Below are positions 1 through 64,000 of a DNA stretch of 64,000 bases, piece after piece. The DNA is taken from assembly GCF_036687315.1 (NCBI RefSeq), contig NZ_CP144683.1, positions 1,798,001 to 1,862,000 of the forward strand. Direction: 5' to 3'. The notes under the pieces are model-generated. The model saw nothing but the letters and a program-made list of their open reading frames with translations, was not told the DNA's origin and ran no database searches. Every line of letters starts with the position of its first letter. Positions within the stretch are counted from its first letter, which is position 1. Source of the stretch: Sphingopyxis sp. TUF1. GTDB lineage: Bacteria; Pseudomonadota; Alphaproteobacteria; Sphingomonadales; Sphingomonadaceae. Made by a program: the position numbers and the translations under genes.

Positions 1-130
1 GCCCGCACTCGACCTTGGTCTCCTGCAAACACAGGACATCGGGCGCTTCCTCGCGCAGAAATTTCTCGACGATGCCGATGCGGGCGCGAACGCTGTTGAT
101 ATTCCACGAAGCGATGCTGGTGCGAGTCAT
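1..130 (-). CDS. xth: Exodeoxyribonuclease III (5' end only)
   Basis: Only the first 43 codons lie in the window. The reverse strand reads MTRTSIASWNINSVRAR, then a segment ending VLCLQETK. These are the N-terminal SWNINSxRAR and LQETK motifs of the exonuclease III/AP-endonuclease family; the Asn and the Glu belong to its metal and catalytic centre. The enzyme repairs abasic sites and degrades 3' ends of duplex DNA in the cytoplasm. It lies downstream of ftsK and lolA on the same strand, with a candidate small RNA between. The rest is outside the window, so intactness cannot be judged. Confidence 0.88.
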   Translation of the reverse strand, partial: MTRTSIASWNINSVRARIGIVEKFLREEAPDVLCLQETKVECG

Positions 131-249
131 GCGGGTGGCTCTATCGGTGCGTGGAGCCGTTCGCAATGGCCGCCGCCGTGCAAGGGTCCGTCGGGATGGG
201 GCGGAAACGACCGCCAGCGGCCCTTTCCTCACGCGGCATATCCGCTGCG

Positions 250-424
250 AAAAAAAGCGCTGTCCTACATGACGCGCCTGTGCCAGCCTTCGTCCCGGCT
301 CTTTCGATATGTGGACAACAGTGGTCACTGCCCCGATTTTCGAGGCAGCCAAGAACCGGGCGCGGCTTGTCCGCCGGGGCCGCTAAACCGGGCGTCGCGC
401 AAGGCTGACTTTTCCTGACCTTTG
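250..424 (-). ncRNA. Candidate small RNA, copy A of a paralogous pair
   Basis: This segment matches 10894-11069 read in the opposite orientation. The 5' block, 22 nt at 424-403 (CAAAGGTCAGGAAAAGTCAG then CC), matches 20 of 22 positions in the other copy. The 3' block at about 318-260 carries TTGTCCACATA, GAAAGAGCCGGGA and GGCTGGCAC, and ends in ATGTAGGACAG. TGTCC-ACAT can pair with ATGT-A-GGACA, closing a hairpin around GCC/GGC. The stem is followed by GCGC and seven T on the minus strand (256-250), as in an intrinsic terminator. Block spacing is 143 nt here and 142 nt in the other copy, while the middle diverges. No ORF fits. I do not recognise it as 6S, SRP, tmRNA or RNase P RNA. Confidence 0.6.
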
Positions 425-529
425 CAATGAGCGCGCCGCTCATGCGCCAGCGGAAGACAGGCGCAGGACACATTAAACCCCCGTCCCAGGGGCGGTGGAA
501 CGGGGGTTCAAGGTCAGCGTTCGTCACGC

Positions 530-605
530 TCTTGAAAGAAGGTGCCGGCCAGCCCGGGAGGGGCAACAGGGGGAAACCCAAATCCGGGGGCCGTGTTGGC
601 GCCTT
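530..605 (-). terminator. Possible terminator downstream of lolA
   Basis: About 155 bp after the lolA stop, the minus strand carries AAGGCGCC (605-598) and GGCACCTT (546-539), an 8-bp stem with one mismatch and GC-rich inner arms, followed by CTTTC. A second perfect inverted repeat, AACCCCCGT (476-484) and ACGGGGGTT (500-508), lies just beyond with only TTT after it. Either could end the ftsK-lolA transcript. The rest of 131-760 holds candidate small RNA A and no convincing gene. Confidence 0.3.
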
Positions 606-760
606 CGAGAGATGAAATACCCCCTCTTCCCTGTCGCCAAGCTGAACGAAAAGCGACGCAGCGCCGCCATATTTGTCGTTCGTCGATGCCTGACGTCGGT
701 TGGTCGGCGATCCGGCGCATCGCGGCATTGGCAAACGGCGCCGGTCGTCCGGAAACCGGA

Positions 761-1405
761 TTAGCGGCCGCGACGCGTGGGCCGCGGATCGGTCCAGCGG
801 AACGCCGAATCGGCGACCGCGACGTTGAATTTCTGGTTCGACAAGTCGATCCGCGTGCGATTGTTCTGCGAATCGAGCGCGACCCAGCCGCGCAGCCGCA
901 ACCCGGCCGGCGATGCGGCATCGCGCACGAACACCATCGTGATCGTGCCATATTCGGGGCGCTTCGGGTCCTTGACCTCGACGCTCAGCACGTCGTTGTT
1001 CCCCGTCGGCAGCAGCCGCGCATATTTCGACAGGTCGCGGTCGGGATCGAGCAGCGCGCCCAGCGGCGAGTTTTTCACCGGCCAGCTTTGCACCTGCCGC
1101 ACTTCATAGTCGATCACCGTCAAACGGCTGCCGTCGCCGACGATCAGCATCGGTACGCCCTTTTGATACTGGAAACGGATCTTGCCGGGGCGCTTGAGGG
1201 TGAGCTTGCCCGACAGGCGCTGGCCGTTGCGGTCGGTCTGCACGAAATCGGCGGTCATCGTGCTCGTCGCTTTGAGATGTGACTGCACCGCCGACAGGCC
1301 GTTCGCTGATTGGGCAAGCGCGGGCACGCCGATGGCAAGTCCGGCCGCGGCCGGAACGGCGAGGGCAATCGCGGCGAAGCGGGTCAACTTGGTCTTAAAA
1401 ATCAT
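761..1405 (-). CDS. lolA: LolA-family outer-membrane lipoprotein carrier
   Basis: A 214-residue periplasmic protein. The N-terminus (MIFKTKLTRFAAIALAVPA, then an Ala/Gly-rich stretch to ALAQS) is a classical Sec signal peptide, so I start here rather than at an upstream codon 48 bp earlier. The mature part has the LolA fold signatures: LKATSTMTADFVQTDRNG near its start and GKLTLKRPGKIRFQYQKG, which forms the open beta-barrel half. LolA shuttles lipoproteins from LolCDE to the outer membrane. It lies 110 bp downstream of ftsK on the same strand, a common arrangement in alphaproteobacteria. The surface lipoproteins in this window (17495, 31900) would be plausible clients, which is inference. 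Confidence 0.88.
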   Translation of the reverse strand: MIFKTKLTRFAAIALAVPAAAGLAIGVPALAQSANGLSAVQSHLKATSTMTADFVQTDRNGQRLSGKLTLKRPGKIRFQYQKGVPMLIVGDGSRLTVIDYEVRQVQSWPVKNSPLGALLDPDRDLSKYARLLPTGNNDVLSVEVKDPKRPEYGTITMVFVRDAASPAGLRLRGWVALDSQNNRTRIDLSNQKFNVAVADSAFRWTDPRPTRRGR

Positions 1406-1515
1406 CTGGCTCTCAATTCTGGAACGGGTCGCCGGGTCTTGGCAGCCGGGCATTGAACCGGCCGTGAACCCTGCGGTCAGAGGCGGTTAAAGTCGCGGGA
1501 GGCGGAAAAGGTTGC

Positions 1516-3831
1516 TCAGCGCGGCTGGCCATATTGATCGGTGAGCACGTCGCGGCGCCCGACATGGTTGGGCGGGCTGACCAGCCCCTCCTCCTCCATG
1601 CGCTCGATCAGCCGCGCGGCGCTGTTATAGCCGATGCGGAGTTGCCGCTGGAGCCAGCTGGTCGATGCTTTCTGGCTTTCGACGACGATCTGGCACGCCT
1701 TGGCATACATGCGGTCCTCGGCGCTGTCGCCGCCCGCGGGCGCGCCCTCCATCGCAAAACCGCCATCCTCGGGATCTTCGGTGACGCTTTCGATATAGTC
1801 GGGCCGGCCTTGCCCCTTCCAGTGATCGGCAACCGCGCGCACCTCGTCATCGGAAACAAAGGGGCCGTGGATGCGCGTAATCTGCTTGCCGCCGGGCACA
1901 TAAAGCATGTCGCCCTTGCCGAGCAGCTGTTCGGCGCCCGCTTCGCCCAAAATGGTGCGGCTGTCGATTTTCGACGTCACGTTAAAGCTGATGCGCGTCG
2001 GCAGGTTCGCCTTGATCACGCCGGTGATGACATCCACCGACGGGCGCTGCGTCGCGAGGATCAGGTGGATGCCCGCCGCCCGCGCCTTTTGTGCGAGCCG
2101 CTGGATCAGGAATTCGACTTCCTTGCCCGCGGTCATCATCAAATCGGCAAGCTCATCAACCACCACCACGATCTGCGGCAGCGGCGCATAGTCGAGCGTC
2201 TCTTCCTCATAGACCGGCTGGCCAGTGTCGGGGTCATAACCCGTCTGGACGCGGCGGCCCAGGGATTTGCCTTTGGCGAGCGCGGCGCGAACCTTGTCGT
2301 TGTAGGAAGCGAGGTTGCGGACCGACAGCGACGACATCATCCGGTAGCGGTCCTCCATCTGCTCGACCGCCCATTTCAGCGCCCGGATCGCCTTCTTGGG
2401 TTCGGTCACGACGGGGGCAAGCAGATGCGGAATATCGTCATAGACGCTGAGTTCCAGCATCTTGGGATCGATCATGATCATCTTCACCTGGTCGGGACCT
2501 AGGCGATAGAGCAGCGACAGGATCATCGCGTTGAGCCCCACCGACTTGCCCGATCCGGTCGTGCCCGCAATCAGCAGATGCGGCATCGGCGCCAGGTCGG
2601 CGATCATCGGGTCGCCGCTGATATTCTTGCCGAGGATGATCGGCAGCGCGCCGGTGTGATCCTGGAACAGCGCGCTGCCGATGATTTCGTGCAGCACCAC
2701 CGATTCGCGGTGCGCATTCGGCAGTTCGATGCCGATAACGGTCCGGCCGGGAATGGGCGCGATGCGCGCCGACAGCGCCGACATATTGCGCGCGATGTCG
2801 TCCGCCAGGTTCGACACGCGGCTCGCCTTGGTGCCCGGCGCGGGCTCGAGCTCGTACATGGTGACGACAGGGCCGGGGCGTACCGCAGTGACCACCCCTT
2901 TGACCTGAAAATCCTCGAGTACCGATTCGAGCAGCCGGGCGTTGCGCTCGAGCGCCGCCTTGTCGATCTGTCCGGCGGGTCGTTCGGGCGCGGGCGTCAG
3001 CAGGTCGATCGACGGCAACTGGTAGTGCGTGAACAGTTCGGTCTGCGGCTTGGGTTTCGGCTTCGACGGCACGGTGCGCTGCACCGGCTCGGCGATCTCG
3101 GGCGGGGCGCGGTCGACGGGTTCGGCCAGGGCGCGCGGCCGCACGGCGCGGTCCATAAAGCCGGGCGCCTTTTCGGCCTCGTATGGCGCGGGGCGTCCGG
3201 GTTCAACCACACGGCTGCTTGTCGCCGCGGGCAGGCGGAAGCGCGAGGCCCAGCCCTTTTCCAGCCGCAGCGCCCGCCACGCGAGGAACAGGCCAAGCCC
3301 GACGAGCAGCAGGATCGTCGCAAAGCGGATCAGCGCCGCGGCAGGCTCGCCCGCGCTGGCAAAGAGCGGCGCAATCGCACCCCCGACCAGCAGCGCGATG
3401 ATTCCGCCCCAACCCGCCGGCATCGGCGCGCTGGTCGCGGGCGACCAAAGCTCGGCGCCCAGCCCGACGAGCAGGATGCCGATGAAGCTGTACGATAGCT
3501 GGCGCGGCCAGTGCGGCTGGGCTTCCCCCTTCCACATCCGCCACGCGATGATCGCGAGCAGCGGCAGCAGCAGGACAACGCCGACACCGCCGATCGACAG
3601 TCCGATGTCGGCGAACCATGCGCCGGCATTGCCCATCCAGTTCGCCGCGGTACCGTCGGCGGCGGTGTTCAGCGCCGCGTCGGTGCTGTCATAAGTCGCA
3701 AACGCAAGGGTCAGGAACAGCGTGAACAGGCCAAGCGCCGCCGCCGCCGCGATCACGATCGACCGGGCGATACTCTGGCGGAAAACCGTGCGCCAATCGG
3801 CCTTTCCAGGTGCGGCCTTGCGGCTAGCCAT
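1516..3831 (-). CDS. ftsK: DNA translocase FtsK
   Basis: A 771-residue septal DNA pump. The N-terminus has several hydrophobic segments (SIVIAAAAALGLFTLFLTLA, GVVLLLPLLAIIA and others) that anchor it at the division site. A short Pro-rich linker follows, then the RecA-like motor with Walker A GTTGSGKSVG and Walker B IVVVVDELADLMM. The C-terminal winged-helix gamma domain (SWLQRQLRIGYNSAARLIERM) reads KOPS sites and activates XerCD at dif. I chose the ATG at 3831 because GAAGAGAG sits just upstream; an ATG at 3894 would add 21 unlikely residues. The linker is short compared with E. coli FtsK, as usual in alphaproteobacteria. It probably leads a transcript with lolA. Confidence 0.95.
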   Translation of the reverse strand: MASRKAAPGKADWRTVFRQSIARSIVIAAAAALGLFTLFLTLAFATYDSTDAALNTAADGTAANWMGNAGAWFADIGLSIGGVGVVLLLPLLAIIAWRMWKGEAQPHWPRQLSYSFIGILLVGLGAELWSPATSAPMPAGWGGIIALLVGGAIAPLFASAGEPAAALIRFATILLLVGLGLFLAWRALRLEKGWASRFRLPAATSSRVVEPGRPAPYEAEKAPGFMDRAVRPRALAEPVDRAPPEIAEPVQRTVPSKPKPKPQTELFTHYQLPSIDLLTPAPERPAGQIDKAALERNARLLESVLEDFQVKGVVTAVRPGPVVTMYELEPAPGTKASRVSNLADDIARNMSALSARIAPIPGRTVIGIELPNAHRESVVLHEIIGSALFQDHTGALPIILGKNISGDPMIADLAPMPHLLIAGTTGSGKSVGLNAMILSLLYRLGPDQVKMIMIDPKMLELSVYDDIPHLLAPVVTEPKKAIRALKWAVEQMEDRYRMMSSLSVRNLASYNDKVRAALAKGKSLGRRVQTGYDPDTGQPVYEEETLDYAPLPQIVVVVDELADLMMTAGKEVEFLIQRLAQKARAAGIHLILATQRPSVDVITGVIKANLPTRISFNVTSKIDSRTILGEAGAEQLLGKGDMLYVPGGKQITRIHGPFVSDDEVRAVADHWKGQGRPDYIESVTEDPEDGGFAMEGAPAGGDSAEDRMYAKACQIVVESQKASTSWLQRQLRIGYNSAARLIERMEEEGLVSPPNHVGRRDVLTDQYGQPR

Positions 3832-3927
3832 GCTCTCTTCATGTCCCTGATGATGTCCCATAGCGATATGCGCATGGGGCGGAGTCGCCGTCAAGCGCGG
3901 GCCGAACGGCGCGGTGGGTTATGGAAG

Positions 3928-4087
3928 TTCACGCGGCGGCGCGGAGACGCGGAGAGGATTTCCACTTCCGTTCGTGCTGAGCTTGTCGAAGGGCCGTTCT
4001 TTCTTCTCGTGGCGTCAAAAAGGAGAACAGTGCTTCGACAAGCTCAGCACGAGCGATATTGAGAAAATCTCCGCGTCTCCGCGTGAA
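3928..4087. repeat. Nested palindromic intergenic repeat
   Basis: Two inverted repeats are nested. The outer arms are TTCACGCGG...GCGGAGACGCGGAGAGGATTT (3928-3961) and AAAATCTCCGCGTCTCCGCG followed by TGAA (4064-4087). The inner arms are CGTGCTGAGCTTGTCGAAG (3973-3991) and its exact complement CTTCGACAAGCTCAGCACG (4033-4051). The inner motif is, from memory, a very frequent sphingomonad intergenic palindrome. It lies between divergently transcribed ftsK and the UbiH-type gene. It may be a REP-like or MITE-like element; no transposase or target duplication is visible. Confidence 0.75.
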
Positions 4088-4143
4088 CCCGATATGAGCG
4101 GAGGCCGCTTTCCACTCGGCCGGTTGTCGGCTAGTGCAAAGTC

Positions 4144-5385
4144 ATGACCGAAATCCAACGCAGCGACGTGATCATCTCCGGCGGCGGGCTCGTCGGACAG
4201 ACGCTCGCCCTCGCGCTCGCGCATCACGGCCTGTCGGTGCAAGTCGTCGATCCCGCAGATCCGGTTGCCGCAATCGCGCCCGGCTTCGATGGCCGCGCTT
4301 CCGCAATCGCCAGCGCGACGTGGCAGATGTTCGAGGTGCTGGGCATCGCCGACCGCCTCGCCGGTCATGGTTGCGCGATCCGCGCGATCAAGGTCGGCGA
4401 CGGCGCCCCCGACAGCGGCCGCGGCGGCGATCTCGATTTCGTGACCCAAGAGGGCGATCCGCCGCTCGGCACGATGGTCGAAAATCGCCAGCTGCGGATC
4501 GCGCTTGCCGCCGCGATCGCCGACGCACCGCTGGTGCGGCTGAAAATGCCCGCCACCGTCGTTACGCGCGAGGTTGACGCGCATGGCGTAACCCTCGCCC
4601 TCGCCGACGAAACAAAGCTCGCCGCGCCGCTGCTCATCGTTGCCGAAGGCCGCCGTTCGCCGACGCGCGACGCCGCGGGCTTCCACATCGCGAACTGGTC
4701 CTACCATCATCACGCGATGATCGGGGCCGTTACGCACGACCGGCCACACGGCCACGTCGCCTTTGAAATCTTCTATCCCTCCGGCCCCTTCGCGCTGCTC
4801 CCGCTCGTCGACGATGCCGATGGGCGGCATCGCTCGGCCTTTGTCTGGACGGTGTCCGAAAAGGACGGACCGGGTTTTGCCAAGCTCGGCGACCGTGGTT
4901 TCACCGCCGAACTCGAAAAGCGCGCGGGCGGCGTGCTCGGCGCGATGCAGCTCGTCGCGCCGCGTATGACCTATCCGCTCGGCTTTCACCACAGCGCCTC
5001 GATCGTCGCCGACCGCATCGTGCTGGTCGGCGATGCCGCGCATGGCATCCACCCGATCGCGGGGCAGGGGCTGAACCTTGGCCTGCGCGACGTCGCGGCG
5101 CTGACCGAAGTGCTCGTCGAAGGCGCACGGCTCGGCCTCGACCTCGGTGATGCCGCTTTGCTTGCGCGATACCAGCGCTGGCGCGGACTCGACAATCTGA
5201 TGGTCAGCCTTGCGACCGACGGGCTCACGCGCCTGTTCGGCATTCCCGGCCGCGCCGCCGCCGCGGTACGTCGCACGGGGCTCGGCGCTGTGCAGCACAT
5301 GCCGATGCTCAAACGCTTCTTCATGGACGAAGCGCGCGGGGAAGCGGGCGACCTGCCGCGATTGCTGGCGGGGGCGGAGGTTTAG
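4144..5385 (+). CDS. UbiH/UbiF-family FAD-dependent hydroxylase
   Basis: A 413-residue flavoprotein monooxygenase of ubiquinone biosynthesis. The N-terminal dinucleotide-binding motif GGGLVGQTLALAL and the second FAD motif VGDAAHGIHPIAGQGLNLGL are diagnostic of the UbiH/UbiF/COQ6 family, which uses O2 and NAD(P)H to hydroxylate the quinone ring at the inner-membrane face. Length is normal for the family. Alphaproteobacteria use several paralogues (UbiH, UbiF, UbiL, UbiM) with different ring positions; the sequence alone does not tell which this is, so no symbol is given. It is convergent with the LON-domain gene, 21 bp away. Confidence 0.88.
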   Translation: MTEIQRSDVIISGGGLVGQTLALALAHHGLSVQVVDPADPVAAIAPGFDGRASAIASATWQMFEVLGIADRLAGHGCAIRAIKVGDGAPDSGRGGDLDFVTQEGDPPLGTMVENRQLRIALAAAIADAPLVRLKMPATVVTREVDAHGVTLALADETKLAAPLLIVAEGRRSPTRDAAGFHIANWSYHHHAMIGAVTHDRPHGHVAFEIFYPSGPFALLPLVDDADGRHRSAFVWTVSEKDGPGFAKLGDRGFTAELEKRAGGVLGAMQLVAPRMTYPLGFHHSASIVADRIVLVGDAAHGIHPIAGQGLNLGLRDVAALTEVLVEGARLGLDLGDAALLARYQRWRGLDNLMVSLATDGLTRLFGIPGRAAAAVRRTGLGAVQHMPMLKRFFMDEARGEAGDLPRLLAGAEV

Positions 5386-5406
5386 GCGCGCACCTTCAGA
5401 GGCGGA

Positions 5407-6057
5407 TTATTGCAACGTGGCGCGCCCGTCGTCGCTGTCGAAACGGCCGAAAAACTGCATCAGCTGGATCACCAGTTCGGCGCGCGCGTCGATCGGCGTC
5501 GCTTCGAGCAGCGCCTGCTTGGCCGCGGCGTCGAACGGCGCAACCTGCGCGATCCCGTTGACCAAAGTTTCATCGTCGAGCTGGCCGACCGAATCCCAGT
5601 CGACGACATAGCCTTGCCGTGCGGCGAAGCGCTTGGCCTCACGCTCGAGGCTCGCGCGCTCGATGCTCGACAGCACCGCGTGATCCTCGGCTTCCAGCTC
5701 GATTTCGGCCTCGACCTGCCGGAACGGCGTCGTGACGTCGAGCTCGCGGCGGACGCGAAAGCGCGCGACGCCTTCCAGAACCAGGTTGAAACGCCCTTCG
5801 TCGAGCGCCTCGACATCGACGATGCGCCCGACACAGCCCACATCATACAGCGCCGGCGGCTCACGATCCTCTTCACCGGGCAGCTGGCGCGGCTGAATCA
5901 TCCCGATCTGGCGATCGCGCGCCAACACCTCCTGCACCATCGCCGAATAGCGCGGCTCGAAAATATGCAGCGGCAGGTGGAGCCCGGGAAACAGCACCGC
6001 GCCGGTGAGCGGAAAGACCGCGATCCGCTGAATAGTCAAAGGCGCGGCTGCGCTCAT
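5407..6057 (-). CDS. LON substrate-binding-domain protein
   Basis: A 216-residue protein with the N-terminal domain of Lon protease only (IAVFPLTGAVLFPGLHLPLH, FEPRYSAMV, then VEALDEGRFNLVLEGVARF). It has no ATPase or protease domain. Stand-alone LON domains are widespread in proteobacteria and are thought to act in protein quality control, but their partners are unknown. The start at 6057 shares one base with the upstream stop (TAATG), so translation is probably coupled to the CnoX-like gene. This supports a joint role in protein homeostasis. An in-frame start at 6171 would overlap the neighbour by over 100 bp and is less likely. Confidence 0.85.
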   Translation of the reverse strand: MSAAAPLTIQRIAVFPLTGAVLFPGLHLPLHIFEPRYSAMVQEVLARDRQIGMIQPRQLPGEEDREPPALYDVGCVGRIVDVEALDEGRFNLVLEGVARFRVRRELDVTTPFRQVEAEIELEAEDHAVLSSIERASLEREAKRFAARQGYVVDWDSVGQLDDETLVNGIAQVAPFDAAAKQALLEATPIDARAELVIQLMQFFGRFDSDDGRATLQ

Positions 6058-6968
6058 TATCCAAACAGGATCAGCGACAGGCGGCGGCGCTGCGCCGAAA
6101 CCCAGGCATCTTCCAACCCCACCGCTTCGAACAGCGCGAGCAATTTGGCGCGCGCGGCGCCGTCCTGCCAATCGCGGTCGGCGGCGATGATATGGAGCAG
6201 ATTGTCGGCGGCGGCATCGCGTTGCCCCGCGCCGATCTGCGCCGCGGCGAGGTCGAATCGCGCCTGATGGTCGTCGGGATTCGTGGCGACCGCGGCCTCG
6301 AACGCAGCAAGTTCGCTGGCGTCGGGCGCATCGGCGGCCAATGCCAGCGCACTCTTCGCTTGCGTTATCGCCGGATCGGCCGTCATCTCGGCGGGAAGTG
6401 CGTTGAGCACCGACTGCGCTCCCGCGACATCGCCCGCTAGCAGCATCGCACGGATCAGGCCACCGTGCGCCGCGGCATTGTCGGGCGCGATCTCGACGAT
6501 CTGGCCAAAGATGCTTGCGGCGCGCGCGCCATCGCCTTCGGCGAGCACATTCTCTCCCATCTCAAGCAGCGGCGCGATCTCGATCGCACGGGCGGTCGCC
6601 TCGCTCTCTATCGGCAGCTGCGCAAGCAACTGGTCCAGCATCGACTTGAGCTGACTTTCGGTCCGCGCATTGGTCAGGTTCGCGACGGGCTGCCCCTGAA
6701 AGATCGCATAGACGGTGGGGATCGACTGGACCTGAAACTGGCTGGCGATGAACCCGTTCGCATCGACATCGACCTTCGCCAGCACGACGCCCTTGTCGGC
6801 ATAATCGGCAGCAACCTTTTCCAGCACGGGGCCGAGCTGCTTGCACGGTCCGCACCATTCGGCCCAGAAATCGAGGATGACGAGGCTGGTCATCGACGGT
6901 TCGACGACGTCGCGACGGAAGGCTTCGACGGCTTCCTTTTCCTGGGGGTTCAGACCGAGAGTGGCCAC
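6057..6968 (-). CDS. cnoX: Thioredoxin-TPR co-chaperone, CnoX/YbbN-like
   Basis: A 303-residue protein with an N-terminal thioredoxin domain (residues about 1-110) and TPR-like helices after it. The active site is WCGPC (FWAEWCGPCKQLGPVLEKV), with the cis-Pro region SIPTVYAIF. E. coli CnoX has lost the canonical CXXC, but alphaproteobacterial homologues such as that of Caulobacter keep WCGPC and are redox-active. The family holds unfolded proteins under oxidative stress and hands them to GroEL or DnaK. The adjoining LON-domain gene starts within its stop codon. The symbol is by family and architecture. Confidence 0.82.
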   Translation of the reverse strand: MATLGLNPQEKEAVEAFRRDVVEPSMTSLVILDFWAEWCGPCKQLGPVLEKVAADYADKGVVLAKVDVDANGFIASQFQVQSIPTVYAIFQGQPVANLTNARTESQLKSMLDQLLAQLPIESEATARAIEIAPLLEMGENVLAEGDGARAASIFGQIVEIAPDNAAAHGGLIRAMLLAGDVAGAQSVLNALPAEMTADPAITQAKSALALAADAPDASELAAFEAAVATNPDDHQARFDLAAAQIGAGQRDAAADNLLHIIAADRDWQDGAARAKLLALFEAVGLEDAWVSAQRRRLSLILFG

Positions 6969-7128
6969 GGCGGCGGTGCTCCTTGTTGCGCGTTTGACCG
7001 CTTATGTGGGAATTCCCTACAATATGCCAACCCTTCCCCAAAAAACGCAAACAGGGCTTGCCGAGTCAAAAAGCCGGTGCTAATCGCCCGCCTCACCCGC
7101 TGGCACCACCCGGTCGCCAGCCGCCAGA

Positions 7129-7203
7129 GCGGGCGTAGCTCAGGGGTAGAGCACAACCTTGCCAAGGTTGGGGTCGAGGGTTCGAATCCCTTCGCCCGCT
7201 CCA
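7129..7203 (+). tRNA. tRNA-Gly (anticodon GCC)
   Basis: The acceptor arms GCGGGCG and CGCCCGC pair perfectly. The D-arm is GCTCAGGGGTAGAGC, the anticodon loop is CTTGCCAAG with GCC, and the T-arm is GAGGGTTCGAATCCCTT. A discriminator T precedes an encoded CCA at the 3' end. It stands alone between the CnoX-like gene and the convergent transglutaminase gene. Confidence 0.97.
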
Positions 7204-7244
7204 GTTTTCTTCCGCAGCACCAACCGCGCCGCCTTACCGCGGGA

Positions 7245-8030
7245 TCATGTGTCCCCGGCGGGCACTACCTCCACCGACTGGCTGACAAGTTCAATCGCGC
7301 TATAGGCTGTCAGAAAAGCGATGTCCGCGGCGTCGCGGCCGACGCAGATACGTACGCTTTCGGACGGCCTGCTCATTCCCGTCGCGTCGACCATGTGCCA
7401 TTCGTCTGCCAGATAGACTTCGGCGACGGCGTGGAAATCCTGTGGGTCGACCCCGAGAGCATAGACGCTCGCCATGCGAGCGGGGATCTGCGCCGAACGG
7501 GCGAGCGCGATCATGACATGGGCATAGTCGCGGCACACGCCGCGACGCTCGACGAAGCTGTCCAGTGCGCCCGTTTCGGCATCGCTCGACCCCGCGACAT
7601 AGGTGAAGCGGCTTTCGATCCAGTCGCGCATCCGCTGGACCTTGGCCCCGCCGTCCAGTTCGCCGAAGCGGCGCTCGACAAAGGCGTGAAACTTGTTGGA
7701 CGGGCAATAGCGCGATTCGTTGAGATAGGGCACCGCGTCGGCCGGAAGCCGGTGCAGCGGAACCGCGGCCAGCGCGGCAAGCTCGGCGTCGGGGCGGTCG
7801 ACGGCAACGCGCGCATGATAGGCGACATCGAGCACCCCCTCCGTGCGCAGCCAGACCGGCTCGCAAACGCCAGTGGCCGCAGCGACGCGCGCCAGCTGCG
7901 CCGGTTCGCCCAGATCGAGCGCGGCCTCGATCACACGTTGACCGCTGCCGTCCGCCGCCTCGATCTGGAGCATCAGGTCGACGGGTTCGGGCAGCCGGTA
8001 ATTTAAGGAGGCGGAAATTTTCAGTTTCAT
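7245..8030 (-). CDS. Transglutaminase-like cysteine peptidase family protein
   Basis: A 261-residue protein with the papain-like triad of the transglutaminase-like superfamily: Cys in RRGVCRDYAH, His in DFHAVAEVYL and Asp in MVDATG. Before this comes a beta-rich N-terminal region (MKLKISASLNYRLPEPVDL), as in the bacterial group with an N-terminal transglutaminase-associated domain. No signal peptide is seen, so it should be cytoplasmic. Substrates of bacterial members are mostly unknown; peptidase or amide-transfer chemistry is inferred from the fold. It is divergent from the MFS gene and ends 40 bp beyond tRNA-Gly. Confidence 0.82.
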   Translation of the reverse strand: MKLKISASLNYRLPEPVDLMLQIEAADGSGQRVIEAALDLGEPAQLARVAAATGVCEPVWLRTEGVLDVAYHARVAVDRPDAELAALAAVPLHRLPADAVPYLNESRYCPSNKFHAFVERRFGELDGGAKVQRMRDWIESRFTYVAGSSDAETGALDSFVERRGVCRDYAHVMIALARSAQIPARMASVYALGVDPQDFHAVAEVYLADEWHMVDATGMSRPSESVRICVGRDAADIAFLTAYSAIELVSQSVEVVPAGDT

Positions 8031-8090
8031 CTATCGGCAACGCATGAGCACAGGATCGGTCGCGCTAATGACAGCCAGGGAAGAAAACAA

Positions 8091-9329
8091 GTGAGCGCGG
8101 GGCGCACCATCCCGTTCATCGTTGCGACGATCTTCATGGACGCCGTCGGTTTCGGCATCATCATGCCCGTGCTGCCGCAGCTGGTGATGGAGGTCGGACG
8201 GATCGACCTGCCTCACGCGATCGAGGTCGGTGCGTGGATCGGGCTGGTGATGGCCGTCGCAACCTTCCTCGCCTCGCCCGTGCTTGGCAACCTGTCGGAC
8301 CATTTCGGACGGCGGCGGATCCTGCTGCTTGCGCTCGGCGGCCTCGCGCTCGATTATGCGTTGCTGACGGTCGTCGATACGCTGCCGTGGCTGTTCGTCG
8401 CGCGCGCGCTGTCGGGGGTTTTCGGTGGCAGCTATGCTGCTGCACAGGCCGCGATCGCCGACATCACGGCGCCCGCGGAGCGCGCGCGCAATTTCGGCTT
8501 CGTCGGCGCAGCATTCGGCGTCGGTTTCGTGGCCGGCCCCGCGATCGGCGGTTTCCTGGGCGAGATCGGCCCCCGCGCGCCGTTCGTCGCCGCCGCGATC
8601 CTCGCCGCGGCAAACATGCTCTATGGCTATTTCATCTTTCCCGAAACGCTGCCACCCGAACGGCGCCGGACGTTCGACTGGCGGCGCGCCAATCCGCTCG
8701 GCGCCTGGCGCACGATGCGCGCGCTGCCGGGAATGGACGGCGTCGCCGGGGTACTCGTGCTGTGGCAGATCGCCAGCCTCGTCTATCCGATGACCTGGAG
8801 CTTTTACTGCATCGCTCAGCTCGGCTGGAGCCCCGCCATGATCGGCGCGAGCCTGGCCGCGGTGGGCGTGATGATCGCGCTCGGGCAGGTGTCCGTCGTC
8901 GGCCCCGCGGTGGCGCGCTTCGGCGAGCGCGATGCCGCGACGCTCGGCATCCTGGTCGCCGTCGCGGTCTACATCGGTTACGCCTTCACCACATCGACGA
9001 TCGGCGCCTTCCTGCTGCTCATCCCCATCGCGTTGCAGGCGCCGGTGCAGCCGTCGCTGATGGCGATGATGTCGCGCCGTGCCACCGCCGATACGCAGGG
9101 CGAGGTGCAGGGGATTTCGGCGATGGCAATGGGGCTGGGCCAGCTTGCCGCACCGATGCTGCTGACGGGCACGATGGCTTATTTTACCGCCGCCGCCGCG
9201 CCCGTGCATTTCCCCGGCGCTGCGTTCATCGTCGCGGCGATTTTCGGGCTATTGGCGATTCTGATGCTTCGCCGCCTGCCGCGGGCGACGCCGACGACGG
9301 ATCAGATGCCGCCGTCGGTCACCATATAA
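8091..9329 (+). CDS. MFS transporter, TetA-like (DHA1) family
   Basis: A 412-residue, probably 12-helix inner-membrane transporter. The first helix TIFMDAVGFGIIMPVLPQL and motif A GNLSDHFGRRRILLLAL are typical of the drug:H+ antiporter group around TetA, and RALSGVFGGSYAAAQAAIAD with AAFGVGFVAGPAIGGFLG matches motif C. It begins with GTG; AGGGAAG lies about 10 bp upstream. Export of a small hydrophobic molecule by proton antiport is expected, but the substrate cannot be read from sequence, and chromosomal members often give no tetracycline resistance. Its 3' end overlaps the convergent MoCF gene by 28 bp. Confidence 0.85.
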   Translation: MSAGRTIPFIVATIFMDAVGFGIIMPVLPQLVMEVGRIDLPHAIEVGAWIGLVMAVATFLASPVLGNLSDHFGRRRILLLALGGLALDYALLTVVDTLPWLFVARALSGVFGGSYAAAQAAIADITAPAERARNFGFVGAAFGVGFVAGPAIGGFLGEIGPRAPFVAAAILAAANMLYGYFIFPETLPPERRRTFDWRRANPLGAWRTMRALPGMDGVAGVLVLWQIASLVYPMTWSFYCIAQLGWSPAMIGASLAAVGVMIALGQVSVVGPAVARFGERDAATLGILVAVAVYIGYAFTTSTIGAFLLLIPIALQAPVQPSLMAMMSRRATADTQGEVQGISAMAMGLGQLAAPMLLTGTMAYFTAAAAPVHFPGAAFIVAAIFGLLAILMLRRLPRATPTTDQMPPSVTI

Positions 9330-10063
9330 CCAAGCGCTTCAAGTTCTGCGGTGAGCATCGCTTTACACGCCGCGACCGCGGCACCCTCGACCGAGCGGAT
9401 GACGAAATTGGCGCCGACCTTGCCTTCGCGGAAGAAAGGATAGCTGCCGATCGCGACCCCCGGATGCTCGCTTTCGCCGCGGCGGAGCAGGTCGGCGACC
9501 TCGCTCTCCGCCGCCCATGCGCCGATCGTGTGCGCGACGAGCGGTGCGCCGCCCTCAAGCTGGCCGGTCAGCGCATCAAGCATACCGGCGGTGATGTGCG
9601 GCACCCCCGCCATCACGAACAGATTGCCGATACGGATCCCCGGCGCGCCCGACATGCGATTGGGAATCAGCTCGGCGCCTTCAGGGGTGCGCGCCATGCG
9701 CAGCCGCGCCTCGGTCAGTTCGCCGCCGCGCGCGGTGTAATAGCGTTCGAGGATCGCGCGGGCGTCGGGGTGCACGATTACTTCCACGCCGAGCGCCTTC
9801 GCCACCGCGTCCACGGTAATGTCGTCGTGCGTCGGACCGATGCCGCCCGTCGTGAAGACATAATCATAGCGCGCGCGCAGAGCGTTGAGCGCATCGACGA
9901 TCTCGTCCTCGACATCGGGGACGATCCGCACTTCGCGCAACCGTATCCCCTGCACGTCGAGCCAGGTCGCAATCTGCGACACATTCTTGTCCTGCGTGCG
10001 GCCCGAGAGAATCTCGTCGCCGATCACCAGTACAGCGGCGGTCCAGATGCGTTCGTCGCTCAT
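9302..10063 (-). CDS. MoCF/CinA N-terminal-domain protein
   Basis: A 253-residue protein with the molybdopterin-binding (MoCF) fold: AAVLVIGDEILSGRTQDKN, then VFTTGGIGPTHDDITVDAVA, the family signature. In full-length CinA this domain, a pyrophosphatase on ADP-ribose and related nucleotides, is fused to a nicotinamide-mononucleotide deamidase. Here the second domain is absent and the protein ends after about 250 residues, as in the stand-alone COG1058 group common in alphaproteobacteria. Annotations of competence/damage-inducible protein A should be read with that in mind. It is convergent with the MFS gene and divergent from the GST gene. Confidence 0.85.
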   Translation of the reverse strand: MSDERIWTAAVLVIGDEILSGRTQDKNVSQIATWLDVQGIRLREVRIVPDVEDEIVDALNALRARYDYVFTTGGIGPTHDDITVDAVAKALGVEVIVHPDARAILERYYTARGGELTEARLRMARTPEGAELIPNRMSGAPGIRIGNLFVMAGVPHITAGMLDALTGQLEGGAPLVAHTIGAWAAESEVADLLRRGESEHPGVAIGSYPFFREGKVGANFVIRSVEGAAVAACKAMLTAELEALGYMVTDGGI

Positions 10064-10164
10064 CGCTTTGCCTTACCGCGCTGCGATGACAAAACAAGAG
10101 CGCTGGAGTCGGTTGTTCGTTCCTGATATGTTCGCAAACGATTCGCATTGCAAAGGAAAGCGCC

Positions 10165-10800
10165 ATGGCCGACGAACTGATTTTCTACACCAACCCGATG
10201 TCGCGGGGGCAGATTGTTCGCTGGATGCTCGAAGAAGTCGGTGCGCCCTACGAACCGCGCATTCTCGATTATGGCACGACGATGAAGGACGCGGCTTATC
10301 TGGCGATCAACCCGATGGGTAAGGTTCCGGCGATCGTCCACAATGGCAGGGTCGTCACCGAATGCGCCGCGATCTGCGCCTATCTGGCTGACGCCTTTCC
10401 CGACGCCGGGCTCGCGCCCGAGACCGCCGATCGCGCGGATTATTATCGCTGGCTGTTCTTCACCGCAGGGCCGGTCGAACAGGCGATCACCGCCAAGCAT
10501 TTCGGGATCGAGCCTGACGTCGAACAACAGCGCATGGCGGGTTTCGGATCGCTCCCGGCCGCACTCGACGCATTGGAGAGCGCGGTTGCAGGCAAGGCGT
10601 TCGTCGCTGGCGACCGGTTCAGCGCCGCCGACGTCTATGTCGGCAGCCAGATAGATTGGGGCCTGCAATTTGGGTCGATCCCGTCGCGCCCGGCGTTTGA
10701 AGCCTATATCGCGCCCCTGCGCGAACGCGCGGCGTATAAGCGCGCGAAGGACATCGACAACGCGTTGATCGCGGAAATACAGGCGGGCGCCCCGAGCTGA
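10165..10800 (+). CDS. Glutathione S-transferase family protein
   Basis: A 211-residue cytosolic protein with the two-domain GST layout. The thioredoxin-like N-terminal half contains ELIFYTNPMSRGQIVRWMLEE, the cis-Pro segment GKVPAIVHNG and the glutathione-binding TECAAICAYLAD. The helical C-terminal half ends with the N-capping box GDRFSAADVYVGS. Glutathione conjugation or reductive detoxification is expected, but the electrophile is unknown. Nothing in its surroundings suggests an operon. A candidate small RNA begins about 95 bp after the stop on the same strand. Confidence 0.9.
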   Translation: MADELIFYTNPMSRGQIVRWMLEEVGAPYEPRILDYGTTMKDAAYLAINPMGKVPAIVHNGRVVTECAAICAYLADAFPDAGLAPETADRADYYRWLFFTAGPVEQAITAKHFGIEPDVEQQRMAGFGSLPAALDALESAVAGKAFVAGDRFSAADVYVGSQIDWGLQFGSIPSRPAFEAYIAPLRERAAYKRAKDIDNALIAEIQAGAPS

Positions 10801-10893
10801 TCCGAACGTCAGTTCGGGATGGGAAGCTGCCGATGCTGTTGTTGATCAGGCCTGCCGCAGCGATCCGGTCGGCGAAAGGGCGCGGGATTCTTC

Positions 10894-11069
10894 CAAAGTT
10901 CAGGAAAGGTCAGCCTAGTGCGCTCGCCCATTCCTCCCTCCGGCCGGATATGCCGCGCCGGACTGCTGTGCCCGCCCACTGGCGAGACAATCATCGCTTT
11001 GTCCACATATTGAAAGAGCCGGGATGAAGGCTGGCACAACCGGATCATGTAGGACAGCGTTTTTTTTTT
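10894..11069 (+). ncRNA. Candidate small RNA, copy B of a paralogous pair
   Basis: The second copy of the element at 250-424. It starts with CAAAGTTCAGGAAAGGTCAG then CC (10894-10915). It ends with TTGTCCACATATTGAAAGAG, then CCGGGATGAAGGCTGGCAC and ATGTAGGACAGCG followed by ten T (11060-11069). TGTCC-ACAT (from 11000) can pair with ATGT-A-GGACA (to 11056), leaving one bulged A, immediately before the T-run: an intrinsic-terminator shape. Middle sequences have drifted apart while the ends and the spacing are conserved, which fits an RNA under structural selection better than a coding gene. A CCTCCCTCC stretch in the middle could pair with Shine-Dalgarno sequences, but copy A lacks it. Confidence 0.6.
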
Positions 11070-11105
11070 GGGATGTCCGCTTTGGGGTGGTTAGCGGACG
11101 TTAAA

Positions 11106-11238
11106 TCCTCCCTGTGGCGAAGCCATGGGGAGGTGGCAGCGCGAAGCGCTGACGGAGGGGCTTGGCGCAACCGTTGCCGCCCCTCCACCACGCCCTTCGG
11201 GCGCGGTCCCCCTCCCCACCGCTTCGCGGCAGGGAGGA
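11106..11238. repeat. Long imperfect palindrome, intergenic repeat
   Basis: The left arm begins TCCTCCCTGTGGCGAAGCCA and continues TGGGGAGG. The right arm, read in reverse complement, begins TCCTCCCTGCCGCGAAGCGG and continues TGGGGAGG. Smaller internal repeats include GCGCGAAGCGC and GCCCTTCGGGC. As transcribed it would fold into one long hairpin. From memory, this family is scattered between genes in sphingomonad genomes. It separates candidate small RNA B from the 3' end of the decaheme gene and may act as a bidirectional terminator; that role is inference. Confidence 0.7.
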
Positions 11239-11274
11239 TTTTATGCCCGCTATCGGTCGAAACCGGCCTTGCCC

Positions 11275-14200
11275 TCAATTCGCGTGTAGGAGCGGCGGGC
11301 GCCAGGCGCTCTCGTCGATCTCGTCGCGCACCTTGTAGACCATCCCCTTGCTGTTCAGGAACAGCTTTTCCATCTCGGGCCGGGTGAAGGGGCGCGATCC
11401 CAGGCGTCCGAACACCGCCATCTGGCCGCCCGTTTCATCGACACCGCGGTCTCGGTCGAGCCCCTTCGACAGCGCGAGCGCGGGCGAGGGGGTTTTGGCC
11501 CAAGCGATCAGTTCGGGCGTCGGCTTGGGCGAGAAGCCATAGAGGCCGGGATTGTTCGGGCTGGTCAACTGGATCACCTTGATGCCGCTCCGCCCGTCGG
11601 CGACATAGGCAAAGAGCGAGGCGTTGGTCGATGCGACGATCACATCCTCGGCATCCTGCATCGCGCCGTCAAAGGTCAGCGCCGGCCAGACGAGCGGTGC
11701 TGCGGGGCGCGTGACATCGACAATGACCAGTCCGTCGGCCTTGGCGGCGACATACATATAGGTGCGGGCAAGATAGAGCTTGCGCGCATTGGCGAGGCGG
11801 ACCGTACCCGACGGAACCGCGACCGGCTGCGCCATGTTGGTGACGTCGAACAGCTTTACGCCATCGGCATCGGTGACCCACAGGTAGCGGAACTGCACCG
11901 CGCTGGCGCGCGCGTCGGTGAGCGCCACTTGCGCGGTGACCTTCGGCTGGAGAGGGGTCGAAAGGTCGAGCACGACGAGGCCCGCATCGGTGGTGATATA
12001 GGCATAGCTGCCCGCGAGCGTGACATGCCGCGCGCCCGCGAGCACATTGCCCTCGTTCCACGTCAGCGCGCGCTTGAGCTTGTTGTTGCGGAACTCGCCG
12101 TCCGCCAGCGTGTCGACATCGACGAGCACGAGCCCTTCGACGCTGTCGGTGATGACGGCGTAGCGATAGATGTCGTGCATCACCTGTTCGTGATTCTCGG
12201 GGAAATTCTTGACGATATTCTCGTTGCGGCTGACGCTGATCGGCTGGGTGGTCGCGAGCGCCATGCAGGTCGCATTTTTCGTGCGGACATGCGTGTCGTG
12301 GCCAAGCGGCGAGAAGGGGGCGCGGACGATGCGTTCGGAAAAGCCCTTGTTGCCGATCGACGCGACGTCATAGACGCGGAAGCCCCCGCGGCCCTCGGCA
12401 ACGAACATATATTCGCCGCGCTGTTGCAGGCAGTTCACGCGCCCGCTGGTGTCCTGAACGATGTTGGCAAACTCCTCGAGCGCCTGCGTTTCGCCCGATC
12501 CACGCGCGTCAAAGGTCTTGCCGCGCACCCAGTTTTTCAGCTCGCGGCCATTCTGGTCGACGTGGAGCTTCCAATAATCGGGATAGGCATAGCGGTGGAG
12601 GTAGGAGCCGATCACCGCCTGCGGCTCGTCCCATTCGGTGACGCGCGTCGCCTGGAAACCATTCTCCATCCCCGACCAGACGTTGAGCCCGACGAAATTG
12701 ACGAAATTGGTGCCGAGGAGCAGCAGCTGCGACATGATCGCATTATTGTCGTCAGCGGCCGAGAGGTGACAGTCGCTGCACTGCTTGGTTTCCTGGCGCC
12801 GCACCGTGTGCGGGAAATGCGGCGCAAAGGCCTGGCTCGAATAGCCCGCCGACGAAATCGGCGGTTGCTGGATATAGATGCGCTCGCGGTTGATGTTCGT
12901 CGATGACAGGATCAGCGCTGAGGTCGAGCGGACGGGAGTGATGATACCGCGCACTTCGCCGTTCGGGCCGGGTTCACCGGGCTTGGTGAGCTGGTGGCGG
13001 CCGAGCTGGAACATCTCGTCGCGCGCGACCTGCGGATTGTAGGTCGCGAAATTGCGCGTCTCTTCACCCTCGAAATGGTGCATCTTGGTCTTCCAGTTTG
13101 CCTCGATCGGCAAATGGCACCCGCCGCAACTCGTCGTCCAACTGAGGTGACAGGTGAAACAGGTCATCTTGTCGTCGCCGTGCGCGCGGTCCTCTTTTGC
13201 CACGCCCGGTCCCCATTCATATTTGCCGTCGTCACTGCCAGCGCGCGCCATCAGCTTGGCGCGCGCGGCCTTGGCGTTGAACTGCGGCCCCGGCGTCACC
13301 GCCTGCTTGACGAGGCTGACCTGCCATTCGAGCTTGGGATCGACGATCGACCGCTGGATCAGGCCGATCACCTCGGCATCGTCATTATATTGGAATTCGA
13401 AGCGCCGCCGCCCGTCGGGGTTGCGCAGGAGCGCAAGGTTGGTCCCCTGCGGCCTTGCCGCGACGTTCGAGGTGAGCAGGTTGGGCAGCGCGTCGGCGGT
13501 ACCGTGGCAATCCTTGCAGCTGATCTCGACCGCGTTCGCGACCTCGCCCTGAATATAGCCGTTGCCGTGCGCGTCCTGCGCGAAATGGCAGTCGGCGCAC
13601 TGCATCCCCTTTTCGGCGTGGATGTCCATCATATGGACCGATTTGCCGGGGTTGATGCCCGGCGGCACGAACTTGCCCTCGACCCCCGGGCGCTCCGGAT
13701 CGGCGCTGAGGAGGCAGAGATCGCGTTCCTTCGCATCGCTGTACTGCGCGCAGCTCTTGCGCCATTTCTCGGGATCGGCAGGATCGACGATATGCGCGGT
13801 GTCGGTGCCGTAAGTCGCCATATTGCCGTCGGCGGTGAGCAGATTGCCGCTCCGGTCGCGCTTGAAGATGCCGCGGAAGTTCCAGCCGTGGCCGTGATAG
13901 TCGGCGAACTGCGTATCCTTGTTGCTGTCGTTGACGTCATAGACGTTGCGCAGGAACTCGACATCGGCCCAGAGGCCGCGCGTCGCCGCGCCTTCGGGAT
14001 TGCGTTCGAGGACCTTGTGCGCCTCGGCGGCGGTCGGATAGCGCTGCTGCTTATATTTCGCCTGATACTCCGCATCGCTCATCCCGGGCGGGCGCGGCGC
14101 GGTGTTTTCGAGGCCGGGCCACAACTGCGGCGCGTCCGATTCATAATCCCACATCGTGTAGCCGAGGTAGGAGTTCAGGAAGATATTGGGCTGGTGCATG

Positions 14201-15576
14201 TGGCACGTCATGCACTGCGCGGTCGGGATCGCGCGCGTGAAGGCGTGGCTGAGCGGGTGGCCCGATTCGCGGCGCGGCTTCTGGCCGGGACGCGCCGGGA
14301 CGTCCGGATCGGCGGGGTCGATCAAGCCGCCATGGCCGCCGCCGGCATGATGTCCATCGTCGGGCGCCCCGTGCGCTGCGCCGTCATGCCCGCCGCCCTT
14401 CCATTTTTTCCCCGCAATCGTCGGATCGACCGTCGCCGTCTCGCCGTCGCGGCCGAACTGCGCATAGGTCAGGCTGTGCCGCGGCTCGCGATCGTTGGCA
14501 TAGATGACGTGGCAGCCCGCGCAGCCCGAATGGCGATAGTCGCCCGGCTGGTCGTTGGTGCCCATGAACCACATGAGCGGATCGTTGAGACGCGTCTTGT
14601 GGATGTTGAGCACGGGGATCGCGACGCGCAGGCCGGTGCCGGGCCCGCGGTTCGACTGTTTGAGGTCGGGGCGTCCGGGCTCCTCGAGCCGCTGGATGCT
14701 GCCCGTCGGGTTGGGCAGGCCGATTTCGGGGAATTGCGTGTTGATGTTGCGCCCGCCGCGCTCGAAGACGCGGAAGACGTCGCCGGGCGGGATCACGCTC
14801 CAGCGGGGCAGGGGATACATGCGGGCGAGCGCGCCGCGTTTCTTCTCGGCATCGGTCAAGATCTTGTCGGACGGAAAGGCGGGCTTGCACGCCTCGGCAT
14901 ATTCCTCCGCCGTCAGCCGCGACGAGGGCGACAGGATGCACGCGGGTTCGCCGGTGCGCGTATAAGCCTCGCCAAACACATAATTTTTATAGGGGACGAT
15001 GCCGTTGTTATACGCCGCCCCGCCCCACAGCATCGCCGAGGTCGACATCAGCGAGCGTTCGGTCGCCTCGATCACCTCCATATGGCACGCGCCGCACGCT
15101 TCGCGCGCGACGCGATAGTCGCTGGGGTTCACGAAGCGGATGAATTCGGGGGCTTCCTTGTTGAGCAAGGTGTAGCTGCGTTCGGGGTTCGCCGAACTGT
15201 CGTGCCATGCGCCGGGCAGGGTCGGCTGCGGATGCGCGACCTTCATCGCGGCGATATTGTAGGGGTTCTTGTAACCCAGCTCGGGCTTGCCGAAAGCGGC
15301 GGGCGAGGTCGAATCGCCGCCGTGGCAGTCGGTGCAGCCGAGCTTGACCGCCGGGGTCGCGTGCATCGACGGCTGGTCGGTCTGCGTGTGGCAGCTGTAA
15401 CAGCCCGCCGATTTCGCCGCGACGTCGGCGTCGCTCTGCTCGCGCGGTGCGGGCGGGGTGAAGCGATAGGTGATCTTGAGCGGCTTTTCCTCTTCGGCGG
15501 CGCGGCCGACGCTCGCGCCGAAAGCGGCGCAGAGCGTGACAAAGGCCAGCAGGGCGAAGAGTTTGCGTATCACCAT
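11275..15576 (-). CDS. Decaheme c-type cytochrome with LVIVD-repeat C-terminus
   Basis: A 1433-residue exported protein. Residues 1-26 (MVIRKLFALLAFVTLCAAFG to GRAA) form a Sec signal peptide. I count ten CXXCH heme motifs, near residues 59, 81, 161, 352, 455, 660, 687, 806, 817 and 933. A His/Gly-rich stretch (394-416) lies between motifs four and five. The last 400 residues carry repeats such as EGLVLVDVDTL, AGLVVLDLSTP, DGLVIVDVTRPAAP and SGIKVIQLTSP, the LVIVD pattern of beta-propellers in bacterial surface proteins. ATG follows the barrel stop by one base. With the barrel, lipoprotein and second cytochrome this looks like the main electron-carrying part of an outer-membrane conduit. The terminal donor or acceptor is unknown. 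No close relative is recognised. Confidence 0.85.
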   Translation of the reverse strand: MVIRKLFALLAFVTLCAAFGASVGRAAEEEKPLKITYRFTPPAPREQSDADVAAKSAGCYSCHTQTDQPSMHATPAVKLGCTDCHGGDSTSPAAFGKPELGYKNPYNIAAMKVAHPQPTLPGAWHDSSANPERSYTLLNKEAPEFIRFVNPSDYRVAREACGACHMEVIEATERSLMSTSAMLWGGAAYNNGIVPYKNYVFGEAYTRTGEPACILSPSSRLTAEEYAEACKPAFPSDKILTDAEKKRGALARMYPLPRWSVIPPGDVFRVFERGGRNINTQFPEIGLPNPTGSIQRLEEPGRPDLKQSNRGPGTGLRVAIPVLNIHKTRLNDPLMWFMGTNDQPGDYRHSGCAGCHVIYANDREPRHSLTYAQFGRDGETATVDPTIAGKKWKGGGHDGAAHGAPDDGHHAGGGHGGLIDPADPDVPARPGQKPRRESGHPLSHAFTRAIPTAQCMTCHMHQPNIFLNSYLGYTMWDYESDAPQLWPGLENTAPRPPGMSDAEYQAKYKQQRYPTAAEAHKVLERNPEGAATRGLWADVEFLRNVYDVNDSNKDTQFADYHGHGWNFRGIFKRDRSGNLLTADGNMATYGTDTAHIVDPADPEKWRKSCAQYSDAKERDLCLLSADPERPGVEGKFVPPGINPGKSVHMMDIHAEKGMQCADCHFAQDAHGNGYIQGEVANAVEISCKDCHGTADALPNLLTSNVAARPQGTNLALLRNPDGRRRFEFQYNDDAEVIGLIQRSIVDPKLEWQVSLVKQAVTPGPQFNAKAARAKLMARAGSDDGKYEWGPGVAKEDRAHGDDKMTCFTCHLSWTTSCGGCHLPIEANWKTKMHHFEGEETRNFATYNPQVARDEMFQLGRHQLTKPGEPGPNGEVRGIITPVRSTSALILSSTNINRERIYIQQPPISSAGYSSQAFAPHFPHTVRRQETKQCSDCHLSAADDNNAIMSQLLLLGTNFVNFVGLNVWSGMENGFQATRVTEWDEPQAVIGSYLHRYAYPDYWKLHVDQNGRELKNWVRGKTFDARGSGETQALEEFANIVQDTSGRVNCLQQRGEYMFVAEGRGGFRVYDVASIGNKGFSERIVRAPFSPLGHDTHVRTKNATCMALATTQPISVSRNENIVKNFPENHEQVMHDIYRYAVITDSVEGLVLVDVDTLADGEFRNNKLKRALTWNEGNVLAGARHVTLAGSYAYITTDAGLVVLDLSTPLQPKVTAQVALTDARASAVQFRYLWVTDADGVKLFDVTNMAQPVAVPSGTVRLANARKLYLARTYMYVAAKADGLVIVDVTRPAAPLVWPALTFDGAMQDAEDVIVASTNASLFAYVADGRSGIKVIQLTSPNNPGLYGFSPKPTPELIAWAKTPSPALALSKGLDRDRGVDETGGQMAVFGRLGSRPFTRPEMEKLFLNSKGMVYKVRDEIDESAWRPPLLHAN

Positions 15577-15577
15577 C

Positions 15578-17491
15578 TCAAAAACTCAGAATCACATTGG
15601 CGAGGATCGACACATAGGCGTCGTTCTTCTGCTTGTTGTCGAACAGATCCTTGAAGCCGTCGCCGGGCAGCAGCACCGCGGCGCTGAGCCGCCCGACGAT
15701 ATTCTGCGTCGCCTTCGGCCGCCAGATCGCCGCGACCGACAGGTCGAAACCGATGTCCTTGGGGATCGAGCCTTCCATGCGCAACGCCTGGAGCGAGGAG
15801 GTGTTTTCGAACCACAGATGGTTGGCGTTGACGCTGACACGCGTCTGCGGCGACAGGTCGAAATCGGCGCCTGCGCCGATGAAGATGGTGCCGGGGTTGT
15901 TGAAGTTCGACTGCCCCTCTTCCTTTGACGAGCGCAGCGAGTTCAGGATGCCGTTACGGCCGTTGATCGAAATGACGCGCCCGCCGCCCGCGAAGGGGAT
16001 CGTCTGGCGAATCCAGTAGCTCGTGTCGGCGCCGCCGAAGATCGGGTTTTCAAAGATCGCATCGAAGCCGCCCTCGGTCTTGTTATACGGGTCGCCGTCG
16101 CCGGTGGCATAAAGCCCCGACAGGCGAAAGCGCATCCAGTCGTAATCGTAACTGAGTTCGACCGCGCCGAAACCGGCGCGGATTTCGGCGGGCTGGCTGG
16201 TGAAAAAGCTGTTCCGGTCCTCGCCCAGCGCGGCGTAAAAGCTGGCGGTGACATTGATCCGCCCGATCCGCCCGTCGGCGCTGTAGCCGAGGTACACCAC
16301 ATCATATTCGCGCCCGCGCAGGTCGCCGATCAGCGCCGGGCGCACCGGAAAGCCGTTGTGGTCAATCTGCACGTCGTTCTTTTCGCGGTTCATATTATAG
16401 GTCACGCTGACCTGGCTGGTCAGCCCGACGACCGGGAAATCCTGGCGATAGAGGTTGGCGGTGAGGATGAAATCGTCGCGTGGCGTTTGGGTGATGTCGT
16501 TGAGGCCCGAATTGGTATCCTTTTCGAGCCGCCAGAAGGCCGCGAAATTATACTGGAAGCGGTTGTTGTCGCGATTGCCGAAGAAGCGCAGCCCAAGCTG
16601 ACTGTCGTTGAACAGGAAGCCGCGAAAATCGCTCTGGAACGGCTGGATGCCGAGGCGCACCGAATAGAAATCATAGCGGTCGGACGTGTTGCCGAGATGC
16701 TTGTCGACGAACAGTTCCTGCACGCCGAGGAAGCTGTCGTACCGATGGCTCGGCCGCGACGGGCGCACGTCGAGCACGCGCCGTTCGGGGACGTCGACAT
16801 AATTAGCCTGATAAGCGAGCGTCAGGCGATATTCGATGTCGGGCGGCTTGAACGCGGTCGAGCCCTTGATCAGCGCGACGCCGCCGATGAAGGTCTGTGC
16901 AAAGACGAAGCTGCGGTCCTTGCCGAACACATCAAGGCTGCCCGGCCGCTCGGTCGTCTGGACGCCGACGGGGATGGGAAAGGTGCGCGGTTCGAACACC
17001 GTGTCGGACACCGCATTGGCGACGAAGAACCAGTCGTCGCCCTTGATCGGCAGCCATTTGACCTTGTCGGGATCGATCGCGCGGTCGCCCTTCAGCGTGT
17101 TCTGGTGATAGGGGTCGAACCAGCGTTCCTTGACCACGCCCAATGTCTCGATGAGCCGCCAGCGGTCGGGGACGGGAAGCTGGTCCTCGATCCCCGGAAA
17201 GGCCTGCGGCGGCGGCGGGCGCAATGCGCCGACATTGTCCTGGGTCAGCGCGTCGGGCAGGTCGGGGCGATAGCCGGGGCGGCGGCGGCCCTCGATCATG
17301 TCGGTGACGAGGTCGTCCGGCACCATTTCCTGCCAGTCGACCGGCGGCGGGGGCGGGGTGAGGTCTTCGGGCGGTTGCTCGGCGGGTGCGGCATCGACCG
17401 GCGCGGGCGGTGGCAGCGGCGCATCGGCCCCCGGCGCCCCCTGCGCCGCGAGCGTCGCGATGATCGGCCAAAGGCTGCCCCCCGTCATCAT
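15578..17491 (-). CDS. Outer-membrane beta-barrel of a porin-cytochrome locus
   Basis: A 637-residue protein with a short hydrophobic start (SLWPIIATLAAQ), a Pro-rich segment (about residues 25-50) and then a long run of alternating amphipathic strands (RLTLAYQANYVDVPE, FQYNFAAFWRLEKD, VSVTYNMNREKND, FRLSGLYATGDGD). It ends ...NVILSF, the C-terminal Phe typical of BAM-assembled barrels. Size is close to the MtrB/OmbB barrels of electron conduits (about 650-700 residues), but I cannot see the N-terminal CXXC of Shewanella MtrB. It sits between the GlcG-type lipoprotein (3-bp gap) and the decaheme gene (1-bp gap), which is the reason for the functional call. A substrate porin is the alternative. 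Confidence 0.75.
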   Translation of the reverse strand: MMTGGSLWPIIATLAAQGAPGADAPLPPPAPVDAAPAEQPPEDLTPPPPPVDWQEMVPDDLVTDMIEGRRRPGYRPDLPDALTQDNVGALRPPPPQAFPGIEDQLPVPDRWRLIETLGVVKERWFDPYHQNTLKGDRAIDPDKVKWLPIKGDDWFFVANAVSDTVFEPRTFPIPVGVQTTERPGSLDVFGKDRSFVFAQTFIGGVALIKGSTAFKPPDIEYRLTLAYQANYVDVPERRVLDVRPSRPSHRYDSFLGVQELFVDKHLGNTSDRYDFYSVRLGIQPFQSDFRGFLFNDSQLGLRFFGNRDNNRFQYNFAAFWRLEKDTNSGLNDITQTPRDDFILTANLYRQDFPVVGLTSQVSVTYNMNREKNDVQIDHNGFPVRPALIGDLRGREYDVVYLGYSADGRIGRINVTASFYAALGEDRNSFFTSQPAEIRAGFGAVELSYDYDWMRFRLSGLYATGDGDPYNKTEGGFDAIFENPIFGGADTSYWIRQTIPFAGGGRVISINGRNGILNSLRSSKEEGQSNFNNPGTIFIGAGADFDLSPQTRVSVNANHLWFENTSSLQALRMEGSIPKDIGFDLSVAAIWRPKATQNIVGRLSAAVLLPGDGFKDLFDNKQKNDAYVSILANVILSF

Positions 17492-17494
17492 CGC

Positions 17495-19471
17495 CTATAG
17501 CCCGTCGCAGACATTTTGCTGCGCCGTGTCGAGGAAGGGCGCGAAGGGGCAACTGATATAGCGGAGGCGCACGGTGCGATTGTCGGCGAGCGTTACGACG
17601 ACATTATCGGCGCGGATCGATTTTGGCGCATTGCCGATGCCGCCGATGCGCGCGCCGGCGTTGTGCGTGCCCAAAAAGCTGATCATATCGTCCTGGTCGA
17701 TGCCGTCGCCCGAGACGCCGATCGCGCCGATGAGCGTCGAACCGCGATAGATGGGGACCGATCCGGGGAAGATCTGGATACCGTTCTGGAGCCGGTTCTG
17801 GCCCGGCGCGGCGTCGGGCAGGGTCGTGCAGCGCTGCGGCGTGTCGGTCGGGCTGGCGCCCGACACGAAGCCCAGATGCGCGCCGAGGTTCCCGATAATC
17901 AGCGCCGATTGCAGCCCGGTCGAGAAGGGGTTGAACTGCGCGATCGGGCGCGACAGCGGGCCCTGCGGGCGTCCCACCTCGCCATCGGGGAAATAGGGGC
18001 GCGACAAATTGCCGCCCGAGCGGTCGGCGAAGGCGATGGTGCCGGTGAGCGCGGCGGGATCGTTCAGGAAACTGCGCACCGCGGGCACGAACTGGCGGAC
18101 ATCGGCGCTGGCATTGGCGGTCAATTCGGCGGCGGCTTGCGGACCCGAGAAAAAGGCCGCGGTGCGCGCCTTCTGCAAGCTGACGTCGGTGCCGAAGATC
18201 GGCGCGTCGGGCGAGCGGACGATGCCGAGCACCGCGCCGTGCGTATCGACGAGACTGATTGTCACCTGCGCGCGGCTGTCGAGCGGGCGCCGGATCTGCG
18301 CGCGCGCGCGGCTCATCACGGTAAAGGCTTCCTCGAGCACCGCGCGCGCCTCGGCCGCGGTCAGCGGCGCGGCGACGCTGGCGCCGTCGGTGGCGGCGCG
18401 GATCGGGTAGCGGTTCGTGCCGCTGCCGTCGGTCAGGATGAAGGCGTCGCGGTTCGAAAATTCGGCCGGGGTCGAGGCGCGGATGCCCGACGCTTCGCTG
18501 CCATAAGCGACCCCTGCGGTGATCGCGGCATTGGCATAGCCGATGACCGCGACCAGGTTGCCCGCGCTGCCGTTGAGGCTCGCGAAGCTGGCGCCGCCGC
18601 TGGTCATCACCCCGGCGAAGGTCGCGTCCGAAAAGCGCAGCGTGGTGCCGTCGACCGCGATCCGGTCGGCGGTGATCGTCGCCGGTGCCTCGAACCCGCG
18701 CGTTCCGGCCAGTGCGATAAACTCCTCGTCATCGTCGTCGATGTCGAGGATATTGGGATCGCTGCCATAGACGCCGTCGCCCATCACGCCGATGCCGCCG
18801 ACGAGCACGCCATTCTTGTAGAGTGGCAGTCCGCCGGGATCGGCGGCGAGGCCGAGCGGCGAGCGTTTGGGGCCGATCAGCGCCGCGGAACCCGCAGCGC
18901 CAAAGCGCGCCGACAGGTCGCTGCATGGAAGCTGGCTGAACTGCACGCCGAACAGCGGCCCGCTTTCGAGTCCGACGGTCGTGGGCGCGGGCGGGAAATG
19001 TTCCTGAACGATCTGGCTCGCGGTGCGCGTCGAAAAGGCATTGCCGCCGCTCGAGAGATAGGCGCCGGTCACCGCCTTCGCGATCGCGCCGCCTTCGGCC
19101 GGAAAGGTGACATTCTGCGCGTCGATATTGTCGCCATTGGGCGCCGCCGAGGTCGTCGCCGTCGCCGCCGCGCCATTCATGCGAAAGACGCCCAGCACAT
19201 TGCCGACGCGGTCGGTCACCGCGATCACCGAGGGCAGGCCGCGTGCCTGCGCTTCCGATATCGCATTGGCGAGGATTGTCTGCACGTCGCCCACGCCGAG
19301 CGATTCGGCGGCGGGCGGGGTGTAGAGGCCGCCGGTCGGCGTGGGGGTCGGGGTCGGTGTCGGCGATGGCGTGGGCGTGCCGCCGCCACCCCCGCCGCCG
19401 CACGATGTCAGCAGCAACGCACTCATCGCGGCAAGCGCGCCCGAACGGAAAAGATGGCTGCTGCTTCGCAT
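17495..19471 (-). CDS. Lipoprotein with two GlcG/HbpS-like (DUF336) domains
   Basis: A 658-residue lipoprotein. The signal peptide ends in the lipobox LLTSC (Cys24), followed by poly-Gly and a PT-repeat linker, a spacer often seen in surface-exposed lipoproteins. Two GlcG/HbpS-type modules follow: GLPSVIAVTDRVGNVLGVFR in the first half, and RAQVTISLVDTHGAVLGIVR with PIYRGSTLIGAIGVSGDG in the second. HbpS of Streptomyces binds and degrades heme and senses redox stress; GlcG itself has no clear function. AGGTAAG upstream of ATG 19471 overlaps the cytochrome stop codon, so start and operon are clear. A heme-handling or redox-partner role at the outer membrane is inferred from neighbours. Confidence 0.75.
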   Translation of the reverse strand: MRSSSHLFRSGALAAMSALLLTSCGGGGGGGTPTPSPTPTPTPTPTGGLYTPPAAESLGVGDVQTILANAISEAQARGLPSVIAVTDRVGNVLGVFRMNGAAATATTSAAPNGDNIDAQNVTFPAEGGAIAKAVTGAYLSSGGNAFSTRTASQIVQEHFPPAPTTVGLESGPLFGVQFSQLPCSDLSARFGAAGSAALIGPKRSPLGLAADPGGLPLYKNGVLVGGIGVMGDGVYGSDPNILDIDDDDEEFIALAGTRGFEAPATITADRIAVDGTTLRFSDATFAGVMTSGGASFASLNGSAGNLVAVIGYANAAITAGVAYGSEASGIRASTPAEFSNRDAFILTDGSGTNRYPIRAATDGASVAAPLTAAEARAVLEEAFTVMSRARAQIRRPLDSRAQVTISLVDTHGAVLGIVRSPDAPIFGTDVSLQKARTAAFFSGPQAAAELTANASADVRQFVPAVRSFLNDPAALTGTIAFADRSGGNLSRPYFPDGEVGRPQGPLSRPIAQFNPFSTGLQSALIIGNLGAHLGFVSGASPTDTPQRCTTLPDAAPGQNRLQNGIQIFPGSVPIYRGSTLIGAIGVSGDGIDQDDMISFLGTHNAGARIGGIGNAPKSIRADNVVVTLADNRTVRLRYISCPFAPFLDTAQQNVCDGL

Positions 19472-19475
19472 GATC

Positions 19476-20960
19476 TTACCTGAGCGCCCCGATCGCGCGC
19501 ACCGCGCTGCCGAACGAGGTCTGGAATTCGGCGGGCTTATAGCCATTGGGATCCTTCACCGCGGCATAGGCACGGTCGATGTCGCCGCGGATCCCCGCCG
19601 CCGCGCCGACGGTGATCCGCCCCGACGAGACCATCGCGCCCAGCAGTGTATCGACCCCCATCACCGCCTGCTGCGACCCCGAATAGTCGGTGTAGCGTTC
19701 GCTGATCGCCTTCGCCGCGATGGCATCGACCATTTGAAAGGCGTCGGCGCCCGAGAAAGTGCGCGACGCGAACGCGCTTTTCAGCGCCGCGACCGTCTGC
19801 GAAAGCTGTGCCGCCGCGGCGACGGCACTCGGCCGGTCGGTGGCCATTGCCTTGTGGAAGGCTGCGGTACGCGCCGCGAGCTGGTCGGCGAGCGCGGGCG
19901 ATGCCATGCGCGCCGCGGCGGCGAGCATGATCAGATTTTCGTCATTATAGGGCGGCATCCCTTCGGGGAGGTTGCGACCCGGATTGTCGAGCCCGGTGCG
20001 CACGGGCTTCGCCTGATCGAAGATGCGGCGATGACAGCTGTGGCAGTCGAGGAAATAAAATTCGGGGAACATACCCTCAGTCCCGCGGCGCGTCTGGAAG
20101 AGGGCAAGACTGCGTTCGATCGCGGTCGCCTGTCCCACCGCCCACATCTGGACATGGTCGGTGCGCCGGTTCGCCGCGCCGAACTTGCGCCAGCCATAAT
20201 CGGCGTCCTCCTGATGGTGCGCCTGCAGCGAGGAGAAGAGGTCGAGCTCGAACGATATGCGCGGATGCCCCGCCGCCATGATGCGGTGGGTGACGAACTG
20301 ACCGTCGGTCGCCGATCCGAAATGGCAATCGACGCACAAGCCCGCGCGCACTACCGGATCCTCAAGCTTCTTGAGGCCCGCCGACAGGTTGGCGAGATGT
20401 TTCTCGCGCATTTCGCGATCAGGATCGGCGTTGGTGCCGACCCCGGCATAATGGTTCGCCAGCCAGCCGCCCGCGGGGCCATGGCACGATTCGCAGCCGA
20501 CGCCGTCTTCGAGCGGAACCGTGCCGCGCACCGCGCCCTTCGCCGCGACGGCGCCCGCGGTGGCATGGCAGCCGAGGCACGTCTGCGCGGTCGCCGGATC
20601 GCCGATGCCCAGATTGCGCGCGATGAACCGGCTGCGACTATTGTTCAAAACCGCCCAGGCGCGGCTGTGCGCGCCGCCGGGGGTTGAGGGCTCCTGCCAT
20701 TTCATCAGCTCATCCTGGCGGACGACGGTGCCGTCGCCCTCCATCCGGCCGTGGCAGGTCGATCCGGCGCACGAGGCGACGCCGGTGTAGCGCGCGGCGC
20801 TTTCGCCCTGCGATTGTGCAGGAGGGGCATAGACGAAGGCGGCGATCGCCAGCGCGCACATCGTCGCAGCAAGGACGGCAAACGCCGCGCGCGTAGGAAG
20901 ATGGGCGGCAAACGCCGCCCAAGGCCGATGGCTCCGCTCCTTCCCAGCGTGCGCCGTCAT
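19476..20960 (-). CDS. Pentaheme c554-like cytochrome
   Basis: A 494-residue protein with an N-terminal hydrophobic segment (AAFAVLAATMCALAIAAFVY) that is a signal peptide or membrane anchor. Canonical heme motifs are CLGCH (128), CESCH (156), CVDCH (209) and CHSCH (306). The first site is CAGSTCH (64-70), a CX4CH motif used by some multiheme cytochromes. VPLEDGVGCESCHGPAGGW is typical of the cytochrome c554 family. The last 150 residues are helical and heme-free. I start at ATG 20960, with AAGGGG seven bases upstream, rather than a TTG 21 bp earlier. As first gene of the tight four-gene run it is the likely periplasmic partner linking the inner-membrane pool to the barrel/decaheme pair. Confidence 0.82.
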   Translation of the reverse strand: MTAHAGKERSHRPWAAFAAHLPTRAAFAVLAATMCALAIAAFVYAPPAQSQGESAARYTGVASCAGSTCHGRMEGDGTVVRQDELMKWQEPSTPGGAHSRAWAVLNNSRSRFIARNLGIGDPATAQTCLGCHATAGAVAAKGAVRGTVPLEDGVGCESCHGPAGGWLANHYAGVGTNADPDREMREKHLANLSAGLKKLEDPVVRAGLCVDCHFGSATDGQFVTHRIMAAGHPRISFELDLFSSLQAHHQEDADYGWRKFGAANRRTDHVQMWAVGQATAIERSLALFQTRRGTEGMFPEFYFLDCHSCHRRIFDQAKPVRTGLDNPGRNLPEGMPPYNDENLIMLAAAARMASPALADQLAARTAAFHKAMATDRPSAVAAAAQLSQTVAALKSAFASRTFSGADAFQMVDAIAAKAISERYTDYSGSQQAVMGVDTLLGAMVSSGRITVGAAAGIRGDIDRAYAAVKDPNGYKPAEFQTSFGSAVRAIGALR

Positions 20961-21008
20961 CGCATTACCCCTTTTCCCCAACCCGGCGCTTTTACGCCCT
21001 GGATCGAA

Positions 21009-22364
21009 TTACACCACCCCGAAAGCCAGCATCGCGTCGGCAACCTTCTTGAATCCGGCGATATTGGCGCCCTTCACATAATCGATATAGCCGTCGCCCT
21101 GGTCGCCATAGGTCAGGCAGCGCGTGTGGATGCCGTCCATGATGTCCTTCAGCATCTGTTGCAGCTCGCTCTCGCTCCAGGCGCGGCGTCCGCTGTTCTG
21201 GCTCATTTCCAGCCCCGACACCGCGACGCCGCCGGCGTTGGCGGCCTTGCCCGGCGCGAACATGATCTTTGCATCCTTAAAGACGTGCACACCGTCGAGG
21301 TTCGTCGGCATGTTGGCGCCCTCGCTGACCGCGATGCAGCCGTTGGCGACCAGCGTCTTTGCATCCTCGCCGAGCAATTCGTTCTGCGTCGCGCACGGCA
21401 GCGCGACGTCGCACGGCACACCCCACGGCGTTTTGCCGGCCGTGAAGCTCGCGCTTTTATACTGGTCGCAATATTCCTCGATCCGCCCGCGGCGGTGCGT
21501 CTTGTGCGCCTTCACCCAGTCGATCTTTTCCTGCGTGATGCCGTCGGGGTCGTGGATGAAGCCGCCCGAATCGGACAGCGTGAGCACCTTGCCGCCCAGC
21601 TGGACGATCTTTTCGGCGGCGTGCGTCGCGACATTGCCCGAACCGGAAATGACCGCCGTCTTGCCGCCCAGATCCTGTCCCTTTGCGGCGAGCATATTGG
21701 CAAGGAAATAGACCGCGCCATAGCCGGTCGCCTCGGTGCGGATCAGCGAGCCGCCCCATTCGAGCCCCTTGCCGGTCAGCACCCCGGTAAATTCGTTGGT
21801 GATGCGCTTGTACTGCCCGAACATGAAGCCGATCTCGCGCCCGCCGACTCCGATGTCACCCGCCGGGACGTCGATGTCAGCGCCGATGTGGCGGTAAAGC
21901 TCGGTCATGAAGCTCTGGCAAAAGCGCATGATCTCGCGCACGCTCTTGCCCTTGGGATTGAAGTTCGATCCGCCCTTGCCGCCGCCCATCGGCAGGCCGG
22001 TCAGTGCGTTCTTGAACGTCTGTTCGAACGCCAGGAATTTGAGCACGCTCTCGGTGACGCTGGGGTGAAAGCGGATGCCGCCCTTGTAAGGGCCGATCGC
22101 ATTGTTGTTCTGGACACGCCAGCCGCGCTGGACGCGGATATTGCCATTGTCATCCTCCCAGCAGACGCGGAAGGATACGACCCGGTCGGGTTCTGCGATG
22201 CGGCGCAGAATCTGCTGCGCGTGATATTCTTCCTTGTCGGCGATGAAATCGAAAATGTCCTCGGACACTTCCTGCACTGCCTGGACGAACTCGGGTTGCC
22301 CCGGGTTGCGTCGTTTCACGCCTTCCATGAACGTCGCAAAATCGACGTGATCCGAAACTGCCAT
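21009..22364 (-). CDS. gdhA: NADP-type glutamate dehydrogenase
   Basis: A 451-residue enzyme of the hexameric GDH family, converting 2-oxoglutarate and ammonium to glutamate with NADPH. Visible signatures are GPYKGGIRFHPSV, LTGLPMGGGKGGSNFNPKGK with the catalytic-site Lys, and the nucleotide-binding VISGSGNVATHAAEKI. Length matches the roughly 450-residue assimilatory type. It stops 48 bp upstream of the pentaheme cytochrome on the same strand with no obvious terminator between, so read-through into the cytochrome operon is possible although no metabolic link is obvious. Confidence 0.95.
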   Translation of the reverse strand: MAVSDHVDFATFMEGVKRRNPGQPEFVQAVQEVSEDIFDFIADKEEYHAQQILRRIAEPDRVVSFRVCWEDDNGNIRVQRGWRVQNNNAIGPYKGGIRFHPSVTESVLKFLAFEQTFKNALTGLPMGGGKGGSNFNPKGKSVREIMRFCQSFMTELYRHIGADIDVPAGDIGVGGREIGFMFGQYKRITNEFTGVLTGKGLEWGGSLIRTEATGYGAVYFLANMLAAKGQDLGGKTAVISGSGNVATHAAEKIVQLGGKVLTLSDSGGFIHDPDGITQEKIDWVKAHKTHRRGRIEEYCDQYKSASFTAGKTPWGVPCDVALPCATQNELLGEDAKTLVANGCIAVSEGANMPTNLDGVHVFKDAKIMFAPGKAANAGGVAVSGLEMSQNSGRRAWSESELQQMLKDIMDGIHTRCLTYGDQGDGYIDYVKGANIAGFKKVADAMLAFGVV

Positions 22365-22522
22365 GCACCCCTCCCCTGTATGACTGGGAAAGCCGGTGCG
22401 ACCCCTGACGACTTAATCGTTGACCGACCTTGTATGCCAAAGGCTACACCATCGCCAAACAAAGGCAATATGACGCCGCGCACAGGCCGTGTTTTTTCAT
22501 GCGCTGCGCGAGAGGGGTAAAA

Positions 22523-23473
22523 ATGAGCGAGAGCAAGGACATGGGCACCAGCGCCGCGGGCACGATGACGGGCGCTAACCGCGCGATATTGATTGCCGCA
22601 TTCGTGCTGCTTGCGGCCGCGATCGGCTACGCAATCTGGCGGGATTCGGCGCCTGAGGCCGCCGATCCGGTCGTCACGGGCGCTGCCGCGCCGGGTGACC
22701 AGCTCGCCGAACTGGAAGCGCGCGTGCAGCGCGAGCCGGGCAGTGCCGACGCCTGGACCGCGCTCGGCGCCGCCAAATTCGACCTTGGCGATTTTGTCGG
22801 CGCGACCGCGGCTTATGAAAAGGCCGTGGCGATTTCGCCCGAGTCGGCGGGCCTCTGGGCGGCGCTCGGCGAAGCGCGCGTGATGGCAAGCGAGCGCGAT
22901 CCGATGCCTGCTGCGGCGTCCGAGGCCTTTGACAAGGCGATCGCGCTCGACACCAAAGACCCGCGCGCGCGCTATTTCCTTGCGGTGAAAAAGGACATCG
23001 GCGGCGATCACAAGGGCGCGATCGAGGATTGGTTCGCGCTGCTCGCCGACACGCCGCAGGGTGCGCCGTGGGAAGCCGACCTGCGCCGCACGATCGAACA
23101 GGTCGGCGCGATCCACAAGATCGACGTCGCATCGCGGCTGGCGGCAACGCAGGCGCGGCCGTTGACCGCCGACGAAATGCCCGTTGCGGCGCGCGCGATT
23201 CCGGGGCCGAGCCGCGCCGATATGGAAGCCGCGTCGCAGCTTCCCAAGGGGCAGCAGGACGCGATGATTCAAAGCATGGTCGATGGGCTCGAAGCCAAGC
23301 TTCAGGCCAATCCCGCCGATGTCGATCGTTGGATCATGCTGATGCGCAGCCGCATGACGCTGGGCGAAACGTCAAAAGCCGCACAGGCGCTGAAGGACGG
23401 CATTGCTGCCAACCCCGCCGCCGCGGGCCGCCTGAAGGCGCAGGCGCAGCTGCTCGGTGTGCCGGGCGCATAG
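22523..23473 (+). CDS. CcmI/CycH-like tetratricopeptide protein
   Basis: A 316-residue protein with one N-terminal transmembrane helix (AILIAAFVLLAAAIGYAIW) followed by TPR units (ADAWTALGAAKFDLGDFVGA and GLWAALGEARVMAS) and a C-terminal segment (DVDRWIMLMRSRMTLGET). Layout and C-terminus resemble the periplasmic part of CcmI/CycH, which presents apocytochrome c to the heme lyase. No other ccm genes are nearby. A multiheme operon lies 1.5 kb away, which makes such a role attractive but unproven. I start at ATG 22523 because GAGGGG precedes it; an earlier in-frame start adds 31 residues with no membrane logic. Confidence 0.7.
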   Translation: MSESKDMGTSAAGTMTGANRAILIAAFVLLAAAIGYAIWRDSAPEAADPVVTGAAAPGDQLAELEARVQREPGSADAWTALGAAKFDLGDFVGATAAYEKAVAISPESAGLWAALGEARVMASERDPMPAAASEAFDKAIALDTKDPRARYFLAVKKDIGGDHKGAIEDWFALLADTPQGAPWEADLRRTIEQVGAIHKIDVASRLAATQARPLTADEMPVAARAIPGPSRADMEAASQLPKGQQDAMIQSMVDGLEAKLQANPADVDRWIMLMRSRMTLGETSKAAQALKDGIAANPAAAGRLKAQAQLLGVPGA

Positions 23474-23545
23474 GCGGGCTTGGCGTCAAGCCGTCAAAGG
23501 CGTAGGACAGGCCCGCTGCGGGGGGCAACCATAACAAAGGGTCGC

Positions 23546-23562
23546 CGCGGCATAATGCCGCG
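23546..23562. terminator. GC-rich hairpin between convergent genes
   Basis: CGCGGCA (23546-23552) and TGCCGCG (23556-23562) form a perfect 7-bp stem with a TAA loop, about 75 bp after the TPR gene and 85 bp after the convergent putA stop. There is no T-run on either strand, so it is at best a weak or factor-assisted terminator. Confidence 0.3.
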
Positions 23563-23647
23563 AGACGCTTTCGGACGTATTGCCCGGGACAGCCGTCCAT
23601 TCTGTATCGGGCCTCGTGGTTCACCCGCGTCACTGCGCGTGTGCACC

Positions 23648-26600
23648 TTACCCCGCCATCAGCGCCGCATTGCCGCCCGCCGCGGTGATGTCGGTCGAAA
23701 TCGATTTTTCCTCCGCAAAACGGTGCAGATAATGCGGCCCGCCTGCCTTGGGGCCCGTTCCCGACAGGCCGCGCCCGCCAAAGGGCTGCGACCCGACAAT
23801 CGCACCGATCTGGTTGCGGTTCACATAGACGTTCCCCACCGCCGCGCGCGCGGCAATATGCGCCGCCACGCCATCGATGCGCGTATGAATCCCCAGCGTC
23901 AGACCGTATCCTGAGGCATTGATGGCGTCGATCAGCGCGTCGAGCTCGCCACCCTTCCACGTCGCGACGTGCAGCACGGGTCCGAAAATCTCGCGCTTCA
24001 GGTCGGTCACATGGTCGAGGTGGATCAGCACCGGCGGCACGAAATGGCCGCCCACGGGCAGGCTCGTGCGCCCCGCTTCGGCGATCACGCGGCCCGCGGA
24101 GCGGGCTTCGGCGACATAGGCGGCGATAGTCGCGCGCGCCTCGTCGTCGATGATCGGGCCGACGTCGGTCGCCAGGATCGACGGATCGCCGACGTTGAGT
24201 TCGGCCATCGCACCCGCGACCATCGCGATCATGGTGTCGGCAACATCCTCCTGCACGCACAGCAGACGCAGCGCCGAACAGCGCTGCCCGGCCGACTGGA
24301 ACGCGCTGGCGACAGCGTCGCGCGCGACCTGTTCGGGCAGCGCCGTCGAATCGACGATCATCGCGTTTGCGCCGCCGGTTTCGGCGATCAACGTCGCGAT
24401 CGGCCCGTCGCGCCCGGCAAGGCTGCGATTGATTGCCCGCGCGACCTCGGTCGATCCGGTGAAGGCAACGCCGATGATGTCGTCATGGCTGGTCAGCGCC
24501 GCACCGACGCTCTCGCCCCGGCCGGGAAGGAAGGCCAGCACGTCGCCGGGGATTCCGGCTTCGAGCAGCAGTTCGACCGCGGCATGGGCGATCAGCGGCG
24601 TCTGCTCGGCCGGCTTGGCGAGCACGGCATTGCCCGCGGCGAGCGCCGCCGACACTTGCCCCAGGAAGATCGCGAGCGGGAAGTTCCACGGGCTGATGCA
24701 CACAAACACGCCCTTGCCCTCAAGCATCAGCTCGTTGCGCTCGCCCGTCGGGCCCGGCAGCGAGATCGGATAGGTGAAATCGGCACGCGCCTGGCGCGCA
24801 TAATAGCGCAGGAAATCGACCGCTTCGCGCACTTCGGCGACCGCATCGACAAGCGTCTTGCCCGCCTCGTCGATCGCGAGGCCGAGTAACAGCGCGTCAC
24901 GCTCCTCGAGCAGGTCGGCGGCGCGTTCGAGCCGATCCGCCCGGAAAGCGCCGCCGGCAAGGCTCCAGTCGTCCTGCGCCTTGCGCGCCGCGGCAACGGC
25001 ATCGGCGATGGCTGCGGCATCGGCCTCAATCACCTGCCCGACGATGGCGCCGGTTGCGGGGTTGCGCACGGGTTCGGCCTTACCGTTGCGGGTCACGCCG
25101 CCGACGATCGGCGCGGCGACAAGGTCGCCGCGCCGCGCCGCGCCGATCGCCGACACCAGCGCCTCGGGCACGCCGGGGTCGCCAAGGTCATAGCCGCGCG
25201 AATTGCGCCGCTCCGGATCGAACAGGGCGAGGCCGGTGGTGATATTCGTCGATGCCGCGCTCGCGACGCTGCGCGGATCGACCGCCAACTCTTCGGCGGT
25301 AACGCCAGGATCGGAAAACTGGTGCACAAAGCTGGAGTTGGCGCCATTTTCGAGCAGGCGGCGGACAAGATAGGCGAGCAGGTCGCGGTGCGTTCCCACG
25401 GGTGCGTAGACGCGCACAGGTCGCGGCGGCGGGAACAGCGCAACGAGCGCGTCATGCGCCCCCTCGCCCATGCCGTGCAGCCGTTGCAATTCATAATCGG
25501 CGCCCGCGAACAGTTCGGTGACGAACGCCAGCGTCATCGCATTATGGCTGGCAAAGGCTGGATAGATGTAGTCCTGGCAATCGCGAAGCAGCTGCGCGCA
25601 GCGCATATAATTTAGGTCGGTGTGAAGCTTTGCCGTGAACACCGGAAAATCGCCAAGGCCCAGGGTCTGGGCGCGCTTGATCTCGGTATCCCAATAGGCA
25701 CCCTTGACCAGTCGCATCGATAGCTTGACCCCGCGCGTCCGCGCGCGGTTCGCGAGCCAGTCGATCACCGCCGGCGCGCGCTTCTGATAGGCCTGGATGA
25801 CGATGCCGAGCCCGGTCCAGCCATCGGCGATGCCGGCGTCGATCAGCGCCGCGAACACGTCCATATGCGGTTCCAGCCGGTCGCTTTCCTCGGCGTCGAT
25901 CATCAGCGGGATATTCACCGCGCGCGCCGCCTTCGCGAGCTCGATGACGCGCGGGACCAGTTCTTCGCGGACGCGCGCCGCTTGCAGATATTCGTAACGC
26001 GGGTGAAGCGCCGACAGCTTGATCGAAATGCCGTGGTTGGCATGCGGGTCGCCGGGCTTCGCATCCTTGCCGATGCGCGCGATCGCATGGGCGTAGCTCT
26101 CATAATAGCGGTCCGCATCTTCGGAGGTACGCGCCGCTTCGCCCAGCATGTCGAAGCTTGCAAGTTCGGACTTCTCCTTGTCGGCGCGCTTGACCGCGGC
26201 GTCGATCGTCTCGCCCATCACGAATTGCTGGCCGAGCAGCTTCATCGCGGCAAGCGCCGCCTGGCGGATCACCGGTTCGCCCGAGCGGCGGATCATCGAT
26301 TTGAGCAGGCTCAACGGGTTCGCCTTGCTACCCATCGCATCGAGCATGAGCGTCGCCGACCCGATCGACAGGCCGCGCGCCGAAAGCGCGACGATCAGCG
26401 GGCTGTCGTCATCATCGCCCTCGGCCCAGTGGCGCCCGGCGATCTTGTCGCGGATCAGCGCGTTGGCGGTCGCATTGTCGGGAACGCGCAGCAGTGCCTC
26501 GGCCAGGCACATCAGCACGACGCCTTCCTCGGTCGAGAGGCGATAGCGGTTCATCAGCTGCGCGACGAGCGTCTCGCGCTCGCCGTCCGCTTTTGCCTTG

Positions 26601-26758
26601 CGGATCAGCTCGAGCCCGCGCTGCGTCACCGCGGCGACGCTCGCGGAGGAGGCGGCGAGGGCGCTGCGCAGCTCGGCGACGATGTCCGTTTCGCTGCGGC
26701 GGGCGAGGGCGCGGATGGCGGCGCGGTCAGGGTTCGGGATCATGCCGTCTGTTAGCAT
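23648..26758 (-). CDS. putA: Bifunctional proline dehydrogenase / P5C dehydrogenase PutA
   Basis: About 1036 residues. The N-terminal half is the FAD-linked proline dehydrogenase barrel (KLSALHPRYEYLQ, MIDAEESDRLEPHMDVF, MRLVKGAYWDTEIKRAQ). The C-terminal half is the aldehyde dehydrogenase (NFPLAIFLGQVSAALAAGN, IAETGGANAMIVDST with the Glu, SAGQRCSALRLLCVQ with the catalytic Cys). The enzyme oxidises proline to glutamate and channels the intermediate. It is too short for the ribbon-helix-helix repressor domain of E. coli PutA, so regulation must come from elsewhere, most simply the divergent Lrp-type gene. Start is ATG 26758 or 26743; the frame stays open further upstream, but that would overlap the divergent gene. 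Confidence 0.94.
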   Translation of the reverse strand: MLTDGMIPNPDRAAIRALARRSETDIVAELRSALAASSASVAAVTQRGLELIRKAKADGERETLVAQLMNRYRLSTEEGVVLMCLAEALLRVPDNATANALIRDKIAGRHWAEGDDDDSPLIVALSARGLSIGSATLMLDAMGSKANPLSLLKSMIRRSGEPVIRQAALAAMKLLGQQFVMGETIDAAVKRADKEKSELASFDMLGEAARTSEDADRYYESYAHAIARIGKDAKPGDPHANHGISIKLSALHPRYEYLQAARVREELVPRVIELAKAARAVNIPLMIDAEESDRLEPHMDVFAALIDAGIADGWTGLGIVIQAYQKRAPAVIDWLANRARTRGVKLSMRLVKGAYWDTEIKRAQTLGLGDFPVFTAKLHTDLNYMRCAQLLRDCQDYIYPAFASHNAMTLAFVTELFAGADYELQRLHGMGEGAHDALVALFPPPRPVRVYAPVGTHRDLLAYLVRRLLENGANSSFVHQFSDPGVTAEELAVDPRSVASAASTNITTGLALFDPERRNSRGYDLGDPGVPEALVSAIGAARRGDLVAAPIVGGVTRNGKAEPVRNPATGAIVGQVIEADAAAIADAVAAARKAQDDWSLAGGAFRADRLERAADLLEERDALLLGLAIDEAGKTLVDAVAEVREAVDFLRYYARQARADFTYPISLPGPTGERNELMLEGKGVFVCISPWNFPLAIFLGQVSAALAAGNAVLAKPAEQTPLIAHAAVELLLEAGIPGDVLAFLPGRGESVGAALTSHDDIIGVAFTGSTEVARAINRSLAGRDGPIATLIAETGGANAMIVDSTALPEQVARDAVASAFQSAGQRCSALRLLCVQEDVADTMIAMVAGAMAELNVGDPSILATDVGPIIDDEARATIAAYVAEARSAGRVIAEAGRTSLPVGGHFVPPVLIHLDHVTDLKREIFGPVLHVATWKGGELDALIDAINASGYGLTLGIHTRIDGVAAHIAARAAVGNVYVNRNQIGAIVGSQPFGGRGLSGTGPKAGGPHYLHRFAEEKSISTDITAAGGNAALMAG

Positions 26759-26840
26759 ATCGTAGCCAGGCGATCCGACTTGTTTTATAAGGATCGATAT
26801 GCAAATCGACCAAGATCGGTATCGAATATAGGTGATAATC
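26759..26840. promoter_or_regulatory. Divergent putA / Lrp-regulator control region
   Basis: The 82 bp between the two divergent starts are AT-rich for this genome. They hold CGATCC (26771-26776) and GGATCG (26791-26796) as an inverted repeat, plus further ATCGAT/ATCGA-type half-sites up to 26825. Such repeated partial palindromes suit an Lrp/AsnC octamer. Operator function is inferred from arrangement only. Confidence 0.4.
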
Positions 26841-27311
26841 GTGAAGAACAGCTCATCGACAGTCGAACTGGACGATTTCGACCGCAAGATCCTCGCAATC
26901 CTGGGCCGTGACGGGCGGATCACCTTCACCGAACTTGCGCTGCAAGTGGGGCTTTCCAAAACGCCGTGCCAGCAGCGCGTTAAACGCCTCGTCGACAGCG
27001 GGCTGATTATCGGCTTTCGCGCGATCGTCGATCCGGCCAAGGTCGGCCTTGATCATGTTGCCTTCACCGAGGTCAAGCTGTCCGACACGCGCGAGGAGGC
27101 ATTGAAACGGTTCAACGATGCGGTGCGCGAGATTCCCGAAGTCGAAGAATGCCACATGATCGCAAGTAGCTTCGACTATCTGCTCAAGGTCCGCACCCCC
27201 GACATCCGCCGCTATCGCATCGTGCTCGGCGAAAAAATATCCAGCCTGCCGCACGTTGCCAGCACCTCAACCTTCGTCGCGATGGAAACGATATGCGAAT
27301 CGGCGCGCTGA
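26841..27311 (+). CDS. Lrp/AsnC-family regulator, probable proline-responsive PutR
   Basis: A 156-residue regulator. The N-terminal helix-turn-helix (LDDFDRKILAILGRDGRITF, ELALQVGLSKTPCQQRVKRL) is followed by the RAM ligand-binding domain (HVAFTEVKLSDTREEALKRF, VEECHMIASSFDYLLKVRT). Divergent placement next to putA is the usual arrangement for PutR/BkdR-type Lrp proteins that activate putA when proline is bound. Two in-frame GTG starts exist, at 26832 and 26841; AGGTGA lies six bases before the second, which I prefer. The putR role is inference from position. Confidence 0.88.
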   Translation: MKNSSSTVELDDFDRKILAILGRDGRITFTELALQVGLSKTPCQQRVKRLVDSGLIIGFRAIVDPAKVGLDHVAFTEVKLSDTREEALKRFNDAVREIPEVEECHMIASSFDYLLKVRTPDIRRYRIVLGEKISSLPHVASTSTFVAMETICESAR

Positions 27312-27366
27312 AGGATTGGCCGCCGCGCAAAGGCGGCAAAGACCGGAGCGACCGGAGCCGTAACCA

Positions 27367-27395
27367 AATGGTAGAGCAGAAGTGTCCCAAACTTA
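27367..27395 (+). pseudogene. tRNA-Gly(CCC) fragment
   Basis: Twenty-nine bases (AATGGTAGAGCAGAAG, then TCCCAA and CTTA) match the D-arm to anticodon-arm part of the complete tRNA-Gly(CCC) at 54285-54358 at 26 of 29 positions, keeping the CCC anticodon. Two differences (AAGT/ACTT for AAGC/GCTT) preserve stem pairing. No acceptor or T-arm surrounds it, so it cannot be a working tRNA. It could be a scar of integration into a tRNA gene. The rest of 27312-27503 is AT-rich and shows no gene. Confidence 0.5.
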
Positions 27396-27503
27396 TGTAA
27401 TTGTTTAATCTCTATATGTCCGAGCAAAACGGCTCTGAAAATTTGGGAATTATTTCAAGAATTTGCGAAACTGATTGTCATAACTGAATGTCGGAAATGT
27501 TCG

Positions 27504-27830
27504 TTGAAAGTGCGTTTATGCGATAGTGAAGTGGCGGCTTCGGAAAACCCTGAATTTGCATACCGGACTTTAGAACTCGGCGCGCAGCTGATCGCGTCCG
27601 TTAGGGTTCGGCGAGCGCGTTCAGCACGGTCTTTGCGCGGCAGGTCAGTGTACCGCCAAACGTTACGCGAGGGCGTCGGCCTAGGAGGGTCTACCACCGC
27701 TGCGGCCGTCAGCGCAGTGCCAGGCGACCAATTGGACGCAACCGGAACGGTCAGCCGTGCGCACTCTCGTTGGCCGCGGCCCTCAGCCGCAGGTGGCGGG
27801 CCGCGAGATCCATTTCGGACCCTCTCATGA
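27504..27830 (+). pseudogene. Degenerate XRE/HipB-like regulator
   Basis: The reading frame gives YRTLELGAQLIASVRVRRAR, SARSLRGRSVYRQTLRE and GVGLGGSTTAAAVSAVPGDQ. These resemble, in order, the start of an XRE helix-turn-helix, its recognition helix and the PGVGLGTTAAALxxLGLxDRL tail of HipB-type antitoxins. Residues are missing in the HTH turn and before GVGLG, and the C-terminus is unrelated, so I read it as a decayed gene. No hipA-like partner is present. 27831-27952 holds nothing I recognise. Confidence 0.45.
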
Positions 27831-27952
27831 TAGCTTTCTGACTATCAAAATGGCTAAGGGCGAGGCTGGAGCCAGCCTTGCCCATTGCTGGCCGCCCGTT
27901 TTCAAGGGCCGATGTCAGACGAGCAGGCATTGGCGGCTTGCTGCACCGACAG

Positions 27953-29140
27953 CTAGGCGTCCGTCTTCATCTCGCCCGACCGAAGCTCGATAATGATTGA
28001 TGCTCGCGTTCCCGGAGTGTCGCTCGCCTCATTAACCGGCAGATACCGCAAAGCGGCTTTATGGGTGCGGGCGAGCGCTTCTACAAGGCGTGTCCCAAGT
28101 CCGGTCCCCCGGGCGATGCCATCGACCGGCATACCCGCGCCATCGTCTTCGACTGCCAGTTCGATCGTCGACGATGCCGTTCGCCGGAGCGATATGCGAA
28201 CCTCGCCGGCCTCGCCGGCCGAATAGGCGTATTTGCAGGCGTTGCTGACCCATTCATTGGCGATCATGCCAAGTGCGACCGCTTTGTCGGTCGCGATCCG
28301 CAGAGGTTCGGCGGATGCCGTCACCCGACGTTCGCCCGTCCCGTTCGACCATGTCTCGGAAAGATCGGCGGCAAGGCCAGACAGATACTCGTCCATCGCG
28401 ACGAACTCGACATCATCGGTCGTGTAGAGGCGCCGGTTGACCTGCGCGACTGTTGCGATGCGTTGCTGCGTCTTCTGAAGCGCCTCGCGCGCGCCGGGAT
28501 CGGACAGGCTCTTCGACTGGAGTGCGACGAACGACATCACCATCTGGAGGTTGTTCGCAACGCGGTGGTTCACTTCCTTCAGAAGCGCTTCGAGACGTGC
28601 ATTGCTGGCACGAAGTTCGGCTTCGGCTTCCTCACGCGCCCGGCGCAGTTGCGCCCGCTCCAAAACCTGCACGAAGCTCGAGGCGAGAAGATCGAAGAAA
28701 TCCTCGCCGACCGACTTAACGACATAATCGTCGGCACCAGACTTGAGTGCCGCAACCGCTATCCGGGATTCTTCCGAACCGGTCACATAGACGACGGGAG
28801 GGCAGGGGGCGAGCGAGCGGAGCGCTTCCAGCGTCGCAAGGCCGTCTTGCCCCGGCATGTAGTGATCAACCACTATGAGATCGAACGCGGCGAGCTTCGC
28901 CATTTCGACGCCCTCCGCGCCGCTCGCCGCGACGCTCACGTCATATCCTTTGCGGCCAAGGGCGCGCGACGCAAGCCGGCGCAAGCCGTCATCGTCATCA
29001 ATATAGAGAATGTGGGGCAGGGAAGGTCTCAGGCCAGGTCGGGGTCGGGGACCTGGATCACCGACAGGAAGAGGCCGAGTTGCCGAATGGCATCGGCGAA
29101 ATTCTCGTAATTCACGGGCTTGGTGATGTAGACGTTGCAT
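27953..29140 (-). CDS. Receiver-HWE/HisKA_2 hybrid histidine kinase
   Basis: The N-terminal receiver domain (ILYIDDDDGLRRLASRALGR, the phospho-acceptor Asp in DLIVVDHYMPGQDG, and YVVKSV with the conserved Lys) is joined to a coiled coil and a HisKA_2/HWE-type kinase (LLKEVNHRVANNLQMVMSFV with the His; VALGMIANEWVSNACKYAY and GTGLGTRLVEALA as nucleotide-binding boxes). It ends the three-gene signalling operon. The start is uncertain. The ATG at 29140 overlaps the upstream gene by 112 bp and adds an unlikely tail. No ATG, GTG or TTG lies closer, but an in-frame CTG at 29032 overlaps the upstream TGA. Such kinases commonly feed general-stress or light responses in alphaproteobacteria. Confidence 0.85.
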   Translation of the reverse strand: MQRLHHQARELREFRRCHSATRPLPVGDPGPRPRPGLRPSLPHILYIDDDDGLRRLASRALGRKGYDVSVAASGAEGVEMAKLAAFDLIVVDHYMPGQDGLATLEALRSLAPCPPVVYVTGSEESRIAVAALKSGADDYVVKSVGEDFFDLLASSFVQVLERAQLRRAREEAEAELRASNARLEALLKEVNHRVANNLQMVMSFVALQSKSLSDPGAREALQKTQQRIATVAQVNRRLYTTDDVEFVAMDEYLSGLAADLSETWSNGTGERRVTASAEPLRIATDKAVALGMIANEWVSNACKYAYSAGEAGEVRISLRRTASSTIELAVEDDGAGMPVDGIARGTGLGTRLVEALARTHKAALRYLPVNEASDTPGTRASIIIELRSGEMKTDA

Positions 29141-29475
29141 CCGAGATCGTAGCAGCGCTGGATCTCGACCTTGTCATCGGTCGTCGTCAGCACCACCACG
29201 GGCGTGCGGCGCAGCGGGCTGCCGTCGGCCTTGAGCTTGGCAAGAATATCGGTCCCGCTCATGTCGGGCAGATTGAGATCCAATAGCACGAGCGCCGGCC
29301 CGTTCCGTACCGGGCCATCGGCCCCATCATACAGAAACTCGAGCGCGGATGTTCCGTCGAGAAAATGGTGGATCGTGTTCGAAATTCCCGCGCGGCGGAT
29401 ATTCTTCTCGATCAGCCGGGCGTGCCCCTCGTCGTCCTCGACCATCACGATGTTGACGGGCTTCTGGTCAGGCAT
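29029..29475 (-). CDS. Single-domain response regulator
   Basis: A 148-residue CheY-like receiver (VNIVMVEDDEGHARLIEKNI, the phospho-acceptor Asp in ALVLLDLNLPDMSGTDIL, VVLTTTDD and VYITKPVNYENFADAI with the conserved Lys) without an output domain. The subgroup (VEDDEGHARLIEKN, YDLGCNVYITKPV) is the Rcp1-like type usually paired with phytochrome or CHASE3 kinases. It starts 8 nt inside the stop region of the kinase gene (ATG within GAAGATGCCTGA), so translation is coupled. Phosphotransfer from the neighbouring kinase is expected. Confidence 0.92.
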   Translation of the reverse strand: MPDQKPVNIVMVEDDEGHARLIEKNIRRAGISNTIHHFLDGTSALEFLYDGADGPVRNGPALVLLDLNLPDMSGTDILAKLKADGSPLRRTPVVVLTTTDDKVEIQRCYDLGCNVYITKPVNYENFADAIRQLGLFLSVIQVPDPDLA

Positions 29476-30970
29476 CTTCTTCTCCGCTTTGCCATACGAG
29501 GGGCAGGATCAGCCGGAAGGTGGACCCCGCACCCAATTCGGACTGGATTTCGATATTTCCGCCGAGGCGATAGGCAAGAGCACGGGCGTGCGCAAGACCG
29601 ATGCCCTCGCCTTGCTGATCCTGCACGCCCGACCGGCGGAAGAGGTCGAAGACCCGTTCATGATCGCGTGGTTCGATGCCGCGACCATTGTCGATAACGG
29701 ACACCCAGGCGCGCCCGAGGTCGGTGCCGCCAGTCACGCGGATTATGCCCGCGCGTCCCGGCTGGAGATATTTGAGCGCATTCTCGACTAGGTTCGAGAG
29801 AATCTGCTCGACCGCAACCCGGTCGCTCACGATCACCGGAAGATCCTCTACGGTCACTTCCGTGCCGGTCTCGGCGATACGGTGCTGCAGACTATCGACG
29901 ATCCCGCCCACTACAACGCTTAGCTCGAGCCTCTCGGGTGCCAATGTGCGGCGTCCCTGGCGCGAAAGATTGAGGATTGCGTTGATCAATCGGTCCATCT
30001 TCTGCGTGGAGGTACGAATGAACCCGATCGATTCGGGCAGATCTTCTTCGATCGCGAGGCGCGTCGCGGCATCAGGGGCCTGCCAGCCCTCGGCGTCGCC
30101 CCTCTCGAGATATCCGGCGATCGCCTTGCGCGCGGTCTCGAGTTCAGCGGTAAACCCCATAACGTTGACGAGCGGCGAGCGCAGATCGTGCGACACGATA
30201 TAGGCGAAACGCTGGATCTCCGCATTCGCGAGCTTGAGTTCGCCAGTGCGGGCTTCGACGAGTTCTTCAAGCCCTTCGTTGAGGCGCCGAAGTTCGGCAC
30301 GCGACCGCCTGAGCTCGACAAGGTTGCGCCGGACAAGGAGTAAAGTGGCGGCTGCTACGATGATGATCAGAATGCCCGAGCCGATCAGCGACAAGGTGAA
30401 CAGCTGCTGTGTCCGTTGCTGCCGCGCCTCGCGTTCGTGAAGCAAAGAAAGCTCATCGGCGAGCATCGATTCAACGATTTTTCGCGACGCCCGAACCTCG
30501 AGAACTCCCCCATCATTCGCAAAGCCGGCGATCCATGTCGCGCGATCACGGCCCTGCAACCCCAGGGTCGCACGATGGTGACGGTTATACGATGCAAGAT
30601 GTCGGCGTAGCTGCGTTACCCGCGCGCGTTGTTCGGGGTTGTCGCTGACCAGCTTCTCGAGAGTGGACAATTGGCTAAGCGATTGTGCTTCGGCCTCCTC
30701 CATGATCGTCGCAAATTGGGGATTTTGTGTAAGAATAAGGCCGCGGCGCGCGGTTTCCACCCGCTCGGTCGCGCTAGCGAAAGCACCGAGATTGGCCTGG
30801 ACCGCCAGCGTGTGCGCGACCAACCGCGCGTCGACCTCATTCTGACGCTGAACATAATAGGCGGTTGCAGCTGCAGCGAGCAGCGCGGCGAAGCCGATCG
30901 ACAGGAGCAGGATAATGAGGCGATTGGCGCGCGTGTCGCGCCCGAGCGCCGATAATCTGGCCGATTCCAC
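29468..30970 (-). CDS. CHASE3-domain sensor histidine kinase
   Basis: A 500-residue inner-membrane kinase. The first helix (LIILLLSIGFAALLAAAATA) and a second one near residue 200 (LFTLSLIGSGILIIIVAAAT) frame a periplasmic CHASE3 domain (VETARRGLILTQNPQF). A short coiled coil leads to HisKA (FAYIVSHDLRSPLVNVMGF with the phospho-accepting His) and HATPase_c (ILSNLVENALKYL, GEGIGLAHARALAYRLGG). The HisKA type is that of phytochrome-like kinases. GTG start. It is the first gene of a kinase / receiver / receiver-kinase operon. Ligands of CHASE3 are unknown. Confidence 0.9.
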   Translation of the reverse strand: MESARLSALGRDTRANRLIILLLSIGFAALLAAAATAYYVQRQNEVDARLVAHTLAVQANLGAFASATERVETARRGLILTQNPQFATIMEEAEAQSLSQLSTLEKLVSDNPEQRARVTQLRRHLASYNRHHRATLGLQGRDRATWIAGFANDGGVLEVRASRKIVESMLADELSLLHEREARQQRTQQLFTLSLIGSGILIIIVAAATLLLVRRNLVELRRSRAELRRLNEGLEELVEARTGELKLANAEIQRFAYIVSHDLRSPLVNVMGFTAELETARKAIAGYLERGDAEGWQAPDAATRLAIEEDLPESIGFIRTSTQKMDRLINAILNLSRQGRRTLAPERLELSVVVGGIVDSLQHRIAETGTEVTVEDLPVIVSDRVAVEQILSNLVENALKYLQPGRAGIIRVTGGTDLGRAWVSVIDNGRGIEPRDHERVFDLFRRSGVQDQQGEGIGLAHARALAYRLGGNIEIQSELGAGSTFRLILPLVWQSGEEDA

Positions 30971-31298
30971 CTGACTGCCCCTCGGCCCGATCTGATTGCG
31001 GCCTCATCGATGTTCTAAAATCCGGCCATAAGCAAGCAAAGGCGTTGCGCTCCTTAACATAGGTTATAACCGCTTTGCGCAATTTGAGGGCGATGAGGGG
31101 TGAAGAGGATCACCCCGTTCAAGCAGAGCAATGTCGTCACTCAATCTGCGCTGAAATTTCAGCCAGGTGCTCATCGTCAAGATTTCCAGCGATTTCGAAG
31201 TCTCTGCGAAGATGATCGATGGAAAGTCGCTGCCGAAAATCAGGTAATCGGCTACAGCTCGATTGGGCACGTTCGATCTCGCGCTGGCTGATGGCTAG

Positions 31299-31736
31299 GT
31301 GGCGTCGATGCTGATCGCGCCTGAGGAGCCCGGTGTCGAAACGCTCCGCGTCCCCGTCCTGAAAGTATTCGACGGCGATGGATTTCTGAGCCGTATCTAT
31401 CATCCGCCACGTGGCTCATCGATCGAAGTGACAATCCGTTTTGGCTTCATTGACGCGCCGGAGATGGATCAGCGCGGCGGTCCAGAGGCGCAGGCATTTC
31501 TCCAATCCCTCGACGGGCATGTAAAAGAACTGGTCGCCGCATATGAACGCGCCTGCGGTCACCCGATTCAGGTCGAGATCGTCGATCGACGCCCCGGCGA
31601 CGTGGCAAGCAGCTATGCCGCGACCGCAAAGGCGGAGGCGCTGCTCGGCTGGCGGGCATCGCTCGATGTCGACGCGATGTGCGCATCGTCTTGGCTGTGG
31701 CAATCACAAAATCCGAACGGCTACGCGACGAGCTGA
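31299..31736 (+). pseudogene. In-frame chimera: SNase-like N-terminus joined to GalE C-terminus
   Basis: The 145-codon frame (GTG start) is two broken genes joined. Residues 1-73 look like a staphylococcal-nuclease family N-terminus (VFDGDGFLSRIYHPPRG, RFGFIDAPEMDQRGGPEAQA). From about residue 74 (near 31518) it reads VKELVAAYERACGHPIQVEI, DRRPGDVASSYAATAKAEAL, LGW and WQSQNPNGY, the exact C-terminal signature of UDP-glucose 4-epimerase. Neither enzyme could work: the nuclease lacks its later half and the epimerase its NAD domain. It sits just upstream of the exopolysaccharide locus and marks a deletion or replacement junction. 31080-31298 contains nothing I recognise. Confidence 0.75.
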
Positions 31737-31899
31737 AACGAAAGCGAGATGAAATACCATTCTACCGCAATTTCGGTAGCTCGTGGGCAACAGTCTTTGC
31801 ATCAAGCCACCGGCTCTTCTAGAGATTTTCGTTTGCAGCCGATGGACAAGTCACTAAGGGGCGATCATTGCCTCCTCGCCGTCAGAATGGGACAATTAC

Positions 31900-32598
31900 A
31901 TGATTCGTCGCGCGCCGATTGCGCTCGTTTGTTTGACTTTAGCTGCTTGTGCAGGTCCGAGATCAACTGCTCCTGCTGGCAATGCCGCCTATGCGATCAT
32001 TCCGACACCGGTTGCCGGAGTACTGCCGGCCGAATATCGCATCGGACCGTCCGATGTGCTCAGCATGAAGGTCTTCCAAGAACCCGAACTGTCGAACGAC
32101 CAGTTGCCGGTCGATGCGGCCGGAACGATCTATGTCCCCCTGATCGGCATGGTCGCTGCCGCCGGCAAGACGCGCGCCGAGTTGGCGGGCGAGATAGCGC
32201 AAAAGCTCGATCAGCGATTCCTGGTCAACCCGCAAGTGGCGATCAACGTCGTCACCGCGGTCACCCAACGCGTCACGGTTGATGGCGAGGTTCGAAAGCC
32301 CGGCGTTTTTCCGAAAGCGGGCCAACTCACGCTGTTGCAGGCAATCGCACTGGGGGAAGGAACCAGTGACGTCGCCAAGCTCAACCAGGTGATCGTTTTC
32401 CGGAATATCGGCGATCAGCGCCTCGTCGCCCGTTTCGATCTTGGCGCGATCCGAGCGGGCAATGCCCCCGATCCTGAGATACTGGGCAACGACATCGTGG
32501 TCGTCGGCGAATCCGCAGCCCGCCGCATCTACCGTGACGCAATAATGGTGCTCCCCGCTCTTGCCGGTGCCTTCGTCACCGTCACTGATGGAAGATAG
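31900..32598 (+). CDS. Polysaccharide export lipoprotein (Wza/GumB-like OPX)
   Basis: A 232-residue lipoprotein: signal peptide with lipobox LTLAAC, then the Poly_export domain (EYRIGPSDVLSMKVFQEPEL, AAGTIYVPLIGMV) and a SLBB domain (RVTVDGEVRKPGVFPKAGQL, TLLQAIALGEG). OPX proteins form the outer-membrane channel for exopolysaccharide or capsule. The length is that of short GumB/ExoF types rather than 380-residue Wza. It opens the plus-strand operon and is followed by the copolymerase/kinase gene 4 bp after its stop. The 163 bp upstream hold no gene and should contain the operon promoter, though no clear box is visible. Confidence 0.9.
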   Translation: MIRRAPIALVCLTLAACAGPRSTAPAGNAAYAIIPTPVAGVLPAEYRIGPSDVLSMKVFQEPELSNDQLPVDAAGTIYVPLIGMVAAAGKTRAELAGEIAQKLDQRFLVNPQVAINVVTAVTQRVTVDGEVRKPGVFPKAGQLTLLQAIALGEGTSDVAKLNQVIVFRNIGDQRLVARFDLGAIRAGNAPDPEILGNDIVVVGESAARRIYRDAIMVLPALAGAFVTVTDGR

Positions 32599-32602
32599 TT
32601 CA

Positions 32603-34807
32603 ATGAACAATAAAGCTCCATCGCCTGCAGGGAAGGCGTTCGACTCTTATCATGCTCAAGACATTCTAGATGATGATCAGCAAGGTGCCGAAGACGCGCG
32701 CCTGATCGATCTCCGCGAGATATGGGCGATCGTCTATCGCTCGCGCTTCTGGATTGCGACAATCATGGCCTCGGCCATCGTGTTGGGCATTATCGTAACA
32801 CTATTGATGACACCGCGATATCGCGCTGATGCTGCGGTCCAAATCGATCAGGAAGCAATCAAGGTCCTCGGTACTGAGCAATCCGAATCATCCGCCTCTA
32901 TCCAGGACGCCGAACGCTTTCTGAAAACGCAGGTCGATGTCATCAACAGCCGAGCCGTCGCGCGTGCTGTCGCCAATGAACTGCGTTTGTTCAATGGCGA
33001 TCGCTTCCTCGAACAAATGCGCGACAGCCAAGAAGTTGAAGCCACCTCGTCCGTCTCGCTTGCCGATGCCAAGCGGGAGCGTGTGCTGACCGTCCTGCAG
33101 AAAAACCTTACCGTCGAACTGCCGCCGCAATCGCGTGTTGTCCGGATATTCTTCACGAGCCCCGATCCGGCACTGGCAGCGCGCGTCGCGAACAGTTACG
33201 CGGAGAATTTCATCCGGCTCAACTTGCGCCGCAAATTCGATAGCTCATCCTACGCTCGCGAATTCTTGCGCGAACAGCTCGACGAAGCGCAGCAGCGCCT
33301 AGCCCGTGCCGAACGAAGCGCGGTCCAATATGCGCGCGAGAAGAAGATCATCGACGCCAGCGCCGCTGCATCGACCAGCGATCGCCCCAGCGCCCCGCGA
33401 TCGCTGACGACGGGCACTCTTGTTCAGTTAAACCAGCAGCAGGCCGAAGCTACGGCAAAGCGCATCCAGGCCGAACAGCGCTGGAATAGGGCTCGCGCGG
33501 TCAATTCGCTCAGCATTCCAGAGGTACTTGAAAACACGGCTGTGCAGGCTCTGCTCGCCGAAAAGGCACAGCTGAATGCTCAGCTAATGGAAGAAACGCA
33601 GCGGCGGCGTGACGATTATCCCACTGTCCGACAAGGGCGGGCGAGAATTATCGAGCTGGATCAGCAGATCGGCGCGATCGCGTCGAGCATCCGCTCGACG
33701 ATCCGGACGGAATATGAGGTTGCCCGTACAAATGAACAGGCCCTCGGCAACCGCGTCGAACAGTTGAAGAGTTCGACATTCTCGGAACAGAGCGAAAGCA
33801 TTCAATTGTCGATACTCCGTCGCGAAGCCGACACGTTTCGTCAGCAGTATGAATTCCTGCTTGCCCGGTTCAATCAGTTGAATGCGGAAGCGGGAGTGCA
33901 AGCAAACAACATATCGCTAATCGATCAGGCGGTAACGCCGATCAAACCGTCGTCGCCCAAGATTGTTTTGAACCTGTTTCTCGCCGCGATCTTGGGCGGG
34001 ATCATCTCAACCATTTTCTGTTACGTCCGTCATACCGTATTCGACACTATCCGGACGCCCGACGATGTTGCGCGGAACTTGAACCTGCCTTTGTTGGGCG
34101 TGGTCCCCAAGCCCGAAAACCCGGAAAACCTCGCGAACGAGCTGCGCGATCCAAAGCAACCCATTTCGGAAGCTTTCAGCAGCCTGCGATCGACGCTTTC
34201 GATGATCTCCACCCATGGCTTGCCGAAGACGCTGGCATTTACTAGTACGACAGCGGCGGAAGGAAAGTCGACGGCCTGCTTTGCCACCGCGCTGTCGCTT
34301 GCGCGTACCGGCAAGCGCCTGCTGGTCATCGACCTCGACCTTCGGCGACCGAACCAACATAACCAGTATGGTATCAAAAATACCGAAGGCATGAGCGAAC
34401 TTCTGTCGGGCAATCGCACATTTGCGGATGTCGTGCGCAAGACCAATGTCGAGCGGGTAGACATGATCACTGGCGGCGCCATTCCGCCGAACCCCACCGA
34501 ACTGCTCGATCCCGGTTCAATCCGGGCGATGCTGGCCGCGCATTCAGCCGACTATGACGTAATCCTTGTCGATAGCGCGCCGGTTTTGGCGATCGCCGAT
34601 GCAATCAGCGTGGGCAATTCTGTTGAAGCCGTGATCTACGTTATCGAGTCGAACAAGAATCTGCCCAAGACTATCCTCGCGGCTCTCAGCCGCCTGCGTG
34701 ATGCTCACGCAAATGTCTCGGGTGTATTGTTGACCAAGTTCGATGCGTCATCGTCGGGCTATGGCAATTCGTATGAATCGACGTATCAATATGAATATGG
34801 GCATTAA
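32603..34807 (+). CDS. Polysaccharide copolymerase / BY-kinase (Wzc/GumC/ExoP-like)
   Basis: A 734-residue inner-membrane protein. It has an N-terminal Wzz domain with first helix IATIMASAIVLGIIVTLLM, a long periplasmic coiled coil (REFLREQLDEAQQRLARAER and onward), and a second helix (IVLNLFLAAILGGIISTIFC). A cytoplasmic tyrosine kinase follows: Walker A TTAAEGKST, Walker A' RLLVIDLDLRRPNQ, Walker B VILVDSAPVL. The C-terminus is a Tyr cluster (YGNSYESTYQYEYGH, five Tyr), the autophosphorylation tail. It controls chain length and links polymerisation to the OPX pore. I start at ATG 32603, directly after the OPX stop; an upstream in-frame start overlaps it. Confidence 0.93.
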   Translation: MNNKAPSPAGKAFDSYHAQDILDDDQQGAEDARLIDLREIWAIVYRSRFWIATIMASAIVLGIIVTLLMTPRYRADAAVQIDQEAIKVLGTEQSESSASIQDAERFLKTQVDVINSRAVARAVANELRLFNGDRFLEQMRDSQEVEATSSVSLADAKRERVLTVLQKNLTVELPPQSRVVRIFFTSPDPALAARVANSYAENFIRLNLRRKFDSSSYAREFLREQLDEAQQRLARAERSAVQYAREKKIIDASAAASTSDRPSAPRSLTTGTLVQLNQQQAEATAKRIQAEQRWNRARAVNSLSIPEVLENTAVQALLAEKAQLNAQLMEETQRRRDDYPTVRQGRARIIELDQQIGAIASSIRSTIRTEYEVARTNEQALGNRVEQLKSSTFSEQSESIQLSILRREADTFRQQYEFLLARFNQLNAEAGVQANNISLIDQAVTPIKPSSPKIVLNLFLAAILGGIISTIFCYVRHTVFDTIRTPDDVARNLNLPLLGVVPKPENPENLANELRDPKQPISEAFSSLRSTLSMISTHGLPKTLAFTSTTAAEGKSTACFATALSLARTGKRLLVIDLDLRRPNQHNQYGIKNTEGMSELLSGNRTFADVVRKTNVERVDMITGGAIPPNPTELLDPGSIRAMLAAHSADYDVILVDSAPVLAIADAISVGNSVEAVIYVIESNKNLPKTILAALSRLRDAHANVSGVLLTKFDASSSGYGNSYESTYQYEYGH

Positions 34808-36005
34808 GCCACTTGGAGAGCGGCCGCGATTGAACCCAGTCGGGGCCGCATTTGCGGCGGTCTCGGCGATCGTTTTCGTTGCGCTCGTTTTCCATGCTTA
34901 CACAGCCGACAAGGAGGATGCGGCGATACTCAGCCTCGCACTGACACATTTTGCCGATGAAGCCGAAACGAAGAAGGCGGCGCCGCTAAGCCGGGCAAAC
35001 CTGGCACTGATCGAAAGTAACGCGGCGGAACAGCCGTATCGGCAGGATCTGCTTTACCTTCTTTATCGTGACGCGGCAGCGAGAGGCGACAGCAGCAAGG
35101 CCGACCGTTATGCGACGCAGATGGCGAAGCTGGGCTGGAGAAACACCAACGCGCAGCGAAGCTTGATGATCAAGGCTGTGACAGCCCGGGACTATGTTGA
35201 CCTGTTGAACCGCGCGGACGCGATGTTGCGACGCGATGTCTTGGCAGGCCAAGCGCTTCAGCTAGTTTTCCTTTTCGAATTGAACGCCGATGTTCGAGAA
35301 CCGCTGGTGCATGCGTTGGAACGCAGGCCGCCCTGGCGAGCGGCGTTTTTCACTCAGGCGAGAACATTGCAGCTGCCGCAGTCCAGACTGGCAAGACTCG
35401 ATACGATCAATCATCTCCTCGACGCGCGTTCAAAGGTAAGCCGCGAGGAGATCGCTCCGCTCGTTAACGCGTTCGAGGTCGCTCGCGAGGATCGCCGCGC
35501 GGAAGCTCTCTGGGTTCGCTTCGTCAAGCCAGGCGGCCGCTCCCCCGGATATGACCCGACGTTCGAGAAGCTGGCTAGAATGGACCAGGACCGAACCGAC
35601 CTTATTATGCCATTCGAGTGGCGGCTTGGCCAGGGAACCGGATCCAATACTTACGTGGATTCAACGGGAGGTATCCGCGTCGAGTGGGATGGTCGCGGGG
35701 TTCCAAGCTTTTTGAGACAGAGATTGCGGCTTAAAGGAAAGCGTCCCGTTACCGTTGCAATCGCGTTGGGCTCGGACGTCATGACCGGGGCCGCCGCACT
35801 AGATTTGGCCCTGATCTGCAACGGTTCGGGCCAAATAATTCCGCTGGAGAACACGGATATTTCTGCGGATCAAGACCTGATCACATTCTCAAGCAGTGCC
35901 CCGATCAGCTGCGACCTCCCCGAACTGCGGATATCGGGCGCATTACGCGATACCGCTTCGCCCGTCGATTTCACCATTCGATCTGTTGAGGTGACTCAGC
36001 CATGA
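34791..36005 (+). CDS. Membrane-anchored protein of the EPS operon, function unknown
   Basis: About 404 residues. One N-terminal transmembrane helix (VGAAFAAVSAIVFVALVFHA) is followed by a helical, TPR-like region (residues about 40-250: PYRQDLLYLLYRDAAARGDS, ADRYATQMAKLGWRNT) and a beta-rich C-terminal domain (FEWRLGQGTGSNTYVDSTGG, IRVEWDGRGVPSFLRQRL) that may bind carbohydrate. I do not recognise the family. It overlaps the copolymerase stop at its start and the next gene by ATGA at its end, so it is co-translated with the export machinery. A periplasmic scaffold or polymer-binding role is a guess from position and layout. Confidence 0.7.
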   Translation: MNMGIKPLGERPRLNPVGAAFAAVSAIVFVALVFHAYTADKEDAAILSLALTHFADEAETKKAAPLSRANLALIESNAAEQPYRQDLLYLLYRDAAARGDSSKADRYATQMAKLGWRNTNAQRSLMIKAVTARDYVDLLNRADAMLRRDVLAGQALQLVFLFELNADVREPLVHALERRPPWRAAFFTQARTLQLPQSRLARLDTINHLLDARSKVSREEIAPLVNAFEVAREDRRAEALWVRFVKPGGRSPGYDPTFEKLARMDQDRTDLIMPFEWRLGQGTGSNTYVDSTGGIRVEWDGRGVPSFLRQRLRLKGKRPVTVAIALGSDVMTGAAALDLALICNGSGQIIPLENTDISADQDLITFSSSAPISCDLPELRISGALRDTASPVDFTIRSVEVTQP

Positions 36006-37501
36006 CGCGCGATAGTGACATGATCAGCGCTAGAGATCGGGAGCCATCTGCGGACGCACACTTAGGCGGACTTGATGCTGGAAGCGTCAAATCAGCTCTA
36101 TCGACGCATTTGGCCGTGCAGCTCGAGCCGTCGCTTGACGCTTCGCAACGTATGGCGGCGAGACGCAAGCGCGAGATGTCGCGCGCTTCCTTTCTCCTGC
36201 TGATCGCAATGGTCGACTACCTAGCGCTGATATCCGCGTTGGCATTTGCCGGAACCGTCCGGTTCGGAACCCCGTTCAACGCGATGATCGGAAATGCCCT
36301 GCTGTTCATTTCGCTTATCTATCCGGTCTGCGCGGGATATGGCGGGGCGTTTTCTCCGCAGGTATTATCGGATACCAGATCGTCCGTGGTTCGGGGCGTG
36401 CGGGCGGCGGTTCTCGCGAACATCTTGTTCATCATAGCCCTGTTCTGCTTCAAGGCTGGGATCGAATTTTCGCGCGTACTTATCGTCACTTCCATCGTCG
36501 CCAGCGCAGCATTCATCGCCGCCGGACGATTTGTCGCGAGCTGGCTGATCGTCCCCCGTGCGCGCCGACACCAAATGATGGACCTCGCCATCGTCGACGA
36601 CAGCGCACCGCCCGAGCAATTGCCCGAAGGCATGGTTCACGTCATTGCCCATGATCTGGAGCTCTGGCCCGACGCAAGCGATCGCGTTCAGATCGACCGG
36701 CTCGTTTCGCTTTGCGCCGACTATGACATGGTGCGGGTCTATTGCCCCCCCGACAAGCGCGCGGCTTGGACGCATATGCTGCGCTGTCTGGATACGCGCA
36801 GCGAAATCCGCCTTTCGGATCTCGACGGCATACGTCCGCTGGAACTGATCCGTCATGGCGATCGGTGCCTCGCGTTAATTTCGCGCAAACCGCTGGAATG
36901 GCATCAGGCGCTTACCAAGCGCGTTCTCGATCTGGCCGTCGTGCTGATCGCGCTTCCGTTTCTGCTCCCGTTGATGGCGATCTTCGCCATCGCCATCAAA
37001 GTTGAGAGCCCGGGCCCGGTCCTGTTCCGTCAGGAGCGCATCGGACTGGGCAATCGGAGCTTCTGGATGCTGAAGTTCCGCTCGATGCGCCATGAGCTTA
37101 GCGACGGAAACGGCAATATGCTCACGGCACGGAATGACGCACGAGTCACGAAAGTAGGCGCGTTCATCCGGAAGACGAGCATCGACGAACTTCCGCAGAT
37201 TTTTAACGTTCTTCGCGGCGATATGAGCATCGTCGGACCTCGCCCTCACGCTTATGGCGCGAAGGCCGGCAATCGGCTCTATTGGGAAGTCGACAGCAGC
37301 TATTGGCAGCGCCATATCGCAAAGCCAGGAATCACGGGGCTCGCACAAATACGCGGTTTCCGGGGCAACACTTTTGAAGAGAGCGACCTGCAAGACCGGC
37401 TCGATGCTGATCTTGAATATGTTTCGCAATGGTCGCTGGTTCGCGACATTGAAATCATGTTCGCGACCTTGCGCGTTCTGGTCCACGACCGCGCCTTCTG
37501 A
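36002..37501 (+). CDS. Initiating polyprenyl-phosphate sugar phosphotransferase
   Basis: A 499-residue membrane enzyme of the WbaP/GumD/WcaJ type. Four or more N-terminal helices ([40 protein letters not shown] and others), a central soluble region, a fifth hydrophobic hairpin ([20 protein letters not shown]), and the catalytic bacterial sugar transferase domain: [64 protein letters not shown]. It transfers a sugar-1-phosphate to undecaprenyl phosphate, the first step of repeat-unit assembly. Which sugar is used cannot be told. The ATGA overlap with the upstream gene shows coupling. Confidence 0.93.
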
Positions 37502-37518
37502 TCGGAAAGACGTCGAGC

Positions 37519-38607
37519 ATGAAGGTTTTACACGTCGCCGAGACGACGATCGGTGGCATCGCTTCGCACTTGGCGGAAATATTGCCACTTCAGATCGAAG
37601 CGTTGGGCAAAGGCAATGTGGCATTGCTGATGCCGGAGAATGAACGCGAGCATATCGCACCATTCGACGGCCTGGCGCTCGAATATTTTCGGAGCGATGC
37701 ACGCCGGCTGCGCTCGGCATGGACATTGTCGCGCGAAATGGTGCGATTTGGCGACACCTACCGCCCTGATGTCGTCCATGCCCACAGCAGCTTCGGGGGG
37801 CTCGCGGCGCGGCTGTTCGGCGGCGCGAAAGGGACGCCGACAATTTACTGCCCGCATGGTTGGTCGTTCACCCAAGACATATCGGAATGGAAGAAGCATA
37901 TATATGGTTTGGTGGAGCGCGCGCAGCTCTATCAAACCAGCTTCGTCGTCAATGTCTCGCACTATGAGCGGAAGGTTGCGCTCGACTATGGGCTTCCCGA
38001 CACGCTCAAGCTCGCGGTCATCGAAAACGGGATAGCTGCCTCTCCACCCGTATCGGAACAAGCGCAAATCGTGATTGATCCCGACAGGATCAATCTCGCT
38101 TTCATCGGCCGATCAGGACGACCGAAGGGCTTGGACATCCTCTTGGACGCAGCACGTCAACTGGAAGATGAGCCGATCGCTTTTCACCTCGTCGGACCCT
38201 CGCTTGAACACGATGCGCCAGTACTCGGCGACTTGCCAAAGAATGTGATCGTATATGGGTGGCAACCACGAGAGTTTGCGTTAGCAATGCTGGAGAAGGT
38301 TGACGCCTTGGTCATGCCATCGCGATGGGAAGGTCTGCCGATGGTCGGTATCGAGGCGATGCGCGCCTCTAAGCCGGTTATCGCCAGCAAACGCTCTGCC
38401 CTGCCCGAATTGGTCGAAGATATGGTAACGGGGCTTCTGGTCGATATCGATCAGCCCGGCTCATTGGCTTCCACATTGCGCGGACTATCCAAAACGCAGC
38501 TGCAGCGGATGGGGATCGCCGGGCGCAAAGTGTTCGAGCGTAAATATGTCGCTGAAAAGCAGATACGAAAGTTCTTGACCCTCTACGAACGATCGATGGC
38601 CGCATGA
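37519..38607 (+). CDS. GT4-family glycosyltransferase
   Basis: A 362-residue GT-B enzyme. The N-terminal acceptor half starts MKVLHVAETTIGGIASHLAE and includes RPDVVHAHSSFGGLAARL. The C-terminal donor half carries LAFIGRSGRPKGLDILLDA, VDALVMPSRWEGLPMVGIEA with the family's E-X7-E-type site, and ASKRSALPELVEDMVTGLLV. No membrane segment is present; it would work at the cytoplasmic face on the lipid-linked repeat unit. Sugar specificity is unknown. Its stop overlaps the next gene by 4 bp. Confidence 0.9.
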   Translation: MKVLHVAETTIGGIASHLAEILPLQIEALGKGNVALLMPENEREHIAPFDGLALEYFRSDARRLRSAWTLSREMVRFGDTYRPDVVHAHSSFGGLAARLFGGAKGTPTIYCPHGWSFTQDISEWKKHIYGLVERAQLYQTSFVVNVSHYERKVALDYGLPDTLKLAVIENGIAASPPVSEQAQIVIDPDRINLAFIGRSGRPKGLDILLDAARQLEDEPIAFHLVGPSLEHDAPVLGDLPKNVIVYGWQPREFALAMLEKVDALVMPSRWEGLPMVGIEAMRASKPVIASKRSALPELVEDMVTGLLVDIDQPGSLASTLRGLSKTQLQRMGIAGRKVFERKYVAEKQIRKFLTLYERSMAA

Positions 38608-39746
38608 TTTCGTCAACATTTAGCTCAAAGCCTAAAAAGGTGCGAAAGACGGCGCAGAGCCCCGAACAGAAATTTTTTTTATACGTGAAAAGAGCGAGAC
38701 TTTTCGCGCTGGTGGTGATTTTTTTATTTTACCTTTCTATACTATATTTCGGCATTTCAACCATTATTCCATCTCAGGAGAATGATGCTGATACGATTGC
38801 GCGTATGGCAACATCGGGTAATGAGATTGACCAATTTGATGGTTATGCCGCCATGGCTTATATTTATGGCGTGACAAATGACGCCCTAAGATATTTTATG
38901 GTAATACTTATATCATTGGGATTTTTCCATAATTCCTTGAAATGGTGCCGTGGAATGATTTCCATATCGATAGCATCATTTCTCTGCTTATCTCCGATTC
39001 TTCTTTTTCTATGTCTATTTGTGAAGGATACTATGTACCTTCCGTTCATGATGGCTTGCCTTTTTGTTTTGACGTCGGTCCGCGGGACAGCGTTGTCGTC
39101 GATTTTATCAGCCGCTCTGATCATTATATACGCTTTAGTGTTCCGGCAATATTTCCTTATTGTCGCATCTGTCTTTCTGATCTTGGTGATCTTTAAGAAA
39201 GTGAATGTTCCGACCAAATTTATATTCGTGCTCTTGGTTCCCGTTATCGCCCTGATGATACCCAAGGAAGCTTATGTGCTTTTGCAGGAACAGCGTGATA
39301 TCGTTAATTATCATCGCATCGGCTTTGCCGGGTCGGGTACGCGCACCGCTTTCCTGAACATCATGCGGCCGGACGGACTGTACAGTTTCGTCGTGAATTA
39401 CGGCTACGCATTCGCGCGACTGAATTTTCCGATATTCTTCGGTGCGGCGGGGGCCAAAGAGACCTTTCTCATGATCAACGTGCTTGTGTACGGCGTCCTC
39501 GTGTGGATCGCGGTACGCAGTCGCGATCCTCGCATATGGCGCCCTGGCCTGCTTTTTCTGGCGCACGTTCTGACGCTGCTGCTCTTCGAGCCGGACTTGG
39601 GCTCCTATCTTCGGCACATCGGAACTTCGCTGCCGTTACTGGCACCGGCGCTGGGAACGATAGGCGCGGCGGCAGCGATCAAGGCGAAATCGGGCAAGAC
39701 GGAGCGCGAGGTGCCGGCGCACCGAGTTCTCGCCGCTCGGCGATAA
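38604..39746 (+). CDS. Polytopic membrane protein, probable Wzy-like polymerase
   Basis: A 380-residue protein with about ten hydrophobic segments (LFALVVIFLFYLSILYFGIS, FMVILISLGFF, SFLCLSPILLFLCLF, FIFVLLVPVIALMI, ETFLMINVLVYGVLVWIAV). No conserved family motif is evident; polymerases of the Wzx/Wzy system diverge strongly and are usually named by topology and position, as here. The first 700 bp are clearly AT-richer than neighbours (runs of TTTTTT, ATA and TTA codons), while the 3' third returns to genome-like composition. This suggests recent acquisition. The alternative is an O-acetyl or other modifying membrane protein. Confidence 0.6.
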   Translation: MISSTFSSKPKKVRKTAQSPEQKFFLYVKRARLFALVVIFLFYLSILYFGISTIIPSQENDADTIARMATSGNEIDQFDGYAAMAYIYGVTNDALRYFMVILISLGFFHNSLKWCRGMISISIASFLCLSPILLFLCLFVKDTMYLPFMMACLFVLTSVRGTALSSILSAALIIIYALVFRQYFLIVASVFLILVIFKKVNVPTKFIFVLLVPVIALMIPKEAYVLLQEQRDIVNYHRIGFAGSGTRTAFLNIMRPDGLYSFVVNYGYAFARLNFPIFFGAAGAKETFLMINVLVYGVLVWIAVRSRDPRIWRPGLLFLAHVLTLLLFEPDLGSYLRHIGTSLPLLAPALGTIGAAAAIKAKSGKTEREVPAHRVLAARR

Positions 39747-39860
39747 CATTCCGCCCACATGTCCATCGACAGCCGATTAAATCGGCCGATCGTTTAGACA
39801 AAAGACGGGTTTGACGATGTTGCGACAATTATAGCAGATCAGAAATTTCACCCAGGAGCA

Positions 39861-40541
39861 TTGGGGCCTTTCCTTAACCCATATTATTTCCTGCGGCGAG
39901 GCCTGCTGCGCGCGGTTCGAACGGAAGCGCCCGGCATGACCCGCACCGTCATCGATTTCGGCTGCGGATCCCAACCCTACCGCCGCTATTTTACAAATGT
40001 GTCATCCTATATCAGAATGGATATCGAGGTCAGCGGCCACGATCACGCCAGGCTGAACAGTCTTGTCGATGTCTATTACGATGGCGCGACTTGGCCGTTC
40101 GAAACTGGTTCGATCGATAATATTTTCTCTTCGGAAACCTTCGAGCATGTGTTCAACCTACCCGAGAATCTCGCCGAAATGCGGAGGGTGTTGAAGCCCG
40201 GTGGGAAGTTGCTCGCAACGATCCCCTTTGCATTCCCCGAACATGAGCAGCCATATGATTTTGCACGCTATACCGAATTCGGGATGCGTCATCTTCTGGA
40301 AAAGGCCGGCTTCGACCAAATCGAGATTCAGAAGTCGGGCACGTTCGTCACGGCGATTTCGCAGCTCTGGTCGACCTATATCTTCCAGAAGCTGGGGGCA
40401 AAGAACGCCGTGTTGAACCTTCTTGTCCAGATCGTTCTGGTGGCGCCGGGTACCATTTGGGGCGCGATCTTGAATGCACTGCTTCCGACCAGCCGTGACC
40501 TTTACTGCTCGCTGGTGATCAAGGCAAAGAAGCCCGGCTAG
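39861..40541 (+). CDS. Class I SAM-dependent methyltransferase
   Basis: A 226-residue enzyme with motif I VIDFGCGSQPYRRYF, acidic MDIEVSGHD, and the Methyltransf_11 segment NIFSSETFEHVFNLPENLAE, RRVLKPGGKLLATIPFAF. It probably methylates a sugar of the polysaccharide. The start is doubtful: TTG 39861 has AGGAG only 2 bp ahead, and the frame upstream still reads family-like residues (IADQKFHPGALG) back to a stop at 39795 with no ATG/GTG/TTG. The true start may be a rare codon, or the gene may have lost its 5' end. A small palindrome (GCCGAT-TAA-ATCGGC, 39772-39786) precedes it. Confidence 0.8.
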   Translation: MGPFLNPYYFLRRGLLRAVRTEAPGMTRTVIDFGCGSQPYRRYFTNVSSYIRMDIEVSGHDHARLNSLVDVYYDGATWPFETGSIDNIFSSETFEHVFNLPENLAEMRRVLKPGGKLLATIPFAFPEHEQPYDFARYTEFGMRHLLEKAGFDQIEIQKSGTFVTAISQLWSTYIFQKLGAKNAVLNLLVQIVLVAPGTIWGAILNALLPTSRDLYCSLVIKAKKPG

Positions 40542-40544
40542 GCT

Positions 40545-41969
40545 TCAGGCTTCAGCATTATCGGCGATCTGTGTCGGCGCGCCTTCCTTCATGGCGCGAT
40601 CTTCCCTCGTCGATCGAAACAATAAACCCAGCATCAGCGCAAGCGGAACGGCAATGGCCAGCCTGCGCATGGGATAATCGACGACCGAATGCCCGAGTGC
40701 GAGGACAATGAAGAGGATGGCAGGAACATAGGCAGATAACAGTCTCGCCTTCCAGATTTGCGGCGCCAGCTTCCAGGATTGCAACGCGATTAAGATCAGC
40801 AGTCCCAGAAGAAGAATGATCGCTGGATAGCCGCCTTCAATCAGCAACTCGAGATAATCGTTGTGCGCGTTGTTCACATATTGCGGCGAAACCATCGCGA
40901 TTGGCTCGAGCGGATCATAGGCAAGGCGATAGGTCCCGAAACCGCTCCCCAGAGGCAGATAGGCTTGGGCGACGACCCAGCTCTGCTTCCATATCTGCCA
41001 TCGGAGGTCGGCGGACACGCTGTCGAACCGCTGCATGACGGCGAACAGGCGTTCGCTGAACAGGATCGGCGAAGCCGCCAGAAGCAGAACGCCCCCCCCG
41101 GCCGCTATCCGCCATGGCGATTTTACCACTTTCGATGTGAAGCCGACCATTACCAAAGACGCCACGGCGCTGATCATACCCATGACCAACCCCGCACGCG
41201 ACGTGGTGACGACAACGCCAACGAGCAGTAATATGATCCCGGCAATCGAAAAATATCGAGCATGGCGGCGCATCAGGCCGTGGCTGGTGGAAATCAGATA
41301 GGTCAGCAAGGGGATCATCGCCGACAGGTAAAGCGCCGCATGATTGCGATTGGCGAAGAAGCCGATGAGGTTTGCGCGATGCCCGCTCCCATGAAAATCG
41401 AAAATGCCGCCACCGGTCGCTACCTGGAACGAACCCACGAAGATGTTGAGAAAGGCAATCGCGCAAAGCGCCCAGAGCAAGAGCCGCATCTGGCGGCGGC
41501 CCAGTGAAAGCGCGCCGATAAATGCCACCATGAACACCGTCACGGCAAAAAAAGCGACCCAGGTCGAGGCTGGATCTATGCTAAACGGATAAAATCCCGC
41601 GCCCGGTGATACCACGTCCCGAACCGATGCGGCGATCGTTCGCCCGGGCAATTCGCGCCAAATCCCCGGTGGCAGTGGAATGAGCTGAACCAGCGGAGCA
41701 ATCCAGATCGCCCCCAGCACGAGGGTGAAATATCGTGGAAGCTCAGGACGCTTTCCTAAGCTCCTTTCGTAGATAAGAACACCCAAGCAGACGGCGGCGG
41801 CAATGCTGATTATGATCAGGGGGATACCGGCTGCTACCGGCCCTCCGCCTAGCAGGCAGGCCGACATCAGCAAGGCGAACAAGGCACCGAACCGGACGCT
41901 CCGGATACTCTCTTCGCCGGCGCGTTCTTCCCGCGCTTGAGAACTATTGCTGAATTTCATCATGATCAT
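40545..41969 (-). CDS. O-antigen ligase / Wzy-type membrane protein
   Basis: A 474-residue polytopic protein with about a dozen helices and the Wzy_C/WaaL core: HRANLIGFFANRNHAALYLS, then VGVVVTTSRAGLVMGMISAV and, in the large periplasmic loop, LPLGSGFGTYRLAYDP and YVNNAHNDYLELLIEGGYPA. The NxHNxxLE-type motif and the preceding Arg are hallmarks of ligases and polymerases that use undecaprenyl-linked glycans. With the AT-rich candidate at 38604, the locus has two such proteins; this one has the clearer family signature. It is convergent with the methyltransferase (3-bp gap). Start ATG 41969, with alternatives at 41990 and a few codons in. Confidence 0.85.
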   Translation of the reverse strand: MIMMKFSNSSQAREERAGEESIRSVRFGALFALLMSACLLGGGPVAAGIPLIIISIAAAVCLGVLIYERSLGKRPELPRYFTLVLGAIWIAPLVQLIPLPPGIWRELPGRTIAASVRDVVSPGAGFYPFSIDPASTWVAFFAVTVFMVAFIGALSLGRRQMRLLLWALCAIAFLNIFVGSFQVATGGGIFDFHGSGHRANLIGFFANRNHAALYLSAMIPLLTYLISTSHGLMRRHARYFSIAGIILLLVGVVVTTSRAGLVMGMISAVASLVMVGFTSKVVKSPWRIAAGGGVLLLAASPILFSERLFAVMQRFDSVSADLRWQIWKQSWVVAQAYLPLGSGFGTYRLAYDPLEPIAMVSPQYVNNAHNDYLELLIEGGYPAIILLLGLLILIALQSWKLAPQIWKARLLSAYVPAILFIVLALGHSVVDYPMRRLAIAVPLALMLGLLFRSTREDRAMKEGAPTQIADNAEA

Positions 41970-42011
41970 GATTCCGGACCAAAGTTGCAATTGGCAAAAC
42001 CCAAGGTCTGA

Positions 42012-42905
42012 CTAGCCCGCCATTTCCGCAAAAACCGAAGAATCTCGGCTTAATACCACATCATGAATCTGCCCGTCGCGAAACATCGCAGGAGCCAGTT
42101 TCACCGACGAAGCGGCGCGATAGAAGTTTGTATTGTATTCATTCTCAATCAATCGTGATGAGAAGCCGGAATCGGCGAATGGCTTAAGAATCTCTTCGGC
42201 CCGACCGGCATTGTCGGGGCTGATTTCGATAAACAGGACGACGTCGTCGCGCAGCTTTTCCAGAAAGCCTACCATATTCCGGATCACTCGATCTTCAGCG
42301 CCTTCGACGTCGATCTTTATCAAACGGAGCTTTTCCAAAGGTACCTGTTCGGCGAGGTCAGCGAAAGTAATGCATTCGACGAGGTCGAAAAATTCGGTTT
42401 CAGCACCGATCAAAGACGAATTTCCCTGGAGATTGTCACCTCCGTAGTAAAATTTCGCGACTTCGCGTTTGTCCGAGATCGCATTCTCGAACACTGTGAT
42501 GTTTCGACAGTCGTTGATCTCGATATGCTTATGCAGTTGAGGGAGAACGCGGCGTCCCGGCTCCACTGCGTAGACATGACCCTGTGGCCCTACCGACGTT
42601 GCGGCGAGCAGGCTATGATATCCAACGTTAGCGCCAATATCCAAAACGCTGTCGCCCGGGCGCAATATCCGCTTCCATGCGAGGCTTACCTGCGGTTCTA
42701 GCTCGCCAAAATAGTAAACGTGCCACTTCACGGCATCCAGACGGTCGGCGAAAATCTGAAAGCCATGTTTGGTATCGACCAAATGGCGTCCTCGGAAGAG
42801 CCCATACTCGGCGAGTCTGCGCATGGCGCGGGGATAAACATCCTTCAGAAAATTGGTCGGAAGCCTTCGAGCAAGCGAGCGCTCTATGTCGTTAATTGCA
42901 GTCAT
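42012..42905 (-). CDS. FkbM-family methyltransferase
   Basis: A 297-residue protein. The Rossmann core shows ILRPGDSVLDIGANVGYHSL, VYAVEPGRRVLPQLHKHIEI, and the FkbM signature LRLIKIDVEGAEDRVIRNM. FkbM enzymes O-methylate sugars or polyketides; in polysaccharide loci they act on repeat-unit sugars. I use ATG 42905, 4 bp after the stop of the upstream heptose gene and preceded by TAGGTAGG, and reject a 59-codon extension that would lie inside that gene. A possible substrate is the D-glycero-D-manno-heptose made by the neighbouring genes; this is inference. Confidence 0.85.
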   Translation of the reverse strand: MTAINDIERSLARRLPTNFLKDVYPRAMRRLAEYGLFRGRHLVDTKHGFQIFADRLDAVKWHVYYFGELEPQVSLAWKRILRPGDSVLDIGANVGYHSLLAATSVGPQGHVYAVEPGRRVLPQLHKHIEINDCRNITVFENAISDKREVAKFYYGGDNLQGNSSLIGAETEFFDLVECITFADLAEQVPLEKLRLIKIDVEGAEDRVIRNMVGFLEKLRDDVVLFIEISPDNAGRAEEILKPFADSGFSSRLIENEYNTNFYRAASSVKLAPAMFRDGQIHDVVLSRDSSVFAEMAG

Positions 42906-42909
42906 ATGC

Positions 42910-44133
42910 CTACCTAAGGGAAAAAGGCGGGAAAGGCGGACATTGCCGCTCCAGCCATTGATTGAGGGGATCTCGTTCAGCGTAAAGGACTGCTCGTATC
43001 GATGCGCGTCGCGCTGCCTCGATGTCGCTCTCCTTGTCTCCCACAAGAAAGGATTGCCCAGCGTCGACCGGCCATCTCTCAAGTAGATCCAATATCATTC
43101 CTGGCCCGGGTTTGCGATCAGCGCAGAGCATCGAATAATCGGCCACGCTTCCTTCCGGGTGATGCGGGCAGTAACGGAATTCATCGACGTGTGCGCCCGC
43201 GCGGCGGAGCTCGGACTGCATATGCCGGTGCAGCACCTGAACGGACTGTTCGTCGTAATAGCCTTTCGCAACGCCGGCCTGGTTTGTCACGACGAACGCG
43301 AACCATCCCGCGTCGTTCACCGCTCTGATAGCGTCGATGGCGCCCGGCATCCATTCGAAACGATCGACGGACCCGACATGCCCATGATCCACGTTCAGCA
43401 CACCGTCGCGATCGAAGAAAACGGCAGGTCTGCGGTAATGCTCGACAAAGTCGCTTCGAGCTTCCGTCAAGGTCGAGGGGATACCGATATCGATAAAATA
43501 GCCGTCGAAAGTCACATGGCCGACCCTCCGCGCATCGACCAACCGCGGAAGGACGTCGCGCTCCAGCGAACAGTCAGGCGTCAAATAGCCCAGTATCTCG
43601 CGAGACATCGCATAGACGCCGGCATTGATATATCCCTCGCCCGATCCAGCGTTCTTTTCGGCGAATGAGGTTACAAACTTCCCATCGACCGTGACCTGGC
43701 CATAGCGTTCGACATCGGGGACGCGCCGCAACGCGATCGCGACCTCGACATCTTCGCCCCGCAAGATATGCGACAAGCTCAGGTAGTTTCCATTCACCCA
43801 GCTATCGCCGTTCAGCAACAGGAAGCGATCATCCAGATGATCGCGCGCATGCCACAGAGCACCGCCTGTCCCCGCACGATCGGGCTCGACAGCCACGTTC
43901 ATCGAAAGCCCGAACCGCGCGCGCAGCGGCGTGGAATTGCAATAATCGCTAACCTGATCAGCCTCGAACTGCGCCAAGAACAGGACATCGGTAATTCCAT
44001 GGCGCGCAATGTCCTCGACCAAATAGTCGAGGAACGGCCTTCCCGAAACGGGAAGTAACGGCTTCGGCGTCTGCCTTGTTACATCACCAAGACGCGATCC
44101 AAGTCCGCCGACAAGAAATACTGCCTGCTTCAT
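42910..44133 (-). CDS. Fused heptose-1-P guanylyltransferase / heptose-1,7-bisphosphate phosphatase
   Basis: A 407-residue two-domain enzyme. Residues 1-230 are a sugar nucleotidyltransferase (AVFLVGGLGSRLGDVTRQTP, KPLLPVSGRPFLDYL, LLLNGDSW) of the HddC type. Residues 235-400 are a HAD phosphatase of the GmhB type (AVFFDRDGVLNVDHGH with the two Asp, VVTNQAGVAKGYY, HHPEG, RKPGPGMILD, VGDKESDIEAA). Together with gmhA and hddA this completes sedoheptulose-7-P to GDP-D-glycero-alpha-D-manno-heptose. The steps are normally encoded by two genes, so the fusion itself supports the pathway call. Start codon ATG, with 19 bp to gmhA upstream. Confidence 0.88.
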   Translation of the reverse strand: MKQAVFLVGGLGSRLGDVTRQTPKPLLPVSGRPFLDYLVEDIARHGITDVLFLAQFEADQVSDYCNSTPLRARFGLSMNVAVEPDRAGTGGALWHARDHLDDRFLLLNGDSWVNGNYLSLSHILRGEDVEVAIALRRVPDVERYGQVTVDGKFVTSFAEKNAGSGEGYINAGVYAMSREILGYLTPDCSLERDVLPRLVDARRVGHVTFDGYFIDIGIPSTLTEARSDFVEHYRRPAVFFDRDGVLNVDHGHVGSVDRFEWMPGAIDAIRAVNDAGWFAFVVTNQAGVAKGYYDEQSVQVLHRHMQSELRRAGAHVDEFRYCPHHPEGSVADYSMLCADRKPGPGMILDLLERWPVDAGQSFLVGDKESDIEAARRASIRAVLYAERDPLNQWLERQCPPFPPFSLR

Positions 44134-44152
44134 TCCCTATGAAATGATCGCG

Positions 44153-44752
44153 TCATGCCGGCTTGCTGAACAGCGTCTGTTCGACTGCTCCGCAGATGAT
44201 GTGCGCCGCCACGATATGAATTTGCTGGATCAGCGGGGTATCCCCTGACGGAGCACGCAAGTGATAATCGCACAGCGGCCCCATATCGCGCGGATCTTCG
44301 CCACAGAAGGCAACAGTCGTCATCCCTATTGCCTTCGCTGCTTCCAACGCGGCGATGATGTTGCGCGAACGTCCCGAAGTCGAAATGCCGATGAAGACGT
44401 CGTTCGGCCGACCCAAACCTCTCACCTGCCTCTCGAACACGCGCTCATAACCATAATCGTTACCGATAGCGGTCAGAACTGAGGTATCGGTGGTGAGCGC
44501 GATCGCAGCGAGCGGTGCGCGGTCGAAATTCAGCCGCGACAGGAACTCGCCCGCGATATGCTGTGCGTCGCCGGCGCTTCCGCCATTTCCGGCGAGCAGC
44601 ACCTTACCGCCCTCGCGCATCGCAGTGGAAATTATCGCCGCAATGTCGATCATGCTGTCGTGAAAGCTCCGATCCGATTGAGCCCGCGTCAGCACGTCGA
44701 TGCTGGCTGCCATATGCTCATCGGCTAGAGTCGTCAGTAGGGTCGCATCCAT
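44153..44752 (-). CDS. gmhA: Sedoheptulose 7-phosphate isomerase
   Basis: A 199-residue SIS-domain enzyme converting sedoheptulose 7-phosphate to D-glycero-D-manno-heptose 7-phosphate. Signatures are VLLAGNGGSAGDAQHIAGEF (phosphate loop and active-site residues), VFIGISTSGRSRNIIAALEA and the C-terminal LIQQIHIVAAHIICGAVEQ. Length is standard for a GmhA tetramer subunit. It overlaps the hddA stop by 19 bp and is followed 19 bp later by the hddC-gmhB fusion, so the heptose genes form one translation-coupled block. Confidence 0.93.
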   Translation of the reverse strand: MDATLLTTLADEHMAASIDVLTRAQSDRSFHDSMIDIAAIISTAMREGGKVLLAGNGGSAGDAQHIAGEFLSRLNFDRAPLAAIALTTDTSVLTAIGNDYGYERVFERQVRGLGRPNDVFIGISTSGRSRNIIAALEAAKAIGMTTVAFCGEDPRDMGPLCDYHLRAPSGDTPLIQQIHIVAAHIICGAVEQTLFSKPA

Positions 44753-45810
44753 GCTTCACATCCTCGATCGGTAAATTGCACGGCCTGTGCCTGTGCGCCT
44801 TGTTCATTCAACTTGCGGATCAGGCGCGGTCGCGCCTCTGGATGGGCCACGAAAACGACAAATCCGCCTCCGCCCGCCCCGGAAACTTTCCCCGCGATTG
44901 CGCCGTTCGCGATCGCAAAATCGTACAGATCCTCGATTTCCTTATTGCTGATCGAGGAAGCGGTGCGCTTTTTCGCGAGCCAGCTGCGCTCCATGATCTC
45001 CGCGACGAGACGGATGTTGCCCGTTTGCAGCGCCAGCTTCATGTACTGGGCATCGGCTTTCAGCGAATGCAGAGCGTCGATCACGTCGCCCCGCTTTTCC
45101 GCCATGTTCGAGCTTTGTTCGGTGATAATCTTGCTTGAGACACGCGACTGCCCGGTAAAGCAGGTCAGCATCGAAGCCTCAAGCTCATCCACATAGGCCT
45201 GATTGATCCGAAGCGGATTGACGATCACGACGTCGTTGGCGAGGAACTCGATATAATTGGCACCACCGAACGCCGCCGCATATTGGTCCTGCCTGCCTCC
45301 GGCGAGCTTGAGGTCGATACGCTCGATCTCATAGGCAATATGGGCCACGTCATAGCGTCCAAGCGGCAGATCGAACATCTCGCGGAACGCGTCAACCAAC
45401 GCGACCACGAGTGCCGACGAGGTGCCGAGCCCTGACCCGGCAGGAGCGTCGGCATGGGTGGTCAACGTCATAGGAATACGTTCGCCGCCGAAATAGTCGC
45501 GCATCATGCGTTCATAGACGCCGCGATGGAGGGCGAGTTGCCTCGCGCTCGCCGTGTCGCCCGCCTCATATTCTTCCCGAAGATCAAGGTCGCTGGCAAT
45601 AAACTCCACGATCCCGTCGGCACGCCGCTCGACATAGGCATAGGCGAAACGCGGTATCGTGATATTCAGCACCGCTCCGCCATATTCGTCGCAATAAGGC
45701 GAGACGTCGGTTCCGCCGCCAGCGAGTCCGAGCCGTAACGGTGCGCGCGCGCGAACGACCAGACGCTGCTTTTGCGACGGCACCGACGCCGGCGACCGAA
45801 AATCCTGCAT
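44734..45810 (-). CDS. hddA: D-glycero-alpha-D-manno-heptose 7-phosphate kinase
   Basis: A 358-residue GHMP kinase. VRARAPLRLGLAGGGTDVSP is the N-terminal heptose-kinase motif, DAPAGSGLGTSSALVVALVD the ATP-binding loop, LKLAGGRQDQYAAAFGGANY the substrate region and GKVSGAGGGGFVVFVAHPEA the C-terminal motif. It makes D-glycero-alpha-D-manno-heptose 1,7-bisphosphate. The alpha-anomer kinase HddA, rather than HldE, points to GDP-heptose as used in S-layer or capsule glycans. I prefer ATG 45810; a TTG at 45897 would overlap the flippase stop and add 29 residues not typical of the family. Confidence 0.9.
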   Translation of the reverse strand: MQDFRSPASVPSQKQRLVVRARAPLRLGLAGGGTDVSPYCDEYGGAVLNITIPRFAYAYVERRADGIVEFIASDLDLREEYEAGDTASARQLALHRGVYERMMRDYFGGERIPMTLTTHADAPAGSGLGTSSALVVALVDAFREMFDLPLGRYDVAHIAYEIERIDLKLAGGRQDQYAAAFGGANYIEFLANDVVIVNPLRINQAYVDELEASMLTCFTGQSRVSSKIITEQSSNMAEKRGDVIDALHSLKADAQYMKLALQTGNIRLVAEIMERSWLAKKRTASSISNKEIEDLYDFAIANGAIAGKVSGAGGGGFVVFVAHPEARPRLIRKLNEQGAQAQAVQFTDRGCEAWMRPY

Positions 45811-45893
45811 CGAAAATCTTTCAACAACATCGAACGACTGAGGGAGGGACTCGTCCGTGCAAGGAAGCGCGTTAACAACCAGCCCTGTACTCT

Positions 45894-47381
45894 TCAATAT
45901 CCCTTCCTTCGATTAAATACAGGAAGAAGCTCTGAAACTTCGCTGGCACGAAGCAGCCATGCGACAAGCAGATAGACAAGACCACCGATGAGCGCCGCAG
46001 CCAGCGCCATGATCAAGCCATCGCCGTGCGGAACAAAGAAAACAGCGCAGCCAGCGGCGGCAGCCGCCACCGCCGACCGCCCTATGGATTCCAAGGGCAA
46101 CACAGATGAGCCGGAAACAAAAGCGGACAGCACAAGCGCAGCGAAAGATGCGGCAACGCCGAAAACGGCGAACCAGTACAGGCTCTTCATCACCATACCG
46201 CTAAAGGCCGCGACGAGGATGAAACAAAGCGAAATCAGGACGGTCAACCAGACCTTCCGCTTCTGCCCCGAAGCCAGAAGCAATTGCGTGTAGGCAACCA
46301 TCATGGTGACTAGTGCAGTTTGTAGTGCGCTCCAGCTTGCTACGATCACAGCGTCCGTTCGCATTCCGTCCGATACTATGGGCGCGATCAACGATGGTGC
46401 CAGCAAAAAGCCGATCGCCCCATAGCCGATCACGGTGAATGCGATGACGCCCAAAAAACGCGAATACTCAGCCTCCCGGACATCTTTCGCGGCGTCCGCA
46501 AGCGAGTAAAGATGCGGCTGACGGGAAAGACTATATGCCGCAGCCAATAAGGTGATCGGCGCATAAAACATATCGCCGACCAATGCATAGACGCCCGTCG
46601 CACCAGTTCCGAGGCTGTAGAACACGGCGTTCCGAAAAACTCCATTCATTATCACGAGAAAACTGAAAACCATCGTCCCCGAAAAGCCGAACGCCAGCAG
46701 TTCGAGCAACGAGAAGTTCCCGGAAGAGCCCCGCGTGCCAACGCTCGGGTCAGCACGCGAATTCGCCGCCATACCCGCGAGTTGCCAGACAGAAGAGGAC
46801 GCGGCCACGGCTATCAGAATCGCCGCAACCTGCCCCGTCACGACCCACGACGCAGGCAGGCCGGCAAACGCCAAGGCGACGCAAAACAATAGCGCGAGCA
46901 AATTTCGCGCGATCGACATGCTCATATAGGATTTACCCGCCGACAACCCGTTCTTCGTCGCCAGAACGACATCATAGATGATTGTCGCCATGGCCCAAGC
47001 CAAAGTCAGCACAAGCAGCGGCACGTCCGCCTCGCGACCCAATGCTATAGCTCCCACGGCTAGCACGGTGCCAACCGCGAGTTGCAAGATCAGCACATAG
47101 GCGGTGATCCGCGCGATCCGCGCTATGGCGCCCCCCCGCTCGTCCGGGCTGCAGATGGCAATCAGACGCGTCGCGGTCGTGGCAATCCATGTTCCCGCAA
47201 GATTTGACACGACAAGCGCGTTAACGGCGACGAGCGAATAAAGCCCGAAATCAGCGGGCCGCATAATATGTGATAATGTCAACAGCAGTGCGAATGCCAA
47301 CCCTCGGTTGGCAACGATCGCAACGAAATAGCTCCAGCGCACGAAAGGCCCTTCAATAATCCGACGATTGCACGCCAGCAA
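45894..47381 (-). CDS. Wzx-type polysaccharide flippase
   Basis: A 495-residue polytopic protein with 12 or more helices in the MATE/MOP pattern: VANRGLAFALLLTLSHIMRP, ADFGLYSLVAVNALVVSNLA, then repeated hydrophobic pairs to the C-terminus. The opening ...ADFGLYSLV segment is characteristic of the Wzx/RfbX group that flips undecaprenyl-linked repeat units. The start is unsure: TTG 47381 is the most upstream, GTG 47342 (just before RWSYFV) is as plausible and still keeps the first helix. It is divergent from the GT4 gene at 47568 and probably heads the minus-strand heptose operon. Confidence 0.85.
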   Translation of the reverse strand: MLACNRRIIEGPFVRWSYFVAIVANRGLAFALLLTLSHIMRPADFGLYSLVAVNALVVSNLAGTWIATTATRLIAICSPDERGGAIARIARITAYVLILQLAVGTVLAVGAIALGREADVPLLVLTLAWAMATIIYDVVLATKNGLSAGKSYMSMSIARNLLALLFCVALAFAGLPASWVVTGQVAAILIAVAASSSVWQLAGMAANSRADPSVGTRGSSGNFSLLELLAFGFSGTMVFSFLVIMNGVFRNAVFYSLGTGATGVYALVGDMFYAPITLLAAAYSLSRQPHLYSLADAAKDVREAEYSRFLGVIAFTVIGYGAIGFLLAPSLIAPIVSDGMRTDAVIVASWSALQTALVTMMVAYTQLLLASGQKRKVWLTVLISLCFILVAAFSGMVMKSLYWFAVFGVAASFAALVLSAFVSGSSVLPLESIGRSAVAAAAAGCAVFFVPHGDGLIMALAAALIGGLVYLLVAWLLRASEVSELLPVFNRRKGY

Positions 47382-47567
47382 CTCGCAAACCGCGGAGGCG
47401 TAAGGCAGCGCGCCTGATATTCGCGGTACCGGAGCCGGTCAAGCGGGACAGGTGCTTGGCGGCGGAAATTATGAGGCAGAGGCTTGCTCGCGACGTCTCC
47501 CTTTCACAGCGGCAAGGACGCCGAATGAGTGTTGACAAAGCGGCGACCGGGCGGCCAGACGGCGCGC

Positions 47568-48668
47568 ATGTTGCCTCCCCACTCCGATCTTGCACCCGTC
47601 TTGTGGACGCTTTGTCGCTACTCCGGTTCTCTCTTTCAGGCTCCCTTGTTCGCCGCGCTGGAAGCGTCGCACGGGGCGTGGGCCGTATGCTCGACCGATA
47701 ATGTTGCGCGAGCCGACTACCAGCGCGCCGGACGTTTGCTCGGAGAGGTAGAGATGCGTCCGACAGCGCTGCTCGATATCGCACGCATTCGCGCTCCACT
47801 GCGACGACGTGTGGCAGAGCGCGGTTCGATCGTCCATGTCACGATGCACAGCCCCCTCGATCTCCTGCTACTGCCATCCCGGCAACAGACCGACGCACCC
47901 GTCTTGTTCACGGTCCACGATCACGAACGCCACGCGGGGCACGAGAATGCCTTGGTGGAGGGCATCGAGCGATGGGTGATCGAAAAGCGGGTCGATCACC
48001 TCGTGACACTTTCGCGCTTCGTCTATGACGAAATGCGCAAGCGCAGCTTCGATATTCCGCTCCACTTTGTCGAAGGCGGGCTTGCGACCCGCGCGACGCC
48101 GGGGCTCGCGCCCCGTGACGGAATGAAGGGATCGTGCCCGAAGCTTCTATTTCTGGGACGGATCAATATTTACAAGGGTATCGACGTGCTGCTCGATGCC
48201 CTCCGGATTCTCGTCAATCGCGGCATCGATTTCGAATGCACCATAGCCGGGTCGGGTGATGCAGACCCGTATCTTCCGAAGATCAAGGCATTGCCTCAGG
48301 TTACTCTCATCAACGAGTGGCTCACCGAGGCCATGGTTGAAACGTTGCTTGCCGATGGCGACCTGCTCGTCCTGCCCTATCTCGAAGCCACGCAATCGGG
48401 GGTCGCCATCGATGCACAATGGGCGGCGATCCCTACAGTCGCGACGCCGGTCGGTGCCCTGCCGGAACAATTCGGTCATGGTGAAACCGCCGAACTGACA
48501 GCAGATCTGCAACCGCACTCGCTGGCCGACAGCATTGAAAAGCTTTTGAAGAATCCGGATCTGTTCGCCGCCATGTCGCGCGCTGCGCATGCCGCCTATC
48601 GTGACAAGGACCTCCCCGCGATCAGCGTCCGCTGGGAGGAGCTGTATCGCCAGATAGGACGCCGTTAA
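47568..48668 (+). CDS. GT4-like glycosyltransferase
   Basis: A 366-residue GT-B enzyme. The donor half is clear: PKLLFLGRINIYKGIDVLLD, FECTIAGSGDADPY, GDLLVLPYLEATQSGVAIDA and IPTVATPVGALPEQFGHGET. The acceptor half has DAPVLFTVHDHERHAG and LVTLSRFVYDEMRK. No signal or membrane helix is present. It is the second GT4 enzyme of the locus, so the repeat unit needs at least three sugars counting the initiating one. ATG 47568 is chosen over a GTG 39 bp upstream because the N-terminus then begins with the usual short hydrophobic strand region. Confidence 0.85.
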   Translation: MLPPHSDLAPVLWTLCRYSGSLFQAPLFAALEASHGAWAVCSTDNVARADYQRAGRLLGEVEMRPTALLDIARIRAPLRRRVAERGSIVHVTMHSPLDLLLLPSRQQTDAPVLFTVHDHERHAGHENALVEGIERWVIEKRVDHLVTLSRFVYDEMRKRSFDIPLHFVEGGLATRATPGLAPRDGMKGSCPKLLFLGRINIYKGIDVLLDALRILVNRGIDFECTIAGSGDADPYLPKIKALPQVTLINEWLTEAMVETLLADGDLLVLPYLEATQSGVAIDAQWAAIPTVATPVGALPEQFGHGETAELTADLQPHSLADSIEKLLKNPDLFAAMSRAAHAAYRDKDLPAISVRWEELYRQIGRR

Positions 48669-48718
48669 GTCTCCGTGCCATAACGAGCCGGAATCGCAAC
48701 ATGAGGAACGGGCGACAG

Positions 48719-48811
48719 ATGGCGACGATACTGGTTTCTGGTGTGGCAGGTTTCATCGGCATGAGTGTTGCCGGACGGTTGTTGGCACGCGGCGATAAGG
48801 TTGTCGGCATT
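48719..48811 (+). pseudogene. 5' fragment of an NAD-dependent sugar epimerase
   Basis: Thirty-one codons read MATILVSGVAGFIGMSVAGR, then LLARGDKVVGI: the NAD-binding N-terminus of UDP-glucuronate 4-epimerase-type short-chain dehydrogenases (normally ...GAAGFIGxHxxxRLLxRGDEVVGIDNLNDYY). The homology stops exactly where the 3' end of the minus-strand methyltransferase begins; the plus frame then reads only its antisense. The gene has lost at least 90 percent of its length at this junction. It follows the GT4 gene by 50 bp and was probably part of its operon. Confidence 0.75.
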
Positions 48812-49478
48812 ATGCCCGCGGCTTGCGTGCCCAGACGATACTTTCGAAACCCCAGAGCGCCCATATTGCGCCATAATGATCGACCCGATTCCGGATCGCC
48901 GACCATGGCTCCAACAGCAGCCCCGCAATGGCATACATCAGAGGACGACTGCGGGGGATCGCCTTTTCCAGGCGCATGCCATTCGCCTCGAGCCGCGCCG
49001 CCAGTGCAGCAAAGGACGGGACGACGCGATGCGTGGGGTCATCGTAAAAATTGAGCGTTCCCTCGCGCTTGGGGAAATCCACGGAAGCCTCTGTGGGAAA
49101 CGCAAGATACAACACGCCTCCCGGTTTGAGCACAGAACACATTGCATCGATCACGGCGTCCGGATCCTCGCAATGTTCGATATTGTGCGAAGAGATGACG
49201 CCATCGAAGCTTTCGCCGATATCTCGGATCGTTGAGGCAAACTGTTCCGAGGTGGTGACTATGTAACGATCCATGGAGGCGAAGGCCATTTCGGTCTGAT
49301 GATAATCGCCTATATCGATCCCGACATATCGTATCTCCGGCGCCGCCTGCTTCAGCCTCGCAGCAGACCCGTTTCCGCAGCCAATATCGAAAATCGCGGC
49401 ATCTGGCCGCAAGGAGTGTACGAAAGCCGATTTATTCGCAGGCCGCAGAATTCGTCCCACGCTTGCCTTGAAACCCAT
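48810..49478 (-). CDS. Class I SAM-dependent methyltransferase
   Basis: A 222-residue enzyme: SLRPDAAIFDIGCGNGSAAR (motif I), RYVGIDIGDYHQTE (motif II), FDGVISSHNIEHCEDPDAVI and SVLKPGGVLYLAFPTEASVD. The shape is Methyltransf_11, probably acting on a sugar or lipid-linked glycan. A weak membrane-like patch (PLMYAIAGLLLEPW) lies near the C-terminus. ATG 49478 has AAGTGGGAT upstream; the longer frame from 49529 is less likely. Its 3' end abuts a broken epimerase on the other strand, so it may have arrived with a segment exchange. Confidence 0.82.
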   Translation of the reverse strand: MGFKASVGRILRPANKSAFVHSLRPDAAIFDIGCGNGSAARLKQAAPEIRYVGIDIGDYHQTEMAFASMDRYIVTTSEQFASTIRDIGESFDGVISSHNIEHCEDPDAVIDAMCSVLKPGGVLYLAFPTEASVDFPKREGTLNFYDDPTHRVVPSFAALAARLEANGMRLEKAIPRSRPLMYAIAGLLLEPWSAIRNRVDHYGAIWALWGFESIVWARKPRA

Positions 49479-49586
49479 GCATATCCCACTTCGGAAAGGA
49501 ATGTTCGACCATAAACCGGCGACGACCATTGCTCCCTATCAAAGCTACTTTGACTCGCAAGTGATTCATTCCAAGCCTGCAAGGCT

Positions 49587-50360
49587 TTAGGCAGCAGCAG
49601 TCTGGATGAACCAGCGCTCATTACCCACAAGCCCCAACGCGGTCAGTTTCCCCGAAGCATAGGCCCCGGTATCGATTCCGATCCTGTTAGAGTGTTCCTC
49701 CACTTCGCTGGAAATCGTATGCCCGTGAACAATGATCACTTCGCGCTCTGCGCGGCTTTGCAGAAACTCCTCCCTGATCCAGCGCAGGTCGCTCGTCTTC
49801 TGCCGATCGAGCGGTGCATTATCGCGCACACCGGCATGAACGAACATATAGTCTCCATAAGTCACCCAATCCTCGCCGCTACCGAGGAAATCGACATGGT
49901 CCTGCGGCACTGCGGCCGGAAACGCGTCAGCCAACTCCTCGAACGAAGCGGCGTCATATCGCGCGTCGTCGCGAAGATAGCTACGCACGGTCGCATCCCC
50001 GCCGATACGCACAAAATACCGCAGCGACCGGACGTCGCCAGACAGCGCCGCCAACATGCATTCTTCATGATTGCCGATCAAAAGATGAAAATTGTCGAAC
50101 CGGGCGCTGAGCGTCATCGCCCGAGCGACTACGCGATCCGAATCGGGTCCGCGATCGACCAGATCGCCAAGCAGGACAAGCGCACTCCGATCGTGCGGGC
50201 GTGATCGCCGATCGGCGTCGATGCGATCAAGAATGTCGGCAAACAGGTCGTCGCGGCCATGGATATCGCCGATCGCGTATATAAGCAGCCCATCGGGTAC
50301 GCGGTGCCGTCTTGTCACAGGGCCACTACCGCCCCGCCGAAAGCGGGAAAAAAATCGCAT
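49587..50360 (-). CDS. Metallophosphoesterase, PP2A/ApaH-like
   Basis: A 257-residue phosphatase with all calcineurin-superfamily motifs: LLIYAIGDIHGRDDLFADIL (GDIHG), LVLLGDLVDRGPDSDRV (GDxVDRG), LLIGNHEECMLA (GNHE) and HAGVRD, then VHGHT. It binds two metal ions. Substrates in this group are Ser/Thr phosphoproteins or dinucleoside polyphosphates; the sequence does not decide. Similar genes often stand beside exopolysaccharide loci in alphaproteobacteria, so a regulatory role there is possible. It is divergent from wecB with a 231-bp spacer that shows no gene. Confidence 0.87.
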   Translation of the reverse strand: MRFFSRFRRGGSGPVTRRHRVPDGLLIYAIGDIHGRDDLFADILDRIDADRRSRPHDRSALVLLGDLVDRGPDSDRVVARAMTLSARFDNFHLLIGNHEECMLAALSGDVRSLRYFVRIGGDATVRSYLRDDARYDAASFEELADAFPAAVPQDHVDFLGSGEDWVTYGDYMFVHAGVRDNAPLDRQKTSDLRWIREEFLQSRAEREVIIVHGHTISSEVEEHSNRIGIDTGAYASGKLTALGLVGNERWFIQTAAA

Positions 50361-50591
50361 TTATCAAAACCCTTGATCAGGCATCCGCGTCTCCGCCGAG
50401 CGCTCTTAACGCCGCACGCTGTCGCTGGCCAGCGCAGATGCTGCACGCCAGCGCCTTTCCCCTGCCCAAACTTTGCTGGCTAATGCCTTTCGGTCAAGAT
50501 TTAAAGGAAAAACAAGGGTTCAAGTCTAAACAGCGTCCGGTATCGCGATGATACCACTGTGTGCGATCGAGAATCGGGAACTGAATATATC

Positions 50592-51713
50592 ATGGCTGTG
50601 CGGATTATCACTGTCTTTGGAACGCGTCCGGAAGCGATCAAAATGTTTCCCGTCGTCCATGCGCTGCGCGACCGGAAGGATATCAAGGCAATACTGTGCG
50701 TTACCGCGCAGCATCGCGAAATGCTCGATCAGGTACTTGAAATCGCGCAGATAACGCCAGACGTCGACCTCAACCTCATGACCCCCAACCAATCGCTCGA
50801 CGCGCTGCTCGCGCGGCTCGTCACCGGGCTTGGCGAGACCTTTGACCGCGAAAAGCCCGACCGGGTCTTGGTCCATGGTGACACGCTAACGACCATGGCC
50901 GCGACGCTCGCCGCTTATTTCCATAAGATTCCCGTCGGCCATGTCGAAGCTGGCCTGCGTAGTGGCGATATCTACCATCCATGGCCCGAGGAGGTGAACC
51001 GCAAGGTCGCTGGTGCGGTCGCTGATCTGCATTTCGCGCCGACCGAGACTGCGGCCGCGGCGCTGCGGGCAGAAAATGTACCCGCCGACCGCATCCATGT
51101 CACCGGCAACACGGTGATCGACGCGCTGCTCGCGACCCGGGCGCGGATCGATGAGGAGCCGTCGCTGGCCGCCGGGCTCGATCCGCTAGTGGCGCGCTTC
51201 GCCGGCAAGCGGATCATCGCCGTCACCTCGCACCGCCGCGAAAATTTTGGCGACGGCATGAAGGCCATTGCCGAAGCCATCGCCGGCATCGCGGCGCGCC
51301 CCGACGTTGCCGTGATTTTCCCCGTCCATCCCAATCCGCATGTGCGCAGCGCGATGGAGCCGATCCTTGGCGGCCTTGCCAATGTCGCGCTGATCGACCC
51401 GCTCGACTATCCGCATTTCGTTCGGCTGCTCGCGCTGAGCACGCTGGTGCTCACCGACAGCGGCGGGGTGCAGGAAGAGGCGCCTTCGCTCGGCAAGCCG
51501 GTGCTCGTCATGCGCGAGACGACCGAGCGGCCCGAAGGCATCGCGGCGGGCACCGCGCGACTGGTCGGCACCGACAAAGATCGCATCGTTTCTGAAATAT
51601 TCAGCCTTTTGGACGATGACGGCGCCTATAACGCCATGGCGCGCGCGCATAATCCCTTCGGAGACGGCAGCGCCGCGACACGAATTGCGGAGATTATTGC
51701 GCGTGCGCATTGA
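50592..51713 (+). CDS. wecB: UDP-N-acetylglucosamine 2-epimerase (non-hydrolysing)
   Basis: A 373-residue enzyme converting UDP-GlcNAc to UDP-ManNAc. Diagnostic segments are IITVFGTRPEAIKMFPVVHA, VLVHGDTLTTMAATLAAYFH, PVGHVEAGLRSGDIYHPWPE, VTSHRRENFGDGMKAIAEAI and VLTDSGGVQEEAPSLGKPVL. I start at ATG 50592 (MAVRII...), as homologues do; the frame is open 33 bp further. The wecC start lies inside its last codons, so the two steps to UDP-ManNAcA are coupled. Confidence 0.95.
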   Translation: MAVRIITVFGTRPEAIKMFPVVHALRDRKDIKAILCVTAQHREMLDQVLEIAQITPDVDLNLMTPNQSLDALLARLVTGLGETFDREKPDRVLVHGDTLTTMAATLAAYFHKIPVGHVEAGLRSGDIYHPWPEEVNRKVAGAVADLHFAPTETAAAALRAENVPADRIHVTGNTVIDALLATRARIDEEPSLAAGLDPLVARFAGKRIIAVTSHRRENFGDGMKAIAEAIAGIAARPDVAVIFPVHPNPHVRSAMEPILGGLANVALIDPLDYPHFVRLLALSTLVLTDSGGVQEEAPSLGKPVLVMRETTERPEGIAAGTARLVGTDKDRIVSEIFSLLDDDGAYNAMARAHNPFGDGSAATRIAEIIARAH

Positions 51714-52998
51714 AACCGACCAAAATGTTACCGTCCTCGGCTTGGGCTATATCGGCCTGCCGACCGCCGCGCTGATCGCGCGTTCGGGCAGCAAGGTGAC
51801 CGGCGTCGATGTCAGCAAACATGTCGTCGAGACGGTTAACAGCGGCAAGGTGCATATCGAGGAGGTCGACCTCGACGGTCTGGTTCAAGGTGTTGTTTCG
51901 CGCGGTACACTAGTCGCCTCGACCGAGGTTGCGCCTGCCGACGTTTTCGTGATTGCGGTTCCAACCCCGCACGACGAAGACCATCGCCCCGACATCAGCC
52001 ATGTCCTTTCAGCCGCTCGCGCAATCGCGCCGAAGCTCGCGGTGGGCAACCTCGTCATTCTCGAATCGACGTCTCCGGTCGGCACGACCGAAAAAGTCGC
52101 GGCGCTGCTCGCCGAACTTCGCCCCGACCTCAAGGTTCCGGGCGCCTGCACCGGCGCCGCCGACATCTTCGTCGCCTATTGCCCCGAGCGCGTGCTGCCA
52201 GGCCGCATCCTGGTCGAGCTGGTCGACAACGACCGTTGCATCGGGGGAATCACCCCGCGGTGCGCCCGCCGCGCGATGACCTTTTACCGCCAGTTCGTTC
52301 GCGGGGCGTGCGTTACCACATCGGCGCGCGCGGCTGAAATGGTGAAGCTGGTCGAGAACAGCTACCGCGACGTGAACATCGCCTTCGCCAACGAGCTGTC
52401 GATGATGGCCGAGCATATGGGCGTCGACGTGTGGGAGGTCATCCGCCTCGCCAATCGCCACCCGCGCGTCAACATCCTTCAGCCCGGGCCCGGGGTCGGC
52501 GGCCATTGCATCGCGGTGGATCCCTGGTTCCTCGTCCATGGCGCGCCCGAGCAGAGCCGGCTGATCCGCACCGCGCGCGAGGTCAATCTCGCCAAAACCG
52601 CGCATGTCATCGGTGCCGCCGAAATGTTGGTGTCACAGCATCCCAAGGCGCGCGTCGCCTGCCTCGGCCTCGCCTTCAAGCCCAATATCGACGATTTCCG
52701 CGAAAGCCCGGCGGTCGAGGTTGCCGCCGCGCTCGCGCGCCGCTTCGGCCAGCAGATCCGGATCGTCGAGCCTTATGCGCGGGGCCTGCCGATGGAATTT
52801 GGGGGCACCGGCGCCGAGCTGATCGATCTCGACAGCGCCTTGGCAAGCTGCGACCTGCTCATCGTCCTTGTCGACCATGACCTGTTCAAGTCGATCCCGC
52901 TCGAGGAGCGCGGCGACAAGATTGTGTATGACACCCGCGGGCTGTGGCTCGATCAACCGAACGGCAATGGCAGCAACGGTTTACGTAAGGCCGCGTGA
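51703..52998 (+). CDS. wecC: UDP-N-acetyl-D-mannosamine dehydrogenase
   Basis: A 431-residue UDP-sugar dehydrogenase. The N-terminal NAD motif is VTVLGLGYIGLPTAALIARS; STSPVGTTEKVA and VENSYRDVNIAFANELSMMA follow; the catalytic Cys is in GPGVGGHCIAVDPWF; and ACLGLAFKPNIDDFRESPAV opens the C-terminal domain. It oxidises UDP-ManNAc twice to UDP-ManNAcA, supplying an acidic sugar for the polysaccharide. The start is GTG 51703 or TTG 51697, both after GGAG at 51689 and inside the wecB 3' end. The gene ends about 90 bp before a decayed sigma-factor gene on the other strand. Confidence 0.94.
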   Translation: MRIETDQNVTVLGLGYIGLPTAALIARSGSKVTGVDVSKHVVETVNSGKVHIEEVDLDGLVQGVVSRGTLVASTEVAPADVFVIAVPTPHDEDHRPDISHVLSAARAIAPKLAVGNLVILESTSPVGTTEKVAALLAELRPDLKVPGACTGAADIFVAYCPERVLPGRILVELVDNDRCIGGITPRCARRAMTFYRQFVRGACVTTSARAAEMVKLVENSYRDVNIAFANELSMMAEHMGVDVWEVIRLANRHPRVNILQPGPGVGGHCIAVDPWFLVHGAPEQSRLIRTAREVNLAKTAHVIGAAEMLVSQHPKARVACLGLAFKPNIDDFRESPAVEVAAALARRFGQQIRIVEPYARGLPMEFGGTGAELIDLDSALASCDLLIVLVDHDLFKSIPLEERGDKIVYDTRGLWLDQPNGNGSNGLRKAA

Positions 52999-53090
52999 CG
53001 CTGCCCGGTCCCGCTCGCATATTAGACACTGTAACCCCCCCTCGAAACCAACGTTCTTCCGGTTCACCAGCGGCAAAACGCAGCCGCCTT

Positions 53091-53535
53091 TCAGCACCGC
53101 GCGAGAGCGCGCATCTTTTGGTATTCGACACCCTTCTCCAGGATGCCAAGCTATAGAGCAATTTCGCGGTAGGCCTGGCTCCGTAACCAGTGCATCAAGC
53201 GAGAAACGTGCGGCGTAGCCCCGCCGCAAATCCGACGCCTCCATGGACAACGTCTGTTCTGGGTCAGCGGGCGCATCATGATCGTCATCGAAAGGGAATT
53301 GTTCTGTGCCTTTGCGTGAATGCTCGATTACGAGATCGCGGGCAGCGCGAAATAGGTAGGATTGAGGATTTTCGACCCTTTCAAACGCCTCGGTACGCAA
53401 CATTCGCGTGAACACTTCCTGCGACAGGTCGGAGGCTTCCTGGCGTCCCACTCGACGCCTAAGAAAATGGAACAGCTGTCGATTCTCGCACCGATAATAT
53501 CCGTCGAATGACGTGAACGAAGAGGGAGAGGTCAT
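53091..53535 (-). pseudogene. Broken ECF sigma factor (FecI-like)
   Basis: From ATG 53535 the frame gives sigma region 2: CENRQLFHFLRRRVGRQEAS, DLSQEVFTRMLRTEAFERVE, NPQSYLFRAARDLVIEHSRK. After about residue 115 it becomes nonsense. Region 4 is found in another frame as AYREIAL, a TAG stop, then LGILEKGVEYQKMRALARC and a natural TGA at 53093-53091. So there is at least one frameshift, a deletion of early region 4 and an internal stop. FecI-type sigma factors normally need an anti-sigma FecR and a TonB receptor; neither is adjacent. Confidence 0.7.
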
Positions 53536-53739
53536 AACAACCTCTCCCGCTATTCGCGAGATGACAGGGACGCATCTCGCGAAGCGCGATAGAGGCAGAT
53601 ATCGGCTTCGATCAGGTCGAGAATGAACGTGTCACGCTCAGCCTTCGCGGTTCAGATGTCCGACTTGCAGTAAATCTCGACATCGACGGCGCGATACCCT
53701 CGCGAAATGAGCGGAATGTCTTTTTCGAGAATGGGCTGA

Positions 53740-54103
53740 AAAGTTCGCGCAAAGGATGGAAAAGATTTTCCTATTGATCCCGGCGCTGACACGGCCGCCA
53801 CCTTTGCTCTCGTGATCGCCGACGCGTTGAGGCGGAACTTTTGGGACATCGCCGGCTAAGGTAAAACATATTGCACGACTGACAGGGGCCAAAGTGCGGA
53901 CTGTCCAAAATTGGATTTATGCACGCAACGAGCCAAACGGAGCTGGGCCGGTCGTTCTCATGCGGCATTCCGACGCGGTAATGGATGCGGTGCTCTCACT
54001 CGCCGGGCGCGCCGAAATTCAGGACCAAGCAAAACTTGGAAAGGCCGCGCATCATCTGCGCGTTGCCGCCGCGTTGATACTAGATTGCCTCGGCCCTGAA
54101 TGA
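53740..54103 (+). pseudogene. Frameshifted small HTH-type gene
   Basis: Two frames give one protein. Before about 53838: DFPIDPGADTAATFALVIAD, ALRRNF. After it, in the next frame: GTSPAKVKHIARLTGAKVRT, VQNWIYARNEPNGAG, VVLMRHSDAVMDAVLSLAGR. The switch falls in a run of four T (AACTTTTGGG), where three T would keep one frame. The second half resembles a helix-turn-helix with recognition helix VRTVQNWIYARN. No start codon is visible: a TGA at 53737 sits directly upstream. It is either a pseudogene with two lesions or, less likely, a slippage site. 53536-53739 shows no clear gene. Confidence 0.55.
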
Positions 54104-54284
54104 AGCCACGGTGTCGAACCCCGTTGGAACTCGGACGCATTCCAAACGCGTATTTAGATAACCTTGTTGGCTGCCTCAATCCCATTGACCGGAGATACAG
54201 ATCGCGGCAAAGGCATTGCCTTCGATCGCTCCTGTAAAAACCATTGTAAAAAATGCGTTTTGAGTGCAGCTAAGTGATTGAAAT

Positions 54285-54358
54285 GCGGGTGTAGCTCAAT
54301 GGTAGAGCAGAAGCTTCCCAAGCTTACGACGAGGGTTCGATTCCCTTCACCCGCTCCA
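54285..54358 (+). tRNA. tRNA-Gly (anticodon CCC)
   Basis: The acceptor GCGGGTG pairs with CACCCGC. The D-arm is GCTCAATGGTAGAGC, the anticodon loop TTCCCAA gives CCC, and the T-arm is GAGGGTTCGATTCCCTT. The 3' CCA is encoded. It lies between decayed genes and a GH114 gene of lower GC. A 29-nt partial copy of its D-to-anticodon region occurs at 27367-27395. Confidence 0.96.
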
Positions 54359-54384
54359 GTTTTCAGGCTCGCAGCCAGCTGGTT

Positions 54385-54466
54385 GGCCGGTCGGATTGGG
54401 GCTCTGCCGCGAGCTTTCCTTAAGCGACATCGATAAGCTCATTGCGAACGCCAAATCCGACCGGCC
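54385..54466. repeat. 13-bp inverted repeat after tRNA-Gly
   Basis: GGCCGGTCGGATT (54385-54397) and its exact complement AATCCGACCGGCC (54454-54466) enclose 56 bp. It begins 27 bp after the tRNA 3' end. No transposase is present; it could be the end of a lost mobile element or a hairpin acting as a tRNA terminator, though no T-run follows. 54467-54584 holds nothing I recognise. Confidence 0.5.
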
Positions 54467-54584
54467 GCAAAGCGGTGCCGAAGCGGCAATATTATGCCAA
54501 ATCAATCATTGCGCTGATTGTACGCGGAACGACCATTCGTCCGTCTCGATGCCCTAACGAACCTGCGATGTTAGGGTAACGATC

Positions 54585-55508
54585 TCACCACTCCGTCGCA
54601 GTCGAGCAGGGCAACCGCCCCCCGTTATTTGGGAGGCCAAGTTTGAAACGCGTCGTATTGAAACGCTGAGTGGCCGACTTTGCGCAGATCTTTCTCCATT
54701 TTTCGTCACCAAATTTTTTATATTCAACAATGAAGACTGCTTTGTTCTGCTGAACATATAGCTGGAGCCCGGGGAGAGTTTCATCTGTAATCGGGTTGTA
54801 GGGATTAGTGCACTCATTGTACTGAAAGCATTCTTCATTCAGCGTGAAGTCGAAATAATCGACCAGATCGCGAGTTTGGGTAATGTCGCCCTTTTGACCG
54901 ATCGCCAGGCCAAGATCGTGAGCCCAACCCGCCAAGGCTCGGTTGTAGGCCAACTGATCGTCATAGGTGATCGGAAAGCCCGTATCGTTTTCCCAGCCAT
55001 TGATCTCGTCGGGCTCCACCGCGTCGAAACCCTTGTCCTTGCACATTTGCATGCGGGCTTTCATAATCGGCTCAAGTTCGGAAATCCGGCGGATGTCGAG
55101 CCAATAGCTGCCCGGCCAGCCCACATCGGCCTTGCCCCAAATCTTCGGCGTGAGAGCCTTGAACTTATACGCATCGCCGCGATAGGTTTCATATACTCCG
55201 GCGTCGAAGTAGCAGATCACCTTCTTGCCGCGGTTCTGAAGAAAGCGCACCGTTTCGCTTGTATTGAACTCGCCGTCGATATCGTAGACGTCAGGTTCGG
55301 GAAGCGGGTTTCCCGCAAAATCCCGCAGCCCCATCTGGACCGGATCGTTGATGTCCAGAGGGTCGTAGAGAACCCAGTGCAGAGACAGGGGCTTTTCTGC
55401 GGTCGGCCGCCACCAATCGGCTTGGGTTGGGGCGTCGGGTGCCACTGCGATGACGAACATGAAGCTCTGAAACAGTCCAAAGCAGTATCCGGCCATTTTC
55501 TCGAACAT
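54585..55508 (-). CDS. GH114-family glycoside hydrolase (endo-alpha-1,4-polygalactosaminidase-like)
   Basis: A 307-residue secreted protein. A hydrophobic start (YCFGLFQSFMFVIAVAPDAP) acts as signal peptide. The TIM-barrel family shows LHWVLYDPLDI, VYDIDGEFNTSETVRFLQNR, KVICYFDAGVYETYRGDAYK, WLDIRRISELEPIMKARMQM, GFDAVEPDEINGWEND with probable catalytic acids, and LAIGQKGDITQTRDLVDYFD. GH114 enzymes cleave alpha-1,4-linked galactosaminoglycans; related domains occur in PelA. A strong GGAGGT lies nine bases before ATG 55508. Base composition is lower in GC than neighbours and it sits next to a tRNA, suggesting transfer. It may trim the cell's own or a competitor's polymer. Confidence 0.8.
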   Translation of the reverse strand: MFEKMAGYCFGLFQSFMFVIAVAPDAPTQADWWRPTAEKPLSLHWVLYDPLDINDPVQMGLRDFAGNPLPEPDVYDIDGEFNTSETVRFLQNRGKKVICYFDAGVYETYRGDAYKFKALTPKIWGKADVGWPGSYWLDIRRISELEPIMKARMQMCKDKGFDAVEPDEINGWENDTGFPITYDDQLAYNRALAGWAHDLGLAIGQKGDITQTRDLVDYFDFTLNEECFQYNECTNPYNPITDETLPGLQLYVQQNKAVFIVEYKKFGDEKWRKICAKSATQRFNTTRFKLGLPNNGGRLPCSTATEW

Positions 55509-55874
55509 AATGCGTCACCTCCATGGCACAGGCCCATCCGTGCGGCCATGTCGCGGCGCTTATGAGCGCAGTGTCACAGCGCGGGCGAACGGCTCGCAAA
55601 GCCCTGCTCACCCGGCCATCCTTCCTGATCCATCGCACATGAGTTATGAGCACGGCATCGTTCGGGCGGCCGCCTTTACAGCACGACGCTCTCAGCCTCT
55701 AATCGCCGGCTATTATCGTGCAATCCCAAGCCGCTAAGTGGGCGAAGTGGACGGCTGAACGAATGCGCAACGCGTTTTCCGAACGCAGAGCAAGTGGTCT
55801 CCGCGTCAAGGCGAGTTATTGCAGTGCATGAGCTGCTTTATAACTGGCGCCGGGACGGCCTTAGTTTTGGCGAT
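55509..55874. other. Intergenic stretch without recognised gene
   Basis: These 366 bp lie upstream of the GH114 gene and downstream of the PilZ gene, both on the minus strand. The GH114 ribosome-binding site (GGAGGT) is at its left edge. No convincing ORF, repeat or RNA was seen. Confidence 0.5.
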
Positions 55875-56369
55875 TCAGGAAAAGGTCAGCGAGGCCAAAG
55901 CGAGAATGAACAGCAGGATCGCCGCCGTGAAAAGTACTGTGACCGCCGTGAACAGCAGCGCGCGTGTCGGCTGCGGCGCATAGAGTCCATCTGCGCTCTG
56001 AGCGTCGGTAAGGTGCGGCACCGTATCGTCATCGGTATCGTAAGGCGTTTTGAGCAGCGCCGCGCTGATCGCGCTCGCGGGGATTGGCGACAGAAATTCG
56101 CAGCCGAAGCGCTTGCCGTCCACCCGGACAATCCGGGCGGGAGCTGCGCCGATCTCGGGCAGGATCAGGATGAAGGTCTCACCCAGCTCGAAATCGGCGT
56201 CGGTCTCGATGAGCAAACCTGTCCGCGACAGGTCGCGGATAACCACCGCCGATTCGGCGGACGTGGTGCGCGCGGGAACGTCGAGCCGCAGGGTACGGCG
56301 CTGGGTCCGTCGGCGATCGGCGGTTTCGGTCGGTTCCGCGATATGAGCCAGCAAATGTCGCACCGGCAT
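55875..56369 (-). CDS. PilZ-domain protein with C-terminal membrane helix
   Basis: A 164-residue protein. ADRRRTQRRTLRLDVPA carries the RxxxR c-di-GMP contact and VVIRDLSRTGLLIETDADFE the D/NxSxxG-type motif; FGCEFLSPIP closes the barrel. A C-terminal transmembrane helix (ALLFTAVTVLFTAAILLFIL) is unusual for a PilZ protein and would tether the sensor to the inner membrane. The start is ATG 56369, with an alternative ten codons earlier. It is divergent from the giant adhesin, which makes it a candidate c-di-GMP receptor for adhesin or polysaccharide output; that link is inference. Confidence 0.83.
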   Translation of the reverse strand: MPVRHLLAHIAEPTETADRRRTQRRTLRLDVPARTTSAESAVVIRDLSRTGLLIETDADFELGETFILILPEIGAAPARIVRVDGKRFGCEFLSPIPASAISAALLKTPYDTDDDTVPHLTDAQSADGLYAPQPTRALLFTAVTVLFTAAILLFILALASLTFS

Positions 56370-56845
56370 CTCCTTCGGGAAACAGCCATTGCGCACCAAC
56401 CCTTAATATTTCGCCCTGTCGCGGCGGGTCACGTACCGATCGCGGCGGCACCTCAGTCGGGCCGACGAGCCTAAGCCCCTGACGCGACTTAATAACGACC
56501 CCGACGGTTCTGCGATCTCGTCCTTTGCGACGCAAATGGATGAAATTTGCTTCTAATCGGGACAAAATTGACAAATCATCGGATCATGAATTTGACCCGA
56601 TATGTTGATCAAGTATATGATATTAAATAATTTGATCGACAATTGACATCGAGACAAGGCGAAAATCTCGCCCGGTCCGGTTCGCCCAGAAAATTGTTAA
56701 CGCGCTTGCGGAGTCTCGAGAACCCATGCTCTCCTGATGCGTGGGGAAAGTCCGAGTCGTTCGGACGGTAGGGTCGCACTGACATTGTGAGAATTTTGCT
56801 GTGCCGTTTTTTCGGCAGGGCGAGGTGCGCGCGAGGGAAATGGAC
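56370..56845 (+). promoter_or_regulatory. Long leader/promoter region of the adhesin gene
   Basis: The 476 bp between the divergent PilZ and adhesin genes include an AT-rich core (about 56595-56650) with TTGACA at 56643-56648. Two small hairpins lie near the gene: GTCCGA/TCGGAC (56750-56755, 56761-56766) and TGCCG-T6-CGGCA (56802-56817), the latter ending 28 bp before the chosen start. GAGGG at 56833-56837 is the ribosome-binding site. No -10 box stands out. The hairpins could shape translation of the leader; this is inference. Confidence 0.4.
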
Positions 56846-59800
56846 ATGGACGCTTTTGACAATCCGGCCCGGAACCAAATGGATGGACTCCAGCGCGACG
56901 GTGCATCGATTGACCCGTCGAACGGGGCGGTTGCGGGCAGCGATCTTCTGGCCGCCACCGCGCAGGTCACGGCGGCCGTTTCGGCGACGCCGCTTGCGAT
57001 CCAGGCTATCCTCGTTCCCGACGCAAGCGGCCGTATCGTCCTGCCCGCGGGCACCTCGATCGACGACATCACGGTCTCGGGCACCGACCTCATCGTCGCG
57101 CTGCCGAACGGGCAGGTGCTGATCATCCCGAATGGCGCGGTCGACGTCCCGGCGATCGTGATCGATGGAGACACGGTGCCCGCGAGCACGGTCGCGCAAC
57201 TCCTCGAAGGCCTTGCGGACTTCAATCCCGAAGCGGGTCTCCGCAGCTCGGGCGGGAATTTCGCCGATCCCGAAGGTCCGATCCAGGACGCTTATGCGCT
57301 TGGCGATCTGCTGCCCTATACCGAACTGGCCTTTCCGCAGCCCGAGGACGAGGAACTGATTCCGGATGTTCCCGATGAGGAACCCACCGTCGTTATCGTC
57401 ACGCCCGATCAGCCCGCCGGTGCGACTGCCGCGACGGCAAGCGTCGACGAGGCAGGGCTGCCCCAGCGCGGCGAAGAGCCCGCGGGCAGCAACAGCGCCG
57501 CGACCAGCGAAACGACCACCGGATCGATCGTCTATGACGCAGCCGATGGTCTGGGTTCGATCACGATCAACGGGACCGCCATTACCGCGGTCGGCCAGGT
57601 CGTCACGACGCCGCTTGGCCAGCTGACGATTACCGGCCTGACCACGGGCAATGTGGGATACAGCTATACGCTTGCCGATAACACGGATGCGGGCGCCAAT
57701 CTGACCGACGTCTTCACGGTCTCGGTCACCGACCGCGACGGCGACACCGCGACCGCGACGCTGACGATCGACATCATCGACGATGTCCCGACCGCACGCG
57801 CCGATATCGATCAGGTCGCCGTGGGCAGCTTTGCACCCGAAACAGGCAACGTCCTCACCGGCGTGGGGACGACAAGCGGTGCGGCGGGGAGCGACACGAC
57901 CGGCGCCGACGGCGCGTCGCTGACGGGCGTCCGGCCCGCGGGCAGCGAGGGCGGTTTTGCCGCACCAGGAACGGTCGCCGGTCAATATGGCGCACTGACG
58001 CTGAACGCCGACGGCAGCTATTCTTATATCCGCAGCCCCGGCACGCCGGGCGGCGTCGACGATGTCTTCACCTATCAGATTACCGACGGCGACGGCGATA
58101 TTTCGACGGCGACCCTGACCATCAGTATCGCCGATTCGCCGGCCGTCATCACTTTCGTGCCCGGCGAGGGCGAAGGCGGTACCACCGTCTACGAAGCCGA
58201 CCTGCCGGGCCGCAATGGCGAAACCCCGGGTTCAGCCTTCGGGGGCGGTGGAGGCGGCGGTGCTTCGACCAGCGCCACCATCACCTTTACTGCGATCGAT
58301 GGCGTGGGCAGCGTGTCGCTCGGCGGGACGATCATTACCCCCGGCTCGCTGCCGCAGACGGTGTCCAGCGACGCGACGGGGACGCTGGTCGTCACCGGTT
58401 ACAGTCATGATCCGGCGACGGGCGAGGGATCGATTACCTATGTCTATACGCTGACCGACAATAAGCTCGACGCTGACGGCACGACAGTCAGCTTTGACCT
58501 CACGATCACCGATGTCGATGGCGATGCGGCGTCGGATACGCTCGACATCCAGATCGTCGACGATGCGCCGGCGGCGCGCGACGATGCGGACAGCGTGACC
58601 GAGGATGGGCCGCTGACGGCCGATGGCAATGTATTGACGGGCTTGGGTGGCGGCGACGCCAATGCGACCGACGGCGTCGCCGACACTCAAGGCGCCGACG
58701 GGGCCGCCGTGACGGCGGTCACCGGCGGCGCGATCGGTGAACCGCTCGTGGGCGCTTATGGCACGCTAACGCTGAACAGCGATGGCAGCTATTCCTATGT
58801 GCTCAACAATGCGGCGCAGCCGGTGCAGGGGCTGTCGACGGGCGATACGCTCACCGAAGTGTTCACTTATACAATCACCGACGGCGACGGCGATCTGTCG
58901 AGCGCGACCCTGACGATCACAATCAACGGCGCCGACGACGGCGTGACGATCGAGGGTCTTGAAGCCCAGGGCGGCGAAGTGGTTGTCGACGAGGATAATC
59001 TGGCCGATGGCTCGTCGCCCGACGCAGCAGCGCTGACGCAGCCGGGCAGCTTTACGATTTCGTCTCCCGACGGGCTTGACGATGTGACGATCGGCGGAGT
59101 GCAGGTCGTGACGAACGGGGTGTTCACCGCGGGCACCGCGACGAGCCCGCTCGGCACGATCAATATCACCGGCTTCACGCCCGTGACGGGCGCCGATGGC
59201 TCGGTGATCGGCGGCACCTTCACCTATGAATATGTCCTCGCCGACAGTACGCTGACGCACCCGGACGCCGGCGAGGATTTCGTTGGCGACAGTTTCGCGG
59301 TGCTCGTGACCGACAGCGACGGCTCGAGCGCCAATGCCAGCCTCGACGTGCGGATCATCGACGATGTTCCGGCCGCGGCCGATGACAGCGCAAGCGCGGC
59401 CGAAGATATGGCGATTACGATCGATGTGCTCGCCAACGACGTGCGCGGCGCCGACGGTGTCGACGCGGCGACCAGCGTGGCGCTGGCGACGGCGCCCGCC
59501 AAGGGCAATGTCATCTATAACGGCGACGGCAGCTTCACCTACACCCCGACGCCGGGCGAGGAAGGCGAAGACAGCTTCACCTATACGATCACCGACGGCG
59601 ACGGCGACACCTCGACCGCGACGGTGACGGTGACGCTTGCGGACGATTCGACACCGACGCTCAGCCTCGGCGCCGACAACAGCGTCGACGAAGCGGGCCT
59701 TCCCGCGGGGTCGGACGCCGCGTCGAACGGCGAAACGGCAACCGGCAGCTTTGTGTTCACAACGGGCAACGACGGCGTCGCCTCGCTCGTCATCAACGGC

Positions 59801-62800
59801 GTCGACGTCACCGCGGGTGGCACGGTCACTACGCCGTTCGGCGTCCTGACGGTCACCGAGAACGCCGGCACCTACAGCTACAGCTATACGCTTACGACCA
59901 ATACCGCAGGCGACGGCACGTTCGACAGCTTCTCCGCCGTCTTGACCGACAGCGACGGCGACACAGCGGCCGATACGCTGGTGATCGACATTATCGACGA
60001 TGTGCCGACCGCACGGCCTGATACCGACAGCGTGACCGAAGACGGCCCGCTGACCGCTGACGGTAATGTGCTGACCGGAAGCGGGGGAAGCGATTTCAAC
60101 GCTACCGATGGCGTCGCCGATACGCAGGGCGCCGATGGCGCGACCGTCACTGCGGTCGGTTTCGGCGCGGCGGTAGGCAGCGTCGGCGCCGGACTTGCGG
60201 GCGCCTATGGCACGCTGACGCTGAACAGCGACGGCAGCTACCGCTACGTGCTCAACAATTCCGCGCAGCCGGTGCAGGGGCTGTCGCAAGGCGATACGCT
60301 TTCCGAGGTTTTCACCTACACCATCACCGATGGCGACGGCGATCCGGCGACCGCAACGCTGACGATCACGATCAACGGTGCCGACGATGGCGTGACGATT
60401 ACCGGGCTCGACGCACAGGGCACCGAACTTGCGGTCGATGAAGACGATCTGCCCGTGCGCACCGGCGAAGCGCCAGGGTCGGACACCAGCCCCGAAGGCG
60501 TGACCGATGGCGACAGTTTCAGCGTATCGACGCCCGACGGCATGGGCAGCGTTGTGCTCGACAGTTTCAACGGTGTCCCGCTCGGCACGCCGCTGACGCT
60601 CGTCACCGCCGATGGCAGCTTCACGCCGCAATCGGTCGCGACCGCCTATGGCACGCTGAACATCACCGGCTTCACGCCCGTCACCGGCGCCGACGGCTCG
60701 GTGATCGGCGGCACGTTCACCTACAGCTATTTGCTTACCGACAATCGCACCGATCATTCGGCGATGGGTGAGGACGATCGCACCGTCAGCATCGGTGTCA
60801 CCGTCACCGACATCGACGGCAGCAGCGCGAACGATTCGATCGACATCCGCATCACCGATGACGTTCCCGATGCGATCGATGATGCCGCGACGCAGACGCT
60901 CGAAAACGCGCCGGTAACGATCGATGTGCTCGGCAATGATGTTCAGGGCGCCGATAGTGTGCAGCCGTCGGCGGTCGAACTCGTTCAGGGATCGCTGACT
61001 GGTACGGGTTCGCTCGTTTATAACGGCGACGGCAGCTTCACCTATACGCCCGCCGCGCAGGAAATCGGCACCGTCAGTTTCCAATACCAGATTACCGATG
61101 GCGACGGCGATACCGACATCGCCACCGCGACGATCACGCTCGTCGCCGATTCGATCCCGCAGATTCGCAACGCAGACGATGTCACGGTTGATGAGGACGG
61201 GCTTCTGGGCGCCAACATTGACAACGGCCTGCCGGGCGAAGTCACCTCGACCGGCAGCGCGAGTGCCAGCGGCACGATCACCGTCGATTTCGGCAGCGAC
61301 ATTCCCGCCGTGCTGGCGGGATCGCTGGTGCTCGATGACAGCGCCGCGCTGGATGCGCAGCTTACTGTCGGCGGCGTGCCAGTGACTTTTGCCAAGGACG
61401 GCGGCGACCTAGTCGGATCGGTCGGCGGCGATGAGGTGATCCGCATCAGCCTGACCACCGCGACCGCCGGCCCTGGCGCGACCGAAGTCACCTATGGCTA
61501 TTCGGTCACGCTGTCGCAGGCGATCGATCAAACGGCCCCCGGCAGCGAGGATAGCGATTTTCTCTCGGGCATCGGGTTCATCGTCACCGACAACGACGGC
61601 ACGCCCGTTTCGGGCGCGTTCGATGTCACGATCGTCGACGACCTGCCTGCGCTCACCGTCTCCGACATCCCGACCAGCGTCGTCGAGGGTGCGACCGTCG
61701 GCGGCAGCTGGACGCTCGATGCCGGCGCCGATGGTGTCGCGTCGGTGCTCGTCGAATTCGGCAGCGGCAGCGCGACGCTCGCGTTGACGCCGGGCAGCAG
61801 CGTGTCCATCGCTCAGCCGACAGGAACGCTGACCGTTAATTCGGACGGCAGCTTCAGCTTTGCCGCGGTGAACAACCAGAATAACGCTGCGAATCCGTCC
61901 GCCACTTTCACCCTGTCGGCGGTCGATCGCGACGGCGACCCCACGTCCGACAGCCTGACGATCGCGATCACCGACGGCGCCGACCCGCTCGATGCCGCGC
62001 CGATAACGCTGACCGTGAACGAAGCTGCGATCGATACGGTTGGCAGCGATCCGGCCAGCGGCGACGAGATCGACAGCGGCAGCCTCAGCTTCACCGCGGG
62101 GTCGGACACGCTATCGGGTTTTGCCTTCACCGGGGTTTCCGGACTGGTCACCAGCCTCGACGGTGCCGGCCCCGACATCTTCTGGTCGATGGCACCCGAT
62201 GGCCAGACAATCACCGGCTCGCTGGCGATGGGTGGCCCGGCCGCGATCACGATCAGCCTGACCGCGCCGGCCAGCATCGCGCCCGGCGCGACCGCGAACG
62301 CAATCGTGACCGTAACGCTTGCCGACAATCTGCCGCACGCACTGGCGATGGCGGCGCAAACGCAGGCGCTCGGCACCGTCACCGTGCAGGCAAGCGACAC
62401 CGACGGCGACGTAGCGAGCGGCGTCGTGACCATAGAGGTCACTGACGACATTCCGGCGGCCGCGCCCGACACCGACAGCGTGACCGAGGATGGCTCACTG
62501 GTAGCCGACGGCAATGTGCTGACGGGCAACGGCGGCGGCGATACCACCGCCACCGATGGCGTCGCCGACGAGCAGGGAGCCGACGGCGCGAGCGTCACCG
62601 CGCTTCTCGGCGGCACCGTCGGGGTACCGCTCGTCAGCACCTATGGCACGCTGACGCTAAACAGCGACGGCAGCTATTCCTATACGCTCGATAACGCGAA
62701 CAGCGTGGTGCAGGGCCTGTCGGCGGGCGAGACGCTCACCGAAATCTTCACCTACACAATTACCGACGGCGACGGCGATCCATCGACGACCACACTGACG

Positions 62801-64000
62801 ATCACAATCAACGGCGCCAACGACGGCGTGACGATCAACCGCCTCGCGATTCCCGACGGCGAAGAAACCGTCAACGAAGATGACCTTGCCAACGGATCGT
62901 CACCCAACGCTGCGGCGCTGATCCAGCCGGGCAGCTTCACCGTCGATGCGCCCGACGGGTTGAACGATGTCATCATCGGCAGCGCGCATGTGATGGTGAA
63001 CGGCGTTTTCACGCCGGGTCTCACGACGAGCAGCGCGCTCGGCACGGTAACGATCACCGGTTTCACGCCGGTTCTCGCGGCCGACAATTCGGTCATCGGC
63101 GGCACTTTCACTTATGAATATGTGCTCGACAACAATACGCTGACCCACCCCGCGCCCGGCGAGGACAAAGTGACCGACAGCTTTGCCGTCACCGTTACCG
63201 ACAGCGACGGGTCGATCGCGAACGCAAGCCTTGATGTCAGGGTTATCGACGATGTGCCCACCGCCGCATCCGATCCCGCAATCGTCGTTGCCGAAGATGC
63301 GGCGCCGGTCGGCGGCAACCTCCTCGCGAACGATGTGCAGGGCGCCGACGGCGCGACCGTGACCTCGGTGACGATCGGCGGCACTGTCACCGCCATCAAT
63401 GCGGTCGGCACGACAGTGATCGCGACCGCGAACGGCACGTACAGCTTCACCGCCACCGGCGTCTGGACCTTCGATCCCAACCCGGTGAGCAACGCCGCCG
63501 CGGTCGATGCGGGCTTCAGCTACACGATCACCGATGGCGATGGCGACATCTCGACCGCGGTGCAAGCGATCAGCCTCGTCGATGGCGAGAATCCCGGCGA
63601 TGCCGATTCGATCGCGCTTGCCCTCGATGACCAGAATCTGGCCGACGGATCGACCCCCGCCGGAAGCGATTCGGACAGCGACATGCTTGTCTTCACGCCA
63701 GGATCGGACGCAATCGCTTCGATCGTGTTTGGAAACAGCCTCGCCGGCCTCGGCGGCGGGCTGACCTGGGAGCGCGTCTCGGACACGCAGATCACCGGGT
63801 CGGACGGCACGCGGCTTGTCGTTACGCTCGACTTGGTACGCAGCGGCGACAGCGCGACGGTGTCTGCGACGCTCAATGACAATTATGATGGCCACCTGGT
63901 TCTCGATGTCGATGATCTGGCCGCCCTGGGCTCGGTGGATGTCATCGCAACCGACACCGATGGCGACACGGCGACGGGTAGCGTTGCGGTCACGATTTCG
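56846..64000 (+). CDS. Giant T1SS-type VCBS/T1SS-143-repeat adhesin (3' end outside window)
   Basis: The frame from ATG 56846 stays open to the last base: at least 2385 codons, incomplete. I prefer this ATG over one 6 bp earlier because GAGGG lies 8 bp upstream. The N-terminus has no signal peptide, as in type I secreted adhesins, and contains LPAGTSIDDITVSGTDLIVA followed by LPNGQVLIIPNGAV, a short beta module like the retention region of LapA/BapA-type proteins. From about residue 180 Ig-like repeats follow, marked by FTYTITDGDGD, TLTITINGADDGVTI and IIDDVPxAxxD near 57780, 58560, 59360, 60000, 60855, 62450 and 63250. The acidic DGDGD loops suggest calcium binding. It is probably a surface adhesin for biofilm. 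The secretion genes and C-terminal signal would lie beyond the window. Confidence 0.9.
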   Translation, partial: MDAFDNPARNQMDGLQRDGASIDPSNGAVAGSDLLAATAQVTAAVSATPLAIQAILVPDASGRIVLPAGTSIDDITVSGTDLIVALPNGQVLIIPNGAVDVPAIVIDGDTVPASTVAQLLEGLADFNPEAGLRSSGGNFADPEGPIQDAYALGDLLPYTELAFPQPEDEELIPDVPDEEPTVVIVTPDQPAGATAATASVDEAGLPQRGEEPAGSNSAATSETTTGSIVYDAADGLGSITINGTAITAVGQVVTTPLGQLTITGLTTGNVGYSYTLADNTDAGANLTDVFTVSVTDRDGDTATATLTIDIIDDVPTARADIDQVAVGSFAPETGNVLTGVGTTSGAAGSDTTGADGASLTGVRPAGSEGGFAAPGTVAGQYGALTLNADGSYSYIRSPGTPGGVDDVFTYQITDGDGDISTATLTISIADSPAVITFVPGEGEGGTTVYEADLPGRNGETPGSAFGGGGGGGASTSATITFTAIDGVGSVSLGGTIITPGSLPQTVSSDATGTLVVTGYSHDPATGEGSITYVYTLTDNKLDADGTTVSFDLTITDVDGDAASDTLDIQIVDDAPAARDDADSVTEDGPLTADGNVLTGLGGGDANATDGVADTQGADGAAVTAVTGGAIGEPLVGAYGTLTLNSDGSYSYVLNNAAQPVQGLSTGDTLTEVFTYTITDGDGDLSSATLTITINGADDGVTIEGLEAQGGEVVVDEDNLADGSSPDAAALTQPGSFTISSPDGLDDVTIGGVQVVTNGVFTAGTATSPLGTINITGFTPVTGADGSVIGGTFTYEYVLADSTLTHPDAGEDFVGDSFAVLVTDSDGSSANASLDVRIIDDVPAAADDSASAAEDMAITIDVLANDVRGADGVDAATSVALATAPAKGNVIYNGDGSFTYTPTPGEEGEDSFTYTITDGDGDTSTATVTVTLADDSTPTLSLGADNSVDEAGLPAGSDAASNGETATGSFVFTTGNDGVASLVINGVDVTAGGTVTTPFGVLTVTENAGTYSYSYTLTTNTAGDGTFDSFSAVLTDSDGDTAADTLVIDIIDDVPTARPDTDSVTEDGPLTADGNVLTGSGGSDFNATDGVADTQGADGATVTAVGFGAAVGSVGAGLAGAYGTLTLNSDGSYRYVLNNSAQPVQGLSQGDTLSEVFTYTITDGDGDPATATLTITINGADDGVTITGLDAQGTELAVDEDDLPVRTGEAPGSDTSPEGVTDGDSFSVSTPDGMGSVVLDSFNGVPLGTPLTLVTADGSFTPQSVATAYGTLNITGFTPVTGADGSVIGGTFTYSYLLTDNRTDHSAMGEDDRTVSIGVTVTDIDGSSANDSIDIRITDDVPDAIDDAATQTLENAPVTIDVLGNDVQGADSVQPSAVELVQGSLTGTGSLVYNGDGSFTYTPAAQEIGTVSFQYQITDGDGDTDIATATITLVADSIPQIRNADDVTVDEDGLLGANIDNGLPGEVTSTGSASASGTITVDFGSDIPAVLAGSLVLDDSAALDAQLTVGGVPVTFAKDGGDLVGSVGGDEVIRISLTTATAGPGATEVTYGYSVTLSQAIDQTAPGSEDSDFLSGIGFIVTDNDGTPVSGAFDVTIVDDLPALTVSDIPTSVVEGATVGGSWTLDAGADGVASVLVEFGSGSATLALTPGSSVSIAQPTGTLTVNSDGSFSFAAVNNQNNAANPSATFTLSAVDRDGDPTSDSLTIAITDGADPLDAAPITLTVNEAAIDTVGSDPASGDEIDSGSLSFTAGSDTLSGFAFTGVSGLVTSLDGAGPDIFWSMAPDGQTITGSLAMGGPAAITISLTAPASIAPGATANAIVTVTLADNLPHALAMAAQTQALGTVTVQASDTDGDVASGVVTIEVTDDIPAAAPDTDSVTEDGSLVADGNVLTGNGGGDTTATDGVADEQGADGASVTALLGGTVGVPLVSTYGTLTLNSDGSYSYTLDNANSVVQGLSAGETLTEIFTYTITDGDGDPSTTTLTITINGANDGVTINRLAIPDGEETVNEDDLANGSSPNAAALIQPGSFTVDAPDGLNDVIIGSAHVMVNGVFTPGLTTSSALGTVTITGFTPVLAADNSVIGGTFTYEYVLDNNTLTHPAPGEDKVTDSFAVTVTDSDGSIANASLDVRVIDDVPTAASDPAIVVAEDAAPVGGNLLANDVQGADGATVTSVTIGGTVTAINAVGTTVIATANGTYSFTATGVWTFDPNPVSNAAAVDAGFSYTITDGDGDISTAVQAISLVDGENPGDADSIALALDDQNLADGSTPAGSDSDSDMLVFTPGSDAIASIVFGNSLAGLGGGLTWERVSDTQITGSDGTRLVVTLDLVRSGDSATVSATLNDNYDGHLVLDVDDLAALGSVDVIATDTDGDTATGSVAVTIS
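58584..63260 (+). repeat. Three near-identical long VCBS modules inside the adhesin
   Basis: Modules starting near 58584, 60021 and 62466 each run about 800 bp. Each begins DSVTEDG, continues with NVLTG, ATDGVAD and QGADGA, then YGTLTLNSDGSYSY, FTYTITDGDGD and NG(A)(D/N)DGVTI, and ends IIDDVP or ITDDVP. DNA identity is high in the middle, for example around CTGACGCT(G/A)AACAGCGA(T/C)GGC. The second and third copies are separated by an unrelated block of about 1.6 kb (60880-62460). Such repeats are prone to recombination and length variation. Confidence 0.8.

Follow-up and report, generated by a model that had tools for sequence, protein, structure and literature searches.

Outer-membrane electron conduits, as set out in passages of PMC6148476, combine a multiheme periplasmic c-type cytochrome, an integral outer-membrane protein with transmembrane β-strands, and an outer-membrane lipoprotein with a redox cofactor; the same passages assign 18 transmembrane domains to ExtB. 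In Shewanella MtrCAB, Rhodopseudomonas PioAB, and Sideroxydans MtoAB, a barrel and a decaheme cytochrome share one operon, according to portions of PMC10654088, and the locus described here resembles them in this respect. The closest gene layout is that of Geobacter sulfurreducens extHIJKL(MNOPQS), in which ExtI and ExtKL are likened by description. Excerpts of PMC6148476 and PMC5877670 place in that cluster a barrel, a pentaheme cytochrome, a non-cytochrome lipoprotein, additional multiheme cytochromes, and a cytochrome b of the inner membrane, all of which have likenesses in the present system.

The window, a 64,000-nucleotide stretch of the Sphingopyxis sp. TUF1 genome, contains the following features.

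11275..15576, minus strand: P0001, decaheme cytochrome with a C-terminal LVIVD propeller; 1433 aa, exported
15578..17491, minus strand: P0002, predicted outer-membrane β-barrel; 637 aa, proline-rich N-terminus, C-terminal Phe
17495..19471, minus strand: P0003, lipoprotein with a PT linker and repeated HbpS/GlcG-like (PF03928) domains
19476..20960, minus strand: P0004, five-heme c554-like cytochrome; 494 aa, four CXXCH and one CX4CH
21009..22364, minus strand: gdhA-like glutamate dehydrogenase, 48 bp upstream of the operon and on the same strand
22430..23473, plus strand: TPR protein of the CcmH/CycH type, whose Pfam name refers to cytochrome c maturation

The original prediction described a tight minus-strand cluster of four genes, and the open reading frames bear this out, with remeasured gaps of 4, 3, and 1 bp along P0004-P0003-P0002-P0001. 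At the DNA level, the window contains 15 matches to the CXXCH pattern, compared with 3.18 expected, and 14 of them lie inside the P0001 and P0004 genes. Conservation of the gene order, which was checked in other genomes, could be confirmed: among named loci with room, 62 of 65 show P0003-P0002-P0001, as do 25 of the 26 loci examined from the family. A chance grouping of the four genes is rejected because this order is conserved in relatives. A plasmid of Sphingopyxis indica carries the same cluster (P0001 identity 82%), and its gdhA neighbor is 88.7% identical in DNA to the window copy. The gdhA-like gene is a recurrent neighbor of the operon, and its membership in the system is only putative. 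A scan for promoters and terminators gave a signal not above that of shuffles.

In relatives, the operon adjoins a three-gene inner-membrane module that encodes an FAD/cNMP/4Fe-4S protein, a small membrane protein resembling cytochrome b, and a decaheme cytochrome that carries an FHA-like domain (FHA-decaheme). Where there is room, all three input genes accompany the operon at 58 of 60 named loci and at 6 of 25 loci from the family, and all seven genes are clustered on one Sphingobium herbicidovorans plasmid. A lack of input functions in the window's genome was considered and rejected, as the module was found there at a second locus, a separate operon ∼426 kb from the four-gene operon. Scored with one marker gene per half, and partly reflecting shared ancestry, co-occurrence of P0001 and FHA-decaheme across 298 genomes of the family is nearly perfect: 118 have both, 178 have neither, and there is one exception each way, in genomes that are 67% and 70% complete. 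In the same-genus genome G054, FHA-decaheme is present and P0001 is absent. It is this co-occurrence, together with adjacency in relatives, that ties the module to the operon. Two side observations concern the surroundings of the module. The CcmH/CycH-type TPR gene lies near it in other family genomes, adjoining either operon half depending on the genome, and a two-partner-secretion exoprotein without CXXCH adjoins it as well.

The domain content of the module points to electron entry. Pfam models place pyridine-nucleotide oxidoreductase, cNMP-binding, and 4Fe-4S domains in the first protein, with the flavoprotein domain of the YpdA/thioredoxin-reductase type by sub-cutoff matches. The cytochrome b and FHA matches are likewise below Pfam cutoffs; the putative cytochrome b has 5 invariant His residues (60 rows). 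FHA-decaheme matches c7/c3 heme models, has 10 CXXCH motifs in 67 of the 71 relatives that pass the length cut, and shows 10 invariant His residues in its heme part (9 rows). It combines a cytoplasmic FHA-like domain with a membrane segment and has no lipobox; the copy in the window's genome passes the MtrC/MtrF domain II/IV model PF22113 (32.1 bits, cutoff 30).

We therefore read the four-gene operon and the input module as one putative NAD(P)H-to-outer-membrane pathway of seven genes, and we put at roughly 55% the probability that the four genes form the outer-membrane half of such an outward electron pathway. Electrons from NAD(P)H would enter the flavin and 4Fe-4S cluster of the FAD/cNMP/4Fe-4S protein, cofactors suggested by its domains, and would then move to cytochrome b and on to FHA-decaheme. 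From there they would pass to P0004 and to P0001 at the P0002 barrel, in what is a proposed carrier order with proposed cell locations, whereas the HbpS-like lipoprotein P0003 would sit at the outer membrane. The acceptor finally served by P0001 and P0002 would presumably lie on the cell surface or outside it. What was observed directly is which genes are present, how many heme sites they encode, that their order is conserved, and that the two halves are linked and co-occur; the outward direction and the passage of electrons across the outer membrane are what we infer.

The same chain could in principle run inward, with a surface part oxidizing an extracellular donor such as Fe(II), Mn(II), or a reduced organic compound and the chain handing electrons to the quinone pool or to NAD(P)+. 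Many of the named hosts are aerobes, which would suit such a scheme. A similar type of conduit works inward in the Fe(II)-oxidizing Rhodopseudomonas TIE-1, as passages of PMC6148476 relate. The inner end of the present system, however, is an NAD(P)-linked flavoprotein domain (sub-cutoff) with 4Fe-4S, more naturally a source of electrons than a sink, and the annotated recurrent neighbors include no iron-oxidation or carbon-fixation protein. We regard inward flow as quite improbable.

In the outward pathway that we favor, P0004 is the predicted periplasmic carrier. It had been called a five-heme c554-like cytochrome, in agreement with its match to Pfam Cytochrome_C554 (46.1 bits, cutoff 20.8), its four CXXCH and one CX4CH sites, and a PDB profile search that matches cytochrome c554 (1bvb). 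Of 86 relatives of sufficient length, 85 keep the 4+1 heme sites, and the P0004 N-terminus appears by eye to be a signal or anchor. Of the 62 named loci with room, 18 showed no P0004 gene close to the operon.

P0001 is indeed, as first described, a ten-heme protein of 1433 residues with an LVIVD propeller: it has 10 CXXCH motifs, as do all 110 relatives passing the length cut, and the propeller, at roughly 11540–12445 by eye and Pfam, scores 48.3 bits with Pfam LVIVD (cutoff 20.2). Its signal peptide lacks a lipobox. Outside the heme motifs, 14 His residues are invariant among 42 sequences, and the heme-motif count over relatives found no CXXCK. Invariant His numbers in the cytochromes of the system fit bis-His ligation, for which they would be sufficient; given this fit and the lack of CXXCK, no heme is obviously catalytic. 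An NrfA-type nitrite reductase identity for P0001 is rejected, as its matches are short and sub-cutoff and CXXCK is missing. A PDB profile search with the heme region returned nothing at E ≤ 1.

The barrel P0002 ends in Phe, as had been noted, and a terminal Phe or Tyr is present in all 29 barrels compared, P0002 included. Its prediction as an outer-membrane β-barrel comes from a crude strand scan and from relatives that weakly match porin and alginate-export models. The alginate-export model PF13372 is matched at E ≤ 0.1 by 10 of 59 barrel-family members; of ten relatives examined singly, two match it, one of which (L116) exceeds the cutoff (28.6 compared with 25.2 bits), and one relative weakly matches a homotrimeric-porin model (24.7 bits, cutoff 250). 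P0002 of the window matches neither model, and a PDB profile search with the barrel gave nothing at E ≤ 1. Relatives of the barrel thus lean weakly to porin/alginate-export channel families. Kinship with MtrB, a comparison that the original prediction called for, did not hold up: profile comparison by hhalign against 12 MtrB/PioB sequences gave a probability of 0.3%, and neither P0002 nor the barrel-family members searched match the Pfam MtrB/PioB model PF11854. We accordingly reject an MtrB/PioB identity for the barrel. An MtrB/PioB-type gene was not found anywhere in the window's genome.

A channel of porin-like or alginate-export-like character could instead admit a soluble oxidized substrate (an oxyanion such as selenite or tellurite, or another small molecule), which P0001 and P0004 would reduce in the periplasm with electrons of the same input module, leaving the outer membrane uncrossed. 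The weak leanings of the barrel relatives, the missing lipobox of the window's P0001, and a short similarity of P0001 to ExtM, from a Geobacter selenite/tellurite cluster, would all suit such a multiheme reductase. The ExtM match (NF040943) reaches 73.2 bits, far under the curated cutoff of 800, however, and is restricted to short heme-binding stretches, the best of them 51 residues long. Invariant His residues in numbers that fit bis-His hemes, together with the lack of CXXCK, leave the proposed enzyme with no obvious catalytic heme, and an enzyme confined to the periplasm would not usually come with its own barrel and outer-membrane lipoprotein. We consider a periplasmic reductase unlikely, at about one chance in four.

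The lipoprotein with a PT linker was correctly recognized from the start (lipobox LTSC, PT-rich linker), with translation taken from the ATG that opens the lipoprotein signal within a longer open reading frame, 17495–19546. The initial description lacked its HbpS-like domains (PF03928, 81.2 bits, cutoff 25), which may bind heme or another ligand. P0003 has no CXXCH heme-c site and is missing from L064, L092, L115, and L123, which keep the remaining gene order. HbpS is a sensor of environmental heme outside the cytoplasmic membrane, according to passages of PMC8153426, and the cluster could accordingly serve redox or heme-stress sensing, with P0003 as the detector of heme or of some other ligand and with the hemes relaying a redox signal to intracellular FHA/PP2C/cNMP signaling proteins. 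FHA, PP2C, and cNMP-binding domains do recur, a PP2C gene and a second FHA gene each lying near the cluster in 26 of 113 loci, but each of them was missed in 87 of the 113. Furthermore, some 25 c-type heme sites, whose total is almost constant, and a likely cytochrome b would seem to exceed the needs of a sensor, and four loci dispense with the lipoprotein while keeping the rest. A sensory role strikes us as very improbable.

Placement in a sphingomonad was right insofar as the cluster occurs in Sphingomonadaceae, where 119 of 298 sampled genomes have a P0001-type decaheme gene. A sphingomonad-only framing is too narrow, as the gene is present in at least 594 stretches of named genomes and the relatives among the matches listed come from Alpha-, Beta-, and Gammaproteobacteria. 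Hosts include Sphingopyxis, Sphingobium, Steroidobacter, Haliea, Cognaticolwellia, and Duganella, organisms studied mostly for aerobic growth.

Within the extracts of open-licence literature searched, preprints apart, no description of the seven-gene system was found. Open-licence papers gave no pairing of LVIVD with a multiheme cytochrome, none of multiheme, FHA domain, and cytochrome c, no link of alginate export, multiheme cytochrome, and extracellular electron, and no mention of multiheme with Sphingomonadaceae; "LVIVD repeat" with cytochrome appeared in one paper, on Methanosarcina. Parts of a study of Sphingopyxis granuli under anoxia discuss alternative terminal oxidases and nitrate reductase, and "multiheme" and "LVIVD" are absent from its main text as excerpted (PMC6472365). 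If the proposed pathway is correct, a complete cytoplasm-to-outer-membrane multiheme route has been overlooked in Proteobacteria. The consequences would extend to host behavior under oxygen limitation, to the turnover of metals and metalloids, and to the repeated origin of electron conduits. Were it a new class of conduit, many bacteria regarded as aerobes would be able to exchange electrons with the outside. The two half-operons offer a compact gene set for genetics and electrochemistry.

How far, then, does the system resemble known conduits? The original prediction of an MtrCAB- or Pcc-like layout stands as a conserved operon of barrel, lipoprotein, and two multiheme cytochromes. A place in the MtrCAB family is unsupported because the barrel is unlike MtrB/PioB, the lipoprotein is HbpS-like rather than a c-type cytochrome, and P0001 of the window has no lipobox. 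Unlike MtrCAB, PioAB, and MtoAB, the window operon has a barrel without detectable homology to MtrB/PioB, no small MtrA-sized decaheme partner, no lipoprotein c-type cytochrome, and a 1433-residue P0001 with a propeller. Nor does P0001 resemble an MtrC-type surface decaheme lipoprotein, its PF22113 match of 12.7 bits falling below the cutoff of 30. With respect to the three general parts of a conduit, P0004 and P0001 are candidates with 5 and 10 heme sites, export signals, and a predicted periplasmic location, P0002 is the candidate β-strand protein from the strand scan, terminal residues, and relatives' matches, and P0003, whose HbpS-like domains may bind heme or another ligand, has a lipobox and no CXXCH. 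Alginate export is approached by some barrel relatives, but the surrounding operon is one of redox rather than polysaccharide genes. OmbB-OmaB-OmcB and extABCD of Geobacter share, by description, the three-part logic of barrel, multiheme cytochrome, and lipoprotein, whereas their outer lipoproteins are cytochromes. The extHIJKL(MNOPQS) cluster, to which the short sub-cutoff ExtM match adds a likeness, has features of its own (a rhodanese lipoprotein, a Rieske protein, and a predicted selenocysteine, in the excerpts cited above), as does the present system (an HbpS lipoprotein, LVIVD-decaheme, FHA-decaheme, and FAD/cNMP/4Fe-4S protein). We tentatively suggest, at somewhat less than even odds, that the latter may represent an independently evolved new class of NAD(P)H-to-surface conduit in Proteobacteria, in which a porin/alginate-export-type barrel would hold a propeller-tipped decaheme, an HbpS lipoprotein would replace the surface cytochrome, and cyclic nucleotides would gate the inner-membrane entry, joined in certain lineages by phospho-threonine signaling (FHA/PP2C).

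The four tightly packed minus-strand genes of the original prediction are present as described, and their operon is real and widespread.

11275-20960, minus strand: four-gene operon (gaps of 4, 3 and 1 bp)
21009-22364: gdhA-like glutamate dehydrogenase, operon neighbour

The predicted ten-heme protein with a propeller, P0001 (1433 residues), has ten CXXCH motifs and LVIVD repeats above the Pfam cutoff, and the five-heme cytochrome, P0004 (494 residues), is c554-like with four CXXCH motifs and one CX4CH. The heme-motif DNA pattern is enriched in the window (15 sites versus 3.18 expected), with 14 of the 15 inside these two cytochrome genes. P0003 is a lipoprotein, as called, with an HbpS/GlcG-like body that had been overlooked; according to PMC8153426, proteins of the HbpS type are able to bind heme or cobalamin and may serve as sensors.

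The gene order recurs elsewhere. Among the best 80 of at least 594 named loci, P0003, P0002 (the predicted barrel) and P0001 lie in order in 62 of the 65 with sufficient upstream sequence; L092 and L123 lack P0003, and L125 has it at a greater distance. The barrel is immediately upstream of P0001 in 70 of 73 of these best-80 loci by our cutoff, and the remaining three also have a barrel, with overlapping or split frames. P0004 is found in 44 of 62 of the same set, downstream in every case. Within the family, 25 of 26 loci keep the triad in order, the exception being L064 without P0003, and all 25 loci with room have P0004 upstream. L115 also lacks P0003, and in G055 (locus L029) the four-gene cluster is split into several frames, possibly through sequencing error or decay. 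Among ORFs above the length and score cut, P0001 has ten heme sites in 110 of 110 and P0004 has the 4+1 set in 85 of 86.

In the window's genus, 76 of 80 genomes, the window's own among them, have a P0001 match, some being partial or broken. Two further genera of that sample bring the count to 78 of 148 genomes, and the family sample has matches in 119 of 298 genomes (42 of 96 genera). The 22 matches among 398 phylum genomes comprise eight in the family, three long ones outside it (G678, G788 and G780) and 11 short ones confined to stretches with heme motifs or LVIVD. Scanning named genomes yielded at least 594 confirmed stretches. The best 80 span Alpha-, Beta- and Gammaproteobacteria (hosts include Cognaticolwellia, Thalassotalea, Parahaliea, Haliea, Steroidobacter, Duganella, Tahibacter and Oceanibacterium) and contain no sphingomonads, the ranking having used as its reference the query alignment's first row, a Colwelliaceae-grouping sequence whose kin are favoured. 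One record in the named set bears the title Bordetella parapertussis, a doubtful label for what is a metagenome bin. In a quick tree, 27 family sequences and two other alphaproteobacteria form a fully supported set of 29, one of the two being nested among the family sequences.

Clustering the neighbours of the 80 retained loci revealed a recurrent gene set, a proposed second half that would act as an input module.

About C1:2244841-2250129 in the window's genome: proposed input operon, separated from the window operon by some 426 kb
L165:3728-11440 (about C1:2253727-2261439 in the window's genome): two-partner-secretion pair, a few kb away from that operon

Its first protein (~800 residues) combines pyridine-nucleotide oxidoreductase, cNMP-binding and 4Fe-4S domains. 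The second, a membrane protein of ~285 residues, has five invariant histidines and a below-cutoff match to cytochrome b561. The third, FHA-decaheme, has a membrane segment by eye, ten CXXCH in 67 of 71 sequences, and an FHA-like domain that falls below the Pfam cutoff, yet a profile search finds PDB FHA chains. Of the 60 named loci that offer room, among the best 80 of at least 594, 58 have all three genes along with the operon, as do 6 of 25 such family loci.

Across 298 family genomes, with FHA-decaheme as the sole input gene counted against P0001, 118 have both and 178 neither (Fisher p about 4e-82, a value inflated by shared ancestry). One genome departs each way: G160 (67% complete) has P0001 alone, and G312 (70% complete) has FHA-decaheme alone, as a 52-residue piece at a contig end. 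Twenty weak FHA-decaheme matches (best E 1.4e-10) were left out, given the short stretches matched. Of four same-genus genomes without P0001, three also lack FHA-decaheme; G054, of the same genus and 99% complete, keeps it with no P0001 match, which may reflect loss or an assembly gap. This linkage lends good support to reading the two halves as one putative trans-envelope electron pathway.

The flanking genes recur as well. A CcmH/CycH-type TPR protein is encoded close to the window operon, and all 17 other family genomes examined have a homologue of it in the sequence retrieved around the input module. In the window's genome a metallophosphoesterase comes after FHA-decaheme, and 14 of the same 17 genomes have a homologue. 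PP2C and a second FHA gene each occur in 26 of 113 loci. The gdhA-like gene is found in 14 of 113 loci, five of them gammaproteobacterial, and in L054 lies within the operon, between P0004 and P0003; a metabolic link is possible. A Sphingopyxis indica plasmid has the same cluster (P0001 identity 82%), preceded, like the window operon, by gdhA, the TPR gene and putA. The cluster sits on large plasmids typed conjugative, Sphingopyxis indica pMC4 and Sphingobium herbicidovorans pMSHV (L163 and L164). The two-partner-secretion pair consists of a TpsB/ShlB-like protein and an exoprotein-like ORF of 1958 residues without CXXCH, and genes for exoproteins of similar kind are found close to the operon in Sphingobium herbicidovorans (L164), L071, L059 and L053.

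We propose that electrons would pass from NAD(P)H through FAD/4Fe-4S, cytochrome b, FHA-decaheme and P0004 to P0001 at the P0002 barrel. The histidines invariant outside the heme motifs, fourteen in P0001 (42 rows) and ten in the heme part of FHA-decaheme (9 rows), together with nine invariant in P0004 (across 7 family rows, the last heme motif containing one of the nine), fit bis-His, electron-carrying hemes. With an NAD(P)-linked flavoprotein at the inner end, we infer that flow is more likely outward. Surface export of P0001 is possible, since the window's genome encodes a type II secretion secretin, and electrons may plausibly cross the outer membrane.

P0002 had no match at E<=1 in Pfam or NCBIfam, and its sole PDB match was a Tudor domain (E=1.2). 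A crude scan gave 17 strand candidates, and about 18 were counted by eye. Alginate_exp is matched by 10 of 59 barrel members at E<=0.1; of ten members run singly, two match it, one above cutoff. A gammaproteobacterial member weakly matches a homotrimeric-porin model (24.7 bits versus 250). P0002 could be read as a channel or as a smaller conduit barrel.

The operon does not belong to the Mtr family: the barrel has no similarity to 12 MtrB/PioB sequences. Of the 398 phylum genomes, 35 have an MtrB/PioB member above the family's cutoff; a search of the window's genome detected none. Our search of the open literature returned no description of the system. By the criteria given in PMC6148476, a conduit of this sort combines a multiheme cytochrome in the periplasm, a beta-protein integral to the outer membrane and a lipoprotein with a redox role. 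Judged by its predicted proteins, the operon likely supplies the first, P0002 is likely the second, and P0003 is a candidate for the third. In the literature consulted, the gene layout closest to this one is that of Geobacter extHIJKL, which has a barrel, a pentaheme cytochrome and a non-cytochrome lipoprotein.
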